DNA of 64,000 nucleotides from Anastatus disparis (Eukaryota > Arthropoda > Insecta > Hymenoptera > Eupelmidae): the NCBI GenBank assembly GCA_017163975.1, contig JAFFSR010000347.1:7864001-7928000 (forward strand). The letters run 5' to 3'. Both the position numbers and the translations under genes were made by a program. The notes beneath the pieces were generated by a model that was not told where the DNA came from, searched no databases, and saw nothing but the letters and a program-made list of their open reading frames with translations. Shown in pieces: positions 1 to 64,000 of this stretch; position 1 is the stretch's first letter, and the number at the start of each line of letters is the position of its first letter.

Positions 1-220
1 AGTAGATTATGAACAAGTGTATCCTGTGTTAGATTCTAAGGATTATTCTCTGGATTTGTTATTTGCTCCAAGAGGATGTGTTGTACGTCAAATGTTCAAT
101 GACTTTTGACGATTTGCTTTTTAATTCACAAATGATCATTTCCATAGTTTTTTTACAAGTGTTATTGATGTTTGTTTAGTATTTATCAAGTGCAATATAA
201 TCATATTTTGAAGATAAATA
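1..220. other. AT-rich flank, no gene seen
   Basis: Non-repetitive AT-rich sequence to the left of the first satellite. I see no credible ORF, RNA gene or mobile element end. Confidence 0.5.
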
Positions 221-3200
221 CCCACACAGCATAGAAGATTTCACTAAAATATTTCGAATTATTCCACTGGAATATTTCAATGGAACCTTCCATGCAGATT
301 ATTAGAAGTTTCCACGAAATATTTCATAATATTCCACTGGAATCTTCCATTGAAAGCTTCCAGAAATATTTCAGGAATATTTCAAAGGAATGTTCAAAAA
401 CTTTTTCGAAATATTCCATGAAATATTCACGGAAGATTTCTGAAATATTTCATGGAATATTCCAGTAAATTATTTAATGAAAGATTCCAGGAAAATTCCG
501 TAAAGATTTTGCTGGCAGATTCCGAAAAACTTTTGAATCGTACAGCGGAATATTACATAACTCTTCCATAAATATTTTACGCAAAGATTTTAGTAATTTT
601 CCGGTGAAATATTTCATGAAAGATTGCAAGAAGATTTCATAAACATTTCGCTGAAAGATTTCGATAACCTTTAAAATCATACAGCGGAAAATCACATAAA
701 TCTTCCAGAAATATTCCACAGAAAGATTTAAGTGATCTTCCAGCGCAATAATACATAAAAGATTTCAGGAAAATTCCATAAACTTTTCACTGGAAGATCG
801 TACAGCGAAATATAACATAAATCTTTCATAAACATTCCACGAAATATTTCACGCAAAGATTACAGTAATCATTTGGTGAAATATTTCATGAAAGATTTCA
901 GAAAGATTTCATAAACATTTAACTGAAAGATTCCGAAAAACTTTTAAATCGTACAGCGTAATATTACATAAATCTTCCAGAAATATTCCACGAAATATTC
1001 CACAGAAAGATTTAAGTAATCTTTCAGTGGAATATTTTATGAAAGAGTTTAGGTAGATTCCATAAACATTTAGCTGAAAGATTTCGATAAACGTTAAAAT
1101 CGTACAGCGTAATATTACATAAATCTTCCAGAAATATTCCACGGAATATTCCACAGAAAGATTAAAGTAATCTTCCAGGAGAATATTCAATGAAAGATTT
1201 CAAAAAGAATTCATAAACATTTCACTGAAAAATTCCAAAAAAACTTTTAAATCGTAAAGCGGGATATTACATAAACCTTTCATCAATATTACACGATACA
1301 TTTCACGCAAAGATTACAGTAATCTTCTGGTAAAATATTTCATGAAAGATTTCAGAAAGATTAATCCATAAACATTTCAGTGGAAGATTCCAAAAAAACT
1401 TTTAAATCGTACAGCGGAATATTACATAAATCATTCCTAAATATTACACGATATATTTCACACAAAGATTACAGTAATCTTCTGGTAAAATATTTTATAA
1501 AAGATTTCAGAAAGATTCCATAAACATTTCGCTGAATAATTCCGATGAACTTTAAAATCGTACAGCGAAATATTAAATAAATCTTCCAAAAATATTCCAC
1601 GAAATATTCCACAGGAAGATTTAAGTGATCTCCTAGTGGAATATTTCATGAAAGATTTCAGAAAGATTCCATGGAAATTTTACTGGAAGATTCCAAAAAA
1701 CTTTTAAATCCTACGAAATATTTCACGCAAAGATTACAGTAATCTTCTGGTAAAATATTTTATTGAAGATTTCGGAAAAATTCCATAAACATTTCAGTGG
1801 AAGATTCCAAAAAAACTTTTAAATCGTACAGCGGAATATTACATAAATCATTCCTAAATATTACACGATATATTTCACACAAAGATTACAGTAATCTTCT
1901 GGTAAAATATTTTATAAAAGATTTCAGAAAGATTCCATAAACATTTCGCTGAATAATTCCGATGAACTTTAAAATCGTACAGCAAAATATTAAATAAATC
2001 TTCCAAAAATATTCCACGAAATATTCCACAGGAAGATTTAAGTGATCTCCTAGTGGAATATTTCATGAAAGATTTCAGAAAGATTCCATGGAAATTTTAC
2101 TGGAAGATTCCAAAAAACTTTTAAATCCTACGAAATATTTCACGCAAAGATTACAGTAATCTTCTGGTAAAATATTTTATTGAAGATTTCGGAAAAATTC
2201 CATAAACATTTCAGTGGAAGATTCCAAAAAAACTTTTAAATCGTACAGCGGAATATTACATAAATCATTCCTAAATATTACACGATATATTTCACACAAA
2301 GATTACAGTAATCTTCTGGTAAAATATTTTATAAAAGATTTCAGAAAGATTCCATAAACATTTCGCTGAATAATTCCGATAAACTTTAAAATCGTACAGC
2401 GAAATATTAAATAAATCTTCCAAAATATTCCACGAAATATTCCACAGAAAGATTTAAGTTTTGACAAACATCCAAAAATTCTCCTAGTGGAATATTTCAT
2501 GAAAGATTTCAGAAAGATTCCATGGAAATTTTACTGGAAGATTCCAAAAACTTTTAAATCCTAACAGAAATATTACAAACTTTAATCACGCAAAGATTAC
2601 AGTAATCTTCTGGTAAAATATTTTATTGAAGATTTCGGAAAGATTCCATAAACATTTCAGTGGAAGATTCCAAAAAAACTTTTAAATCGTACAGCGGAAT
2701 ATTACATAAATCATTCCTAAATATTACACAATATATTTCACACAAAGATTACAGTAATGATCTGGTAAAAGATTTCATGAAAGATTTCAGAAAGATTCCA
2801 TAAACATTTCGCTGAAAAATTCCGATAAACTTTAAAATCGTACAGCGAAATATTACATAAATCTTCCAAAATATTCCACGAAATATTCCACAGGAAGATT
2901 TAAGTGATCTCCTAGTGGAATATTTCATGAAAGATTTCAGAAAGATTCATAAACATGGAAATTTTACTGGAAGATTTCATAAATCAAAAACTTTTAAATC
3001 CTAAACACGCAAAAATATAAATTTTCACGCAAAAAGATTACAGTAATCTTCTGGTAAAATATTTTATTGAAGATTTCGGAAAGATTCCATAAACATTTCA
3101 GTGGAAGATTCCAAAAAAACTTTTAAATCGTACAGCGGAATATTACATAAATCATTCCTAAATATTACACGATATATTTCACACAAAGATTACAGTAATC

Positions 3201-4972
3201 TTCTGGTAAAATATTTTATAAAAGATTTCAGAAAGATTCCATAAACATTTCGCTAATAGATTACTATAAACTTTAAAATCGTACAGCGGATAATTACATA
3301 AATCTTCCAGAAATATTCCACGAAATGTTTCACAGAAAGATTTAAGTAATCTTCCAGTGGAATATTTTATGAAAGTTTTCAGAAAGATTCTATAAACATT
3401 TACTGGAAGATTCCAAAAAACTTTTAGATCGTACAGCGGAATATTACATAAATCTTCCAGAAATATTCTACGAAATATTCTACAGAAAGATTAAAGTAAT
3501 CCTCCAGTGGAATATTCCATAAAAGATTTCAGAAAGATTCCATAAACATTTCGCTGAAAAATTCCGATAAACTTTAGAATCGTACAGCGGAATATTACAT
3601 AAATCTTCCAGAAATATTCCAGAAAATATGCCACAGAAAGATTTGAGTAATCTTCCAGTGGAATATTTCATAAAAGATTTCAGAGAGATTCCATAAACAT
3701 TTCGCTAAAAGATTAGTATAAACTTTAAAATCGTACAGCGAAATATTACATAAATCTTCCAGAAATATTCCACGAAATATTCTACAGAAAGATTTAAGTG
3801 ATCTCCTAGTGGAATATTTCATGGAAGATTTCGGAAAGATTCCATAAACATTTCAGTGGAAGATTCCAAAAAAACTTTCAAATCGTACAGCGGAATATTC
3901 CATAAATCATTCCTAAATATTACACGATATATTTCACACAAAGATTACAGTAATCTTCTGGTAAAATATTTTATGAAAGATTTCAGAAAGATTCCATAAT
4001 CATTTCGCTAAAAGATTACTATAAACTTTAAAATCGTACAGCGGATAATTACATAAATCTTCCAGAAATATTCCACGAAACCTTCCACAGAAAGATTTAA
4101 GTGATCTCCTAGTGGAATATTTCATGAAAGATTTTAGAAAGATTCCATGAACATTTTACTGGAAGATTCCAAAAAACTTTTAAATCCTACAGCGGAATAT
4201 TACATAAATCTTTCATAAATATTCCACGAAATATTTTACGTAAAGACTACAGTAATCTTTTGGTGAAATATTTCATGAGAGATTTCAGAAAGATTTCATA
4301 AACATTTGGCTGAAAAATTACGATAAACTTTAAAATGGCACAGCGAAATATTACATAAATCTTCCAGAAATATTCCACAGAAAGATTTAAGTAATCTTTC
4401 AGTGGAATATTTCATAAAAGATTTCAGGAAGATTCCATAAACATTTTGCTGTAAGATTACGATAAACTTTAAAATCGTACAGCGGAATATTACATAAATT
4501 TTCCAGAATAATTCCACAGGAAAATTTAAGTAATCTTCCAGTAAAATATTTCATGAAAGTTTCCAGAAAGATTCTATAAACATTTACTGGAAAATTCCAA
4601 AAAACTTTTAGATTGTACAGCGGAATATTACATAAATCTTCCAGAATTATTCTTCGAAATATTCCACAGAAAGATTTCAGTAATCTTCCAGTGGAATATT
4701 TTATAAAAGATTATAGGAAGATTCCATAAACATATTACTGGAAGACTCCGAAAAACTTTTAAATCGTACAGCGGAATATTACATAAATCTTTCATACGTA
4801 TTCCACGAAATATTTCACGTAAAGACTACAGTAATCTTTTGGTGAAATATTTCATGAGAGATTTCAGAAAGATTTCATAAACATTTCGCTGAAAGATTAC
4901 GATAAACTTTAAAATAGTACAGCGAAATATTACATAAATTTTCCAGAATAATTCCACAGGAAAGATTTATGT

Positions 4973-6299
4973 CCGCTGTACGATTTTAAAGTTTATCATA
5001 ATCTTACAGCGAAATGTTTATGGAATCTTTCTGAAATTATTCATGAAATATTTCACAGAAGATTACTGTAATCATTGCGTGAAATATTTCGTGGAATATT
5101 TATGAAAGATTTATGTAATATTCCGCTGTACGATTTAAAAGTTTTTTGGAATCTTTCACTGAAATGTTTATGGAATCTTTCCGAAATCTTCCATGAAATA
5201 TTCCACTAGGAGATCACTTAAATCTTTCTGTGGAATATTTCGTGGAATATTTCTGGAAGATTTATGTAATATTTCGCTGTACGATTTTAAAGTTTATACT
5301 AATCTTTTAGCGAAATGTTTATGGAATCTCTCTAAAATCTTTTATGAAATATTCCACTGGAAGATTACTCAAATTTTTCTGTGGCATATATTTCGTAGAA
5401 AATGAGGTATCTTTTAATTGCTTGGAGATAAAACTCCCATTTAACGAAAATCCCTCTATCGGCGTCACTGGAAACCTCCCGTAACGTTCCGCGCGACCTT
5501 CCAACGAAAACTTCAAAACTTCATATAATCATTCTAGAATCTTTCATGCAATATTCCACTGGAAGATTACTTAAATCTTTCGGTAAAATATTTCGTGGAA
5601 TATTTATGAAAGATTTATGTAACATTCTGCTTTACGATTTTAAAATTCATCGTAATCTTTTAGCTAAATGTTTATGGAATCTTCCTAAACACTTTCATGA
5701 AATATTCCACTGAAAGATTACTTAAATCTTTCTGTGGAATATTTTGTGGAATATTTCTGGAAGATTTATGTAATATTACACTGTACGATTTTAAAGTTTA
5801 TCGGAATTTTTCAGCGAAATGTTTATGAAATCTTCCAGAAATCTTTCATGAAATATTTCACCAAAAGATTACTGTAATCTTTGCGTGAAATATTTCGTGG
5901 AATATTTAAGAAAGATTTATGTAATATTTCGCTGTACGATTTAAAAGTTTTTCGGAATCTTCCAGTAAATGTTTATAGAATCTTTCTGAAAACTTTCATG
6001 AAATATTTTACTGGAAAATTACTTAAATTTTCCTGTAGAATTATTCTGAAAAATTTATGTAATATTCCGCTGTACGATTTTAAAGTTTATCGTAATCTTA
6101 CAGCGAAATGTTTATGGAATCTTCCTAAAATCTTTCATGAAATATTCCACTTAAAGATTACTTAAATCTTTCTGTGGAATATTTCTGAAAGATTTATGTA
6201 ATATTCCACTGTACGATTTTAAATTTTATCGTAATCTTACAGTAAAATGTTTATGGAATCTTCCTGAAATCTTTCATGAAATATTCCACTGGAAAATTA
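4973..6299 (-). repeat. Inverted segment of satellite A
   Basis: Within this block the satellite markers read as their reverse complement (GCTGTACGATTTTAAAGTTT instead of AAACTTTAAAATCGTACAGC). Both junctions lie inside monomers, so the block is an inversion or a foldback of the array. Confidence 0.8.
5395..5549 (-). repeat. Satellite A terminal module, inverted copy
   Basis: A 155-bp non-satellite module containing GGAAACCTCCCGTAACGTTC, embedded in the inverted block. It is the near-perfect reverse complement of 9126-9280, where the same module forms the right edge of the array. Confidence 0.85.
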
Positions 6300-9125
6300 C
6301 ATAAATCTTTCAGAAATATTCCACAGGAAAATTTAAGTAATCTTCCAGTGGAATATTTCATAAAAGATTTCTGAAAGATTCTATAAACATTTCACTAGAA
6401 GATTCCGAAAAACTTTTAAATCGTACAGCGGAATGTTACATAAATCTTTCATACATATTCCACGAAATATTTCACGTAAAGACTACAGTAATTTTTTGGT
6501 GAAATATTTCATGAGAGATTTCAGAAAGATTTCATAAACATTTCGCTGAAAAATTACGATAAACTTTAAAATGGTACAGCGAAATATTACATAAATCTTC
6601 CAGAATTATTCCACAGGAAGATTTAAGTTATCTTTCAGTGGAATATTTTATAAAAGATTTCAGGAAGATTCCATAAATATTTTGCAGTAAGATTACGATA
6701 AACTTTAAAATTGTACAGCGAAATATTACATAAATTTTCCAGAATAATTCCACAGGAAAATTTAAGTAATCTTCTGTAAAATATTTCATGAAAGTTTCCA
6801 GAAAGATTTTATGAACATTTACTGGAAGATTCCAAAAAACTTTTAGATTGTACAGCGGAATATTACATAAATCTTCCAGAAATATTCTACGAAATATTCC
6901 ACAGAAAGATTTCAGTAATCTTACAGGGGAATATTTTATGAAAGATTTTAGGAAGATTCCATAAACATTTCGCTGTAAGATTACGATAAACTTTAAAATC
7001 GTACAGCGGAATATTACATAAACTTTTCAGAATAATTACACAGGAAAATTTAAGTAATCTTCCAGTAAAATATTTCATGAAAGTTTCCAGAAAGATTCTA
7101 TAAACATTTACTGGAAGATTCCAAAAAACTTTTAGATCGTACAGCGGAATATTACATAAATCTTCCAGAAATATTTCACAAAATATGCCACAAAAATATT
7201 TGAGTAATCTTCCAGTGGAATATTTTATAAAAGATTTCAGAAAGATTCCATGAACATTTCGCTAAAAGATTAGTATAAACTTTAAAATCGTACAGCGAAA
7301 TATTACATAAATCTTCCAGAAACATTCCACGAAACCTTCCACAGAAAGATTTAAGTGATCTCCTAGTGGAATATTTCATGAAAGATTTCAGAAAGATTCC
7401 ATGAACATTTTACTGGAAGATTTCAAAAAACTTTTAAATCCTACAGCGGAATATTACATAAATCTTTCATAAATATTCCACGAAATATTTTACGTAAAGA
7501 CTACAGTAATCTTTTGGTGAAATTATTCATGAGAGATTTCAGAAAGATTTCATAAACATTTCGCTGAAAAATTACGATAAACTTTAAAATGGTACAGCGA
7601 AATATTACATAAATCTTCCAGAAATATTCCACAGAAAGATTTAAGTAATCTTTCAGTGGAATATTTCATAAAAGATTTCAGGAAGATTCCATAAACATTT
7701 TGCTGTAAGATTACGATAAACTTTAAAATGGTACAGCGAAATATTACATAAATCTTCCAGAATTATTCCACAGAAAGATTTAAGTTATCTTCCAGTGGAA
7801 TATTTCATGAAAGATTTTGGGAAGATTCTAAAAACATTTCGCTGTAAGATTACGATAAACTTTAAAATCGTACAGCGGAATATTACATAAATTTTTCAGA
7901 ATAATTACACAGGAAAATTTAAGTAATCTTCCAGTAAAATATTTCATGAAAGTTTCCAGAAAGATTCTATAAACATTTACTGGAAGATTCCAAAAAACTT
8001 TTAGATCATACAGCGGAATATTACATAAATCTTCCAGAAATATTTCGCAAAATATGCCACAGAAATATTTGAGTAATCTTCCAGTGGAATATTTCATAAA
8101 AGATTTCAGAAAGATTCCATGAACATTTCGCTAAAAGATTAGTATAAACTTTAAAATCGTACAGCGAAATATTACATAAATCTTCCAGAAACATTCCACG
8201 AAACCTTCCACAGAAAGATTTAAGTGATCTCCTAGTGGAATATTTCATGAAAGATTTCAGAAAGATTCCATGAACATTTTACTGGAAGATTCCAAAAAAC
8301 TTTTAAATCCTACAGCGGAATATTACATAAATCTTTCATAAATATTCCACGAAATATTTTACGTAAAGACTACAGTAATCTTTTGGTGAAATATTTCATG
8401 AGAGATTTCAGAAAGATTTCATAAACATTTTGCTGAAAAATGACGATAAAATTTAAAATCGTTCAGCGGAATATTACATAAATCTTTCAGAAATATTCCA
8501 CAGAAAGATTTAAGTAATCTTTTAGTGGAATATTTAATGAAAGATTTTAGGAAGATTCTATAAACATTTCGCTGTAAGAGTACGATAAACTTTAAAATCG
8601 TACAGCGGAATATTACATAATTTTTTCAGAATAATTCTACAGGAAAATTTAAGTAATCTTTCAGTAAAATATTTCATGAAAGTTTCCAGAAAGATTCTAT
8701 AAACATTTACTAGAAGATTCCGAAAAACTTTTAAATCGTACAGCGGAATATTACATAAATCTTTCATAAATATTCCACGAAATATTTCACGCAAAGATTA
8801 CAGTAATCTTTTGGTGAAATATTTCATGATAGATTTCTGGAAGATTTCATAAACATTTCGCTGAAAAATTCCGATAAACTTTAAAATCGTACAGCGTAAT
8901 ATTACATAAATCTCTCAGAAATATTCCACAAAATATTCCACAGAAAGATTTAAGTAATCTTTTAGTGGAATATTTCATGAAAGTGTTTAGGAAGATTCCA
9001 TAAACATTTAGCTGAAAGATTACGATGAATTTTAAAATCGTACAGCAGAATGTTACATAAATCTTTCATAAATATTCCACGAAATATTTTACCGAAAGAT
9101 TTAAGTAATCTTCTAGTGGAATATT

Positions 9126-9280
9126 GCATGAAAGATTCTAGAATGATTTTATGAAGTTTTGAAGTTTTCGTTGGAAGGTCGCGCGGAACGTTACGGGAGG
9201 TTTCCAGTGACGCTGATAGAGGGATTTTCGTTAAATGGGAGTTTTATCTCCAAGCAATTGGAAGATACCTCATTTTCTAT
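9126..9280 (+). repeat. Satellite A terminal module, direct copy
   Basis: Right-edge module of satellite A, reverse-complementary to 5395-5549. It carries the relatively GC-rich core GAAGGTCGCGCGGAACGTTA. It is followed by unrelated sequence and then by satellite B. Confidence 0.85.
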
Positions 9281-9420
9281 ATAAGCGAAAGTATATCCGC
9301 GCTTTGATGTGTACAGTCGAACCGAATATGTAAGTGCGATTTTATAACTAAATGTTTATCTATGTGTATATGTATTGATGTATAAGTTTAATGTGTTGTT
9401 ATATGATATATATACTACCC

Positions 9421-11010
9421 CCCACAGCATTTCACATCTTCCAGAAATCTTCCAGGAACATTTCATGAAAGATGGGAGATTATCCAAACCTTCTAATGAA
9501 ATATTCTTGAAAGCTCTTAAGAATATTCCATGGAATGTTCCAATGTAGGAAGAATCAAGGACATACGAATATTAAGAGGATGTCACGTATCTCTGTCCTT
9601 TTCTAATCCGAAGATTGAGTTTTTTACAGAAACTAATAATTTTAGCAAAAAATAAAGAGAAAGCCGCATCTCGTAATAAAAAAGCAATATTTTCTTAAAT
9701 AAGAAAGAATTAATTTTATTACTTCGTTTTCAAGAAAACCTTGAAAAACTTAAATCATAGAGGTTAGTGTGGACAATTTGGTAAAGTTTGATAAAGTTAT
9801 TAGTTTTTGTAAAAAAATCATTTCTTTAATTAGAAAAGGACAGAGATACGCGACCTCCTCTTTAAGATTTCTGAAATATTTCTGAAATATTTCGAAGAAA
9901 GATCTAGGATGTCCCAAATCTTTTAATGAAATATTCTTGGAATCTTCCAACAATATTCCATGGAATATTCCAATGTAGGAAGAATCAAGGACATACGAAT
10001 ATTACAGGAATATTTAATGGAAGATTCCTGAAATATTCCAAATCTTCCGTGCTAATATTCTGCGAATCTTCCATAAATATTTTACGGAATACTTTCCGAT
10101 ATATTTCTGAAATCTTCCAGAAATATTTCATGGAATATTTCATGAAAGATTCCTTTAATCTTCTGTGCATATTCCATGAAAGGTTCATAAAAGGTTTTAA
10201 ATCTTCCATGAATGTTCCAACGGAATATTTCATGAAATATTCCTGCAAGATTCCTGAAATATTTCGAAGAAAGATCTAAGATGTCCTAAATCTTCCAATA
10301 AAATATTCTTGGAATCTTTCAACAATATTCCATGGAATATTCCAATGTAGGAAGAATTAAGGACATACGAATATTACAGGAATATTGAATGGAAGATTCC
10401 TGAAATATTCCAAATCTTCCGTGCCAATATTCTGCGAATCTTCCATAAATATTTTACGGAATATTTTACGATATATTTCTGAAATCTTCCAGAAATATTT
10501 CATGGAATATTTCATGAAAGGTTCATAAAAGGTTTTAAATCTTCCATGAATGTTCCAACTGAAAGATTTCTGAAATATTTCGAAGAAAGATCTAGGATGT
10601 CCCAAATCTTTCAATGAAATATTCTTGGAATCTTCCAACAATATTCCATGAAATATTCCAATTGAGGAAGAATCAAGGACATATGAATATTACAGGAATA
10701 TTTAATGGAAGATTCCTGAAATATTCCAAATCTTCCGTGCCAATATTCTGCGAATCTTCCATAAATATTTCACGGAATATTTTCCGATATATTTCTGAAA
10801 TCTTTCAGAAATATTTCATGGAATATTTCATGAAAGATTCCTTTAATCTTTTGTGCATATTCCATGAAAGGTTCATAAAAGGTTTTAAATCTTCCATGAA
10901 TGTTCCAACGGAATATTTCATGAAATATTCCTGCAAGATTCCTGAAATATTTCGAAGAAAGATCTAAGATGTCCTAAATCTTACAATGAAATATTCTTGG
11001 AATCTTCCAT
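9421..11010. repeat. Satellite B, ~320-370 bp units
   Basis: About four imperfect units sharing the marker CCAATGTAGGAAGAATCAAG or a close variant (near 9540, 9970, 10343 and 10661). They are built of GGAATATT/GGAAGATT words like satellite A but are distinct in sequence. The left edge begins with CCCACAGCAT, the same edge word as satellites A and C. The long open frames on both strands arise from the repeats. Confidence 0.85.
9576..9861. mobile_element. TTAA-flanked MITE inside satellite B
   Basis: A 286-bp non-coding insert in the first unit of satellite B. The ends are inverted repeats: GAGGATGTCACGTATCTCTG on the left and the complement of GAGGAGGTCGCGTATCTCTG on the right, continuing through TCCTTTTCTAAT. 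TTAA lies on both sides (9572-9575 and 9862-9865), which is the target-site duplication used by piggyBac-type transposases. Family assignment rests only on the TTAA. Confidence 0.7.
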
Positions 11011-11400
11011 ATGAAATTTTATATGAATTTTCAATATAAATTCTTCATATGAATTATTCATATATTCAATATGCATTTTTGTGTCATTTTTATACATTAA
11101 AAAATCCATATGAAAAATTTACATAAAAAATTCAAATTAAAAATTCATATAAAAATTTATATAAAAAATTCATATGGAAAATTCAAATGAATAATCATGG
11201 TGATCATCTCATTATTTTTATATGGGAAAAGTATGAAAAAACTTCAAAATCCAACCGGCCATTTTTTATATGAATTTTTTAATATAAAAAATGAAACAAA
11301 TCTATATATTGAATATATAGAAAATTCATATCAAAAATTCAGATTAAAAATTCAGATTAAAAATTCATATGAATTTTTTCAACAGGGTACTTTAAAACAT
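11011..11400. repeat. AT-rich tandem repeat (TTCATATGAA-type)
   Basis: Degenerate short repeats of AAAAATTCATATGAA and close variants directly follow satellite B. An open frame at 11197-11406 is a by-product of this repetitive composition. Confidence 0.65.
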
Positions 11401-11409
11401 GTATAAATG

Positions 11410-12835
11410 TATATCCTGACAATTTTGTTTGAACTAATGGTTGATACTTTGTAATAACTTTTTTTTATTACAAGTTATAAATAGTGTGATTCAGGGTGAA
11501 TGAGCACTCTATTTATAACAGTATAGATAAATAATATAAATGTGAATAATAGGTAAATAATCATATTATTTTATAGATTAAGCGGATGATTGACACTGAC
11601 TTGAATTTTATTTCTCGAGTCTTGTTGAAATTAAAGTACCTATTGATCTATATTCTTAAGTTGAGTTTTCGAAAATGATTGATTCTAGTTCTTGCTGTAT
11701 TTTTTTAGAGTAACTTATTATATTTGTATGGGTAAATAATATTCTTATTTTATGAAAATTGATCTTCATTTTAATTTGGATTTACCCAATGATGTGACAG
11801 TAATAATTGAATCTAATCATGTATAAAAACTTAGGAGCCATTTGAGCAAATAATTAAAATCAGCATGTCACAGACATGGGTATATATTAATATTAAATTA
11901 ATTCATTCTTATTGTCAGTAATATACGATTAAACTCATATCAGTTTTGGATGTATTGATATACCATATTTTTTGAGGTTGTACAAGTCGAAACCCTCATA
12001 AAATGTATTTATCACTTTTACGTTCATCCATAACAATCTTCAAAATTATTATCACTTCAATTAGAATAAATGTGTACTAAAAACATGGAAATGCACTTTC
12101 TAAAACAATTATAAGATTTTTTTAACTTATCATGGATACGATGATTTTATTAATAGACACATAAAATCAATTTATTTATTTTTAACTTTTATCCCACTTC
12201 ACAGTAACACAGATTTGATAATTCTGAAATTGATCGATGAATTCTATTTAAAAAAAGTTAACTAACCAATTCTAATACAACTTGCGTAGTATAATTTTGC
12301 AAATTATTTTGAAATAATTTCAAGTTTAAAACTTAAGAAATTCATCTAAAAATCACGTTTTTCATTATTTTTAATTGCATTTTTATTTTTTCCCATGGAT
12401 CGCCAATGATGTCCACTTTGAAATTTTTGGGCCATATTTACACATATATTATCTGCTTCGATGAGTTTTTTGGACATGGGATCATATGGTTCGAAACCTT
12501 GAAAAGTGGTATTTCAATGTTTTAAATGACTTTAGCTCAGCGGATCGCTACATTAGCACTTATGAATTACTGTTTTCTTAAAATTTAGAATATTTTACCA
12601 AAAAAGTTTCTCAGTGATATATTCTTAAAACTGAACCGAACTGAGTCATTAAGGCCTAAAATTAGTTCAGAATGTTAAAAATATGGTTTCAGCCCAACTT
12701 AGAATCTTTGTAGCTCTGAAAATGTGCACTAAAGAGATTTATAAAAATTTTGAGTGGTCCATAATATGGACAAGAACCAATATCCCATTTTTTAGCGAAA
12801 AAAAATTTTTCGGCCTCCGATTTGACAGAGAATGG

Positions 12836-12838
<3 letters not shown>
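11410..12838. other. AT-rich intergenic DNA, nothing recognised
   Basis: No coding pattern, RNA gene or inverted repeat pair stands out in this stretch on either strand. Confidence 0.45.
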
Positions 12839-12884
<46 letters not shown>

Positions 12885-12886
<2 letters not shown>

Positions 12887-13856
12887 GACATTTCACTCCA
12901 ACTGAGATAGCAAAAAATAAAAATCGCTGAAACTCTGAGAATATATTCTGTTACCCAAAATATGTAAAAAAAATTTCAATGATCTAGATTGAGAGAACTA
13001 AGAGCTATAGATCCTTGGAATTTGAAAATTTTTCAAAATTTCTGGAAAAGTCCGCATTTTATGATGTTTTTACAGAAAATCCTGATGTTTCAGAGAAAAG
13101 TTCATAAGAATACTTCTTGTTGTGAATGAAGAGGAGAGTTAGCATGATTTTTTACAGACTTCAATTTTGAAGTTATCTATTGGTTCTTACATGTATTACA
13201 TGGTAATTAAAATTACTATTTTTCATCAACTTTAAAATAAATTTTTGATTGTGTAAGAAAGAGCCACCAATAAGGATTTATGACAGTTTGAAAAATATAT
13301 TTTCATGTATGATTTATTTTTCATATTAAATATAAATATATATTTTCATTTATGATTTATTTTTTATATTGAAAATAAATTATACATGGAAATATATATT
13401 TCAAACTGTCATAACTCCTTATTGGTGGCTCTTTCTTACACAACCGAAAATTCATTTTGTAGTTACTAAAAAATAAAAAAAAAGAAGCCCTCGTAAAGCA
13501 ATTTCTAAAGTGGAAAACAATAAGTAATTTTAATTACCATGTAATACATGTAAGAATCAATAGAAAACTTCAAAATTGAGGTCTGTAAAAAATCATGCTT
13601 ACTCTCCTCCTCATTCACAACAAGAAGTATTCTTATAAATTTCTCTTTAAAACATGAGAATTTTCCGAAAAAAATTCATAAAATTGGGACTTTTCCAAAA
13701 ATTTTGAAAAAGTTTCAAATTTTAAGGATCTATAGCTCTTGCTCCTCTCAATCTATAACATTGAAAATTTTTCTATTTTGAGTAACAGAAAGAATATATT
13801 CTCAGAGTCTCAGTGATCTTAATTTTTTTGCTCTCTCAGTCGGCGTGAAATGTCGC
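12885..13856. mobile_element. Palindromic element 1 (long-TIR, non-coding)
   Basis: A 972-bp near-palindrome with arms of roughly 450 bp meeting near 13340. The ends are GGGACATTTCACTCCAACTG and, inverted, GCGACATTTCACGCCGACTG. A (TA)n tract abuts both ends. No transposase is encoded, so this is a non-autonomous foldback element or long-TIR MITE. Its end sequence resembles that of the element at 39100-40399 and of the arrays at 26.8 and 32.3 kb. Confidence 0.8.
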
Positions 13857-13939
13857 ATATATATATAATGTATTTTTTAAGCTTACATATTTATTGTTTT
13901 ATCAAAATTATATATTATATTATAGAGGTATACCTTATG

Positions 13940-14350
13940 GTTCTCCGGTTTTGTAGACGTACGTTATTTTTCTAATAAGAGTAGCCATTTTCGATCGGGT
14001 CTTATATTTTGGATCTTATGTTTTCGGCTCTTATTATTTTTAGGGCCTTATATTTTTTAAACTAAAAATTTTTTTGAGCTAAATATTTTTTGAGCCTCGT
14101 ATTTTTTGGGACATAGTTTTTCGGGCCCTATATTTTTTTGAGACCTATATTTTTTGAGACCTATATTTTTTTGGATCTTATATTTTTTTAGGTCCTATAT
14201 TTTTTTAGGTCCTATATTTTTTTGGGTTCCATATTTTTTCGGGTCTCATACATTTTTGAATTTCATATTTTTTTTGGTCCTATAGTTTTTTTGGTCCTAT
14301 ATTTTTTATGCTAATTTTTTTTGGCCTAATTTTTTTGGGTCCCAAATTTT
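13940..14350. repeat. Degenerate ~20-bp minisatellite
   Basis: Roughly twenty irregular repeats around GGTCCTATATTTTTT and GGGTCTTATATTTT. They are T-rich and non-coding. Confidence 0.7.
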
Positions 14351-14448
14351 TTCGGACTACATCGATATAAATATAGATATTGCATTAACATAGGATAACA
14401 GCGTCGTATTGACCAAAAAATTACATAACCGGTCTCATTTACATATAC

Positions 14449-15752
14449 AGGGTGTCCCATTTTAAAGAAACCACCAAGATATTTTTTATAGTTGGCATTG
14501 TATAAAAGAATTGTTTATACGAAAGTTATTTAGGACAATGGGGGCTATCTTTCTATGAAATCAGTTTTGACCTTGAGATTTATTTTTATGGTCATTTGAA
14601 AATCGGAGTGATTTTTTGAATTGGAACCCCCATTTTTAATCCCGGATTCGGAAAGAGCAAGAAATTCTACGTATAGGTAAGGTATTATGTGTGGGGTGCG
14701 GTTGACCCCTCCAAGGTCATGTAGGGGTCAAGTTTATTATTTTCTTCATCTATGCAGACGAATAATCAGGCAAGGGTGAGGTTAATAATAATAACAATAA
14801 CCCAAATAACCAAAACCCAATAACCCAATAACCAAAATAAATAAAAAAGGTCTGTTTTCTTCAAAAGACCTAATTTTTTTATTTCAGATTCGAAAAAAAG
14901 TTCAACAAAATTGTCTTGAGTTGTAGGTAATAGTAGAGGTCAAACAACAGTAAAATTAAGTTTGAACTCCATTTTGATTTTCAAAGCCAAATTAATGTAT
15001 TCGAAGCCTTCATGAGAAGAATTATTTTCCATCTTGTGGGAAAACAAATTTTTTTTTTCTGGTGTGATTCTGGACAAGCCTACAAAGTTTCATCTAAATC
15101 GTTAAATAACACTTCTTTACTATTATATATGACAGAGGTAACTCGTAAACAGCCCTTCTCAGGATAGTTTACGTGGAAATTTCTTAGTGCCTAGCGACTC
15201 AATAGGACCAGATATGCCGGATTATTCGAGAAACGATTGCCTAGATTGGTTAGATTGATTCACGTACCTAATTGTGGTAAGAACACACGTAATGAGCAAA
15301 TGTTCAGATAAACGGACTTATTTATTTGGGCTATTGGGTTTTGGTTATTTGGGTTATCGGGTTATTGAGGTTTTGGGTTATTGGGTTATTGTTATTATTA
15401 TTATTATTATTAACCTCACCCTAGCCCGATCATTCGTGTGCATAGATAAAGAAAATAATAATTTTGACCCCTACATGACCTTGGAGGGGTCAACCGTACC
15501 CCACACATGATACCTTATCTTAACGTCGAATTTCTTGCTCTTTTCGAATCTTTCCGGGATCAAAAATGGGGTTTCCAATTAAAAAAATCATTTTGACCTT
15601 CAAATGACCTTGAAAAAAAATCTTAATGTCAAAACTGATTTAATAGAAAGATAGCCCCTATTGTCCCGAATAACTTTCGTCTGAACAATTTTCTTATACA
15701 ACGCCAACTGTCGAAAATATCTCGTTGGTTTCTTTAAAATGGGACACCCTGT
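14449..15752. mobile_element. Palindromic element 2 (long-TIR, non-coding)
   Basis: About 1.3 kb with long inverted arms. The left end CAGGGTGTCCCATTTTAAAG is matched by CTTTAAAATGGGACACCCTG at the right end, and matching continues inward through the TAACCTCACCCT region. The open frame at 15274-15510 lies in the right arm and has no recognisable protein. The end GGGTGTCCCATTTTAA recurs inside the palindrome at 18.9-20.3 kb. Confidence 0.8.
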
Positions 15753-16012
15753 ATATATTGGTTTTCATATATATATTTGTTATAATACATACAACATACA
15801 TATACTAAATGTAACATTTCATCTAAACCTTTATACTCTTACAATAGGATTCTTTAGTTTATCGCTATTTCAAATTCTAAAATACAGCCTCCGCTTTAGA
15901 CGCTCACTCGTTTATTTTTATTTCGAATGTAATATGTTTAGGCGTTTTGAATTTTTTTTATAAAACATTAATTCGTAAAGCATGACTTGATACGTAGTGT
16001 ATCTTTATATGC

Positions 16013-16262
16013 AGTTAATTATTACAGGGTATCCATATATGCAGCTTATTATTACAGCACATTCCCATTTGCAGTCGATTATTACAGCGCATCCCCATAT
16101 GCAGTCGATTATTACAGAGCATCCCCATATTCAACCGATTATTACAGCGTATCCCCATATGCTGCCGATTATTACAGCGTATCCCCATATGCTGCCGATT
16201 ATTACAGCGCATCCCTATATTCAGCCGATTATTACAGCGTATCCCCATATGCAGCCGATTTG
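16013..16262. repeat. 30-bp minisatellite, ~8 copies
   Basis: Tandem units of 30 bp (GATTATTACAGCGTATCCCC plus ATATGCAGCC). Because 30 is divisible by three, several frames stay open on both strands, giving repetitive YYSASPYAAD-like peptides. This is a consequence of the period and is not evidence of a gene. Confidence 0.85.
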
Positions 16263-16439
16263 AAAAAAAAAATAGATATAAAAAAATTAAAAAATAATTC
16301 ATTTTTTGGAGTTAGATGTCTCCAATCTAAGATATTTCTGGTGTTTTATACTATTAAAAACTATTTTCTTATGTTAAATTTATTTTTATTTCATAGGGGT
16401 AACATTCAACATCGAATAAACTTTAATGGCATTTAATTA

Positions 16440-16850
16440 ATTTAGATTCTTCATATTGAACTTAATTTTGTAATATAAAGTTTATATTGTTCATTTTTTC
16501 TATCAACGCACATTTTTTTTGAAATTTTGTATCTGTTTGTAAGATATTTTTTATAAATATAACTGTAGTGAATGATTATATTTTATTGTTTAAATAAATA
16601 AATATATTATTATGAACATTCAACGCTTATTATTCACATTGCTTTCACCTGACCAGATCGCCACTAAATAAAAACATCGATTTGGTTCTTTTGAGTGTTT
16701 TAACTTTTTCAACAATCTTTGATCATAATCATTAAATCATTGTTTTGTAGATATTTGTTATAACAATTATTTTGCACTTATATAATGTTATATTAAGACT
16801 AACATTACTATTTTATTAATAATATTTCTTCATACACAATATTTCTACTA
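16440..16850. other. AT-rich intergenic DNA, nothing recognised
   Basis: No gene or structured repeat recognised between the minisatellite and the Helitron remnant. Confidence 0.4.
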
Positions 16851-16899
16851 TAAATTTTATCTTTATTTCTTAATTTATTAGGTTTTATTTTTGCATTAT

Positions 16900-18830
16900 T
16901 TAGCAATAAAACTTTTAAATTTTTCTTATTCCTAATTCTTAATAGAGTAACGTATAATTGACCATGACTAAATACTGGTATTGGTTAGTATACGCCAACA
17001 TGATTATAGGATTGTCCTTGGGATTTGTTGATTGTCATAGCAAGACCTAATCGTAAAGAAAACTGTTTACGACACATTTTAAATGGAATTTGTTTTTTGG
17101 ATAAAGATAATGTTATTCATGGTATCAAAATTAATTTTTCTGCATTTTTCCATTTAATTTCACTAGCATTCTTATTAATAGTCGTGTTCCATTACAAAAG
17201 CCGTCGTTGAAATTTAAATTTCTTAAAAGAATAATAATAGCATCAACTTTTAATTTTAATTCATGTGGCGGGAGTCCATCAGGTGTAACTGAATTAAAAA
17301 TTCTATTGGTAAAATAACATCTAAATTTTCACCATTATCATCTTTTGCAGAATCTATACTTAAGTATTCAATAGTTTGTCTTTCAATAATATCGAGTATT
17401 TTATTATTAATATTTATTACGTCATTATTCGTAGGTGCTAATATAACTTTATAATCTGAATTTATTTTCTTGTATTAATATATCATTAGGTATTCCGACT
17501 AATTCATTTTCTTCTCCATAAAGTTTGAATATTTACCTTCAACTACATTAAATAACCATTTTCTAAAATTGTTGTCATCTTTGGATACCCTGAGGTTTTG
17601 ATTTAATGTCATACAATTAACTTTTGGCCACAAATAACTATTTTTGATAGAATTTTCAATAACTTCAGTGTGACTGCCATTTTTTACAACTGGTAATGTT
17701 TGTCTGAAAACTCCTGATACAAATAATATTTACCACCAAATATTTCTTTAACATCACATAAATCTTAAAACAAACGGTCAACTGCTTCAAAAGCAGTTGA
17801 CCGCAAATTTTGATTTCATGGATATTTCATCCCATATCATTATTTGTACGTCTTTTAATTTTTAGCCTTCTATTGAATTGGATGTTACGTTGCATGTTGT
17901 AGACTCTGTGATACTCAGTGGCAATTTGAATGTAGTGCGTACTGTTTTTCCATTTTTTAATAAATTAACATCAATTTTCGTTCAAGCAATGCATAAAAAT
18001 GATGTACTTTAAAAATTTAAATAATCGATCAAAACGTTAAGTAAATAACTTTTTCTATTTCCACCTGGCCCATCAATGAAAATGAAATTGTTTTTCTTTT
18101 TTCTTAAACATTCTAAAATGTTATTGTAAATTTTTTGTTGATCTTTTAATGTATTGACTTTGATTTATAAATCATTTAACATATCATATTTTTTCCACAG
18201 AAAATTCTGTTGTATCGATAGATGTTCATAAATCATCTATATGAGTTTATATATCTGGTAAATTAAAATCACTTAAATAATATCCATTAATTTGTAAATT
18301 TTCTTCAATAATATTTAATGCTATATTTTTACCTACAATTTTTTCATATTTTGAACGATAAAAAAAATACTTATATTTTTCATATAATCTTCTAGCTTTA
18401 ATAGGATTATGAAATATACAAATAAATGCAAATAATTTACAAAGAGCAAAAGAAAACTGTATTTGAGATGCTTCTTCTAGGCATCGATCCCACTCGTCAT
18501 CTTCATTAACCAAATGTTTGGCTTCAGCAGCCTCGAAAAAGTACGTAAATCTTGGAATGAAGCTGTACCTTTGACGTGTAAGAGCAATATTCTTATAAAA
18601 TATCTTTGACGATCTTTTGGATTCATCTTTTGAATCATCAAATTAGTGTATCTGTTAATTTGGATGTATAAATTTTTTTTGATTAACTTTTGTATAAACA
18701 TCTCTTGAAAAGTATCTTCAAAACAAAACTGGTGGTCTTGAATTCTACTTCATCATTTTGTCTATAACAAACTCCAAATCTATGTACAAAACTAAAATTA
18801 GCGCAATTGAGCAAATGGTAAAATTCTACG
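16900..18830 (-). pseudogene. Helitron Rep-helicase remnant (Pif1-like helicase domain)
   Basis: Read on the minus strand, fragments in several frames assemble the order of a Helitron Pif1-family helicase. A fragment with EWDRCLEEASQ and LFAFICIFHNP lies at 18247-18513. A Walker A-like DGPGGNRKS, with R where T is usual, is near 18040-18080. A segment rich in helicase-core residues spans 17500-17710. DGLPPHELKLKVDA and LLRNLNFNDGFCNGTRL follow near 17170-17280. C-terminal MTINKSQGQSYNHVGVY and HGQLYV lie near 16950-17040. Helitrons replicate by rolling circle with this helicase. Frameshifts and stops are frequent, so this copy is dead. No Rep HUH motif or terminal CTRR hairpin was identified. 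Confidence 0.85.
17776..17804. repeat. Perfect short inverted repeat inside the Helitron remnant
   Basis: CGGTCAACTGCTT followed by CAA and the exact complement AAGCAGTTGACCG, giving a 13-bp stem and 3-nt loop. It interrupts the helicase reading frame. Confidence 0.7.
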
Positions 18831-18899
18831 AAAATACAATTATATTATGCGATTCTAGATGAATTTAAAAATGATATTCCTCTTCAGATTTTCATGTTG

Positions 18900-20320
18900 G
18901 TCTGGAACAAGCTTCAAATGCGATGGGAAATAGTTTCTTACGAAAATCGATTAAAGAACTCTTAAATATCATAAATCTTAAATATTAACTAGATCTATTC
19001 GGCCGTTTAAAAAAAAGTCGCTTTAAAAATTTTATTTTTTATTAGTTTATGGCAATACGTATCGCACATATCCTAATTAAACAATAGTAAATAAATGCGC
19101 ATTATATGGATTTAAAACACAAGGAATTGATGTCCTGTTGATAAGGAAACCGAAGGGAGACGAATCGATATTGAAAAATTAAAATGAAAAAATTCTAAGT
19201 TTTTTTACTAACGATAAATAAATATTTTGCACCTACTCGTGTCAAATTAAATGTAAATATTAGGGGAAAAAAATTATTGTTATTTGCAGCATGAATTTGG
19301 TGTAGGCCCATATTGAATGTTATTAGCTGTACTTGGGAAAGACAAGAGTGAGAATAGCTTTTGACGAAGATTTCGTAGAAAATTATTCCTCCACAGTCCA
19401 GTAGGAGGACCTCACTCGGTCGAAGGCTATAGAGGGTGTCCTATTTTAATGTGTCACCCCTGATACCTTTTCAGATATGCAATTTCATGAAAAACTTTTC
19501 AGACAAAAGTTGTAGAACTTGGAGGGGCCATCTAAAAATGACCTTGTCATTGACCTTGAAAAGCATTTTCAAGTTCAAATCAAGGTCATGTTTGGTTTTT
19601 TTTAATGAAAGTACATTATTTTTATTTCATAGTCGGATTCTTTGAAAAAAAATACGTATCTTATATATGAAATATTTTTTTTTTAAATATCTTCGAAAAA
19701 AATATTTAGTGTCTAGAACATTTATCGTGAAATTGTATATTTGAAAAGATATCAGGGGTGATACATTAAAATGGGACATACTCTATAGTCCCCGACCGAG
19801 TGAGGTTCTCCTACTGGACTGTAGGAGAATGATTTTCTACGAAATCTTCGTCAAAAGCTATTTCCACTCTTGCCTTTCCCAAGTTCAGTTAATTGCATTC
19901 GATATAGGCCCACACCAAATTTATGCTGCAAAAAAATAATTTTTTTTTCTTAATATTCACATTTAATTTGACACGAATAGGTGCAAAATATTTCTTTATC
20001 ATTATTAAAAAATATTGAAATTTTTTCATTTTAATTTTTAATACCGATTCGTTTCTGTTCGATTTCCTTATCTACAGGACATTAATTCATTGTGTTTTAA
20101 ATCCATATAATGCGCATTTATTTACTATTGTCATTTAATTATGATATGTGCGATACGTATTACCATAAACCAATGAAAAATAAAATTTTTGAAGCGACTT
20201 TTTTTAAAATCGGCCGAATAGATTTAGTTAATATTCAAGATTTATGCTATTTAAGAGTTCTTCAATTGATTTTTCCAAGAAATTATTTTCCATCGCACTT
20301 GTAGCTTGTTCCGAACAAAC
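18900..20320. mobile_element. Palindromic element 3 (1.4 kb foldback)
   Basis: Arms of about 700 bp. The left outer end GGAACAAGCTTCAAATGCGA pairs with the right outer end TCGCACTTGTAGCTTGTTCC. Farther in, GCGATACGTATT pairs across the element, and near the centre GGGTGTCCTATTTTAATGTG pairs with CATTAAAATGGGACATACTC. No transposase frame is present; the frames at 19436 and 20110 lie in the arms. It sits directly against the Helitron fragment. Confidence 0.8.
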
Positions 20321-20494
20321 GTGATATTATTAAGTTTTTAAAAAAATATGTATAACAGTGCGAAAATAAAGAATAAAAAATCAATTTTTTTTTCAATTCC
20401 AAGTTTGACTTTCCATTTATTTGGTTTATTTTTCTACGATGCAGCGTCTCGTACACTGTAAAAAATAATAGCGGAAAATCACGTCGTTAGTCGA

Positions 20495-20680
20495 TGATTT
20501 CAATGCGACCATGCACCGTCGAGGTTATTTAACTTCGTTCAACAGCGACACTTTAACGGGCTTTGCGTGATTTCACGTAAACTGAACACGAGATTTTTAG
20601 GTTAAATCAGTTAGATGTCGCACTTCAACGATGTTTAATAATATCGACGGTGCATGGTCGCATTGAAATCTTCGTGTAGC
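20495..20680. mobile_element. Small inverted-repeat element (MITE-like)
   Basis: GATTTCAATGCGACCATGCA and CCGTCGA at the left are matched in reverse complement by TCGACGG and TGCATGGTCGCATTGAAATC at the right. The spacer of about 120 bp is non-coding. Confidence 0.65.
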
Positions 20681-20699
20681 AAAAATATTTAAAAAAAAG

Positions 20700-21131
20700 T
20701 AAATTAAAGGTATTCATCTTCGCTTTAATATCATATAAGTGCGAAATATTTAACTATACGATAAGGCCATTAAAAACTCAAATATATTGAATTTTAGGTA
20801 CATTTTTGTAATTTTTCATCCACATTTTGACTTTGCAGCTATCCCAAAAAAACTTTTTACGTCTGAATAGAGTTTTAATAGCTTACATATAAGCATAGTC
20901 AACTATTTAAACAGTTCGGTGAAGATTAAAAAATGTTAGGGGTGTCAAATAAATGACAACATTAAAAAGTAGGAACAGAAATTTTAAAAAATGGTTCTTT
21001 GACAGGCGTGGGTGGTCACACTCTATTCAAGAGCGATGTATCAATATATTTCTTAGTTTTTAGTGACACATTAATGATTTAAGGGTTGGGAGCAAGGTTT
21101 TTCCAACTTTGGGAAATAAGGTATACCCTAA

Positions 21132-21195
<64 letters not shown>

Positions 21196-21455
21196 GTGGT
21201 CGTTATTTCCCGAATTGCTTAAAACCTTGTTCCTAAATATTATATCGATTTCTTAACACTAAAAACTAAGAAAATCACTCGAAAACCTCCTTGGAATGGC
21301 GATTTGACCCTTCCAGTACCCAAAAAATTTAGTTCTTTCGTTTTTTTCGTATTTTGCGGATTCCTGCTAACTACTGACTAAAAAAAATTTTTCCATATCC
21401 GTTTCTTTTATAAATTATCAGGATTTACATTAATTACTTTTTTTTAAATTGATAT
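20700..21455. other. AT-rich DNA with a (TA)n tract
   Basis: Non-coding. A (TA)n microsatellite spans about 21135-21190. No gene is recognised. Confidence 0.5.
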
Positions 21456-21459
21456 AGTA

Positions 21460-21890
21460 TTACTTTTCACAACGGTACCAATTCCAGACACAATAAACAT
21501 CATAAAAAACATCCTGAATCTACCTCCGCACCTCTTACCTCTAATAGAACACTGCCTTACCAACACGTATTTTCCATTCAACCAACAATTTTACGAACAT
21601 ACAACAGGAACAGCGATAGGCTCTCCAATATTACCAATCATTGCCAATTTATTTATGGAAACTCAAGCCCTAAATACAACTCCTGAAAAACCTTCGCTTT
21701 TGTTGAGATACGTGGACGACGATACCTATGTCATCTGGCCACACGGTAAAGATGAACTTTACAAATTCCTAGAACACTTGAATCAACAACATCCCAATAT
21801 TAAATTCACTATGGATATAGAACAAAATAGCAAACTCCCTTTCCTTGCTGTTTGAGTCTACAAAAAATCCAACACCTTAGGACACGATGT
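21460..21890 (+). pseudogene. Penelope-like element, reverse transcriptase part
   Basis: The frame shows the Penelope-type RT fingers/palm: FNQQFYEHTTGTAIGSP and PIIANLFME (motif B region), then LLRYVDDDTYVIWPHG, the catalytic YVDD box (motif C, with one extra D), and IKFTMDIEQNSKLPFLAV. Penelope-like RTs are related to telomerase and prime at broken ends. The frame ends at 21855 with a stop after FLAV, and homology continues a little further before a LINE insertion. The N-terminal RT is missing, so the copy is 5'-truncated and dead. Confidence 0.85.
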
Positions 21891-21894
21891 ATAT

Positions 21895-23040
21895 TAGATT
21901 AAAAATTAGATTAGATATTGTTTATTTTGTATTATAATTACAAAAAAGCGTGTAAAATTACAAATAAAGTTAAAAAAATACATTAAATACTTTAAATAGC
22001 CTTGCATACATAAAATCAAAATAGTACAGTATGATATCACAGTCATAAAACATAATAGAGATAATAATACTGTAATAGTAAGTCAATAAATTAAATAAAA
22101 GTGATATCACAGATAACACGAATAAATACATGCAAAAAGTATAAATAATATAGTTAAAAATCAGTCTCAATATCTATCAGTCAAAAGAAATATATAAAAT
22201 CAAGCGTGTAAAGAGCGCAGTCGAAATATCAGCAGTATACAGTAAGTTAAAATCACAGCAAAGTTGAATGTACAGTAATATACAAGTAAATCTGATAAAA
22301 ATATAATCATTCACTCTATGCACACACATCCTACATTCACGCCAATAAATACAATCATGCCTTAAATCTATAAAGGGTACATCACATAATAAATTAACAC
22401 ATATGATATAGTCCGAAAATAATACTGTTTAATCGAGGTCGAGTAAAAACCTCCTCAGAGCGGCTATAAACCTGCTGATTGATGGAAGATTTTTAATATC
22501 AGCAGGTAGGGAGTTCCAAAAATGCGCACCTTGAACTTGAAAGGAATTTCTTCCAGTCTCAGTGCGCATGAAGGGCACCGCAAGATCTTTAATCTCACCC
22601 CTAGTGGTCGCTCTGGGTATATATCTAGTGAAGAGACCCACTAGATATTCGGGAGTATTCATACGTACGATTTTGTACATAAGTACACCCATAAAATACT
22701 GTCTCCTCGAATCAGTACGTAGCCAACTCAAAGCATGTCTATGGGGAGAGATGTGATCACCCATCCTCACGCCTAACACATATCTCACACATGAATTTTG
22801 CATTGTCTGTAGCCGTCTTCGTAACTCCTGCGAAGCATCGAGCAAAACCACTGAGCAGTAATCAAGATGTGGGAACAGCAGGGCGGTTGCGATCTGCTTA
22901 CGCAGAGCCTCAGTGGTGTACCGACGGAAAAACCGCAGGCTATAAATCACTCTATTAAATTTTTTAGTCAACACATTAATATGCGGTTCTCACGACAGTT
23001 TAGAGTCGAGTACAACACCGTATATACAGGAAATCTACGC
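21895..23040 (-). mobile_element. 5'-truncated LINE inserted in the Penelope element
   Basis: Minus-strand insertion of about 1.15 kb. It contains the C-terminal end of a non-LTR RT protein and a 3' UTR of roughly 530 bp. It separates the RT part (to 21890) from the GIY-YIG part (from 23040) of the Penelope element, so it is the younger insertion. Exact target-site duplications were not resolved by eye. Confidence 0.75.
22429..23040 (-). pseudogene. C-terminal fragment of a non-LTR retrotransposon RT protein
   Basis: A 181-residue frame from 22974 to 22429 shows the thumb and C-terminal domain typical of Jockey/CR1-like LINE ORF2 proteins: LFPHLDYCSVV, LQTMQNSCVRYVLG, HRHALSWLRTDSRRQYFMG, and FWNSLPADIKNLPS before the C terminus. 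The same frame extends upstream through an in-frame TGA (22990-22992), which replaces a tryptophan expected in this context, into GVVLDSKLS. The catalytic RT core is absent through 5' truncation. No function is expected. Confidence 0.85.
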
Positions 23041-23760
23041 ACACTAACAGATACTTAAACGCCTCCTATCACCATCACCCTCCCCAAAAACTTTCAGTCA
23101 TTAACTCTATCATATATAGAGCACTTCATATTCCTGATCAAGCTCACATTGAACAGGAACTTGACAAAGTAAAACAAGCCCTAACACACAACGGTTATAC
23201 ACTGAGACATATTGAACAAACAATTAAAAACCAAAGCTCTTAAATTTCCAATACAAATATTTAACAAAAAGAAAAAAACTCATGTTAACATAGCCACACT
23301 ACCATATATACAAGGCGTCACAGAATAGATCGGGCGAATACTAAATGAACACAACATCCGTACTATATATAAACCTCTAACAAAAATAGGACAAATTTTC
23401 CACAACCCTAAAGACAAAAAACCTTCGTTACACACTGCCTGTGTTTACAAAATACCTCGCTCCTGTGGAAAAGTCTACATAGGAGAAACTGGAAGTACAA
23501 TCTACCAAAGACTCAAAGAACACAGCAGCAAGGTAAAATTGGAACACTTCACACAATCAGCATTAGCAGAACACCACATTGAAACCAGCAACCAAATACA
23601 CTTCGACCACACAACTATCCTATCCAAAAGAAACTCTTATTTTTCAAGAAAACACCGAGAAACCATAGAAATACTAAAACATCCAAATAATCTAAACAGA
23701 GATAACGGCTAATTCCTGAACCCAATATGGCAACCTCTGTCCTCAAAGGCAAATCACCGG
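23040..23760 (+). pseudogene. Penelope-like element, GIY-YIG endonuclease part
   Basis: Downstream of the LINE, Penelope homology resumes with THTNRYLN and INSIIYRALHIPDQAHIEQE. The C-terminal endonuclease follows: ACVYKIPRSCGKVYIGETGS (the GIY-YIG core in the form VYKI...VYIGETG), then YQRLKEHSS and ALAEHHIET. GIY-YIG nicks target DNA for element integration. Several frameshifts and stops (for example after YIQGVTE) show decay. Confidence 0.85.
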
Positions 23761-23862
23761 TAACCATTCAACCAGAATACTCATAACTATTCAACCGAAA
23801 AACCCCGCCCAAAATTATGCCCCCTATATATAGTGATTAGATAGTCTGAACCATCAGATTTA

Positions 23863-23912
23863 GGCTCACCCTAATGAAGTGGACTGCAATGTTCACGAAA
23901 CGTCGGTATCCC
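23863..23912 (+). ncRNA. Hammerhead ribozyme-like motif of the Penelope element
   Basis: Order of parts: ACC (stem I 5'), CTAATGA (core CUGAUGA with one change), GTGGAC-loop-GTTCAC (stem II), GAAA, a minimal stem III, then GTC at the cleavage site and GGT (stem I 3'). Penelope-like elements are known to carry hammerhead ribozymes with very short stem III. The core substitution probably weakens or abolishes self-cleavage here. Confidence 0.6.
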
Positions 23913-24210
23913 AACCACAAATTACACGGTTGAAATCCGAATAAAAACCTTCTAACAATGTCTAGCATTCACCGTGAAAGCTTCAAATCCAAACGAGTCG
24001 TATTGACCAATCAGAGAGCTTTAGATCCACCTCGTTTGCAAAACAGTTACAGAATATGGCCTTTAGTTATAGTTTTAAAACCCGTTTTACCATTAAAACA
24101 TTGTTTGAGATACCAATCCAATTCTAGAACATATACAAGGAAAAAAGTAAGTTGCTTCAAATCGTGAGTGGAACAAATTTTGCTCTTTCCTTATGGTAGG
24201 AGGCTATGAG

Positions 24211-24288
24211 TAACAATAACTTAACACCAGAGCAATTTCTACTCCACCGTAAAGTAGAAATTACTCTGGTGTTAAGATATTGTTACTT
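24211..24288. repeat. 78-bp foldback hairpin
   Basis: GTAACAATAACTTAACACCA and GAGCAATTTCTACT pair with AGTAGAAATTACTC and TGGTGTTAAGATATTGTTAC around a short loop, with two mismatches in a stem of about 34 bp. It resembles a tiny MITE. Confidence 0.7.
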
Positions 24289-24429
24289 ACAAAAAATGCA
24301 AAAATAAAAATAACGTTGCAAAGAGGCGTCACTGGTAAATTCTTGGAAGTATAACTCTTTCAGTTCCTCCTCTTTATGTTCAAAAACCTTTATATGCATT
24401 TAAAAATTCCTTTCTAAACAATATTATCA

Positions 24430-24645
24430 ATATTATTTTCCTTGTTTAGAGCATTTTCAATAAATAAATTTTGTGGATTTTTGCATCTTGATAACGCGAC
24501 ATATAATTGACCATGCGATAACGGTCTTCGAATATATAAACCAAGTGTATTAAAACTTTTGCCTTGCGATTTCTTAATTGTAATTGCGAAAGCTAGTACC
24601 AGTGGAAATTGTTTGCGATGTTATATGAATAGTAAATTAGAAGAC
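24430..24645 (-). pseudogene. Second Helitron helicase C-terminal fragment
   Basis: One minus-strand frame reads [19 protein letters not shown], then [20 protein letters not shown] and CKNP. These are the last two motifs of the Pif1-like helicase of Helitrons (TINKSQG-type motif V/VI region and [10 protein letters not shown]). The fragment is less decayed than the 16.9-18.8 kb remnant and differs in sequence, so it comes from another copy. Confidence 0.8.
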
Positions 24646-25168
24646 TCCAGAATTTAATGATATTTGAGGTAAGTAGTATATGGACTGGTATAGCGAGACA
24701 TATCGATTTTTTTGCACCTGTCTCTCTCCCCCATTGTTTCGCTCCCCCTGTCTCGACCCCTTGTCTCGCTCCCCTTTACATGTCTGGCAGGTATAAAGGG
24801 GTTGTATAATCGTGAATTGATTTGACCCACTTTCCCCTCCCCCCCCTGTGTGGATGAATAAGGTGTCCTCTCTCCCGCACCTGTCTGAGGGTGTTATAGT
24901 TTCTATGGTGACCTTGAAACCCTTAATGATTTGCATCTTCTGTCTTTTTTCTTCACAGCCGTAAGTATAGTATATATGTATGTGTGTATGTGTATATTTT
25001 TTAATGTGAGTAACATTATAAAAATTAAATAAATAAGTAATTAAAAATCATATAACATTGTCATGAAAAATACTAATATAAAAAATATATTTTATAATAT
25101 TAAAGGTCTGAATGTTATATAGTACTTTTTAACTATTAATTGTTATTTCTTACGTATAAACTTTTGTT

Positions 25169-25184
25169 GGTCCTAAAAAGGACC
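25169..25184 (-). terminator. Histone-type 3' stem-loop after the MGQ gene
   Basis: On the minus strand the sequence is GGTCCTTTTTAGGACC followed by AACA: a perfect 6-bp stem and a 4-nt T loop, the geometry of the replication-dependent histone mRNA 3' stem-loop. It lies 31 nt after the stop codon of the MGQ frame. Confidence 0.6.
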
Positions 25185-25214
25185 GTATGTAAGTATATGA
25201 ATTTTTTTTTTAAA

Positions 25215-25376
25215 TTAAAATTTTTTGTATCCTTTTCTTTCAGGAATAGAATAAGTGTTTGTTGAGAATTTATCAGAATATTGTTTCCAGGTTGATGATG
25301 ATTGATTTTCCTTCTTTTTCTTATCGTCACCTTGTACTAAAGGTGTTTTAGCGGTGTTGGAACTATTTTGACCCAT
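25215..25376 (-). CDS. Small MGQ protein (putative N-myristoylated), 53 aa
   Basis: The chosen start is the ATG giving MGQNSS, because Gly2 followed by Ser5/Ser6 suits N-myristoylation; an earlier in-frame ATG would bury the glycine. Layout: MGQNSS, TPLVQGDDKKKK (basic patch), then STWKQYSDKF. The same order (MGQ, TPL, a DKK basic patch, TW-x2-Y-x2-KY) appears in the small protein at 62675-62836 of the big element, so the two are probably homologous. No further function is recognised. A histone-type stem-loop follows. Confidence 0.55.
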   Translation of the reverse strand: MGQNSSNTAKTPLVQGDDKKKKENQSSSTWKQYSDKFSTNTYSIPERKGYKKF

Positions 25377-25468
25377 AGTGTTAAACGCGTGATATACAGA
25401 TATGATAAGAGACAAATTATTTATTGTAAAAAGTTATTATTTAAATGAATATTTTCATTTGTGTTATT

Positions 25469-25597
25469 TTATTTATTATGTTTTTGAGAACGTTCAAATT
25501 TTACTGTTTCATTTTTATAATGTTCCTTAAATTTTTCTCTTTTTATAGCACTGTCTGTAGAACGTAATGAAGCGATCTTACCTGTGCATTGCCCCAT
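25469..25597 (-). CDS. Very small MGQC protein, 42 aa
   Basis: An ATG frame beginning MGQCTGKIASLRST and ending ERSQKHNK before TAA. Gly2 and Cys4 give the classic dual acylation pattern (myristoyl plus palmitoyl), and the rest is highly charged. A TATA-like TATAAAAG on the minus strand lies about 60 nt upstream. It sits just upstream of the second MGQ frame on the same strand. A possible splice donor (GGTAAG) just after codon 5 means the first codons could instead be a leader exon. Short length keeps confidence modest. Confidence 0.4.
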   Translation of the reverse strand: MGQCTGKIASLRSTDSAIKREKFKEHYKNETVKFERSQKHNK

Positions 25598-25649
25598 GTC
25601 TGTTTCGAGCAATCGTTATGAAATAAATGAAGAATTATTGGGAAGGGTG

Positions 25650-25660
25650 GTTGCTTTTAT
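25650..25660 (-). promoter_or_regulatory. TATA box of the MGQ cluster
   Basis: Minus strand AACTATAAAAGC, about 55-60 nt upstream of the MGQC start codon. The same spacing is seen for most genes of the 38-64 kb element. Confidence 0.45.
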
Positions 25661-25722
25661 AGTTAAAAAAAAAACAAGTCATTTACACAATTAAAGCAAT
25701 TTATTAATATTAACATATATTT

Positions 25723-26547
25723 TTATACAGGAATCATTACATCCCTCAAATCTTTTACAATCATCGGTAAACTAAATGCGGATATTTCAGATAAAACAAA
25801 TTTTAAATATAAGCTTTTATAATGATCCGTATCATCTACCATATTTTCTGTGACGTAACCTTCTAATTCGGTATTGAGAATAGAATAGTATTGTTTAAAT
25901 GATTTGTAGTTGTTAAGAATTACTTTTGCGTTGTCCAGTCCTTCTTGTCCAAGTTTATTTTTTAAAAAGTCTAGTATGTGATCAGTAGTACGGTTGCCTT
26001 TACCGACACGCTCGCTTAAATCGTTGAGAAGAAGATCTACCAAGACACTTTGTTGACGAAGACCTTCGAATGTTGACTGTTGCATGACTATACCTGATGG
26101 ATGATTGAAAGTCTTTCTCTTTTTGCAGAGCGATTGTCCTGGAGTCTCTTCTTCTTCCTCGGAGACGTGTATCTCGTTTGGGTGAGGTCTTTCGTCAATG
26201 CTGATAGATTTGGTGCCGTATGATGTGGTGAAATTTAAATCATGATTGGTTAAAAACAATTTAGTCGGTCTTCCGAAATCTTGATAAAAAGAATAAGAAT
26301 TATGAAAATAAGCTGTAATGGCGTCAAATTGATCTTTGAGAAAATCCCAGCTACGGCGATCAAGAGAGATACTTTTGTGCGAGCCACCTGATGAAACTAG
26401 TTTAATAACTTCGTGATAGTATCCGCCGCTATATTCAAGACCGACACAAATTCTCTTTGAGTTCGACTTATTGAGCGCATAGGTAGTAGATAATAAAAGG
26501 TTTGGCAATTCCGGTAAAACCGGATCGCGTAATTCACAAGGAGCCAT
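25723..26547 (-). CDS. Conserved-looking hypothetical protein, 274 aa
   Basis: Long intact frame starting MAPCELRDPV. Residues about 31-110 form a compact domain with RICVGLEYSGGYYHEVIKL, then SISLDRRSWDFLKDQFDAI. This strand order and the I-S-L-x4-W-x2-L pattern loosely recall PC4/p15-type single-strand DNA-binding folds; that is an inference. An acidic stretch (SEEEEETPG) and a basic KKRK (possible nuclear signal) follow, then an alpha-helical C-terminal half. It lies upstream of the two MGQ frames on the same strand with its own TATAAAAG near 26650. Composition is less AT-biased than the surroundings, which supports real coding. Probably a gene of a Maverick-like remnant. Confidence 0.65.
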   Translation of the reverse strand: MAPCELRDPVLPELPNLLLSTTYALNKSNSKRICVGLEYSGGYYHEVIKLVSSGGSHKSISLDRRSWDFLKDQFDAITAYFHNSYSFYQDFGRPTKLFLTNHDLNFTTSYGTKSISIDERPHPNEIHVSEEEEETPGQSLCKKRKTFNHPSGIVMQQSTFEGLRQQSVLVDLLLNDLSERVGKGNRTTDHILDFLKNKLGQEGLDNAKVILNNYKSFKQYYSILNTELEGYVTENMVDDTDHYKSLYLKFVLSEISAFSLPMIVKDLRDVMIPV

Positions 26548-26649
26548 TTTTATGTGTTGCTCTATCCGAAGTTGATTTTGTACTGAAATTTAAAAAGAAC
26601 ATTTTACCTTACTGCGCATATGACAAATCAGAATGTAGAGGGCGGTAAA

Positions 26650-26800
26650 TACTTTTATAATAGGGTAGTAACACCTGGTCTGTATATTAGGTGTGCAATA
26701 CAAAATATATATATACAAATTAAATAAAAAGAAATATTATTAGGGATGTATAAATTTTATAATAGAATAATAACACCTGGTCTGTAGATCAGGTGTACAA
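26650..26800. repeat. Two ~100-bp direct repeats with an ACACCTGG hairpin
   Basis: The segment TAACACCTGGTCTGTA, followed by AGGTGTGCAATACAAA or a close variant, occurs near 26668 and 26768. Each copy can fold ACACCTG against CAGGTGT or AGGTGT. The first copy includes the TATAAAAG upstream of the 274-aa gene. Confidence 0.55.
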
Positions 26801-26801
26801 T

Positions 26802-26805
<4 letters not shown>

Positions 26806-26854
<49 letters not shown>

Positions 26855-26972
26855 CATACATATATACATACATACATACGTGGGACATTCCACGTCAATT
26901 AGAACGCACCCACAGACAGGTTTATATATATGGGACATTTCATGCCAATGCGCATGCACACACACAGGATTA

Positions 26973-27011
<39 letters not shown>

Positions 27012-27825
27012 GGGACATTTCGGGTCAACTCGTACGTACTCATGATCACAGGCTTCTCTATATATATGGAACATTTCATGACAACTCTCACATACCTATC
27101 CGAGTTCCTTCAGGTTCGCATATATGGGACGTTTCATGTCAATTTTCATTCATGCACACACACGTTAATATACATGGGATTTTTTATGTAAATTTCAACG
27201 CACACACATACAGGTTTATATATATGGGACATTTTATGCCAATGCGCACGCACACATACACACACACAGCATTATATATATATATGGGACATTTCATGTC
27301 AACTTGTACATACTCATAATCACAGGCTTATCTATATATATGGAACATTTCATGACAACTCTCACACACCTATCCGAGTTCTCAGGTTTTCATACATGGG
27401 ACGTTTCGTGTCAATTTTCCTTCATGCACACACACGTTGATATACATGGGATTTTTTCTGTAAATTTCAACGCACGCACATACAGGTTTATATATATGGG
27501 ACATTTCATGCCAATGCGCATGCCTGTACACAGGATTATATATATATATATGCGACATTTCATGTCAACTCGTATGTACTCATAATCACAGACTTTTATA
27601 TATATATGGAACATTTCATGACAACTCTCACACACCTATCCGAGTTCCTTCAGGTTTACATATATGCGACGTTTCATGTCAATTTGCATTCATGCATACA
27701 CGCTTTTATATACATGCGACTCTTCATGTCAACTCATGTACGACCTTACTGACAGGTTTTTGCATATGTATATATGGTCCATTTCATATCAAATTGCTCA
27801 CGTTCACCCGCAATTTTTTTTGTTT

Positions 27826-27873
<48 letters not shown>

Positions 27874-28208
27874 TGGGACATTTCATGTCAACTTGCACGT
27901 ACTCACAAGCACAGGTTTTTCTATATATATATGGGACATTTCATGACAACTTGTACACACCTATCTAAGTACCCTTAGGTTTATATATATGAGACGTTTC
28001 ATGTCAATTTGCATGCATGCACACACGCGTTCATGTACGTGGGACTTTTCATGTCGACTTACAAGCATGATATAAACATATATATATATACATAAGGGAC
28101 ATTTCATGTAGAATCGCACGTACACACTCAGGTTTATTCAAGTTTATATGGAACATTTAATTTCAACTCATACGCACACGCACACGCTCACACATACAAA
28201 CACATTTA

Positions 28209-28250
<42 letters not shown>
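26806..28250 (+). repeat. Tandem array of GGGACATTTCATGTCAA units with (TA)n
   Basis: About 20 units of roughly 50-65 bp, each starting (TA)n GGGACATTTCATGTCAA and ending in CACACA/CAGG-type sequence. A higher-order period near 270 bp is marked by ATGGAACATTTCATGACAAC (about 27067, 27340, 27607). The peptide-like frames in this zone follow from the repeats. The unit head matches the ends of the long palindromic elements in this window. Confidence 0.85.
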
Positions 28251-28255
<5 letters not shown>

Positions 28256-29500
28256 GAATGAGGTATTATGCAGACAAAATCATAGATGAATCGTGACTTA
28301 TGCAGACATTAGCGTACTTATGCTGACGTCCGCATAATGCCACCCGTTTTTCATTTATTTATTGATACTTGTGCTGACAATTCCATACAGTAGATTTTTC
28401 TTGAGTTGAGTTACGAAAAAATTCTACAAAACAAAAACGCGCTCACCAATCAAATTTCGAGAACAAATGTGCCCACCAATCAAAGTTTTAATAAATTCGT
28501 ATTTAGCATATGCGTAAGTAACAAAGGAAGGGATAACATAGGAGACTGCCACACACCCGCGACGTGTGCAGGACACTAAACAAAGGCTGTACTGTATGAG
28601 TCAGCATAATGCCGCGTACATACGTTTTTATATATATATATATATATATATACATACTTTACCTTATCGATGTAGACAATATTTAAAAAATAGTTATTTA
28701 TTATGCTGTGGTACCCACGATCGCCGTCTTTGGATACCTAGGTGTTAATGACAACTTAAACATCATCTACAGCTAAAACTTTTGAAATTCAACTTATAGT
28801 TTAATAACTACTTTGAAGTTGTTTCAAATGTTATCTAGCCAAACATGGATGTTCCGAGTAAGATAAACATTGTCTACAAGAATATCTTTTGAAATTTAGC
28901 CATTATTTATTAATAACATGTACGTTTCCCGAGATGACATCTCACAATATCCAGGTGATCCTGGCTACCTGGAAATCGTCTATATAAATGAATTTTGAAA
29001 TTTTCCATACCGATTATGAAGTTTACAGATATTTGCAGGGACTACGTCAAATGAAACTTGGAGATTCTTTTAGATTTCGATTCTAAGGTTGTTTGATTAG
29101 GTCGGAAAATACTCGGAAATAAAAAGATTTTAAAAGAACAATTGTTTAAGATTCATGCAAGTTCCATGAAATATGTTGATTTACTCGTAGTTGATACCCA
29201 TATATAAAGATCATTCATACAAATCATCTCGCATATAAATTTGCGGTAGTATCCCTACTAATTTATGAATTTTTCGTTCGAATAATGCCAGCGAAATTTA
29301 ACTTCGAGAAAGCATATTACTATTGTAATTAGTGAATAATTTCAACATTTTTTCATCAAACATCATTCCGATATACAGGTAATAAGCGCTATTATTTAAA
29401 AAATTTAAAAAAAGTTAATTTATTTATTTTATACTTTTTAGTCTATTTATTCAATTATTGTATTTTATTTTTAAAGCATGTTTTTAAAATTTTGTATTTT
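28251..29500. other. Intergenic, no gene recognised
   Basis: Includes a short (TA)n tract near 28628-28650 and scattered TTATGCAGACA-like repeats (28265-28345). No supported coding sequence or RNA gene. Confidence 0.45.
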
Positions 29501-29654
29501 CTATTAAGTTAAAATTGTTTTTATTATCATTTAGAGTTACATTGCAACCAGACTTTTCGAAGATTACACTCAGGTACATCCGTTATCGGCGACTTGGTAC
29601 TCCAGTTCGACCTCTCCATCCTAAATCATTATTATGCATTAAAGATTCACTTTC

Positions 29655-29895
29655 AAACCTTGAATTAGGTTTTAGCAGCCCCGAAATCCCCCGGGAAACC
29701 CACCTCGACCCAGAGAAAGCCTCCCCACTTGTACTTCCTCGGAGACGACGTCCATGCGTATTCTGGACAACGTGCATCACTTTGTGTCAATTGTTTGATC
29801 TCAAATTCGGTTTTAGCAACCCTGAAAACCCCCGAGAAACTCGCCTTGACCCAAAGAAAGCCTCCCCATTTATACTTCCTCGGAGATGACTTTTC
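29655..29895. repeat. Two GC-rich direct repeats, ~150-bp spacing
   Basis: The segment from GGTTTTAGCARCCC through CTTCCTCGGAGA (about 85 bp) occurs at about 29670 and 29819 with roughly 85% identity. The spacing keeps frame, so both copies share a PRETxLDPxKASP-like peptide on the plus strand and SPRKYKWGGFLWV on the minus strand. It is markedly GC-richer than its surroundings. No start, stop or splice context convinces me that it is a gene. Origin unknown. Confidence 0.55.
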
Positions 29896-30719
29896 ACACC
29901 CATTATCATCGACCTGGATGTCCAGGTGCCAAAATGACAACTGATTATTGTATTGTCATCCAAGACCAAAGTCTATGCCAATTGTCAGAATTTATATCTG
30001 TCAAAAAGTGCCTGAAATCGAGCGCGCAAGATTTGATTACAGACAGACAAACATGCAAACAGACATGAAGGCGAATATAAGAAAAGCGTATATAAAAAAA
30101 TAATATTTACCTACGTTAAGTCTGCTTTGAGACTAATTATCTTTCGTTTTTTATGACAAAAACGAGTAAATTGAATTTGAGAAAATTTATATAAGTTACT
30201 TAAATTTATGAAAAAGTCAATATAAATCGTCATTTTTGCAGAATTATGAAGATTATGATTATTTTCGCGGAAATTATAAAGTTATGGAAATTATTTATGG
30301 AAACGTTTTCGATTGGAAAATTTGTGATTATTGCAGTTGAATTTTGTTACATCATCATCAGTTATATCCTCCTTAAAATGACCCGAAAATTTCTAAAAGA
30401 ATCGGAACAAATATTTTTCCGGTCTTTAAAGAATGTTCAAGAACTATTATGAAATGAAAATTGATAAATGTTTCAAGTTTTCCGAATCGTTCCGACATTG
30501 AAATTTCAATTATAAGCCGTTACTCATAAAATTTGGAAAAGTCTATTGTATGCAACTATTTTTCCAGTGATTCAGTTGTAATTTATAAAATTGTGAATTT
30601 GGGTGATTCATTATGTTTCTTTCCGTAATATTTATCTGATGTTGGAGCTACAGCAATCAAGTTTTGCTTTTTTTATTTCATTAATATCATTTTAAATTCG
30701 TAAATTAATAGTATATTGT

Positions 30720-30860
30720 GTAACGAGTAAGGTTTAGTTGACTATTGCGCACGAGGGCAAGTTGGCGCACGAGCGTAGCGAATAGCGCCATTGCCCGAGA
30801 CTCTCTCTCTCTCTCATATCTGCCGTACGACTGACTCGCAATAGTATATTTCAATACTTT
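30720..30860. repeat. GC-rich patch with (CT)n
   Basis: A short GC-rich stretch containing GGCGCACGAGCGTAGCGAAT and its partial inverted match, followed by (CT)n. It resembles a dispersed repeat fragment. No coding. Confidence 0.35.
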
Positions 30861-30871
30861 TTGAAATATAT

Positions 30872-30932
30872 AGATAAAAAATCATTGAAAATGGCAAAAA
30901 CTCATTTTGCCATTTTTAATGATTTTTTTATT
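30872..30932. repeat. Foldback hairpin
   Basis: AAAAAATCATTGAAAATGGC pairs with GCCATTTTTAATGATTTTTT around a short loop, a stem of roughly 25 bp with one or two mismatches. Confidence 0.65.
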
Positions 30933-30939
30933 TTATTGC

Positions 30940-32280
30940 ACTAATTATTGGTGACCAATATAATTAAAATTTTTACATTTTAATTAGCTAAAATTATTCT
31001 TTAATCCACCAACTGTTGATAAAAAAAGAATGGTTTAGGCTGGTTGCGGTCTTCCTTTAATTTTTCACGAATAATTGAACCGCTTATTCAGAAAGTACCG
31101 CGCAACGGTGCTCACATGAAAAAGTCAGGTCGGAAAATAGGGGAGATTGCTATAGTAACATTAAAGTCCACGGTTCCAAAAATTTTTTTTATATATTTTG
31201 TCACTAAACATTAATTTAAAGGGGGTGAAAACGGAAAATGTCCAGGAAAATTTGTATGATATAATTTCCAAAAATTTGAAAAGTCTATTTTTCAAATAAA
31301 AAACATTTTGTCGCTTATTTCATGCAATTTTCATGCCAAAGTTATAAAAAAGAATAAGTTTTATAATTTTTTTCAATTTTTCATATTAGAATGAGACTAT
31401 TGTTACAGTGCAGCAGAGATTAGAATAGGATTTCCTAAAATTTTATTTCATTTGCTAAATTTATGTTATAATTTATAAATACGTTTAATTAATCGTTATT
31501 TGTATTTTTATCTTATTATATTTTTTATATGTAGAATTTTTGCTACAAGAACAATATGTACAGTACGCTATTCATTATTTTATAAAGTTTAAAAAACTTG
31601 TGTTTTCATAATTTATAAAATTTTTTAACGAAGTACAATTTTTTTCTGTGAACTACTCTTTTACTGTTACATATTTTGTAAAAATATATCTTTTTAATAA
31701 AAAAAATAGGTATATGATTGATTGAAAATATTAATTTTAATTAATTTAATTTATGTATAACCCTGTTGAAAAAACTCACTGACATGGTAACATTTTTTTT
31801 TAACTATTAATAATTGAATTTATTGATTTGTTGATTGTAATTCTTTAATCATTTATTTTATTTCCGCAATTCAATCCAAAATATCCTTAATTTATAATCC
31901 TTCAGTTGAAAATTGAGGCAGCACACTAATTATAACACATCCAAAATAATTTATAGCAGCATCATCAGTGTCACAACCAAATTTTAAAATTGCTAAGCAT
32001 AAACTTTCAAAACGAATGTCAGGAAAAAGTAATTAACATTGTAAAAGAATTTTTTTATTACAGATAACTATTATGTGAAAAACTTTTTCAAAAATAAAAT
32101 CATTCAATCAAATTATCTATCAAAAAGTAAAACCATTTCTTAAAAATCTTTAAAATTTTTATCAGTAATAATATTAGCAACTTTTCCTAAATTAGAATTT
32201 TTTTTATTTTAAGTAACATAAAAAAAATAACCTGTTTGTGTAACTGATTAAAAACTTCTCACTTGGTGAAAAAAAAATCT
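30940..32280. other. AT-rich intergenic DNA, nothing recognised
   Basis: Very AT-rich. No coding frame or structured repeat pair is apparent. Confidence 0.4.
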
Positions 32281-32287
32281 GGTGGCA

Positions 32288-32289
<2 letters not shown>

Positions 32290-32354
<65 letters not shown>

Positions 32355-32639
32355 GTGTGTGTGTGTGCGCGCATGTGAATTGACATGAAATATCCCATGT
32401 ATATGTATATACATATATTCATAAGCCCATGTGTGTGCGTGCTTGCGCCTTGACAGGAACAGCCCCATATATATATATATATATAAAGAAAAATATATAC
32501 AAACTCGAGTACGTGTGTCATGCATGTAAATTGACATGAAACGTCCCGTGTATATAAACCTGTGTGTATGTGCGCGCGTGTGAATTAACATTAAATATCC
32601 CATGTATATGTGTACACAGATATACACACATATATATAT

Positions 32640-32708
<69 letters not shown>

Positions 32709-33224
32709 TAAGCCCATGTGTGTGCGTACATGCGAATTGACAGAAACGGTCCCATATATATAAATACAAATTTCAAATACATGTTCAGATGTGTTTGCGT
32801 GTTCGAGTTGACAAGATATGTCAAATATATGAAAACCGGTGCGTGCGTGTTGACATGATACGTCCCATATATGTGAACCTAAGGGCGCTTAGATAGGTGT
32901 GTTAGAGTTGTCATGAAATGTCCCATATATATAAACCTGTATAGGCGTGGGTAATAATTGACGTGAAAAATCCTATGTATATTAACGTGTGTGCATGCAT
33001 GCAAATCGATATGAAATGTACCATATGTATAAACCTGATTGTGTGTGCGTGCGTTCGAATTGACATGGAAAATCCCATGTATATTAACGTACGTGTGCAT
33101 GCATGCGAATCGACATGAAATGTCCAATATATATAAACCTGTGTGTTTGTATGCGTTTGAATTGACATTAAAAATCCCATGTATATTAACGTGTGTGTGC
33201 ATGCATGCGCAACGACATGTACTG

Positions 33225-33278
<54 letters not shown>

Positions 33279-34210
33279 ACCTGTAAACGACACGAAATAT
33301 CTCATATATATATACCTGTATGTGCGTACGTTCCAATTGACGTGAAAAATCCAATATTTATTAAAGTTTGTGTGCATGCATGCGAATTGACATGAAATGT
33401 CCCATATATATGTAAACCTGTGTGTGTGCGTTCGAATTGACGTGAAAAATCCTATATATGTTAACGTGCGTGTGCATGCATGCGAATCGACATCAAATGT
33501 CCCATATATATATAAAAACCTAAGGTTACTAGGATGGGTGTGTGCGTGTTGTCATAAAATGTCCCACATATATAAAAAAGCCTGTCATTATGAGTATGTA
33601 CGAGTTGACATGAAATGTCCCATATATAATCCTGTGTGTGTGTGTGTGTGCGTGCGCATCGGCATGAAATGTCCCATATATCTAAACCTGTAAGTGCGTG
33701 CGTTCCAATTGACGTGAAAAATCCCATGTTCATTAAAGTCTGTGTACATGCATGCGAATAGACATGAAATGTCCCATATATATAAACCTGTGTGTGTGCT
33801 TTCGAATTGACGTGAAAAATCCTATGTTTATTAACGTGCGTGTGCATGCATGCGAATCGGCATGAAATGTCCCATATATGTAAATCTAAGGGTACACGAA
33901 TGGGTGTGTGCGTGTTGTCATGAAATGTACCACATATAAAGAAAACCTGTACTTATGAGTACGTGCTAACCGACATGAAATATCCCATGTATGTATGTAT
34001 GTATGTATATATATATACATATATATAAACCAAAATATATACGGGTCAACGGGTGCAAGTTGACATGAAACGGACCATGTATATATATATATATATATAT
34101 CAACTTGTCCGTATGTGTGCGTGTGGGTCGACATGAAATGTTGCATATATATGAGCCTAGGTGCGTATGTATGTGCGCGTCCACATATGTTTTTCTATAT
34201 ACATATATAT
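32290..34210 (-). repeat. Tandem array of the GGGACATTTCATGTCAA family, opposite orientation
   Basis: Same repeat family as 26.8-28.2 kb, but here units read TTGACATGAAATGTCCCATA on the plus strand. Units of about 55-65 bp alternate (TA)n with TGTGTGTGCG-rich segments. The two arrays therefore face each other across about 4 kb. The frames here are repeat artefacts. Confidence 0.85.
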
Positions 34211-34229
34211 GATACAAATTCCTTAGTAC

Positions 34230-34760
34230 GTTTAATTAAAAAGGAATTGTGGAATTTTTAATTAAAGCCCTCGAATTCACAAATCATAATCATAACTGAC
34301 GCTCTTTCAATTCACGATTACATTTTGATTTCTTAATTGAAATTTATTTAATTAAGGATTCCTTTTGATTTTGGAATTAAAGCCCTTTCAATTCACGATT
34401 AAATTTTGATTTCTCAATTGAAATTTATTTAATTAAGAATTCCTTTTGATTTTGGAATTAAAGCCCTTTCAACTCACGATTAAATTTTGATTTCTTAATT
34501 GAAATTTATTTAATTAAGAATTCCTTTTGATTTTGTAATTAAAGCCCTTTCAATTCACGATTACATTTTGATTTCTTAATTGAAATTTATTTAATTGAGA
34601 ATTCCTTTTGATTTTTTAATTAAAGCCTTTTCAATTCACGATTAGATTTTGATTTGTTAATTAAAATATTTTTAATTAATTATTTAAAAGGAATTGTTAA
34701 TTAAATAAAACTTTAATTACAAATTCAAAAATGATTCGTGATTCAAATAATTTTTAATTA
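34230..34760. repeat. ~79-bp tandem repeat, 5 copies
   Basis: Units with CCCTTTCAATTCACGATTA and AATTGAAATTTATTTAATTA recur near 34305, 34390, 34468, 34547 and 34627. Non-coding. Confidence 0.8.
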
Positions 34761-34916
34761 CTTTTTTCGCAACCCTGGTATACGCTTTATGAATTGAAAT
34801 TTCTAATATATTTTAATAAATGAAAAGAAATCATATGGTAACTTAAATAATGAATATTGATTAAAATAATCAATAATCTATTAATTGAATAATCTGTTGG
34901 TAAATGAGCTTTTACC

Positions 34917-37328
34917 ATATCAACGGCTGGAAGGAATAACGCCGTAACTCAGCAAAGACTTAAAAAACCCCATAATTCGGCGATGATTTCGAAAACCCCA
35001 TAACTCGGCGTTGGCTTCAAGAACCCCATAACTCTGCGAAGATTTCAAAAACCCCATATCTCAACGAAGATTTCAAAAACCTTGTAACTCAAGAGCTATT
35101 TTATTTTCTTGAATTTTGTAGTGGCAACCCCGCAGGATTTTATAATATGATTCACGTTAAATAAACGCGATTCGAAATTCTAAAAATTTCAAAATTGATT
35201 ATTTAATATTGCCTTTATTCTACCTTTATGCGCGATAAAAATTTAACTGTATAGGTATGTTAAGTCCTGGCTTTACACCAGGACGGAATTAATGATTGAT
35301 TATGTTGATGTTATGAGGAAAATATATTTTATTAAATAAAAGAATAAAGTTTGATTATAAAATATTTAATTTGAAAGTTAAGTCTAGTGATAGAAAAGCT
35401 CTACCAATTTTAATTTTTATGAATCGTTCTCACGATTAAATATACTTGAATTGAAATAATGTAAATCAAAATATAATTGTAAGAATCTTACTTTGATTCG
35501 GTTAAGTAGATACAGGCAGACAGTAAATAAGTACACTTGATTTAATATTTTAATTATAGAGATTTTATTTGTTACTTTTATAATAAACTGAATATAGTGC
35601 GCGAATATTTGAATAATTTTATAGTGCGAGGAATATAGTTATAATAATTGTATCTTTGAAGTGCTTGTAGAAATTCTTTGATAAAGTGCTTTGAAAAAAG
35701 TGTCTGCTTTAAAGTGCTTATTGAAGTGCTCGCTTATCCTAATTTGATTTGTCTTTTTATATTGATGATCCCTGCCTTGTTTAAGAATTTGAATTGGTGT
35801 CAACCGATGGAGCAATGCTTATTCTGCATTTTGACTTTTATTGAATGATATGGTTAACGTGGTAAATCTGGTTCATGTAGTCTTCGTAATTGTACTTATT
35901 TTGTTAATTCTGAAAATCGCATTGCACTTGGTTTCTTAACAAACGACTTACTTTTACAATATGCTTGCTAAGGTAAATTAGCTAATTGATCAATAACTGC
36001 ATATTTTTGGAATGATAAATTTTGAAATAAAAGATACGTCGTGACGTAACAGGTAAATGAAAATGAGTTTTATAATTAAAATAATTATTTTCTACAAATA
36101 TTAATAAAAATGATTTCTCCGTAATTAATTCCCGGGTTTTTCTAAAAAAACACTCGAAAAAATCTTGATAATATGCACTTCTAAATTATGCACTTTTTTT
36201 CAAAAACTAAAATAAAAGGAAAATTCATTATCAAATTATTTATATTATTGCAATTACAAATTATTTTATTATTAATATGAAAAAGCATAGGCGAGTTTTG
36301 CAAATGTATACCAAATAAGAGATGGCGACAAGGTAATTTTTACATATTTTTAATTAATGTACAAATTAAAATTTTCTTAGGAAGAAAACAATCCTAAAAC
36401 GGATTCTTACGTGGAAGAGCCGGAAAATGACTGTTGTGTTAGACTCTCTCTATGTATAAAAAGTGAAGTACAACTTGAAAGAAAATATTTTTTCATGCCC
36501 AAAATTTCTTTGGTACAATACTCTAAAATAAAATTTACCTAACATTTATATATTCTTAACATCATTTTAGAATTAAGAAAAATACAAAATACGAAAAGAA
36601 AAAATTTTATTGTATTGTGACCATTCTGATAGAGAATATTCATTCGTCTGGATTGACGTTTTGAACGCGAATTGAAATTCTAAAAATTTTAAAATTGATT
36701 ATTTAATATTGCCTTTATTCTACTTTTATGCACGATAAAAATTTAACTTTCTAGGTAAATGAAAATGAGTTTTATAATTAAAATAATTATTTCCTACAGA
36801 TATTGAAAAATAATGATTGTTAGAGTTTTTCAAAGAGTGCTGCTTTGTATATTTTTAGAAGTATACATTGCGCAAGTTTGACGTTTCTGAATCATCTATC
36901 TTTCAAGATTTGAAAAACTCTAACAATTATTGTTTTTCAATACCTGTAGGAAATAATTATTTTAATTATAAAACTCATTTTCATTTACCTAGAAAGTTAA
37001 ATTTTTATCGTGCATAAAGGTAGAATAAAGGCAATATTAAATAATCAATTTTAAAATTTTTCGAATTTCGAATCGCGTTGATTTAACGTAAATCATACTA
37101 TAAAATCCTGCAGGGTTGCCACTGCAAAATTTAAGAAAATAAAATAGCTCTTGAGTTACGGGGTTTTTGAAATCTTCGTTGAGATATGGGGTTTTTGAAA
37201 TCTTCGCTGAGTTATAGGGTTCTTGAAGCAAACACTAAGTTATGGGGTTTTTCGAAACCTTCGCCGAGTTATGGGGTTTTCGAAATCTTCGCTGAGTTAC
37301 GGAGTTATTCCTCTCAGCCGTCGATATG
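34917..37328. mobile_element. 2.4-kb inverted-repeat element with minisatellite-bearing TIRs
   Basis: The left end CATATCAACGGCTGGAAGGA is matched in reverse by the right end TTATTCCTCTCAGCCGTCGA plus TATG. Both TIRs carry a 27-28 bp minisatellite (CCCCATAACTCGGCGAAGAT) and continue with a shared GCAACCCTGCAGGATTTTAT-like segment, about 300 bp in all. The right half contains a nested palindrome, 36670-37065. The interior (35.2-36.6 kb) has no supported gene, so the element is non-autonomous. Confidence 0.75.
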
Positions 37329-37329
37329 C

Positions 37330-38430
37330 TTTCTTTATACTTCTTGCTTTTTCTTAAATTTCAAACTTATATAAAATTTTTGTTTTACTATAATATAACA
37401 TAGTTTGATTTAACAATTAGTCTAGGCGCCCAGAGGGTTTCGTATGAAGTTAGAGGTCCCACCAAGCAAGTAGGTGATTTATATGTATTTTGAGCTGCTG
37501 AATCCGAATTTGCAACTTGCTTTTCGCGCAAGTGGTCGAGTAATTTGTTATAAACAAATTTATTGTTTAAATGGCTATAGTTTATGAACTACAATATATG
37601 CAGCGATTTTCTCTGCGAAAACTTGTTCTTTAATTAAAAAAACAAAAAAAATCGTTTTTGTTGCATGTCAATTCGATGATTAGAACCAGAGATATGGCAA
37701 ATATATTGCAAAAAAACATAGAGACGTAGCGCTAGCGTGGAACGCCCTGGTAAAAAACCTTATAACTCGACTACTAATTAATATTTTTTGAAGTTCAACA
37801 TGTGTTTGAAAAATGTCAGAGTCTCAGCTTTAATGATAAATTGTTATATATTACTTTCAAGTGTTAATAAATATGCTAGAATGATTTGAAGCAGAAAAAA
37901 TTTTCAATTTTTCAGAATCTTGTTTGTTTATAACGAAATGATATAGGTTAGCGAACAAAATATTTCTATATTTTTCATATAAAATGATAAGAAATTTGAT
38001 CTAGTTTGAGAATCTGTCTGGTTTTTCAAATTTAAGTAAGTAGAACCTGAGATATCGCAAATTTAAGCTGTAGCGCCAACTCCTTGCAATACGACATATG
38101 TGTGCAATATGGCGATCGCTTTCTTAATTAAAAATTCTTTTATTATAAGGTAAGTAATTTCATTTTTTGTAATACAATTAATTTTAACTCTGTATTAGGA
38201 AATTAAATAAAAATTTAATAAAAAAGGATTCAGATAAAAATAGATGACTCTAATAAATCGGAAGGTTAAAACCAATTTTTTGAATAAAATAGATTGTTGT
38301 TCTTTCTGCACACGGAAATGACAGATAACAGCTAGGCTATATTTGTCACATTAGTGATCAATGTGTGTCGAAAATTTTGAGTTTCCACATAGATGGGCGA
38401 TGTGTGCACGCCGAATTTCTATGTTTGCGC
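37330..38430. other. Intergenic, no gene recognised
   Basis: No coding or repeat structure recognised. The true left end of the large element may lie in the last few hundred bases, because the right TIR is still matching at the window edge. Confidence 0.4.
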
Positions 38431-38999
38431 ATTGTCTAACTACACTCAACTCATAGAAGGTTGTCACACTGATCATCTTTTATTTTCGCACTGCTTGTCA
38501 ATGTGTAAACATAGAAATTTTAAATCTGACATGTATGGAAAAAAATTAATTAAAATAAAACTAAGGTTATGATCCTCAGCATCAATGAATATCTGAATTG
38601 GAAGATAATTGTGACTTTAATATATTAATTAGTGCTATTCTAATTATAAAATTTTTAATTTAATCAAAAACATTATTATTAATAATTTTAACATGAGAAA
38701 TTATTGCTGTTAGCAATTCAATCATTGAAAATAATATACGTAGGAGTAGATAAGCTATGGGGTTTCTGGCTCACTGCATTTCTGGCTCACTGCATTTCTG
38801 GCTCACTACATTTCTAGCTCACTACATTTCTAACTCAGTGACTTTAAGAGTCAGGTGAGTTAGAAATGTAGTGAGCCAGAAATGCAGGTGAGCCAGAATG
38901 TTGTGAGCCAGAATGTCGTGAGCCAGAAATGTCGTGAGCCAAGAACCCCATAGCGAGAGGGCGAGCTGCCGGCGGCCGGCTGCGGGCTGTTGACTGTCG
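38431..38999 (+). repeat. Left terminal inverted repeat
   Basis: Begins (as far as can be matched) ATTGTCTAACTACACTCAAC and ends near GGCTGCGGGCTGTTGACTGT. It is the near-perfect reverse complement of the right flank, apart from about 480 bp present only on the right (about 63206-63690). The outer limit cannot be set because the right copy is cut by the window. Confidence 0.9.
38757..38953. repeat. Hairpin minisatellite within the left TIR
   Basis: Repeats of about 19-20 bp (TTTCTGGCTCACTGCA) run inward, turn near 38848, and continue as the complement (TGTAGTGAGCCAGAAA). The whole is a roughly 200-nt foldback bounded by CTATGGGGTTTCTGGCTC and GAGCCAAGAACCCCATAG. The same structure occurs in the right TIR. 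Confidence 0.85.
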
Positions 39000-39099
39000 T
39001 AAATTTTTTTTAATAAGCTTACTGAACATAAGGTTATTATTTCTTATTATTATATAAATTACATTATAACGTATTATATATATATATATATATATATAT

Positions 39100-40399
39100 G
39101 GGACGTTTCACGTCAACTCACCTAGCAAAAAAATAGAATTCGTCGAAAATCTGTGAAAATGTTCTATTTGATACCCAAAATATACAAAAAAAATTTTAGA
39201 GGTCCAGGTCAAAGGGGTCAGGATTTAAACGTGATGGAATTTTTCGAATTTTCCAAATTTTTTGCTAAATAAATATTTTAATGAATTTTTTCCTCAAAAA
39301 CTGTCAATTTTTCGTTAAAACTTAATAGAATACTTTTTCTTGGAAATTAGATGTAGAATTCATATGAATTTTTGCAAATTATAATATACTGATTTTTATG
39401 CTTACTTGATCGATTTAAACATACTATTTAGTATATCTAAAAATCGAGCAGGTTAAATTGGCTTTTTAAAGTCTTATTTTTTTCGTTTTTTTATGAGGAA
39501 AAAATATACGAAGCCTCCAGTTGGGCAGCCTTCTCAAAGTTACTTAATTGTGCAAAAAAGTCTGAATAAATCGTTATTTTGGAACAATGATGAGATTCGT
39601 GATTTTTTTTCTTAAAAAGTATTGATTTTTGGGACAAATGTATAAAAATGTTTTTTATTGGAAATTGTATGTAAAATGTATGTAAATTTTTGTAAACCAT
39701 TATTTGCTAAACATCACAAATTATAAATGAAATTTTGAAATTTAAAAATTTACTTTTTGTTAAATTTTTAGTATATATGGTTCATAATGTCTTAAATTAC
39801 AATTTGTAAAAATATGTTCATATTCTACACATGATTTCCAATAAACAACATTTTCATACATTTGTCCCAAAAATCAATACTTTTTCAGAAAAAAAATCAC
39901 GAATCTCATCATTGATCCAAAATAACGATTTATTCAGACTTTTTTGCACAATTAAGTAACTTTGAGAAGGCTGCCCAACTGGAGGCTTCGTATATTTTTT
40001 CCTTATAAAAAAACGAAAAAAATAAGACTTTAAAAAGCCAATTTAACCTTCTCGATTTTTAGATATACTAAATAGTATGTTTAAATCGATCAAGTAAGCA
40101 TAAAAATCAGTATATTATAATTTGCAAAAATTCAGGTGAATTCTACATCTAATTTCCAAGAAAAAGTATTCTATTAAGTTTTAACGAAAAATTGACAGTT
40201 CTTGAGGAAAAAATTCATTAAAATATTTATTTAGCAAAAAATTTGGAAAATTCGAAAAATTCCATCACGTTTAAATCCTGACCCCTTTGACCTGGACCTC
40301 TAAAATTTTTTTTGTATATTTTGGGTATCAAATAGAACATTTTCACAGATTTTCGACGAATTCTATTTTTTTGTTAGGTGAGTTGACGTGAAACGTCCC
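39100..40399. mobile_element. Palindromic element 4 (1.3 kb) inserted in the Maverick
   Basis: The ends GGGACGTTTCACGTCAACTC and their complement abut (TA)n on both sides. The arms of about 600 bp are almost identical (for example TAAATCCTGACCCCTTTGAC in the right arm and its complement in the left) and meet near 39750. It is non-coding; the frame at 39491-39700 lies in an arm. Confidence 0.85.
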
Positions 40400-40469
40400 A
40401 TATATATATATATTATTATTATTATTTTAAAGAATGAATTTATCATTCCAAACGTTTGAAAAAAATTGT

Positions 40470-40554
40470 GGCCCTGAAAAGGGCCGATTGTTTTTACCGT
40501 TGTGGCTCTGAAAAGGGCCGATTATTTTTTACCGTTGTGACCCTGAAAAGGGCC
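40470..40554 (-). terminator. Three tandem histone-type 3' stem-loops after gene A
   Basis: Minus-strand stem-loops at 40554-40539, 40519-40504 and 40485-40470: GGCCCTTTTCAGGGTC, GGCCCTTTTCAGAGCC and GGCCCTTTTCAGGGCC, each followed by ACA. This matches the metazoan replication-dependent histone stem-loop (6-bp stem, TTTC loop, ACCA-like tail). The first lies 54 nt past the stop of gene A. They repeat with a 34-35 bp period. The last is followed by CAAACGTTTG, which recurs after the stem-loops of genes B and C and may act as a downstream element. Confidence 0.8.
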
Positions 40555-40607
40555 GATTAAATTATCCATTTATTTATTTATTTTTATTTTTTTTTCTCTA
40601 ATTTCAA

Positions 40608-41210
40608 TTAAAATGTAAAATTTAATTTACATTTTACTTTTTTCAATCTTCTTAATTTTTCTAATTCCTCATCATCATCGTCATCTATTTGGTCCCATTT
40701 CCTTTTCGGAGTTGATTTACAAACTTGCACATTTTCGGGTGATGATGACATCTCTTCTTTTCCTTGAGACACGAAGTTGATTGTCTCATACTTTATCGGT
40801 GAAAAGTCAGGTGAAGGTATAAATTCATCTTCATCAGCTTCCTTGTCTTCTACCTCAATTTTCTCTTCTTCCTTCATTTCATTGTCCAATACTTCTGTGT
40901 ATCTCCTTAAAAAAGGATCGTAAATAAGTATTGGAGAGAGAGATGGAGAGATCAATTGTGTTGAGTAAGATGGCTGGACTGGCATCGGTGACGATGTCTT
41001 AGGTCTGCGAAGCGGTGGGACTGGCTGCAATTCTTCATAAACCTTATCTTCCAAAGGCTCATCCATCATATCAGCGAAATTCAACTCTTCATATAAGAAA
41101 GGCTCAAAATCGCCTAACCCTTCTTGAAGAAATTGAAATGTTCGCGGACTAAAGATTCGCAACTCTTCCTCCTCTTCTTTCGTTAGAGTTAAGTCCATTT
41201 CAAAGTCCAT
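40608..41210 (-). CDS. Accessory gene A: acidic protein with basic C terminus, 200 aa
   Basis: Intact frame starting MDFEMDLTL; a second ATG four codons later is also possible. The N-terminal third is acidic and hydrophobic (TKEEEEEL, FLYEELNFADMMDEP), which looks like an activation domain. A Pro/Ser-rich middle follows, then EEEKIEVEDKEADEDE, then a C terminus switching from DDDDDEE to basic RRLKKVKCK and ending NFTF. The C-terminal acidic-to-basic switch and final TF are shared with gene B, so the two look like paralogues. A TATA box lies 60 nt upstream. It is divergent from gene C and followed by three histone stem-loops. The role is unknown; a nuclear regulator is an inference from composition. 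Confidence 0.7.
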   Translation of the reverse strand: MDFEMDLTLTKEEEEELRIFSPRTFQFLQEGLGDFEPFLYEELNFADMMDEPLEDKVYEELQPVPPLRRPKTSSPMPVQPSYSTQLISPSLSPILIYDPFLRRYTEVLDNEMKEEEKIEVEDKEADEDEFIPSPDFSPIKYETINFVSQGKEEMSSSPENVQVCKSTPKRKWDQIDDDDDEELEKLRRLKKVKCKLNFTF

Positions 41211-41259
41211 TTCAAAATCTTTTTTTCCAAAGTCGAAAGAACGAATGAAATAACAGAGA

Positions 41260-41473
41260 CTAAACGCTCTATTTTATACACACAGCGCGAGACAAGTCAT
41301 GAAGAGTGGGGATGTTACGAAATCAACGTAATACAAGTTGCTAAGAGGGGGTGAAACATAGCGACGCGCCATTGGTGCGGAGCAGCTTGGTCGCGCGATA
41401 TGATTGGTGCGCCACAGCTGTGTGAAAGACTATAAGTAGACGGTTTCTTTTTTCACTGCTTCATTAAGACATT
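41260..41473. promoter_or_regulatory. Divergent TATA/CCAAT promoter of genes A and C
   Basis: Between the two start codons (264 bp) lie TATAAAAT on the minus strand (41271-41278, 60 nt before gene A) and TATAAGTAG on the plus strand (41431-41439, 35-43 nt before gene C). Two ATTGG (inverted CCAAT) boxes in the contexts CATTGGTGCGG and GATTGGTGCGC lie near 41371 and 41404. The region is GC-richer than the surroundings. Paired TATA and CCAAT boxes between divergent genes are the layout of histone gene pairs. Confidence 0.65.
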
Positions 41474-41737
41474 ATGGACGCTAGCCAGCAACAGCTTCGC
41501 AAGAAGAAAAAGAATCGGCGCAGCACGAAGGAAATTAAGAGATATAATGCCATCCGGAGAGCTATTGCCGAACTGAAGGTTCAACGTCCAGAAGCAGTAA
41601 CTGGTTTACTATCTCCTTCTGTTGAGGTCTCTCAAGCTGATATCCAGAAACCTAAACTGGATATCAACTTGAGAGATCCAAGAGTGCAGGCAGAAATGGA
41701 TCGAGCTGTCGAAGAGTTGCTTGAGGAAACAAAATAA
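41474..41737 (+). CDS. Accessory gene C: small basic protein, 87 aa
   Basis: Starts MDASQQQLRKKKKNRRS, so it has a strongly basic N terminus that could be a nuclear or nucleic-acid-binding signal. A helical stretch EIKRYNAIRRAIAEL follows, and it ends with an acidic helix DRAVEELLEETK. It resembles no family I can name. It has its own TATA box and a histone-type stem-loop only 12 nt after the stop. It is divergent from gene A. A truncated relative of this position may exist at 48038 (MSYHESQKQPMQ then stop). Confidence 0.65.
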   Translation: MDASQQQLRKKKKNRRSTKEIKRYNAIRRAIAELKVQRPEAVTGLLSPSVEVSQADIQKPKLDINLRDPRVQAEMDRAVEELLEETK

Positions 41738-41749
41738 TTTTAAAAAATC

Positions 41750-41769
41750 GGCCTTTTTCAGGGCCACCA
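41750..41769 (+). terminator. Histone-type 3' stem-loop after gene C
   Basis: GGCCTTTTTCAGGGCC followed by ACCA: six paired positions (one T-G wobble), TTTC loop and the exact ACCA cleavage-side tail of replication-dependent histone mRNAs. Confidence 0.8.
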
Positions 41770-41967
41770 ATTATTTCAAACGTATGAACAAACAATTTCT
41801 TTTTTGTTTTCAACATAGCTATTTTTTTTTTTTTTTACATAATTATAATAGTATAGTTGTACAAAAAATTTTATTATAGGTTAGTACTCTTGTGCATGTA
41901 CAGTTGATCACGATTCAACTTTTTGACCTATTCATATATTGCTTATGAAAAATGTTTTAAAACAGGG

Positions 41968-44900
41968 CCCACACAGCATGAAAGAATTTTGAAATAATTT
42001 CATGAAATATTACAAGTAATAATACGTTGAAAGCATTTAAAAAGAACTTAAAAAGATAACTATATTCTTTTGAAAAGAATTTATGAAATAATACACAGGA
42101 AGATTACAAAGTCTTTACGAAAATATTACCAAAAAGGAAACGAAAGTTAAGACATGAAATATTACACGATTCCTTACTGAAAGGACTTTGAAAAGACTTT
42201 TTGAAAGGAAACAAGAAAAAACTCAGAAATCTTCCAACGATTCAATTTATAAAATAATTTAGAAAGATTTTCAGAATGATCTAAGGTATTCTTTCACCGA
42301 ATCATTCGAAGATTCATTCAAAAAGCTTTCATGAAATAATTCATGTAATATTTTGGTAAAGTCTCAAGAAATCTTACATGAAATAATTTAGAAATCTTTT
42401 TGAAATATTTCATGAAATAACTTATGATGAGAATAAAAGTTATTACATAAATCCTTACTGAAAGGACTTTGAAAAGACTTCTTGAATGGAAACAAGAAAG
42501 AACTCAGAAATCTTTCGAAGGTTTCAGTCGTAAAATAATTCAGGAAGATTTTTGGAATAATCTAAGTTATTTTTTCACCGAATAATTTCAAGATTCTTCC
42601 AAAAAGCTTTCATGAAATAATTCATGTAATATTTTAGTGAAGTCTCAAGAAATCATAAATGAAATAATTTTGAAATCTTTTTGAAATATTTCATGAAATA
42701 ACTTATGATGAGAATAAAAGTTATTACATAAATCCTTACTGAAAGGACTTTGAAAAGACTTCTTGGAAGGAAACAAGAAAGAACTCAGAAATCTTCCAAC
42801 GATCAAAATCAGAAAATAATTTAGAAATATTTTCGGAATGATCTAAGGTATTCTTTCACCGAATCATTCGAAGATTCATTCAAAAAGCTTTCATGAAATA
42901 ATTCATGTAATATTTTGGTAAAGTCTCAAGAAATCTTACATGAAATAATTTAGAAATCTTTTTGAAATATTCCATGAAATAACTTATGATGTGAATAAAA
43001 GTTATTACATAAATCCTTACTGAAAGGACTTTGAAAAGACTTCTTGAAAGGAAACAAGAAAGCACTCAGAAATCTTCCAACGATCAAAATCAGAAAATAA
43101 TTTAGAAAGATTTTCGGAATGATCTAAGGTATTCTTTCACCGAATCATTTCAAGATTCATTCAAAAAGCTTTTATGAAATAATTCATGTAATATTTTGGT
43201 AAAGTCTCAATAAATCTTACATGAAATAATTTAGAAATCTTTTTGAAATATTTCATGAAATAACTTATGATGAGAATAAAAGTTATTACATAAATCCTTA
43301 CTGAAAGGACTTTGAAAAGACTTCTTGAAAGGAAACAAGAAAGAACTCAGAAACCTTCCAACGATTAAAATCAGAAAATAATTTAGAAAGATTTTCGGAA
43401 TGATCTAAGGTATTCTTTCACCGAATCATTTCAAGATTCATTCAAAAAGCTTTTATGAAATAATTCATGTAATATTTTGGTAAAGTCTCAAAAAATCATA
43501 CATGAAATAATTTCGAAATCTTTTTGAAATATTTCATGAAATAACTTATGACGAGAATAAAAGTTATTACATGAATCCTTACTGAATGGACTTTGAAAAG
43601 ACTTCTTGGAAGGAAACAAGAAAGAACTCAGAAATCTTCCAACGATCAAAATCAGAAAATAATTTAGAAATATTTTCGGAATGATCTAAGGTATTCTTTC
43701 ACCGAATCATTCGAAGATTCATTCAAAAAGCTTTCATGAAATAATTCATGTAATATTTTGGTAAAGTCTCAAGAAATCTTACATGAAATAATTTAGAAAT
43801 CTTTTTGAAATATTCCATGAAATAACTTATGATGTGAATAAAAGTTATTACATAAATCCTTACTGAAAGGACTCTGAAAAGACTTCTTGAAAGGAAACAA
43901 GAAAGCACTCAGAAATCTTCCAACGATCAAAATCAGAAAATAATTTAGAAAGATTTTCGGAATGATCTAAGGTATTCTTTCACCGAATCATTTCAAGATT
44001 CATTCAAAAAGCTTTTATGAAATAATTCATGTAATATTTTGGTAAAGTCTCAATAAATCTTACATGAAATAATTTAGAAATCTTTTTGAAATATTTCATG
44101 AAATAACTTATGATGAGAATAAAAGTTATTACATAAATCCTTACTGAAAGGACTTTGAAAAGACTTCTTGAAAGGAAACAAGAAAGAACTCAGAAATCTT
44201 CCAACGATTAAAATCAGAAAATAATTTAGAAAGATTTTCGGAATGATCTAAGGTATTCTTTCACCGAATCATTTCAAGATTCATTCAAAAAGCTTTTATG
44301 AAATAATTCATGTAATATTTTGGTAAAGTCTCAAAAAATCATACATGAAATAATTTTGAAATCTTTTTGAAATATTCCATGAAATAACTTATGATGTGAA
44401 TAAAAGTTATTACATAAATCCTTACTGAAAGGACTTTGAAAAGACTTCTTGAAAGGAAACAAGAAAGAACTCAGAAATCTTCCAACGATCAAAATCAGAA
44501 AATAATTTAGAAATATTTTCGGAATGATCTAAGGTATTCTTTCACCGAATCATTTCAAGATTCATTCAAAAAGCTTTTATGAAATAATTCATGTAATATT
44601 TTGGTAAAGTCTCAAGAAATCATACATGAAATAATTTTGAAATCTTTTTGAAATATTTCATGAAATAACTTATGATGAGAATAAAAGTTATTACATAAAT
44701 CCTTACTGAAAGGACTTTGAAAAGACTTCTTGAAAGGAAACAAGAAAGAACTCAGAAACCTTCCAACGATTAAAATCAGAAAATAATTTAGAAAGATTTT
44801 CGGAATGATCTAAGGTATTCTTTCACCGAATCATTTCAAGATTCTTCCAAAAAGCTTTTATGAAATAATTCATGTAATATTTTGGTAAAGTCTCAAGAAA

Positions 44901-45340
44901 ACATACATGAAATAATTTCGAAATCTTTTTGAAATATTTCATGAAATAACTTATGACGAGAATAAAAGTTATTACATGAATCCTTACTGAATGGACTTTG
45001 AAAGGACTTCTTGAAAGGAAACAAGAAAGAACTCAGAAACCTTCCAACGATTAAAATCAGAAAATAATTTAGAAAGATTTTCGGAATGATCTAAGGTATT
45101 CTTTCACCGAATCATTTCAAGATTCTTCCAAAAAGCTTTTATGAAATAATTCATGTAATATTTTGGTAAAGTCTCAAGAAAACATACATGAAATAATTTC
45201 GAAATCTTTTTGAAATATTTCATGAAATAACTTATGACGAGAATAAAAGTTATTACATGAATCCTTACTGAATGGACTTTGAAAGGACTTTATGAAAAAA
45301 AACGTGAAATATAACAGAATCATTTAGAAATATTTTCGGG
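41968..45340. repeat. Satellite C, 281-bp monomer, 843-bp higher-order repeat
   Basis: About 12 monomers marked by GGTATTCTTTCACCGAATCA every 280-282 bp (42287, 42850, 43131, 43412, and so on). Segments at 42880 and 43723 are almost identical, giving a higher-order unit of three monomers (843 bp). The array starts CCCACACAGCATGAAAG, the same edge word as satellites A and B. It lies inside the Maverick. Confidence 0.9.
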
Positions 45341-45640
45341 ATTAGTTTATAATTTATCCGCTTGATGGCGGTATCTCTTACTCTCGCAAGCGATAAGAGT
45401 GCTTCCCGTTTCATATATAAGGAAAATAAGAATCTTAAATGGAAACTATAAATTGTTATGCGTGCGATGTCTGTGTTATGATAACTTTGATTTTAACCGC
45501 TGTAAAACTATTCGTAATCCTATGAATAATTATATCATCATATATCCGTTATATATATGTGTGTGTGTGTGTGTGTATTGATTCTAAATTGATTCTTAAA
45601 TAATACAGGAAAGAATAAAATTTCTAGAACCTTACACGTC
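45341..45640. other. Unique spacer between satellites C and D
   Basis: Contains a (GT)n tract near 45559-45580. Otherwise non-repetitive with no gene recognised. Confidence 0.45.
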
Positions 45641-46250
45641 TCTCAACTAAAGATAGATGAAAAGATTAATGCATTATTACTAAAAGAATTCATGGATCCT
45701 TACAGAATTCTTTCATTGAAAGGATTCTGTAATAATTCTATGTCCGAGGTATATTTCTTTCAGAAATAATACAATGAAATATTTTTAAAATATTTTATAT
45801 CATTCTTACAGAATACTTTCAATGAAAGATGTATGAAAAGATTTAAGAATTATTACCAAAAGAATTCATGGATCCTTTCAGAATTCTTTTATTAAAAGGA
45901 TTCTGTAATAATTCTATGTCCGAGGTATATTCCTTTTAGAAATAATACAATAAAATATTTTAAAAATATTTCATATTATTCTTACAGAATCCTTTCAATG
46001 GAAGATATATGAAAAGATTTACGAATTATTACCAAAAGAATTCATGGATCCTTACAGAATTCTTCCATTGAAAGGATTTTGAAATGACTTGTGAATTCTT
46101 TATGAAATATTTTTATGTATTATTTTTAAAAGAATAATACCTCGGACATAGAATTATTTCAGAATCCTTTCAGTGAAATATTTCTGAAAGATTGTAGTCC
46201 TTTTATGAATCCTTTCAGAATCCTTTCATAGTCCTTTTATGCTGTATGGG
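45641..46250. repeat. Satellite D, ~176-bp units, closing inverted edge
   Basis: Three units with AGAATTCATGGATCCTTACA (near 45687, 45863 and 46039). The last part is inverted (CTCGGACATAGAATTATT against AATTCTATGTCCGAGG). It ends ATGCTGTATGGG, the complement of CCCATACAGCAT, so 41968-46250 is bracketed by inverted copies of the edge word. Confidence 0.8.
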
Positions 46251-46289
46251 GATCGCCATGCATCAGTTGAGCTGATAGACATACTAAAA

Positions 46290-47300
46290 AAGCTGAATAT
46301 TTTTTATATAATTTAACCATAGCAAAAAAAATATGCCTAAGTGTAAATTACTTGTTTTTTCCACAAAAAGCTGATTTTGTGAGAACTTTTTTTTTCTAAA
46401 ATTTTGAAGTATTCTAGCTATGGTTATAACAAATATTTTCCATTAATCTACATGTAGAAACTAACTTTGTGTTAAAATTTCAAAGCTGTAAGGCTCTTAG
46501 ATCAAAAGATATGGAATAAACTTTAAAATTTTTTCGACAAAGGTCATTTTTTCGAATAATGAGTTTTGAAGCTTATAAATAACTTTAATAAGCTTAAATC
46601 ATGTTTTTCAAAGTATATTTTCATTTAATTTAATTTAAATATCAAATTAATCATTAGAACAAATGACTAAATATGAATTAACTTTTATTTTTCCTCAAAA
46701 AGCTGATTTTGTGAGAACTTTTTTTTTGTAAAATTTTAAAGTATTTTAACTATGGTTACAACAAATGTTTTTTATTAATCTACATGTAGAAACTAACTTT
46801 GAGTTAAAATTTCAAAGCTGTAAGGCTCTTAGATCAAAAGATATGGAATAAACTTTAAAATTTTGTCGACAAAGGTCATTTTTTTGAATAATGAGTTTTG
46901 AAGCTTATAAATAACTTTAATAAGCTTAAATCATGTTTTTCAAAGTATATTTTCATTTAATTTAATTTAAATATCAAATTAATCATTAGAACAAATGACT
47001 AAATATGAATTAACTTTTATTTTTTCTAAAAACTCTTTTCAGTGGCAACTTTTTTTTTCTAAAATTTTAAAGTATTCTAGCTGTGGTTACAACAAATATT
47101 TTCCATTAACCTACTAGTTGAAACTAACTTTGAATAAGAATTTCAAAGCTATAAGGCTTTTAGATCAAAAGATATGGAATAATCTTTAAAATATCAACGA
47201 CTCTAGAATTTTTTTTTTCAGATAATGAGTTTGTAAGCTTACGAATATCTTTAAGAAGCTTAAACCATGTTTCTAAAGTATTTTTTATTTAATATTTTAT
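46290..47300. repeat. ~330-bp tandem repeat, 3 copies
   Basis: Copies marked by AAAGCTGATTTTGTGAGAAC at about 46371 and 46697, with a diverged third near 47030. Each contains GGCTCTTAGATCAAAAGATA or a close variant. Non-coding. Confidence 0.85.
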
Positions 47301-47391
47301 ATAACAATAATTATATATATATGTATATATACTCTCAAAGATTACTTTAAAATTTCAGAAAACGAATAAATCGTTCCAACGTTTAAAAAAT

Positions 47392-47411
47392 TGGTGGCCC
47401 TGAAAAGGGCC
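47392..47411 (-). terminator. Histone-type 3' stem-loop after gene B
   Basis: Minus strand GGCCCTTTTCAGGGCC followed by ACCA, a canonical match. It lies about 20 nt past the distal stop (47432) of gene B and 92 nt past the premature stop. Confidence 0.8.
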
Positions 47412-47431
47412 GATGAAAATCATTTGGGTGT

Positions 47432-47836
47432 TTAAAACGTTAGCCGTCTTCTGCTCCTTGACGGCTCAACATCTTCATCATCACTATCATCAAGATTGAT
47501 GATCTAAACTAATATTTCCACATCAGCAACCGGCTGTTGAACTACAGGTGATTGAGTAATATCAATCACCTCTAATTCAACTGCCGGTTGTTGAATAGGC
47601 GAAGCTGGACTTTCCGGGTCTGGCAGTGGCTCCGGATCGGGTGACTCTGGAGAGTCTGGCAAAGACTCTTCTTCCAAAGGCTCGGGCGACCCGGGCGACC
47701 ACTCCAGCAGCGGCAGATCAATCTCCGATGATGATGATGATGATGATGATGGACTTGGCGGAATAAACGCTAAGTCCGGCACGTCCAAATGCACAAAAAG
47801 TGGCAGCGCTTCGTTCTTCATGGTGACAATACGCAT
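47432..47836 (-). pseudogene. Accessory gene B: Pro/Ser/acid-rich protein with an internal stop
   Basis: Frame from MRIVTMKNEALPL (or the internal MKNEALPL) through a serine run and many SPE/DPE repeats to EILV, then TAG at 47504-47506. Reading on in the same frame gives NLDDSDDEDVEP, a basic SRSRRR and LTF before TAA, just ahead of the stem-loop. This tail resembles the acidic-to-basic C terminus of gene A, so the TAG is probably a recent nonsense mutation that trims about 23 residues. A TATA box (47875-47884, minus) and CCAAT boxes lie upstream. Function unknown. Confidence 0.65.
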
Positions 47837-47869
47837 TGCACATGAAAAATGATGTTAATCGCGACAGTG

Positions 47870-48037
47870 TGCCTCTTTTTATACGAGCGTGCAAAGCGAC
47901 GCCGCACCAATCAAACGAAGCAACGTTGAACCAATCAGCGTCGAGTACGAATGAAGCAGTGGGGAATAGAGACGCGACATAGACTACAGTGCGCGCAACA
48001 GTTGAGGCCTCAGTAGCAGCCAGTATCTTGCTGAGAC
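47870..48037. promoter_or_regulatory. Gene B promoter region (TATA plus CCAAT)
   Basis: Minus-strand TATAAAAAGAGG (about 47873-47883) upstream of gene B and two CCAATCA boxes on the plus strand (47907 and 47931). The layout mirrors the gene A/C promoter. Confidence 0.6.
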
Positions 48038-48122
48038 ATGTCGTACCACGAGAGTCAAAAACAGCCCATGCAGTAACCAGACAACAGCAACTATTTCAAA
48101 ATTAATCGGATCTTGAAGAGTC
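48038..48122 (+). pseudogene. Truncated divergent partner of gene B
   Basis: ATG opens a frame of 12 codons (MSYHESQKQPMQ) at the position where gene C lies relative to gene A. About 30 nt past its stop, AATCGGATCTTGAAGAGTC followed by AACA aligns with the gene C stem-loop context (AATCGGCC...AGGGCCACCA) but pairs poorly. I read this as an internally deleted homologue of gene C; the evidence is positional. Confidence 0.35.
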
Positions 48123-48204
48123 AACAAACTATTCTTTTCAATAAATAAACCTCAACAACTTTGGAATATTTAGCAAGATCTTTTATTATAAATATTTTTT
48201 AAAC

Positions 48205-48250
48205 GTCGGGTGACGTTTCGGACACTTGGATTGTATTCTTCTTCAGACTA
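48205..48250 (-). ncRNA. Decayed hammerhead-like motif (Penelope-type)
   Basis: Minus strand CTGAAGA (fits core CUGANGA), a weak stem II ending GTGTCC, then GAAAC GTC. Boxes and order fit Penelope-type hammerheads, but stem II has only about three pairs, so it is a fossil if real. Confidence 0.35.
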
Positions 48251-48300
48251 TATGCCATAAGGACCAGTAAAAACATTAAAAATAATTACAACGAAGTCAA

Positions 48301-48673
48301 CCCCTGGTGAAAAAAATCAGGTGACAAGTCACCTGATTTATCAGGTGATTTATCATGCCAAAATATCATGTATAGATTTTGTTGGTTTTTACACGTTTTA
48401 AACCATGCTTAGTCAATTTAGAACAATTTTTGAAAAATTTTTGAAATTTTTGAACTTAGAAATTTTTTTGTGATTTAGTCAAAATTTTTCCTAAGACCAA
48501 ATTATCTAAAAAATTTTCTTAGTTTAAAATTTTCCAAAATTTTCAAAAATTGTTCTAAATTGACTAAGCATGGTTTAAAATGTGTAAAGACCAACAAAAT
48601 CGTTACATGATGTTTTGGCATGATAAATCACCTGATAAATCAGGTGATTTATCACCTGATTTTTTTTAATAGG
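48301..48673. mobile_element. Palindromic MITE (CCCT ends)
   Basis: The left end CCCTGGTGAAAAAAATCAGG pairs with the right end CCTGATTTTTTTTAATAGGG. Repeated TCAGGTGATTTATCA blocks and a long AAACCATGCTTAGTCAATTT arm pair inward. About 373 bp, no coding. Confidence 0.75.
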
Positions 48674-48739
48674 GAACTATCGCAAAGTCAAAAAAATACT
48701 GTCCAAACTGTTCTTTTTTATTTTTATTTCCTTTCAATA

Positions 48740-49540
48740 CTTTTTCTGTAAATGTAAAACAACCGGATCTCTTTACGTAAAAGGTGATCGTTGTTTTATA
48801 TTATTCTTAATTGAAAGATAGTCAGATCTCTTCATAGAAGGTGATCGCTATTTTTCATTTAATACTTTTTTTCTCTTTTCATTATATATGAAACAGCCAG
48901 ATCTCTTTGCGTAAAAGGTGATCGTTGTTTTATATTATTCTTAATTGAAAGATAGTCAGATCTCTTCATAGAAGGTGATCGCTATTTTTCATTTAATACT
49001 TTTTTCTCTTTTCATTATATATGAAACAACCAGATCTCTTTGCGTAAAAGGTGATCGTTGTTTTATATTATTCTTAATTGAAAGATAGTCAGATCTCTTC
49101 ATAGAAGGTGATCGCTATTTTTCATTTAATACTTTTTTTCTCTTTTCATTATATATGAAACAACCAGATCTCTTTGCTTAAAAGGTGATCGTTGTTTTAT
49201 ATTATTCTTAATTGATGAAAGATAGTCAGATCTCTTCATAGAAGGTGATCGCTATTTTTCATTTAATACTTTTTTTCTCTTTTCATTGTATGAAACAACC
49301 AGATCTCTTTGCGTAAAAGGTGATCGTTGTTTTATATTTTTCTTAATTGAAAGATAGTCAGATCTCTTCATAGAAGGTGATCGCTATTTTTCATTTAATA
49401 CTTTTTTTCTCTTTTCATTATATGAAACAATCAGATCTCTTTGCGTAAAAGGTGATCGTTGTTTTATATTATTCTTAATTGAAAGATAGTCAGATCTCTT
49501 CATAGAAGGTGATCGCTATTTTTCATTAATACTTTTCTTA
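48740..49540. repeat. ~132-bp tandem repeat, 6 copies
   Basis: Units alternate AGATCTCTTTGCGTAAAAGG and AGATCTCTTCATAGAAGGTG, each followed by TGATCG. Each unit therefore holds two diverged half-units. Non-coding. Confidence 0.85.
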
Positions 49541-49562
49541 TCTATTTAGGTTAATTTTGCAT

Positions 49563-49897
49563 GATTGGGTCCTTGCATGAAAAAATGCATTATATCCGTC
49601 AGGTAGAATACGAAGAAATAAAAGACCCGTATTCTTTTGTTTTCCAAATATGGTGAATTGCAAAAGTTATAGCCAGTAGAAATTAATACAATTTTGATAT
49701 ATATATAGATATAGCGCCAATGTATATGACGTCACGATTGCTAAAACAATCATAACGTCACACAATTTTAACTGCCTCTATCTCTTTGAGTTTTCATTTT
49801 CATGATATAAGAAAAAATACGTGTCTTTTATTTTTTCTTTTTCTAAATAATGGATATAATGGATTCAAAAAAATTTTTCATGCAAAGACCCAATTCA
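49563..49897. mobile_element. MITE with ATTGGGTC ends
   Basis: The left ATTGGGTCCTTGCATGAAAA pairs with the right TTTTCATGCAAAGACCCAAT. Farther in, ATTATATCC pairs with GGATATAAT, and a central ATGACGTCACG/AACGTCAC pair folds. About 335 bp, non-coding. Confidence 0.7.
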
Positions 49898-49918
49898 CTA
49901 TTTAATTCAAATTAAATT

Positions 49919-49934
49919 GGTCCTTATCAGGGTC
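49919..49934 (+). terminator. Possible degenerate histone-type stem-loop
   Basis: GGTCCTTATCAGGGTC forms six pairs only with two wobbles and is followed by AGAA rather than ACCA. The downstream sequence (ATGGAACAAAC) resembles the region after the gene C stem-loop (ATGAACAAAC). Possibly a displaced or decayed 3' end. Confidence 0.3.
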
Positions 49935-50017
49935 AGAAAAAATATTAAAATATGGAACAAACTGTTTTTCTTTTATCTGAATATGTGCATGTGCGTCTTG
50001 TTAACATATATATCCCT

Positions 50018-50072
50018 ACTGAAAAAAGCCAAGTGATTAATCACTTGGCTTTTTTTTTTCAGTAGGGGTATG
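50018..50072. repeat. Mini-hairpin MITE (CCCTACTGAAAAAA)
   Basis: CCCTACTGAAAAAAGCCAAG and TGATTAATCA lead into the complement CTTGGCTTTTTTTTTTCAGT plus AGGG, an almost perfect 55-bp hairpin. Its ends resemble those of the MITE at 48301 (CCCT..TGAAAAAA). Confidence 0.75.
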
Positions 50073-50374
50073 TATATCATTCTCTTATAATTTTTTTTAT
50101 CTCTTGATTAAAGTGACATATATGAAAATGTAACTAGTAGTTGGTTTCAACTAGTAGCTTCATGAAAGGTTTTAACTAGTAGCTTAATGTAGCTTCTTGT
50201 TGTACCTATAGCTAGAAAACTTTAAATTTCAAAAAAACAAACTTCTGCGTAAAATGAGTTTTTGAATCTGATAACGCTCAAGCAGTAACTTGGAACAATG
50301 TGAACAGTGCTTTTGAAAATAGAATTAAAAGTGGTGTAATTACTAATTTTAAACACACTGATATTAAGACCTTC

Positions 50375-50532
50375 TTAACAGATGCAAAAAAGCTATTTAT
50401 TCCACAAGTACAAAAGACACTAGAAGAACAGAATTCGGTGAAAGTGAATTTAGCTTTTTAACAGATGCAAAAAAGCTATTTATTCCACAAGTACAAAAGA
50501 CACTTGAAGAACAGAATTCGGTGAAAGTGAAT
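50375..50532 (+). repeat. Tandem duplication that breaks the polymerase frame
   Basis: Two 75-bp copies (50375-50449 and 50458-50532) differ at one base and are offset by 83 bp, which is not a multiple of three. The upstream frame enters copy 1 and stops at 50459; the downstream polymerase frame starts within copy 2. The near identity points to a recent event or an assembly artefact. Confidence 0.85.
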
Positions 50533-51779
50533 ACTGTGTTAAGCGCAAACTATGCAGTAGTTAAGAATGATAGTGAACTTTCTGATATTAAGTACTTTAA
50601 TACAAAGGCAGTTCCAATCTACTCTTCAACTGACTTGAACGAGTGGTTTATGAAAAACATTGAACAAGTTATCAGCACTGAAATGGAAGAATTTAAGGAA
50701 CAGGATTCAGGCTGGTCTTTGCGATCATTCATTAATTTAACAGTGAATATAAACAAGTATAATCCTATGACTGGTAGTTCTTATGTCAACTTGCCTGAAT
50801 TCATTAAGAAAAAGAAAGCATGTGTAAACGTTCAGAATCAAGACGAACAGTGCTTCAAATGGGCCATCATATCAGCAATGCATCCAGTACAGAAAAATAT
50901 GGAACGTGTCTCATCTTATTTAAGATATGAAAATGAATATGATTTTAGTGGAATACAATTCCCAGTCCAACCAAAACAAGTTAAGAAATTCGAAAAGCAA
51001 AATGATATTTCAGTGAACGTGTATATTTTGAAAAAGAAACGTGAAACCTATGAAGTTCTACCACTCCATCTCACAGCGCAGAAAAAAAATAAACACGTTA
51101 ACTTGCTTCTTGTGGAAAATTTTTATATTGATGAAGATGACGATGAACAAGAAGATGAACTTGATGATTTTGATAGGTCACACACCTTTCATTATGTCTG
51201 GATAAAAAATCTTTCTCGATTGGTGAAAAGTCAGTGTACTTCTCATAGAAGTAGAATACATATTTGTGACCGCTGTTTGCATTTCTTTTACACAGCTGAA
51301 AAACTGGCTATACATGCAATCGATTGCGAGAAAGTGAACGAATGTAAAATTGTGCTTCCTAGTGAAAAGGACAATGTGTTACGGTTTAAAAACTTTGCTT
51401 ACAATAATCGAGTACCTTTTGTGGTATATGCTGACTTTGAGTGCTTATTACATCCTGTCGATGACGATCGGAAACATCAACGTCACGAAGCTTTCAGCAT
51501 AGGATTGTTTGTCAAATGCAGCTATGACGAGACTCGTTCAGTATACAAAAGCTATCGACAGCAAAGAGAGGAAGATGAAGCTCCAGCCAAGTGGTTCGTA
51601 AAAAATCTTCGTTCTTTAGCTTTGAAATTGAACGAGATGTATCAGAACCCTCAACCTATGAAGGAATTGACAGATCAAGAAAAAGCAAATTTTGCTAGAG
51701 CTCGTTCATGCTATATTTGCTCAAAAATTTTTAGACCAGATGATCATAAGATTCGAGATCATTGTCATTTCACTGGAGA

Positions 51780-51855
51780 GTAAGTATTTGACTTTTTCAC
51801 AATATTATATATAAAATATATTTGATAAATTATAAAAAAAAAATTTTATTTTCAG
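51780..51855 (+). other. Polymerase intron 1 (76 bp)
   Basis: Donor GA|GTAAGT and acceptor TTATTTTCAG|AT. Removing it joins HFTGE to the conserved continuation YRGPAHNSCN within the Cys/His cluster. Without splicing, the frame stops at the donor. Confidence 0.9.
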
Positions 51856-52528
51856 ATACAGAGGTCCTGCACATAACTCGTGTAATCTAAATTACATAGA
51901 CTCACGAACTTTACCAGTAATTTTCCACAACTTGAGTGGTTATGATGCGCATTTGTTTATCATGGAGTTAGCGATCAGTTTTCCAGGACGAGTGCTTCTT
52001 TTACCTCAAACGAAAGAAAAGTACATCTCTTTTACCAAATTCGTAGAGGGTACAGATATGAATTTACGATTCATTGATTCATTTAAGTTTATGCCATCGT
52101 CTCTAGAAAAACTCGCATCATACTTGGAGAGGCTCGACACTGTTGATCGAATATTTCATCAGGATGATGGATTCTCTTCAGAGCAAATCACTTTACTGAA
52201 AAGAAAAGGTGTTTTTCCTTATGACTATGTGTCATCCTTAGATAAGCTTGATGAGACTGACCTACCGTCGAGAGCAGATTTCTTCAGCAGCTTGTACGAA
52301 GACGATATCACTCTTGAGGACTACCAACATGCAAAGAATGTTTGGCAAGCTTTTCAGATCCAAACTCTTGGTCAATACTCGGATTTATACCTTAAAACAG
52401 ATGTATTGCTGTTAGCTGAAGTATTTGAAAACTTTCGAAGCAACTGTCTCGAGGCTTATGATTTGGATCCAGCTCACTACTACACTACTCCAGGCCTGTC
52501 ATGGGATGCCATGCTTAAGTTCACTAAT

Positions 52529-52593
52529 GTAATAAATTTATTATAACTAACAATCAAGATTATATATATATTAATTAATCAATAATTTAATAG
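52529..52593 (+). other. Polymerase intron 2 (65 bp)
   Basis: Donor AAT|GTAATA and acceptor TTTAATAG|GTT, phase 0. It joins MLKFTN to VELELLTDID. The intron contains in-frame stops and is AT-rich. Confidence 0.85.
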
Positions 52594-54328
52594 GTTGAAC
52601 TGGAACTTTTGACTGACATCGACATGCTCATGTTCATCGAGCGTGGAAAACGTGGAGGTATCAGCCAATGCTCAAATCGCTATGCGAAAGCCAATAATCC
52701 ATACATGAAAGAAGGTTACAACGCTGATGAAGACGAGAAATATCTCATGTATTTTGATTTCAATAATCTATATGGTTGGGCTATGACCAAATATCTACCT
52801 TACGGTGGTTTCAAGTGGGTGCTCGACGTTGATCAACCAAACTTTTTCGATGTTCCTGAAGATAACTCGATCGGTTATATCCTCGAAGTTGATTTGGAGT
52901 ATTCAGTTACGCTTCATGATGCTCACAAAGATCTTCCTTTCTGTGCTGAACACATGACACCACCAGAATCCAAACAGAAGAAACTAATGACCACGCTTTA
53001 TGACAAAAAGCGTTATGTTATACATTACATAGCACTCCAACAAGCGCTTAAACATGGACTACGACTCAAAAAAATTCATCGAGCATTGCAATTCGATCAG
53101 AAAGCATGGTTAAAACCATATATCGATTCGAACAGTGAAAAGCGCAAGAACGCTAAAAATGAGTTCGAGAAGATGTTATTCAAACTGTTCAACAATGCTG
53201 TTTATGGCAAAACGATGGAAAACGAGCGGAAACATGTAGATATTAAATTGATCTGTAAATGGGACGGTCGCTATGGTGCTGAGGCACTTATCTCTAAACC
53301 AAATTTTCATAGTTGCACTATCTTCGATGAAAATCTCGTAGCAATACAACTTATGAAGACGAAAATTTGTATTCAAAAACCTATATACGTAGGACTTTAC
53401 GTTTTGGACTTGTCTAAAACGCAAGTGTATAGGTTTCATTATGATTATATGCGAAATCGTATTGGAAATAAGTGCAAAATATTATACACTGATACTGACA
53501 GCCTGGTGTATGAGATAACCAATGTCAACATATATGACATCATGAAGGAAGATATTCACGAGTTTGATACATCTGACTATCCCGAGAATAATCAATTTAA
53601 CATGCCACGAGTCAATAAGAAAATCATTGGCTTGATGAAAGATGAATGTAATGGTGGAATCATGTTGGAGTTTATTGGATTGAGAAGCAAAATGTACTGC
53701 GTAAGAGTTGAAAATAAAAAGCCTATCAAAAAAGCTAAAGGTGTCAAGAGCTCTGTAGTTAAAGCAACCATCACCTTTGAAGATTACATCGAATGCTTGC
53801 GCGAGAATAAAATTTTGGAACGAGAGCAGCGAAACATCAGATCTGACCATCATGTTCTGTACACCGAGAAATCAACGAAGATCGCTCTAAGTGCTTACGA
53901 TGACAAACGGTGTATGATTATTGGCTTAACGGACACACTGCCCTGGGGTCACTATCTGGAGGGGCTTGACGCCATTAAAGAGATGGAGGAAGAGTGGGGA
54001 GTTACCGCTGCAATCGAGCCGCCGCAAAACCCGCAAGAGAAGGGAGATGGAGTAGAAGTGGGGAGAGATCTATATGAGCAGAGGTCTCGCACGCCAGAAC
54101 TCATTCAGTCAACTGAAGAGCCATCGAGAACATCTCCTATCATCAAAGAAGTTGAAAGAAGCCTGCATCAGAGACCTGAGCTTCCAGAACCAGCAACTAA
54201 AAGGAGTAGAAACTTTTGAAAAAACTAAATCGAGATTAGTGAAATATTTTTTTTTTTTTCTTTAATTTTCTTTAGCACATAAGATAAATTCTAAATATTA
54301 ATAATTTTTTTAAATCTTTTTGTTACAG

Positions 54329-54628
54329 ATGGATCTTAACGAGATTAATAATATCGCTCAAGGAGGCTTTCTTCCAACTAAAAAGTTGACTGAGCTCGAT
54401 GAAGGTCATAATTACATGGTGTTCGCGCTCAAAAAGGTGACTACCAGATATGGTTGTAAAACTGTAGCTGTCATCGAGAATAAATTTGATATATTCTTGC
54501 CTAAGAGAGTATCTGATGCTTTAGTGAAGAATAAGGATTTATTTAATAAGATGTCTGCAGCAGCAAATAAGCTTAAACTATTTATAACCTACAAAGGTGA
54601 TTACAAGATTGAGTTTTCTAGTGTTTAA
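54329..54628 (+). CDS. Conserved small protein of the element, 99 aa
   Basis: The start is the ATG giving MDLNEINNIAQGG, directly after TTTTTGTTACAG, a good splice acceptor, so a 5' UTR intron or splicing from the polymerase transcript is possible. The body alternates short beta-like stretches (NYMVFALKKVTTRYG, CKTVAVIENKFDIFLP) with a helix (VSDALVKNKDLFNKM), then KLFITYKGDYKIEF. It follows polymerase on the same strand. A replication accessory or single-strand DNA-binding (OB-like) role is an inference from order and predicted beta content; no catalytic motif is seen. The frame is intact. Confidence 0.65.
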   Translation: MDLNEINNIAQGGFLPTKKLTELDEGHNYMVFALKKVTTRYGCKTVAVIENKFDIFLPKRVSDALVKNKDLFNKMSAAANKLKLFITYKGDYKIEFSSV

Positions 54629-54918
54629 GTAATTAGTGTAAATAAGTGTGTTAAAATTTAATAGTATTAGTATATATATATGTTATGATAATTATAGAAA
54701 ACTTGAGCCGACTAGCTAAAATCGAGTATATTCTAGTCAACAAAGCATGTAAAATAAGTTTTTTTTTCAAAATAAATACTCTTTGATTTGTCACTCAATT
54801 TGTGTGTGTATTCACATTTATTTGATAATCCTTTACAAAAAATAACATTCTTTATCATACTTGAAAAAATACAATTTTCTTTTTAAACTATTTTTTATAA
54901 TTAATATTATATAATTTA

Positions 54919-55829
54919 TTAAATATCTGTTTTATTAATCCAACTATTATGAGAACTGTCAAAACCTAGCCATTTGACAAATACTTGATTTCCATGTCTT
55001 TTGACAATTTTTTCTACGAGATAAATGTCTGGATACTTGGCCTTCTGCAGTTCCTCTGCATAGAAACCACCGGAGATGAGTTGATCTTGGTAATCCTTCA
55101 AATAATACGTCGTTGGATCAGTAGCTGCTACCCGTACAACTGTAAATATTTCCGTCGACCAGTTTGGAGTATATCCTTTCTCAAAGACGTGCTTTGCATT
55201 GCTTACACGGACTTTGTCACCGACTTTAAACTTTGTCTTCTTCTTCATGGTTCTGCGTTTATGAGCAAATTTTAACAAAACTTGGGCTTCATTAACAGAT
55301 GTTACATCTTTAGGCTTCATTCCAATGGTACGATGTTTACGTTCATTATAATCTGCTATTAATTCAGGTAAGATATCCAACCATTTGTAATTACCACGTA
55401 AGCTGAACTTTTTCCACATAAGATTTTTCAAAGTGCGATTGAAACGTTCGCAGATCGATGCCTTCAAACTGCTATATATTGAGTATAGATGAATCTTGTA
55501 CTTGCGCATCAGTCTTTGAAAATCTGAATTATAGAATTCCTTGCCTCTGTCGGTGTGAAGATTCTTAGGCACTCTGCCTTTTGATAATATAGATTTCATT
55601 GCTGCAGAGACTTCTACGCCAGTTTTATTTTTAACTGGGACTGCCCACGCGTATTTGGAAAAAATATCTATAAAGTAAGCATGTATTTGTAGCCTTTGTT
55701 TTCTCGAGAATAAGATTGCATCTCTACCAGATCAGCTTGCCATGTCTCATTCAAACCTCGCACATCAAACTTTCGGCGAGGATAATTACGACGTGCTGGC
55801 TTGTGAAGCTCTTCTACAAGTTGTTCCAT
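54919..55829 (-). pseudogene. Retroviral-type integrase with chromodomain, frameshifted
   Basis: Minus strand. The first segment starts MEQLVEELHKPARR (55829) and contains the first catalytic Asp in ETWQADLVEM (codon 33). A 1-bp loss near 55672 shifts the frame, giving TAG, and homology resumes as IDIFSKYAWAV in the next frame. The second segment (to 54919) holds HTDRGKEFYN (second Asp) and KASICERFNRTL (Glu, 34 residues after Asp), completing D,D-35-E. Its end, YLVEKIVKRHGNQVFVKWLG, is a chromodomain, as in Maverick integrases that target chromatin. Its 5' end overlaps the coiled-coil gene by 16 nt. It would insert the element into the genome but is broken here. Confidence 0.9.
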
Positions 55830-56200
55830 CGATGGTTATCGATTGACTGTTTTGCACTAACAGAGATAATGCCTCCTTTTATAGTCTCAAGCTCCAACTG
55901 GCTTTGTATGAATTTATTATCTAGCTCGTCTCTATGCACCTCTACAATTTTATCTAGGTTATTGAGATCACTTCTCAAACTAGATATTGAATCTAATAAT
56001 TTTTGAACTTCCAAACGTACGATACGCTGTAAAGTATCTAAATTTACAGCTTCATTGAGTTGATTAGGTGATGCGAGATTACAAAGCCTCTTATTTTCCA
56101 TATCGTATTGTCCATCTTTTGTGAGTTTATAGCTAATACCCGGAGGTCCTCGACTACCCTCATTTCGTTTGAGATTACGTCCGAATACATCAACGCTCAT
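55814..56200 (-). CDS. Coiled-coil protein with N-terminal GPPG motif, 128 aa (fibre-like candidate)
   Basis: Starts MSVDVFGRNLKRNEG. Then comes GPPGISYKLTKDGQYDMENK and RLCNLASP, a short collagen-like turn plus a repeated-beta-type segment. Residues about 48-115 form a long heptad-rich helix (LQRIVRLEVQKLLDSI, LNNLDKIVEVHRDELDNKF). A small trimeric stalk protein such as a virion fibre base would look like this, but that is an inference. A TATA box (GTTATATATATTG, minus, about 56236-56248) lies 40 nt upstream, within the 3' end of the preceding gene. The frame is intact and its stop codon overlaps the integrase start. Confidence 0.6.
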   Translation of the reverse strand: MSVDVFGRNLKRNEGSRGPPGISYKLTKDGQYDMENKRLCNLASPNQLNEAVNLDTLQRIVRLEVQKLLDSISSLRSDLNNLDKIVEVHRDELDNKFIQSQLELETIKGGIISVSAKQSIDNHRWNNL

Positions 56201-56231
56201 TTTGATAATGCATGGTATAGGTGTCTACACC

Positions 56232-57179
56232 TCAATATATATAACCTCCTTCACGTAACTCTTCTATAATTGAATGTATCTCATTTGTATGGCTAGGGTT
56301 TCCAGCTTTCCTTTTAGCAATGAGTAATCAAAGTCTATCAACGAGTTCGTTTGGATCATCCCAATATATGTAATCCATTCTCGTATCTCTTCTTGCAATT
56401 TCATATCGAGGTAATGATCCTCCTCTTTTTTTCAATGAAAACAAAGGACTAATGATGCTGTCGAATTTCTTACTTTTGTGCGTACGAATAGACTCATCAC
56501 TTTTGTAGCGTCGTTTGTGAGCATTAGTAGTTTTGAGAATCTTCTTGTAATTTTGCATATCGTTAGTGTTTATCTGACCTCTATCGGGATTTTTCGTAAT
56601 TAACAACTCTAACAATCCTTTGGTTTTTGGATATTTTTTATCTTTTATGCGAATGTTTTTATTTTCGAAAAATAGAGGTGAGTCGCCAATTAAGTAACTA
56701 TTACCTTCCTTGCGCACTCCATAAACTTTATCCAATTGTTTTGATTGTTCCTCATTGAGCATATGAATGTACTTATTATCAATCAGTAAATCATCTTCTT
56801 TTTTTTCTAATTCCTGCTAACTTGTAGCTGATTCAAATTCCATATCAACTTGTCGAATAGTATCGTTTAATGACGTATCTATAGCATCATCATCAATGGA
56901 TGAAGAGGAAGGAGAAGGAGGCTGCAAGAAGGACGAATAAGTATCATTGTTTTTTATGACTTTTTTTTTATTTTTTGCTATGTCACGTATAAAATCATTA
57001 TTTTTCTCAGTAGTAGCAACGAGTTTCTGAAGAGGATCAACGATTGGTTTGAATGTCTCGCCAAATGCTCTTTCAATATTCTCTTTTCCAAACTTCAGCA
57101 AGTTATATTTTTGTTTAACTGCATTGCGTGCTTGTACAAGTTGATGTAGAACATCTTTCTTTCGTCTAATGTCAGTCAT
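56232..57179 (-). pseudogene. Conserved unknown protein with two in-frame stops
   Basis: One reading frame spans three pieces. The first (57179-56817) starts MTDIRRKKDVLHQLVQARNA and is a basic, helical, coiled-coil-like domain. It reaches TAG at 56817-56819 after ESATS and continues in frame as QELEKKEDDLLIDNKYIHML. The second piece (to 56328) carries YGVRKEGNSYLIGDSPLFFE and ends YWDDPNELVDRL at TGA (56328-56330). The frame goes on with LLIAKRKAGN and IIEELREGGYIY before the true TGA at 56232. Because no frame is lost, these look like two nonsense mutations in a gene of about 315 codons. Its place between ATPase and the coiled-coil gene suggests a virion or packaging role. Function not recognised. 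Confidence 0.65.
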
Positions 57180-57220
57180 GTTGACGCTTCAACATACAAC
57201 GATGAATTGTTTTCTTAGGA

Positions 57221-57925
57221 TTATGTGCGCGCTATATTTATAGCAAAACAATCGAAGCCTTTCCTATATCTACCAGAATTGATCGAACTATCTTTGTCGA
57301 TCATTAAAAATCCGTATTTATCATCAGTCCAACACTTGGAGCATAATTCTTTGAATTGGGCGTAAGTCATGTCAGAATTGACGTGATCGTCGTATAAGTG
57401 TCTCAAATTGACGTCATCTTGTCGAAAAATCACCAACAAATTGACATTGTCTCTGACTAGATGTTTTGGAATTCGAGCATAAGATTGACAGAGATAGAAA
57501 CAATCAACTTCTTTGTGCCTGCCCATACAGAAGTAAGCTCTGATGTTATCTTGTTTTTCGCAGGCTACATCATCGAAAATCATAACTGAATTCGGAAGCA
57601 CATTATCAGGGGCTACAACAGATTCATGTTCACTAAAGGGAAAGTATTGTACATCTTCTAAAGGCTCTAGAAGGTCTTTCAAAAACTTGTACTTTGGTTG
57701 ATTCAAAGACTTGGAGTACACATAAACGTTTTCAAACCTGAGACCGTTGGGATGTGTTATTAGTGCTAACAGACTATTGGTTTTACCACAATTTGATGGA
57801 CCGCAAAATACAGCTCGAATACTGTTTGGAAGTAAGTCTCCATGCCTCTTTAATTTCTTCTCATGCTCCACGATAGTGTCGAAATTTTCTATCGGCAGCT
57901 TAACGGATTGTTCTTTGAAATTCAT
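57221..57925 (-). CDS. FtsK/HerA-type genome-packaging ATPase (A32-like), 234 aa
   Basis: Intact frame. Walker A is GPSNCGKT at residues 42-49. Walker B is VMIFDDV at 114-120. A third motif, FYLCQSYARIPKHL, places the conserved Gln used as sensor. These are the marks of the packaging ATPases shared by Mavericks, adintoviruses and poxvirus A32. It would pump element DNA into a capsid. The length is normal for the family. It is divergent from the PLA2 gene with only 95 bp between the start codons. A TATA-like TATTTATA at about 57961-57969 serves the minus strand. One of the best preserved genes of the element. Confidence 0.9.
   Translation of the reverse strand: MNFKEQSVKLPIENFDTIVEHEKKLKRHGDLLPNSIRAVFCGPSNCGKTNSLLALITHPNGLRFENVYVYSKSLNQPKYKFLKDLLEPLEDVQYFPFSEHESVVAPDNVLPNSVMIFDDVACEKQDNIRAYFCMGRHKEVDCFYLCQSYARIPKHLVRDNVNLLVIFRQDDVNLRHLYDDHVNSDMTYAQFKELCSKCWTDDKYGFLMIDKDSSINSGRYRKGFDCFAINIART
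57230..57243 (-). promoter_or_regulatory. TATA box inside the ATPase 3' end for the downstream minus gene
   Basis: Minus strand GCTATAAATATAGC, about 52-64 nt upstream of the ATG at 57179. It is a palindromic TATA placed within the last codons of the ATPase gene. Confidence 0.55.
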
Positions 57926-58020
57926 TATGACAGCACGTCTGACGTACGAATGCTTGGCCAGCTATAAATACAGGGCTTTTACACCCAATGCCTCAGTCTT
58001 CATTTAGTCTTTGAAGTGTG
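57926..58020. promoter_or_regulatory. Divergent promoter of ATPase and PLA2 gene
   Basis: A 95-bp spacer with a single CTATAAATAC (about 57961-57970) that reads as a TATA box on both strands. It is about 55 nt from the plus-strand ATG and 40 nt from the minus-strand ATG. Confidence 0.6.
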
Positions 58021-58881
58021 ATGATCGTATATAGACAACGACGACGCGGTCGTGGTTTTGTCAACAAGCTTCTTAATAGTCTTCCAATCGAACTTCATAT
58101 ACCCGGCTACCAATACTGTGGACCCGGTACAAGATTAGCTAAACGTTTAGCTAGAGGTGATCCAGGAATCAATCCTCTTGATAGAGCTTGAAAAGAGCAC
58201 GACATTGCTTATTCACAGAATCGTGAAAACATAGAAGCCAGAAACGCTTCTGATAGAATTTTAGCTGAAAAAGCTAATCAAAGAATTTCATCAAAAGACG
58301 CTAGCTTTGGAGAAAAAGCAGCTGCATTTGCAATTAAAAACATTATGAAAGTAAAGTCTAAATTCGGAATGGGTATGAAGAAGAAGGGTAAGAGGAGAAG
58401 GAGGAGGAAGCCTTCTACTACTACTTTCAATACAATAGTAAAGGCTGCATCAAAATCAATTGTTCCTACAAAATGTACTCGAAAAGCCATTTTGTCGGCT
58501 CTAAAAGGTGCACGTAATGCTGTTAAAAAAGCAGGTGGTAAAAAGAATGTAAAAATTCCACGTACTTTACCAGTTCCAAAGAAAGTAGGAGGTTTCTTAC
58601 CATTCCTTATACCAATCTTTTCAGGTTTAAGTGCTGTCGGTGGTATAGCTGGAGGTGCCGCTGGAATCGCTAAAGCGGTAAACGATTCCAAAGCTGCTAA
58701 ACAACAATTTGAAGAAAATAAGAGACATAATATAAAGATGGAAGAAATAGCTCTTGGTAAAGGTCTTTACTTGAAACCATATAAGACTGGTCTTGGTCTT
58801 CGTATAAAACCAAAGAATTCTTTAAAAAAAAAAAAAGATCCTCAAAGTAATATCACCTCAAAGAGCACTCACCGATGCTGA
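58021..58881 (+). pseudogene. PLA2 domain plus pX-like membrane/core protein, with a stop at the PLA2 cysteine
   Basis: Starts MIVYRQRRRGRG. Residues about 25-65 form a parvovirus VP1-type phospholipase A2 domain: HIPGYQYCGPGT (Ca2+ loop) and EHDIAY (catalytic His-Asp). TGA at 58189-58191 falls where the family has the Cys just before K-E-H-D, so the domain is cut at its active site. The frame then stays open. KKKGKRRRRRKPS is DNA-binding-like, and GGFLPFLIPIFSGLSAVGG is a hydrophobic stretch like the adenovirus pX/pVI membrane-active region. GKGLYLKPYKTGLGL follows. The frame ends at 58881 after a 13-A run, where the protease frame is offset by one base. PLA2 would help virions cross membranes. 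Confidence 0.8.
58824..58836 (+). other. A13 run at the PLA2-protease frame junction
   Basis: The frame upstream of the run reads into a short tail and stop. The frame displaced by one base reads directly into protease homology from about 58838 (LKVISPQRALTDADLIKYAK). Thirteen A where twelve would keep frame suggests an insertion, polymerase slippage or a sequence error. Confidence 0.7.
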
Positions 58882-59215
58882 TCTCATCAAGTATGCAAAA
58901 ATCCTAAAAATCTCAAATTTTCGAGGAGTATTCATGAGAAATGCTATGCCTATTAGCGGACCACGCTATAGAGAATCAGCTATTGTTAATCTCGATGATG
59001 CGGATGGACCTGGAACGCACTGCGTAGCATATCGCAAACGAGGAAACGATGTTGTGTATTTCGATAGCTTCGGTGATCTTCAACCTCCTTTGGATTTGAT
59101 GACTCATTTGGGAGTGGACAACATCAAGTATAATCCTGAGAGATATCAAGACTTTGATACTTTTAACTGCGGTCATCTTTGTCTAAGATTTTTGAGCAAC
59201 ACTCTTGATATATAA
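58838..59215 (+). CDS. Adenain-like cysteine protease, 93 aa from its first ATG
   Basis: The ATG at 58934 gives MRNAMPISG. The frame is open back to the A13 run, and homology starts there, so it was probably the C-terminal part of a larger protein. Catalytic residues: His29 in GPGTHCVAY (Trp is usual after the His, here Cys), Asp44 in YFDSFGD, Gln72 in YQDFD (oxyanion), Cys79 in FNCGHLCLRF. This is the Ulp1/adenain fold used for virion maturation in Mavericks and adenoviruses. The product lacks a clean start of its own if the frame junction is real. All catalytic residues remain. Confidence 0.8.
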   Translation: MLKVISPQRALTDADLIKYAKILKISNFRGVFMRNAMPISGPRYRESAIVNLDDADGPGTHCVAYRKRGNDVVYFDSFGDLQPPLDLMTHLGVDNIKYNPERYQDFDTFNCGHLCLRFLSNTLDI

Positions 59216-59217
59216 AG
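59207..59217 (+). promoter_or_regulatory. TATA box of the penton gene
   Basis: GATATATAAAG overlaps the end of the protease frame and lies about 45 nt before the penton ATG (59259). Confidence 0.55.
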
Positions 59218-59258
59218 AAAAGAGTGATAAGTATTTGTTCATTATAGCTTCAACAATC

Positions 59259-59945
59259 ATGGCAGATTCATTGACTTTGAGTCTTTCAGGCACATCATCT
59301 GTACTGGAAGAACAGTATTTTCCACCGATTGAACTCTCACCTGACAAGAATTACGTTCTCGGATTAGTTGCTTTCATGACATTCAATTCTATACCTAATA
59401 TCAACAAGGCTAGTAATCTATTCCACGTTGGACAGGAAGAAATTGTTTTACCGACTGGTAGTTATGAGATCGAAGATATAGAGAACTATCTCAGTGAAAC
59501 ATTGACGACAAAAAGTATATCAATCAGTATAAAACCAAACAATAATACACTTCGTAGTGAAATAAAGTGTAATCATCCGATTGATTTTCGACCAGAACGT
59601 TCAATAGGACCTTTATTAGGCTTCGCAAAACGTGTACTTCCTGCTGACGTCACGAATCATTCAGACTTACCTGTAGCTATCCTGAAGGTCAATGCTCTTC
59701 GAGTCGAATGCAATATCGTCTCTGGTGCCTATATAAACGGTCGACAAGTGCACACGTTACATGAATTCTTTCCTGCAGTCCCACCAGGATATAAGATCAT
59801 TGAAGTTCCATCACAGGTCATTTACCTTCCAGTCATCGTCAAGAGCATAGATCATTTACAAGTGCGCATAGCCGATCAAGACGGAAATCTAATAAACTTT
59901 CGTGGAGAAACTATTACAGTTAGATTACATATTAAATCAGTATAG
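59259..59945 (+). CDS. Penton (minor capsid) protein, single jelly-roll, 228 aa
   Basis: The chosen start is MADSLTLSLSGTSS. An ATG 54 nt upstream overlaps the protease gene, adds a tail unlike the family and lies upstream of the likely transcription start. The body is beta-rich: YVLGLVAFMTFNSIPNI, LPTGSYEIEDIENYL, SIGPLLGF, HEFFPAVPPGYKIIEVPS and a final VRLHIKSV. This fits the single jelly-roll penton base of Mavericks/adintoviruses that fills capsid vertices. The frame is intact. TATA box at 59207. It is followed by the capsid gene on the same strand. Confidence 0.85.
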   Translation: MADSLTLSLSGTSSVLEEQYFPPIELSPDKNYVLGLVAFMTFNSIPNINKASNLFHVGQEEIVLPTGSYEIEDIENYLSETLTTKSISISIKPNNNTLRSEIKCNHPIDFRPERSIGPLLGFAKRVLPADVTNHSDLPVAILKVNALRVECNIVSGAYINGRQVHTLHEFFPAVPPGYKIIEVPSQVIYLPVIVKSIDHLQVRIADQDGNLINFRGETITVRLHIKSV

Positions 59946-59983
59946 AAAATGGGTGTGGTTTATGACCATAAAAATAACAAAGG

Positions 59984-59993
59984 GTATATAAGT
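59984..59993 (+). promoter_or_regulatory. TATA box of the major capsid gene
   Basis: GTATATAAGT about 150 nt before the capsid ATG (60141). The leader contains an unused ATG at 60002 and a pyrimidine-rich TTTTTTGCTGTTTTCAAAG just before the start, so a leader intron is possible. Confidence 0.5.
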
Positions 59994-60140
59994 AAATCAA
60001 GATGGCATTCGAACATCAGTCGTCATCGACAAGTCAAAGTATTAACACAGCAGAACATTCAGTTTTTGAAAAGCCAAGGCTTAAAAATAAGAGCTCCTGG
60101 TGGAAAATCACGTGCTTAATTTTTTGCTGTTTTCAAAGAA

Positions 60141-61370
60141 ATGGAGGAAATTCTAAACATAAGGACAGGAGTAAGATTGGATGAGTCAATAGCTCACTGT
60201 GAGGTGCACGCGTACCAGCCTTACACATCGTCAAATTTCAATAATAGCGATGAAATTCGCATATCAATTCAACATCAAGATTTAAATCTTTTGCCTTCGC
60301 GGAGTTCTCTGCACATAGTGGGAAAATTAACTCAACAAGATGGCACTGCTTTAGTAAGAACTAACTTAGTTAATAACGGCATCTGTCATCTATTCGAGGA
60401 AGTTCGCTATGAAATTAATGCTATAGAGATTGATCGCTGTAAGAATGTAGGATTGACTACCGTTATGAAGGGTTGGGTATCACTCAATCCCAGTCAGAGT
60501 TTGATTATAGAAAATGCTGGTTGGATTGATATAACGGAAACTCGGAAGATCATTAATAACAATGGCTATTTTGATATTTTCATACCTCTCAGTATGATTT
60601 TAGGCTTTGCTGAAGATTATCGCAAAATCATAGTCAATGTTAAACATGAACTTATCCTCACGAAATCCAGGAACGATATTAACGCAGTAATACAAACACC
60701 GGATGCTACTAATGCTTACGAAGATTTCAAAATTAATCTTTTAAGGATCGAGTGGCTTATGCCTCACATACAGTTATCCAATGAATGTAAAATTCGCATG
60801 CTTCGACAAATCGAGAAAAATAAACCTATCTCAATGAGTTTTCGTTCCTGGGAATTATACGAATATCCATTATTACCGGCATCAACGAGACATGTATGGA
60901 CAGTCATAACATCTAATCATCTGGAGAAGCCTCGTTTTATCATTCTTGGTTTCCAGACAAATCGAAAAGGACAAAAAACTGCTAACGCTAGTCAGTTTGA
61001 TCATTGCAATTTGAGCAATGTAAAACTATTTCTCAATTCTACATACTATCCTTATGGAAATATGAATCTTGATATTGCCAATAATCAGTATGCAATATTA
61101 TACGATATGTACGCTAATTTCCAAAATGCATACTATGGGAAGGAGTCCGAGCCAATGCTGAAAAAATCAGATTATATCAATCACATGCCACTGATAGTCA
61201 TCGATTGTTCAAAACAAAATGATTCTCTAAAGAGTGCTCCAGTTGATGTTCGTCTTGAATTCGAGACCAAACAGAACTTTCCAGTTGGAACTTTAGCTTA
61301 CTGTCTAATCTTACATGATAGCATCATAGAATACAACGCCATAAGCGGTGATGTTAGAAAATTAGTCTAA
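60141..61370 (+). CDS. Major capsid protein, double jelly-roll, 409 aa
   Basis: Intact frame from MEEILNIRTGVRLDESIAHC to ISGDVRKLV. Visible family features: HLFEEVRYEINAIEIDRCKN, ENAGWIDITETRK, FIPLSMILGFAEDY, MSFRSWELYEYPLLPAST, NVKLFLNSTYYPYGNMNLDI and APVDVRLEFETKQNFP. The length and alternation of two beta-rich halves match the double jelly-roll capsid of Mavericks/adintoviruses, which forms the pseudo-hexameric capsomers of an icosahedral virion. No stop or shift is visible, in contrast to polymerase and integrase. Confidence 0.9.
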   Translation: MEEILNIRTGVRLDESIAHCEVHAYQPYTSSNFNNSDEIRISIQHQDLNLLPSRSSLHIVGKLTQQDGTALVRTNLVNNGICHLFEEVRYEINAIEIDRCKNVGLTTVMKGWVSLNPSQSLIIENAGWIDITETRKIINNNGYFDIFIPLSMILGFAEDYRKIIVNVKHELILTKSRNDINAVIQTPDATNAYEDFKINLLRIEWLMPHIQLSNECKIRMLRQIEKNKPISMSFRSWELYEYPLLPASTRHVWTVITSNHLEKPRFIILGFQTNRKGQKTANASQFDHCNLSNVKLFLNSTYYPYGNMNLDIANNQYAILYDMYANFQNAYYGKESEPMLKKSDYINHMPLIVIDCSKQNDSLKSAPVDVRLEFETKQNFPVGTLAYCLILHDSIIEYNAISGDVRKLV

Positions 61371-61469
61371 AGGAGTGGGGATAGTCTACAAAGGAGAGGG
61401 GATCGTCTACAAAGGAGTGGGGATAGTCTGCAAAGGAGTGGGGATAGTCTGCAAAGGAGTGGGGATAGT
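61368..61469 (+). repeat. 21-bp minisatellite, 5 copies
   Basis: AAAGGAGTGGGGATAGTCTAC or variant, five copies directly after the capsid stop codon and just before the next gene's TATA box (GGATATAAG, about 61470-61479). Confidence 0.9.
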
Positions 61470-61516
61470 AGGATATAAGAAAGCGAGCGCGAGCTGGGAT
61501 CTCATTCTTCAACAAG

Positions 61517-62050
61517 ATGGAATACGCAGTGGACTTACAAGGTTTTAAAAAGCCAGGTAAAGAATTTGTTTTAAAAGAGTTGGCTGCTGTTCCTCTCGTT
61601 GAATCGGCTGAACCTACAGTACATCTTTTCAAAACACCTTTTCCATGGAAAAAGTTAACTACGAAATACAAGCGTGAAAATCTCTGGCTCGAGCTTTGCT
61701 ATCATGGACTAGCTTAGAATTCTGGAGATCATGAGTATACTGAAATAGAAAAAATTCTTCGACAAACTCTGCAGAACGCTACACAAGTTTTTGTGATTGG
61801 TCAAGTGAAAAAAGAGTGGTTGGAGAAATTTGATTTTAAAGTTGTGGATATTAGTGAACTGGGTATTCCAAATTTTGATCAACGGCTAACTAAAACAGAC
61901 TCTTGTTCACGTCATAATTGTATGTATAAAAATACGTGTGCTGTTAACAACGTTAAATCAATACAGAAATTGTATTTCAGTGATTTCAGTGATTGGGTTA
62001 TGGACTGGGAAGACACTTGTCTAAATAAAGATAGTGAATTAGTACTGTGA
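61517..62050 (+). pseudogene. RNase H-fold-like paralogue 1, with one nonsense codon
   Basis: Starts MEYAVDLQGFKKPGKEFVLK. TAG at 61715-61717 replaces the Trp found at the same place in paralogue 2 (HGLSWNSG there, HGLA-stop-NSG here). The same frame continues for 110 more codons: QNATQVFVIGQVKKEWLEKF, VVDISELGIPNF, CSRHN...CAVNNV. The arrangement of an initial beta hairpin with D-x-Q-G-F, a mid-protein FVxG...WLE segment and C-terminal Cys/His residues resembles DEDD-type exonuclease folds with altered catalytic residues. That is an inference. It has its own TATA box. Located just after the capsid gene. Confidence 0.65.
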
Positions 62051-62067
62051 AAAAGTTATTAATCAGC

Positions 62068-62538
62068 ATGGAATACTTGGTGGATATGCAAGGTTTCAAA
62101 CAGTCTGGTGATGACTATATTCTTGAAGAGTTGGCTATAATGCCGCTCAATGATGATACCGAGCCTCTGTTACTCCTTTTCAACAAGCCATATTCCTGGC
62201 GTAGACTTTCGGATGAGAACAAAGAACAAAATACGTGGTTAAAGTATTACTACCATGGTTTGTCATGGAACTCTGGTACCATTCCCTATACTGACGTAGG
62301 CAATATTCTTAGAGAAGCCTTACATGATGCGACCAAAATTTTTGTCGTGGGTAGTATAAGAAAAAAATGGCTAGAACGCTTCAAGTTTAAAGTATGCGAC
62401 GTCACAGAAATGGGTTTTTCACCAACTGATAAAATAAAGCTAGTGACTGTTTGTCCAAATCACAATGATACGTACAAAGCTCGTTGTGCTCTGCACAATG
62501 TCAGACTTATGAAAAAATACTTTACTAAAAATAAATAA
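62068..62538 (+). CDS. RNase H-fold-like paralogue 2, 156 aa
   Basis: The start is the ATG giving MEYLVDMQGFKQSG, which aligns with the start of paralogue 1; an upstream GTG is not needed. Shared blocks: EELAIMPLNDD, PYSWRRLSDENKEQNTWLKY, YHGLSWNSG, ILREALHDATKIFVVGSIRK and CPNHNDTYKARCALHNVRLM. It is about 40% identical by eye to paralogue 1 and intact. No separate TATA was identified within the 17-nt gap, so it may be read from the same transcript. Function unknown; possible nuclease-fold protein. Confidence 0.65.
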   Translation: MEYLVDMQGFKQSGDDYILEELAIMPLNDDTEPLLLLFNKPYSWRRLSDENKEQNTWLKYYYHGLSWNSGTIPYTDVGNILREALHDATKIFVVGSIRKKWLERFKFKVCDVTEMGFSPTDKIKLVTVCPNHNDTYKARCALHNVRLMKKYFTKNK

Positions 62539-62633
62539 GTTTATTTATGCTACCATAGGAAGTAAAAGGAGAGATAATGATTAATGGATGTATCTCACAG
62601 GTGGAGGGTGATGGTTGGGGCTCTCACCACTTC

Positions 62634-62643
62634 CTATAAAAAG
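62634..62643 (+). promoter_or_regulatory. TATA box of the small MGQ gene
   Basis: CCTATAAAAAGC about 40 nt before the MGQ start codon. Confidence 0.55.
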
Positions 62644-62674
62644 CATACACATCATAATTCACATTCATTTCATG

Positions 62675-62836
62675 ATGGGACAGACACCAAGTTATAACAC
62701 TAAAAATTCTTCAGAGTACACTCCTCTTCTTCCTCTTGATAAAAAGGTGAAAGCTGAGAAAACCACATGGAGAGAGTATTATGAAAAATATAAATTACAA
62801 ACACCATCTAAAGATATAAAATATAAAAGGCTTTAG
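62675..62836 (+). CDS. Small MGQ protein (putative N-myristoylated), 53 aa
   Basis: Two ATGs lie in tandem. The second gives MGQTPSYNTKNSSEY and has the better start context (A at -3, G at +4). Gly2 and Ser6 fit N-myristoylation. It continues TPLLPLDKKVKAEKTTWREY and a Lys/Tyr-rich end. It shares order and several residues with the protein at 25215-25376. A small membrane-anchored accessory or virion-associated protein is likely but not shown. Last gene before the right TIR. Confidence 0.5.
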   Translation: MGQTPSYNTKNSSEYTPLLPLDKKVKAEKTTWREYYEKYKLQTPSKDIKYKRL

Positions 62837-62955
62837 ATGCTTGAATATTTAGTAGTATAAGAGATTGCTTTTAAGCATGCGATTGGGGGATTCCCCTAAA
62901 AACCCTATGTCGTTTATAGCTCGCTTGAGCTATAGTCTCCCCTGCGCCAATACTG

Positions 62956-64000
62956 CAGTCAACAGCCCGCAGCCAGCCGCCGGCAGCTCGCCCTCTCGCT
63001 ATGGGGTTCTTGGCTCACGACATTTCTGGCTCACGACATTCTGGCTTACCTGCATTTCTGGCTCACTACATTTCTAACTCACCTGACTCTCAAAGTCACT
63101 GAGTTAGAAATGTAGTGAGCTAGAAATGTAGTGAGCCAGAAATGCAGTGAGCCAGAAATGCAGTGAGCCAGAAATGCAGCGAGCCAGAAACCCCATAGCT
63201 TATCTACTCGTAGGGTTAAATGTTTCGAAAGTCCGTTATCTTTTTTCAGAATTTTGAAATTTCAAATGGCTTTTCCATAATATTTATTTAAATTGTATAG
63301 AAAGTCAATTTTTAATTCATGTTTGTTATCGACATGCATTTATTCGTATAAATTATAATCGCTTTAAAATTGTAACAAGTATACAGAATACCGTAAAATG
63401 ATGAAATATTTCGGGTTTTTTAATGAAATTTTCAACAAGTATTAAAAAAAAATACATTGAAATACTATATTAGAAATTTCAAAGTACCTCATCATTATAT
63501 TATTGTCTGAATACTTATTGCAGTTCTAAATATTAAATATAATTCATTTGAATGAATACATTTCGATTACAAACATGAATTAAAAACGAAATTTCTATTC
63601 AATTTATATAAATAATAAGAACGTGCTATTGGAAATTTTTAAGCTCAAAAAAATAACAGATTTTCGAAACATCGAACTCCACCCACATAATTTTTAATGA
63701 TTTCAACATTGAATTGCTAACAGCAATAATTTCTCACGTTAAAATTATTAATAATAATGTTTTTGACTAAATTAAAAATTTTATAATTAGAATAGCACTA
63801 ATTAATATATTAAAGTCACAATTATCTTCCAATTCAGATATTCATTGATACCGAGGATCATAACCTTAGTTTTATTTTAATTAATTTTTTTTCCATACAT
63901 GTCAGATTTAAAATTTCTATGTTTACACATTGACAAGCAGTGCGAAAATAAAAGATGATCAGTGTGACAACCTTCTATGAGTTGAGTGTAGTTAGACAAT
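62956..64000 (-). repeat. Right terminal inverted repeat (continues past the window)
   Basis: Reverse complement of the left TIR: GTCAACAGCCCGCAGCCAGC at the inner edge and GTTGAGTGTAGTTAGACAAT at the window edge. It includes the hairpin minisatellite at about 63000-63198 and about 480 bp (63206-63690) not present in the left copy. The terminus and target-site duplication lie outside the window. Confidence 0.9.

Follow-up and report, generated by a model that had tools for sequence, protein, structure and literature searches.

The stretch of Anastatus disparis DNA analysed here, 64,000 nucleotides in length and referred to below as the window, contains an element bounded by the terminal inverted repeats expected of Maverick/Polinton elements (Eupolintoviridae). 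The left repeat spans approximately positions 38431–39001, where inverted-repeat arms I3, I5, I7 and I9 pair with 62951–64000; the right repeat, likewise delimited by inverted-repeat arms, occupies 62951–64000 and may extend beyond the window. The element is identified by its double jelly-roll major capsid protein (60141–61370, plus strand; PF21738, E = 2e-116), a defining feature of the same family, and one relative of this protein is named as an adintovirus hexon. The named relatives within its best 120 matches are hymenopteran and include the Megastigmus wasp adintovirus (taxid 2609859), whose capsid protein is 67% identical (P0034). A distant capsid relative (32%) lies on a bacterial MAG contig (L134), in which no stem-loop of the kind described below was found at up to 2 mismatches. 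As in Eupolintoviridae and adintoviruses, there is also a packaging ATPase (Pox_A32-like; 57221–57925, minus strand; PF04665, E = 8e-6, above its cut-off). A putative integrase fragment with a chromodomain lies at 54919–55599 (minus strand), for which the rve and Chromo matches are weak and lie under the Pfam cut-offs. Neither of the polymerase-like ORFs that were scanned, two in number, matches PolB, and a putative PolB is our reading of the ORFs themselves, without Pfam support. Searches of IMG/VR and of a phage collection returned no relatives, and matches to microRNA families, located within the terminal repeats and across gene B, fell below cut-off and were ignored. The element in the window is thus a virus-derived Maverick of the eupolintovirus/adintovirus type, a mobile element in an insect genome.

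Three accessory genes of this element were examined. Gene A (40608–41210, minus strand) is a single ORF encoding an acidic, SP/TP-rich protein of 200 amino acids, and the divergently oriented gene C (41474–41737, plus strand) encodes 87 amino acids. The frame of gene B (47432–47836, minus strand), which ends in RRRLTF, is interrupted in the window copy by an in-frame TAG at 47504–47506; an uninterrupted 132-amino-acid relative is present at locus L021. None of the three gives a Pfam match above any cut-off, none qualifies as histone-encoding, and two protein searches with gene A, one with the single sequence and one with an aligned set, returned no homologues.

A sequence-only reading of this DNA had proposed that each of these genes is followed, on the correct strand and at about 12–92 nt, by one stem-loop of the histone type, with a 6-bp stem and a 4-nt loop. 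Sense-strand stem-loops are indeed present behind all three genes. Genes C and B have one each as proposed; gene A has three, which brings the total to five and extends the distance from the stop codon or frame end to 12–122 nt. In gene A, the first stem-loop (40539–40554, minus strand, 53 nt past the stop) has one broken pair (GG..TC) in the window copy, the second lies at 40504–40519 (minus strand, 88 nt), and the last (40470–40485, minus strand, 122 nt) is canonical. With 36.6 bits against the Rfam histone stem-loop model, RF00032, whose cut-off is 34 bits, this last stem-loop is the only Rfam match above any cut-off in the 64-kb window. The stem-loop of gene C (41750–41765, plus strand, 12 nt past the stop), which has one G-T pair in its stem, and the canonical stem-loop of gene B (47396–47411, minus strand, 20 nt past the frame end) come close to the model at 28.3 and 32.6 bits and remain below its cut-off, although their E-values are low (1.2e-4 and 2.9e-6, respectively). 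Downstream of the last stem-loop of each gene lies a word of the CAAACGT or AAACGT type, as had also been proposed. These putative downstream elements are centred around CAAACGTTTGGAAT for gene A (40440–40458, minus strand), with ACGT 14 nt past the last stem-loop and no such word behind the other two, and, from a sequence scan, around CAAACGTATGAACAA for gene C (41777–41793, plus strand) and AAACGTTGGAACGATT for gene B (47366–47384, minus strand).

A strict motif scan of the window returned four sites, three of which lie behind A, B and C, whereas 20 first-order Markov sequences gave a mean of 0.2. The other ORFs of the element served as a control, and none of the 13 checked has a stem-loop within 300 nt. 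At two loci elsewhere in the genome (L007 and L008), a capsid-side gene is followed by a stem-loop at a distance of approximately 220 nt, and a restriction to accessory genes may therefore not hold in every lineage. RF00032 has 71 matches in the genome; among the 32 loci read, 9 are histone genes and 22 contain genes, either accessory or capsid-side, that are attributed to Mavericks.

Gene A has 145 matching stretches across the host genome, which allowed retention of the signal to be followed. A sense-strand stem-loop lies within 300 nt behind the gene in 85 of 89 scored rows, an antisense one in a single row, and simulated gene A tails contain one in 36 of 4450 cases. Left unscored were 27 merged hits ending before residue 170 and 9 of a set of 30 loci, at which the match ends before residue 178. 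One locus among the 85 (L100, 2 mismatches, 275 nt) was omitted from the flank and word counts given below, for which n is therefore 84, and because L044 and L076 belong to one copy, with L044 as its front portion, the figure for distinct copies is 85/88, or conservatively 84/88. Gene C, whose relatives among the fetched loci range down to 58% identity, keeps its stem-loop in 28 of 29 distinct copies, and gene B, found in just four places, keeps it in three. Absence of the motif from homologous genes had been named beforehand as grounds for abandoning the histone-type reading; within this genome, the homologues retain it.

These observations bear on whether the hairpins arise by chance, or belong to a functionless repeat that is passively copied with the element. 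Many copies are near-identical and hence not independent observations, so that retention among them is partly a matter of inheritance. Covariation is likewise of little help: paired stem variants do occur among the copies (AGTCC/GGACT, GGTCC/GGACC and GGCTC/GAGCC), and loosely anchored sets beat their shuffles (0/2000 and 68/5000), but under a strict anchor the count of fully paired distinct arms seen in the data is also attained in 448 of 5000 shuffles, and covariation is therefore not relied on. Against such an origin, the stem-loop is kept in copies whose protein identity falls to 31% for A and to 58% for C, wrong-strand hairpins are confined to one row in 89, and the window contains four sites where 0.2 are expected. 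Moreover, among 10 close copies, in which the coding sequence of gene A has a pN/pS of 0.34, the stem-loop columns differ at 0.0125 per site versus 0.062 across the remainder of the 3' region, a roughly five-fold lower variability, and the flank and spacing of the hairpins are host-specific. Chance or passive copying is thus very improbable.

The decisive comparison is with the histone genes of the host itself. A 3' end of this kind is generally regarded as the mark of a replication-dependent histone gene, and the stem-loop of the element, identical in stem and loop, also lies behind the host H1, H2A, H2B, H3 and H4 genes. The resemblance to the 3' ends of host histone mRNAs (RF00032, SLBP/U7) extends to the ACA-type tail, to an AATC 5' flank, found at 80 of 84 last Maverick stem-loops and 13 of 18 host histone stem-loops, and to an AACGT word at 12–15 nt. 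In the host this word lies 13–15 nt downstream of 10 of 18 histone stem-loops, at an offset similar to that in gene A of the window; instead of AACGT, the host H3 genes read show words such as ACAAGGAAC or ones resembling it. Because host histone genes share the signal in the same dialect, the histone-type signature claimed by the sequence-only reading is supported. The clients of the element nevertheless differ from those of the histone system, being viral accessory genes rather than histones. The strand-specific loop, the flanks and the downstream word, all of which match host histone RNA signals, and the fixed place of the hairpins at gene ends also make it scarcely credible that they act at the level of DNA, as palindromic sites for replication, packaging or integration, even though they are short inverted repeats within an element that replicates as DNA.

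The assignment of the downstream word as a putative U7-type element is supported only by its position; no host U7 was found. With RF00066, for which 65 of 354,154 candidates were scored, none was recovered; the best candidate (L031, 25.7 bits, E = 0.75) is not U7-like by eye. A pattern search gave 4 matches (3 forward, 1 reverse) versus 5 and 6 for a control pattern, and 3 of the 4 were not U7-like upon examination by eye. From their sequence and spacing, AACGTTGGAAC-type downstream words are putative candidate sites for U7 pairing.

Gene A arrays contain up to 6 tandem stem-loops, a difference from the host histone genes; two host H1 genes have two each, with the AACGT word behind the second only. 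The same distribution is seen in the element, where the AACGT word follows 69 of 84 last stem-loops versus 2 of 151 internal ones. For ACGT at 8–34 nt the counts are 71/84 and 2/151, and the offset is 12–14 nt in 70 of the 71; when the range is widened to 0–34 nt, ACGT is found behind 9 of 151 internal stem-loops, in 7 of them at an offset of 7. Tandem arrays whose internal members nearly all lack the word are what might be expected if the stem-loops were bound by SLBP for stability, for translation or as a sponge, and did not form mRNA 3' ends. Yet a histone-type word at a near-fixed distance behind the last stem-loop, and the presence of such words behind the single stem-loop of gene C copies as well, render this explanation unlikely.

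A further question is whether the messages have two alternative 3' ends, with polyadenylation as the normal mode and the stem-loop end used only in S phase. Gene A of the window has AATAAA at 19–33 nt past its stop, upstream of the stem-loops, and 49 of 84 gene A copies have AATAAA between the stop and the first stem-loop, so polyadenylation upstream of the stem-loop is possible. Some human histone genes that have both signals behave in this way. Human H2AC18, according to PMC9756948, may end at its stem-loop or be polyadenylated. The excess of AATAAA is small, however, as 37.9 copies are expected from composition, and its place upstream of the stem-loops is unlike the human arrangement. In addition, gene C has no AATAAA or ATTAAA within 300 nt, and gene B has them only at 138–142 nt past its end. 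Dual 3' ends are therefore conceivable but doubtful.

The signals, their strand and position, the host dialect, the retention and the constraint together favour the SLBP/U7 pathway, and we estimate at roughly 85% the probability, judged from sequence, that the mRNA 3' ends of genes A, B and C in this Maverick are made by the host pathway for replication-dependent histones. In such a mechanism, RNA polymerase II would transcribe the accessory gene, SLBP would bind the stem-loop or stem-loops of the transcript, and the U7 snRNP would pair with the AACGT-type element that lies 12–14 nt beyond the final stem-loop. Cleavage between the two by the histone cleavage complex would then yield a non-polyadenylated mRNA whose end follows the final hairpin. 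Expression is predicted to be highest in S phase, the period in which SLBP is available in the host, a timing that would suit a DNA-replicating element in need of replication-competent cells. This suggests that the element borrows S-phase machinery of its host for messages lacking a poly(A) tail. In agreement with the sequence-only reading, which knew of no Maverick genes using this pathway, none of the literature matches listed describes 3' ends of the histone type in Eupolintoviridae or adintoviruses. RF00032 has been named before in a viral genome, at 14.7 bits, but that match lies inside a coding region and not at a gene 3' end.

The accessory proteins have conserved basic C-termini (RKLNYTI, KCKLNFTF and RRRLTF), many of them RxL-like, as well as many SP/TP sites and IDxTxSP motifs; we take the RxL-like termini and IDxTxSP motifs of A, B and C to be resemblances only. 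An RxL-like tail is present in 50 of 89 gene A rows, and 21 of 89, including gene A of the window, have a KCKLN[FY]TF tail, which does not fit cyclin docking of this kind. Small accessory proteins with short linear motifs are also a feature of the oncoids, an accessory-gene class of small DNA viruses recognised by such motifs, as described in PMC11071296, which does not mention the term 'stem-loop'. A more tentative and on balance improbable proposal is that the genes form an S-phase module with histone-type ends, several of them as tandem stem-loop arrays. Such arrays might additionally retain SLBP or shield the mRNA from the degradation that closes S phase, and the protein motifs could mediate contacts with cyclin/CDK and SUMO. 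If true, animal DNA viruses of one family would take their timing from the histone machinery of the host.

Histone-type 3' ends on these genes, if real, would amount to a novel means of tying the expression of a DNA element to S phase while dispensing with poly(A), through a signal that would govern several unrelated genes, in the dialect of the local host and under constraint. The finding gives a simple test for clients of SLBP and U7 beyond histones, and the stem-loop may serve as a sequence mark by which the accessory genes of hymenopteran polintoviruses can be located.

The three accessory genes of the Maverick in the window, A (40608-41210, minus strand), C (41474-41737, plus strand) and B (frame 47836-47432, minus strand), are each followed on the sense strand by histone-type stem-loops, as the sequence-only reading had claimed. 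The hairpins lie 53, 88 and 122 nt past the stop of A, 12 nt past that of C and 20 nt past the end of the B frame, which in the window copy carries an in-frame TAG; the proposed distance of about 12-92 nt thus holds for C, B and two hairpins of A, but not for the hairpin at 122 nt. With the Rfam model of the histone 3' stem-loop (RF00032, Histone3), the best hairpin of A scores 36.6 bits, above the cut-off of 34, while those of B (32.6 bits) and C (28.3 bits) fall below it; apart from this hairpin of A, no Rfam family has a match above cut-off in the window. The comparison with random expectation also favored the claim, as a strict scanner located four sites in the window where 0.2 would be expected. 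Sixteen ORFs of the element were checked, a set that omits several small ORFs and the polymerase frame's first two pieces: a sense-strand stem-loop lies within 300 nt past A, B and C and past none of the remaining 13.

Two further hairpins were seen in the window. One, degenerate with two mismatches and followed by ATGGAACAAACTG, lies at 49919 (plus strand), behind no listed ORF and upstream of the polymerase-like ORFs. The other, GGTCCTTTTTAGGACC followed by TATACGTAAG, is at 25184 (minus strand), outside the Maverick and about 540 nt past a 274-aa ORF (25723-26547, minus strand) without a Pfam match; it may be a chance occurrence, 0.2 such sites being expected per window.

Pfam matches identify the element as Maverick/Polinton-type: its capsid protein is of the double jelly-roll kind (PF21738, E 2e-116), its ATPase is Pox_A32-like, and a weak match points to an integrase with a chromodomain. 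Judged from inverted-repeat pairing, the terminal inverted repeats cover about 38431-39001 and 62951-64000. Of 2242 capsid matches, the best 120 contain the Megastigmus wasp adintovirus hexon (67% identity), from a virus classed as Eupolintoviridae in NCBI taxonomy, and every named relative among these 120 is hymenopteran (Nasonia, Trichogramma, Neodiprion, Venturia, Leptopilina and others). The polymerase-like frame (50650-54219, plus strand) is broken into three ORFs, so that the window copy looks decayed. Gene A adjoins a 620-nt inverted repeat (39086-40413, 96%, 88-nt gap), and a long tandem array of AT-rich units, about 280-300 nt each by eye, lies between C and B (42040-45330).

The sequence-only reading depended on homologous genes keeping the stem-loop, and within this genome most of them do. 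Protein A has at least 145 matching stretches at 31-100% identity (150 of 185 candidates scored). Eighty-nine rows in which the match extends into the C-terminal part were scored for the hairpin. It occurs within 300 nt in 85 of these 89, 77 of them without mismatch to the pattern, against 1 of 89 in the antisense control and 36 of 4450 Markov-simulated tails. As L044 and L076 represent a single copy in two pieces and L100 matches weakly, at 275 nt, the conservative count is 84 of 88; many copies are near-identical and hence not independent, with 53 distinct downstream sequences among the 84. Gene C, sought by tblastn in the loci examined, has a stem-loop 12-21 nt past the match end in 28 of 29 distinct copies, down to 58% identity (23 without mismatch). 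Of the four places where gene B was found, L046 lacks a stem-loop, whereas the window copy and those of L021 and L057 have one.

A genome-wide RF00032 search (939 Mb, 399 contigs) gave at least 71 matches at E ≤1e-3, a lower bound since only 75 of 191,936 candidates were scored; the window's own site is absent from this list. Thirty-two of the 71 loci were read (L001-L030, L135, L136): nine are histone genes (H1, H2A, H2B, H3 or H4), seven are related to A or C (L135 only through its C-terminus), twelve belong to a second accessory family, three are relatives of the 156-aa gene next after the capsid gene, and L023 is counted apart. Of 14 control genomes, one gave a signal with the model, below cut-off. 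The host histone hairpins have AATC 5' of the stem in 13 of 18 cases, GGCCCTTTTCAGGGCC in 14 and ACGT at offset 13-15 in 10, with ACAAGGAAC or similar replacing the ACGT word in H3 genes. Two H1 genes (L002, L004) carry two tandem stem-loops, with AACGT 3' of the second only.

The copies of A are arranged likewise. ACGT lies 8-34 nt downstream of the last stem-loop in 71 of 84 (AACGT in 69), at an offset of 12-14 nt in 70 of the 71, against 2 of 151 internal stem-loops and 9.7% of 26-nt stretches taken at random from the A tails. With the interval widened to 0-34 nt, the figure for internal stem-loops becomes 9 of 151, seven at offset 7. An order in which the hairpins precede a lone downstream element is what a single cut past the final hairpin would require.

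In ten close intact copies of A (pN/pS 0.34), differences per site are 0.0125 in the stem-loop columns, 0.062 in the other 3' region and 0.019 in the coding region. Paired stem changes occur (AGTCC/GGACT, AGCTC/GGGCT, AGTTC/GAACT, GGTCC/GGACC, GGCTC/GAGCC), and the formal covariation test varies with the anchor, 448 of 5000 shuffles reaching the observed value under the strict version and 68 of 5000 under the looser one.

The second accessory family (MDFGL...YDPVVQQYVEVP...RRRLF; L006, L009, L011, L012, L017, L020, L024-L027, L030 and L136) has tandem stem-loops in most members and shares a YDPxxxxYxE motif with A. It is attributed to Mavericks because the gene of its distant member, L030, matches the family (E 3e-6) and adjoins an integrase fragment 68% identical to that of the window (E 4e-39). 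Two protein searches found, at their sensitivity, no relatives of A outside this genome. A basic C-terminal tail of RKLNYTI or KCKLNFTF type ends 75 of the 89 A sequences; it is RxL-like in 50, and KCKLN[FY]TF, which does not fit RxL, in 21, including A of the window. Protein B ends in RRRLTF and several members of the second family in RRRLF. The RxL-like tails may resemble cyclin-docking RxL motifs, and IDxTxSP may resemble SUMO-interacting motifs; both assignments are putative.

Signals, strand, spacing, dialect, retention and constraint together suggest that the stem-loops behind A, B and C are best explained by SLBP/U7-dependent 3'-end formation, with a probability of roughly 85%. Two observations count against this. 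No host U7 was found with the RF00066 model (65 of 354,154 candidates scored) or by a pattern search of the genome, and AATAAA lies between the stop and the first stem-loop in 49 of 84 A copies, against 37.9 expected from composition. The SLBP/U7 pathway as taken here partly follows a published account (PMC9756948). In another Maverick lineage (L007, 1506, plus strand; L008, 1541, minus strand), the gene that adjoins the capsid gene has a stem-loop about 220 nt past it on the same strand, and the signal may thus serve other genes in some lineages.

That such a use lacks description agrees with the literature matches listed among open-licence papers, none of which describes 3' ends of the histone type for genes of Mavericks, adintoviruses or other viruses. 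The nearest mention is a 14.7-bit Histone3 match in SARS-CoV-2 (PMC7786107), which lies inside a coding region, whereas the hairpins of A, B and C lie behind genes. If SLBP/U7-dependent processing operates here, the accessory mRNAs would be cleaved by the histone-type pathway, would lack poly(A) and would be expressed in time with S phase. The processing signal itself is known; the Maverick accessory genes, judged from sequence, would be an apparently new user of it.
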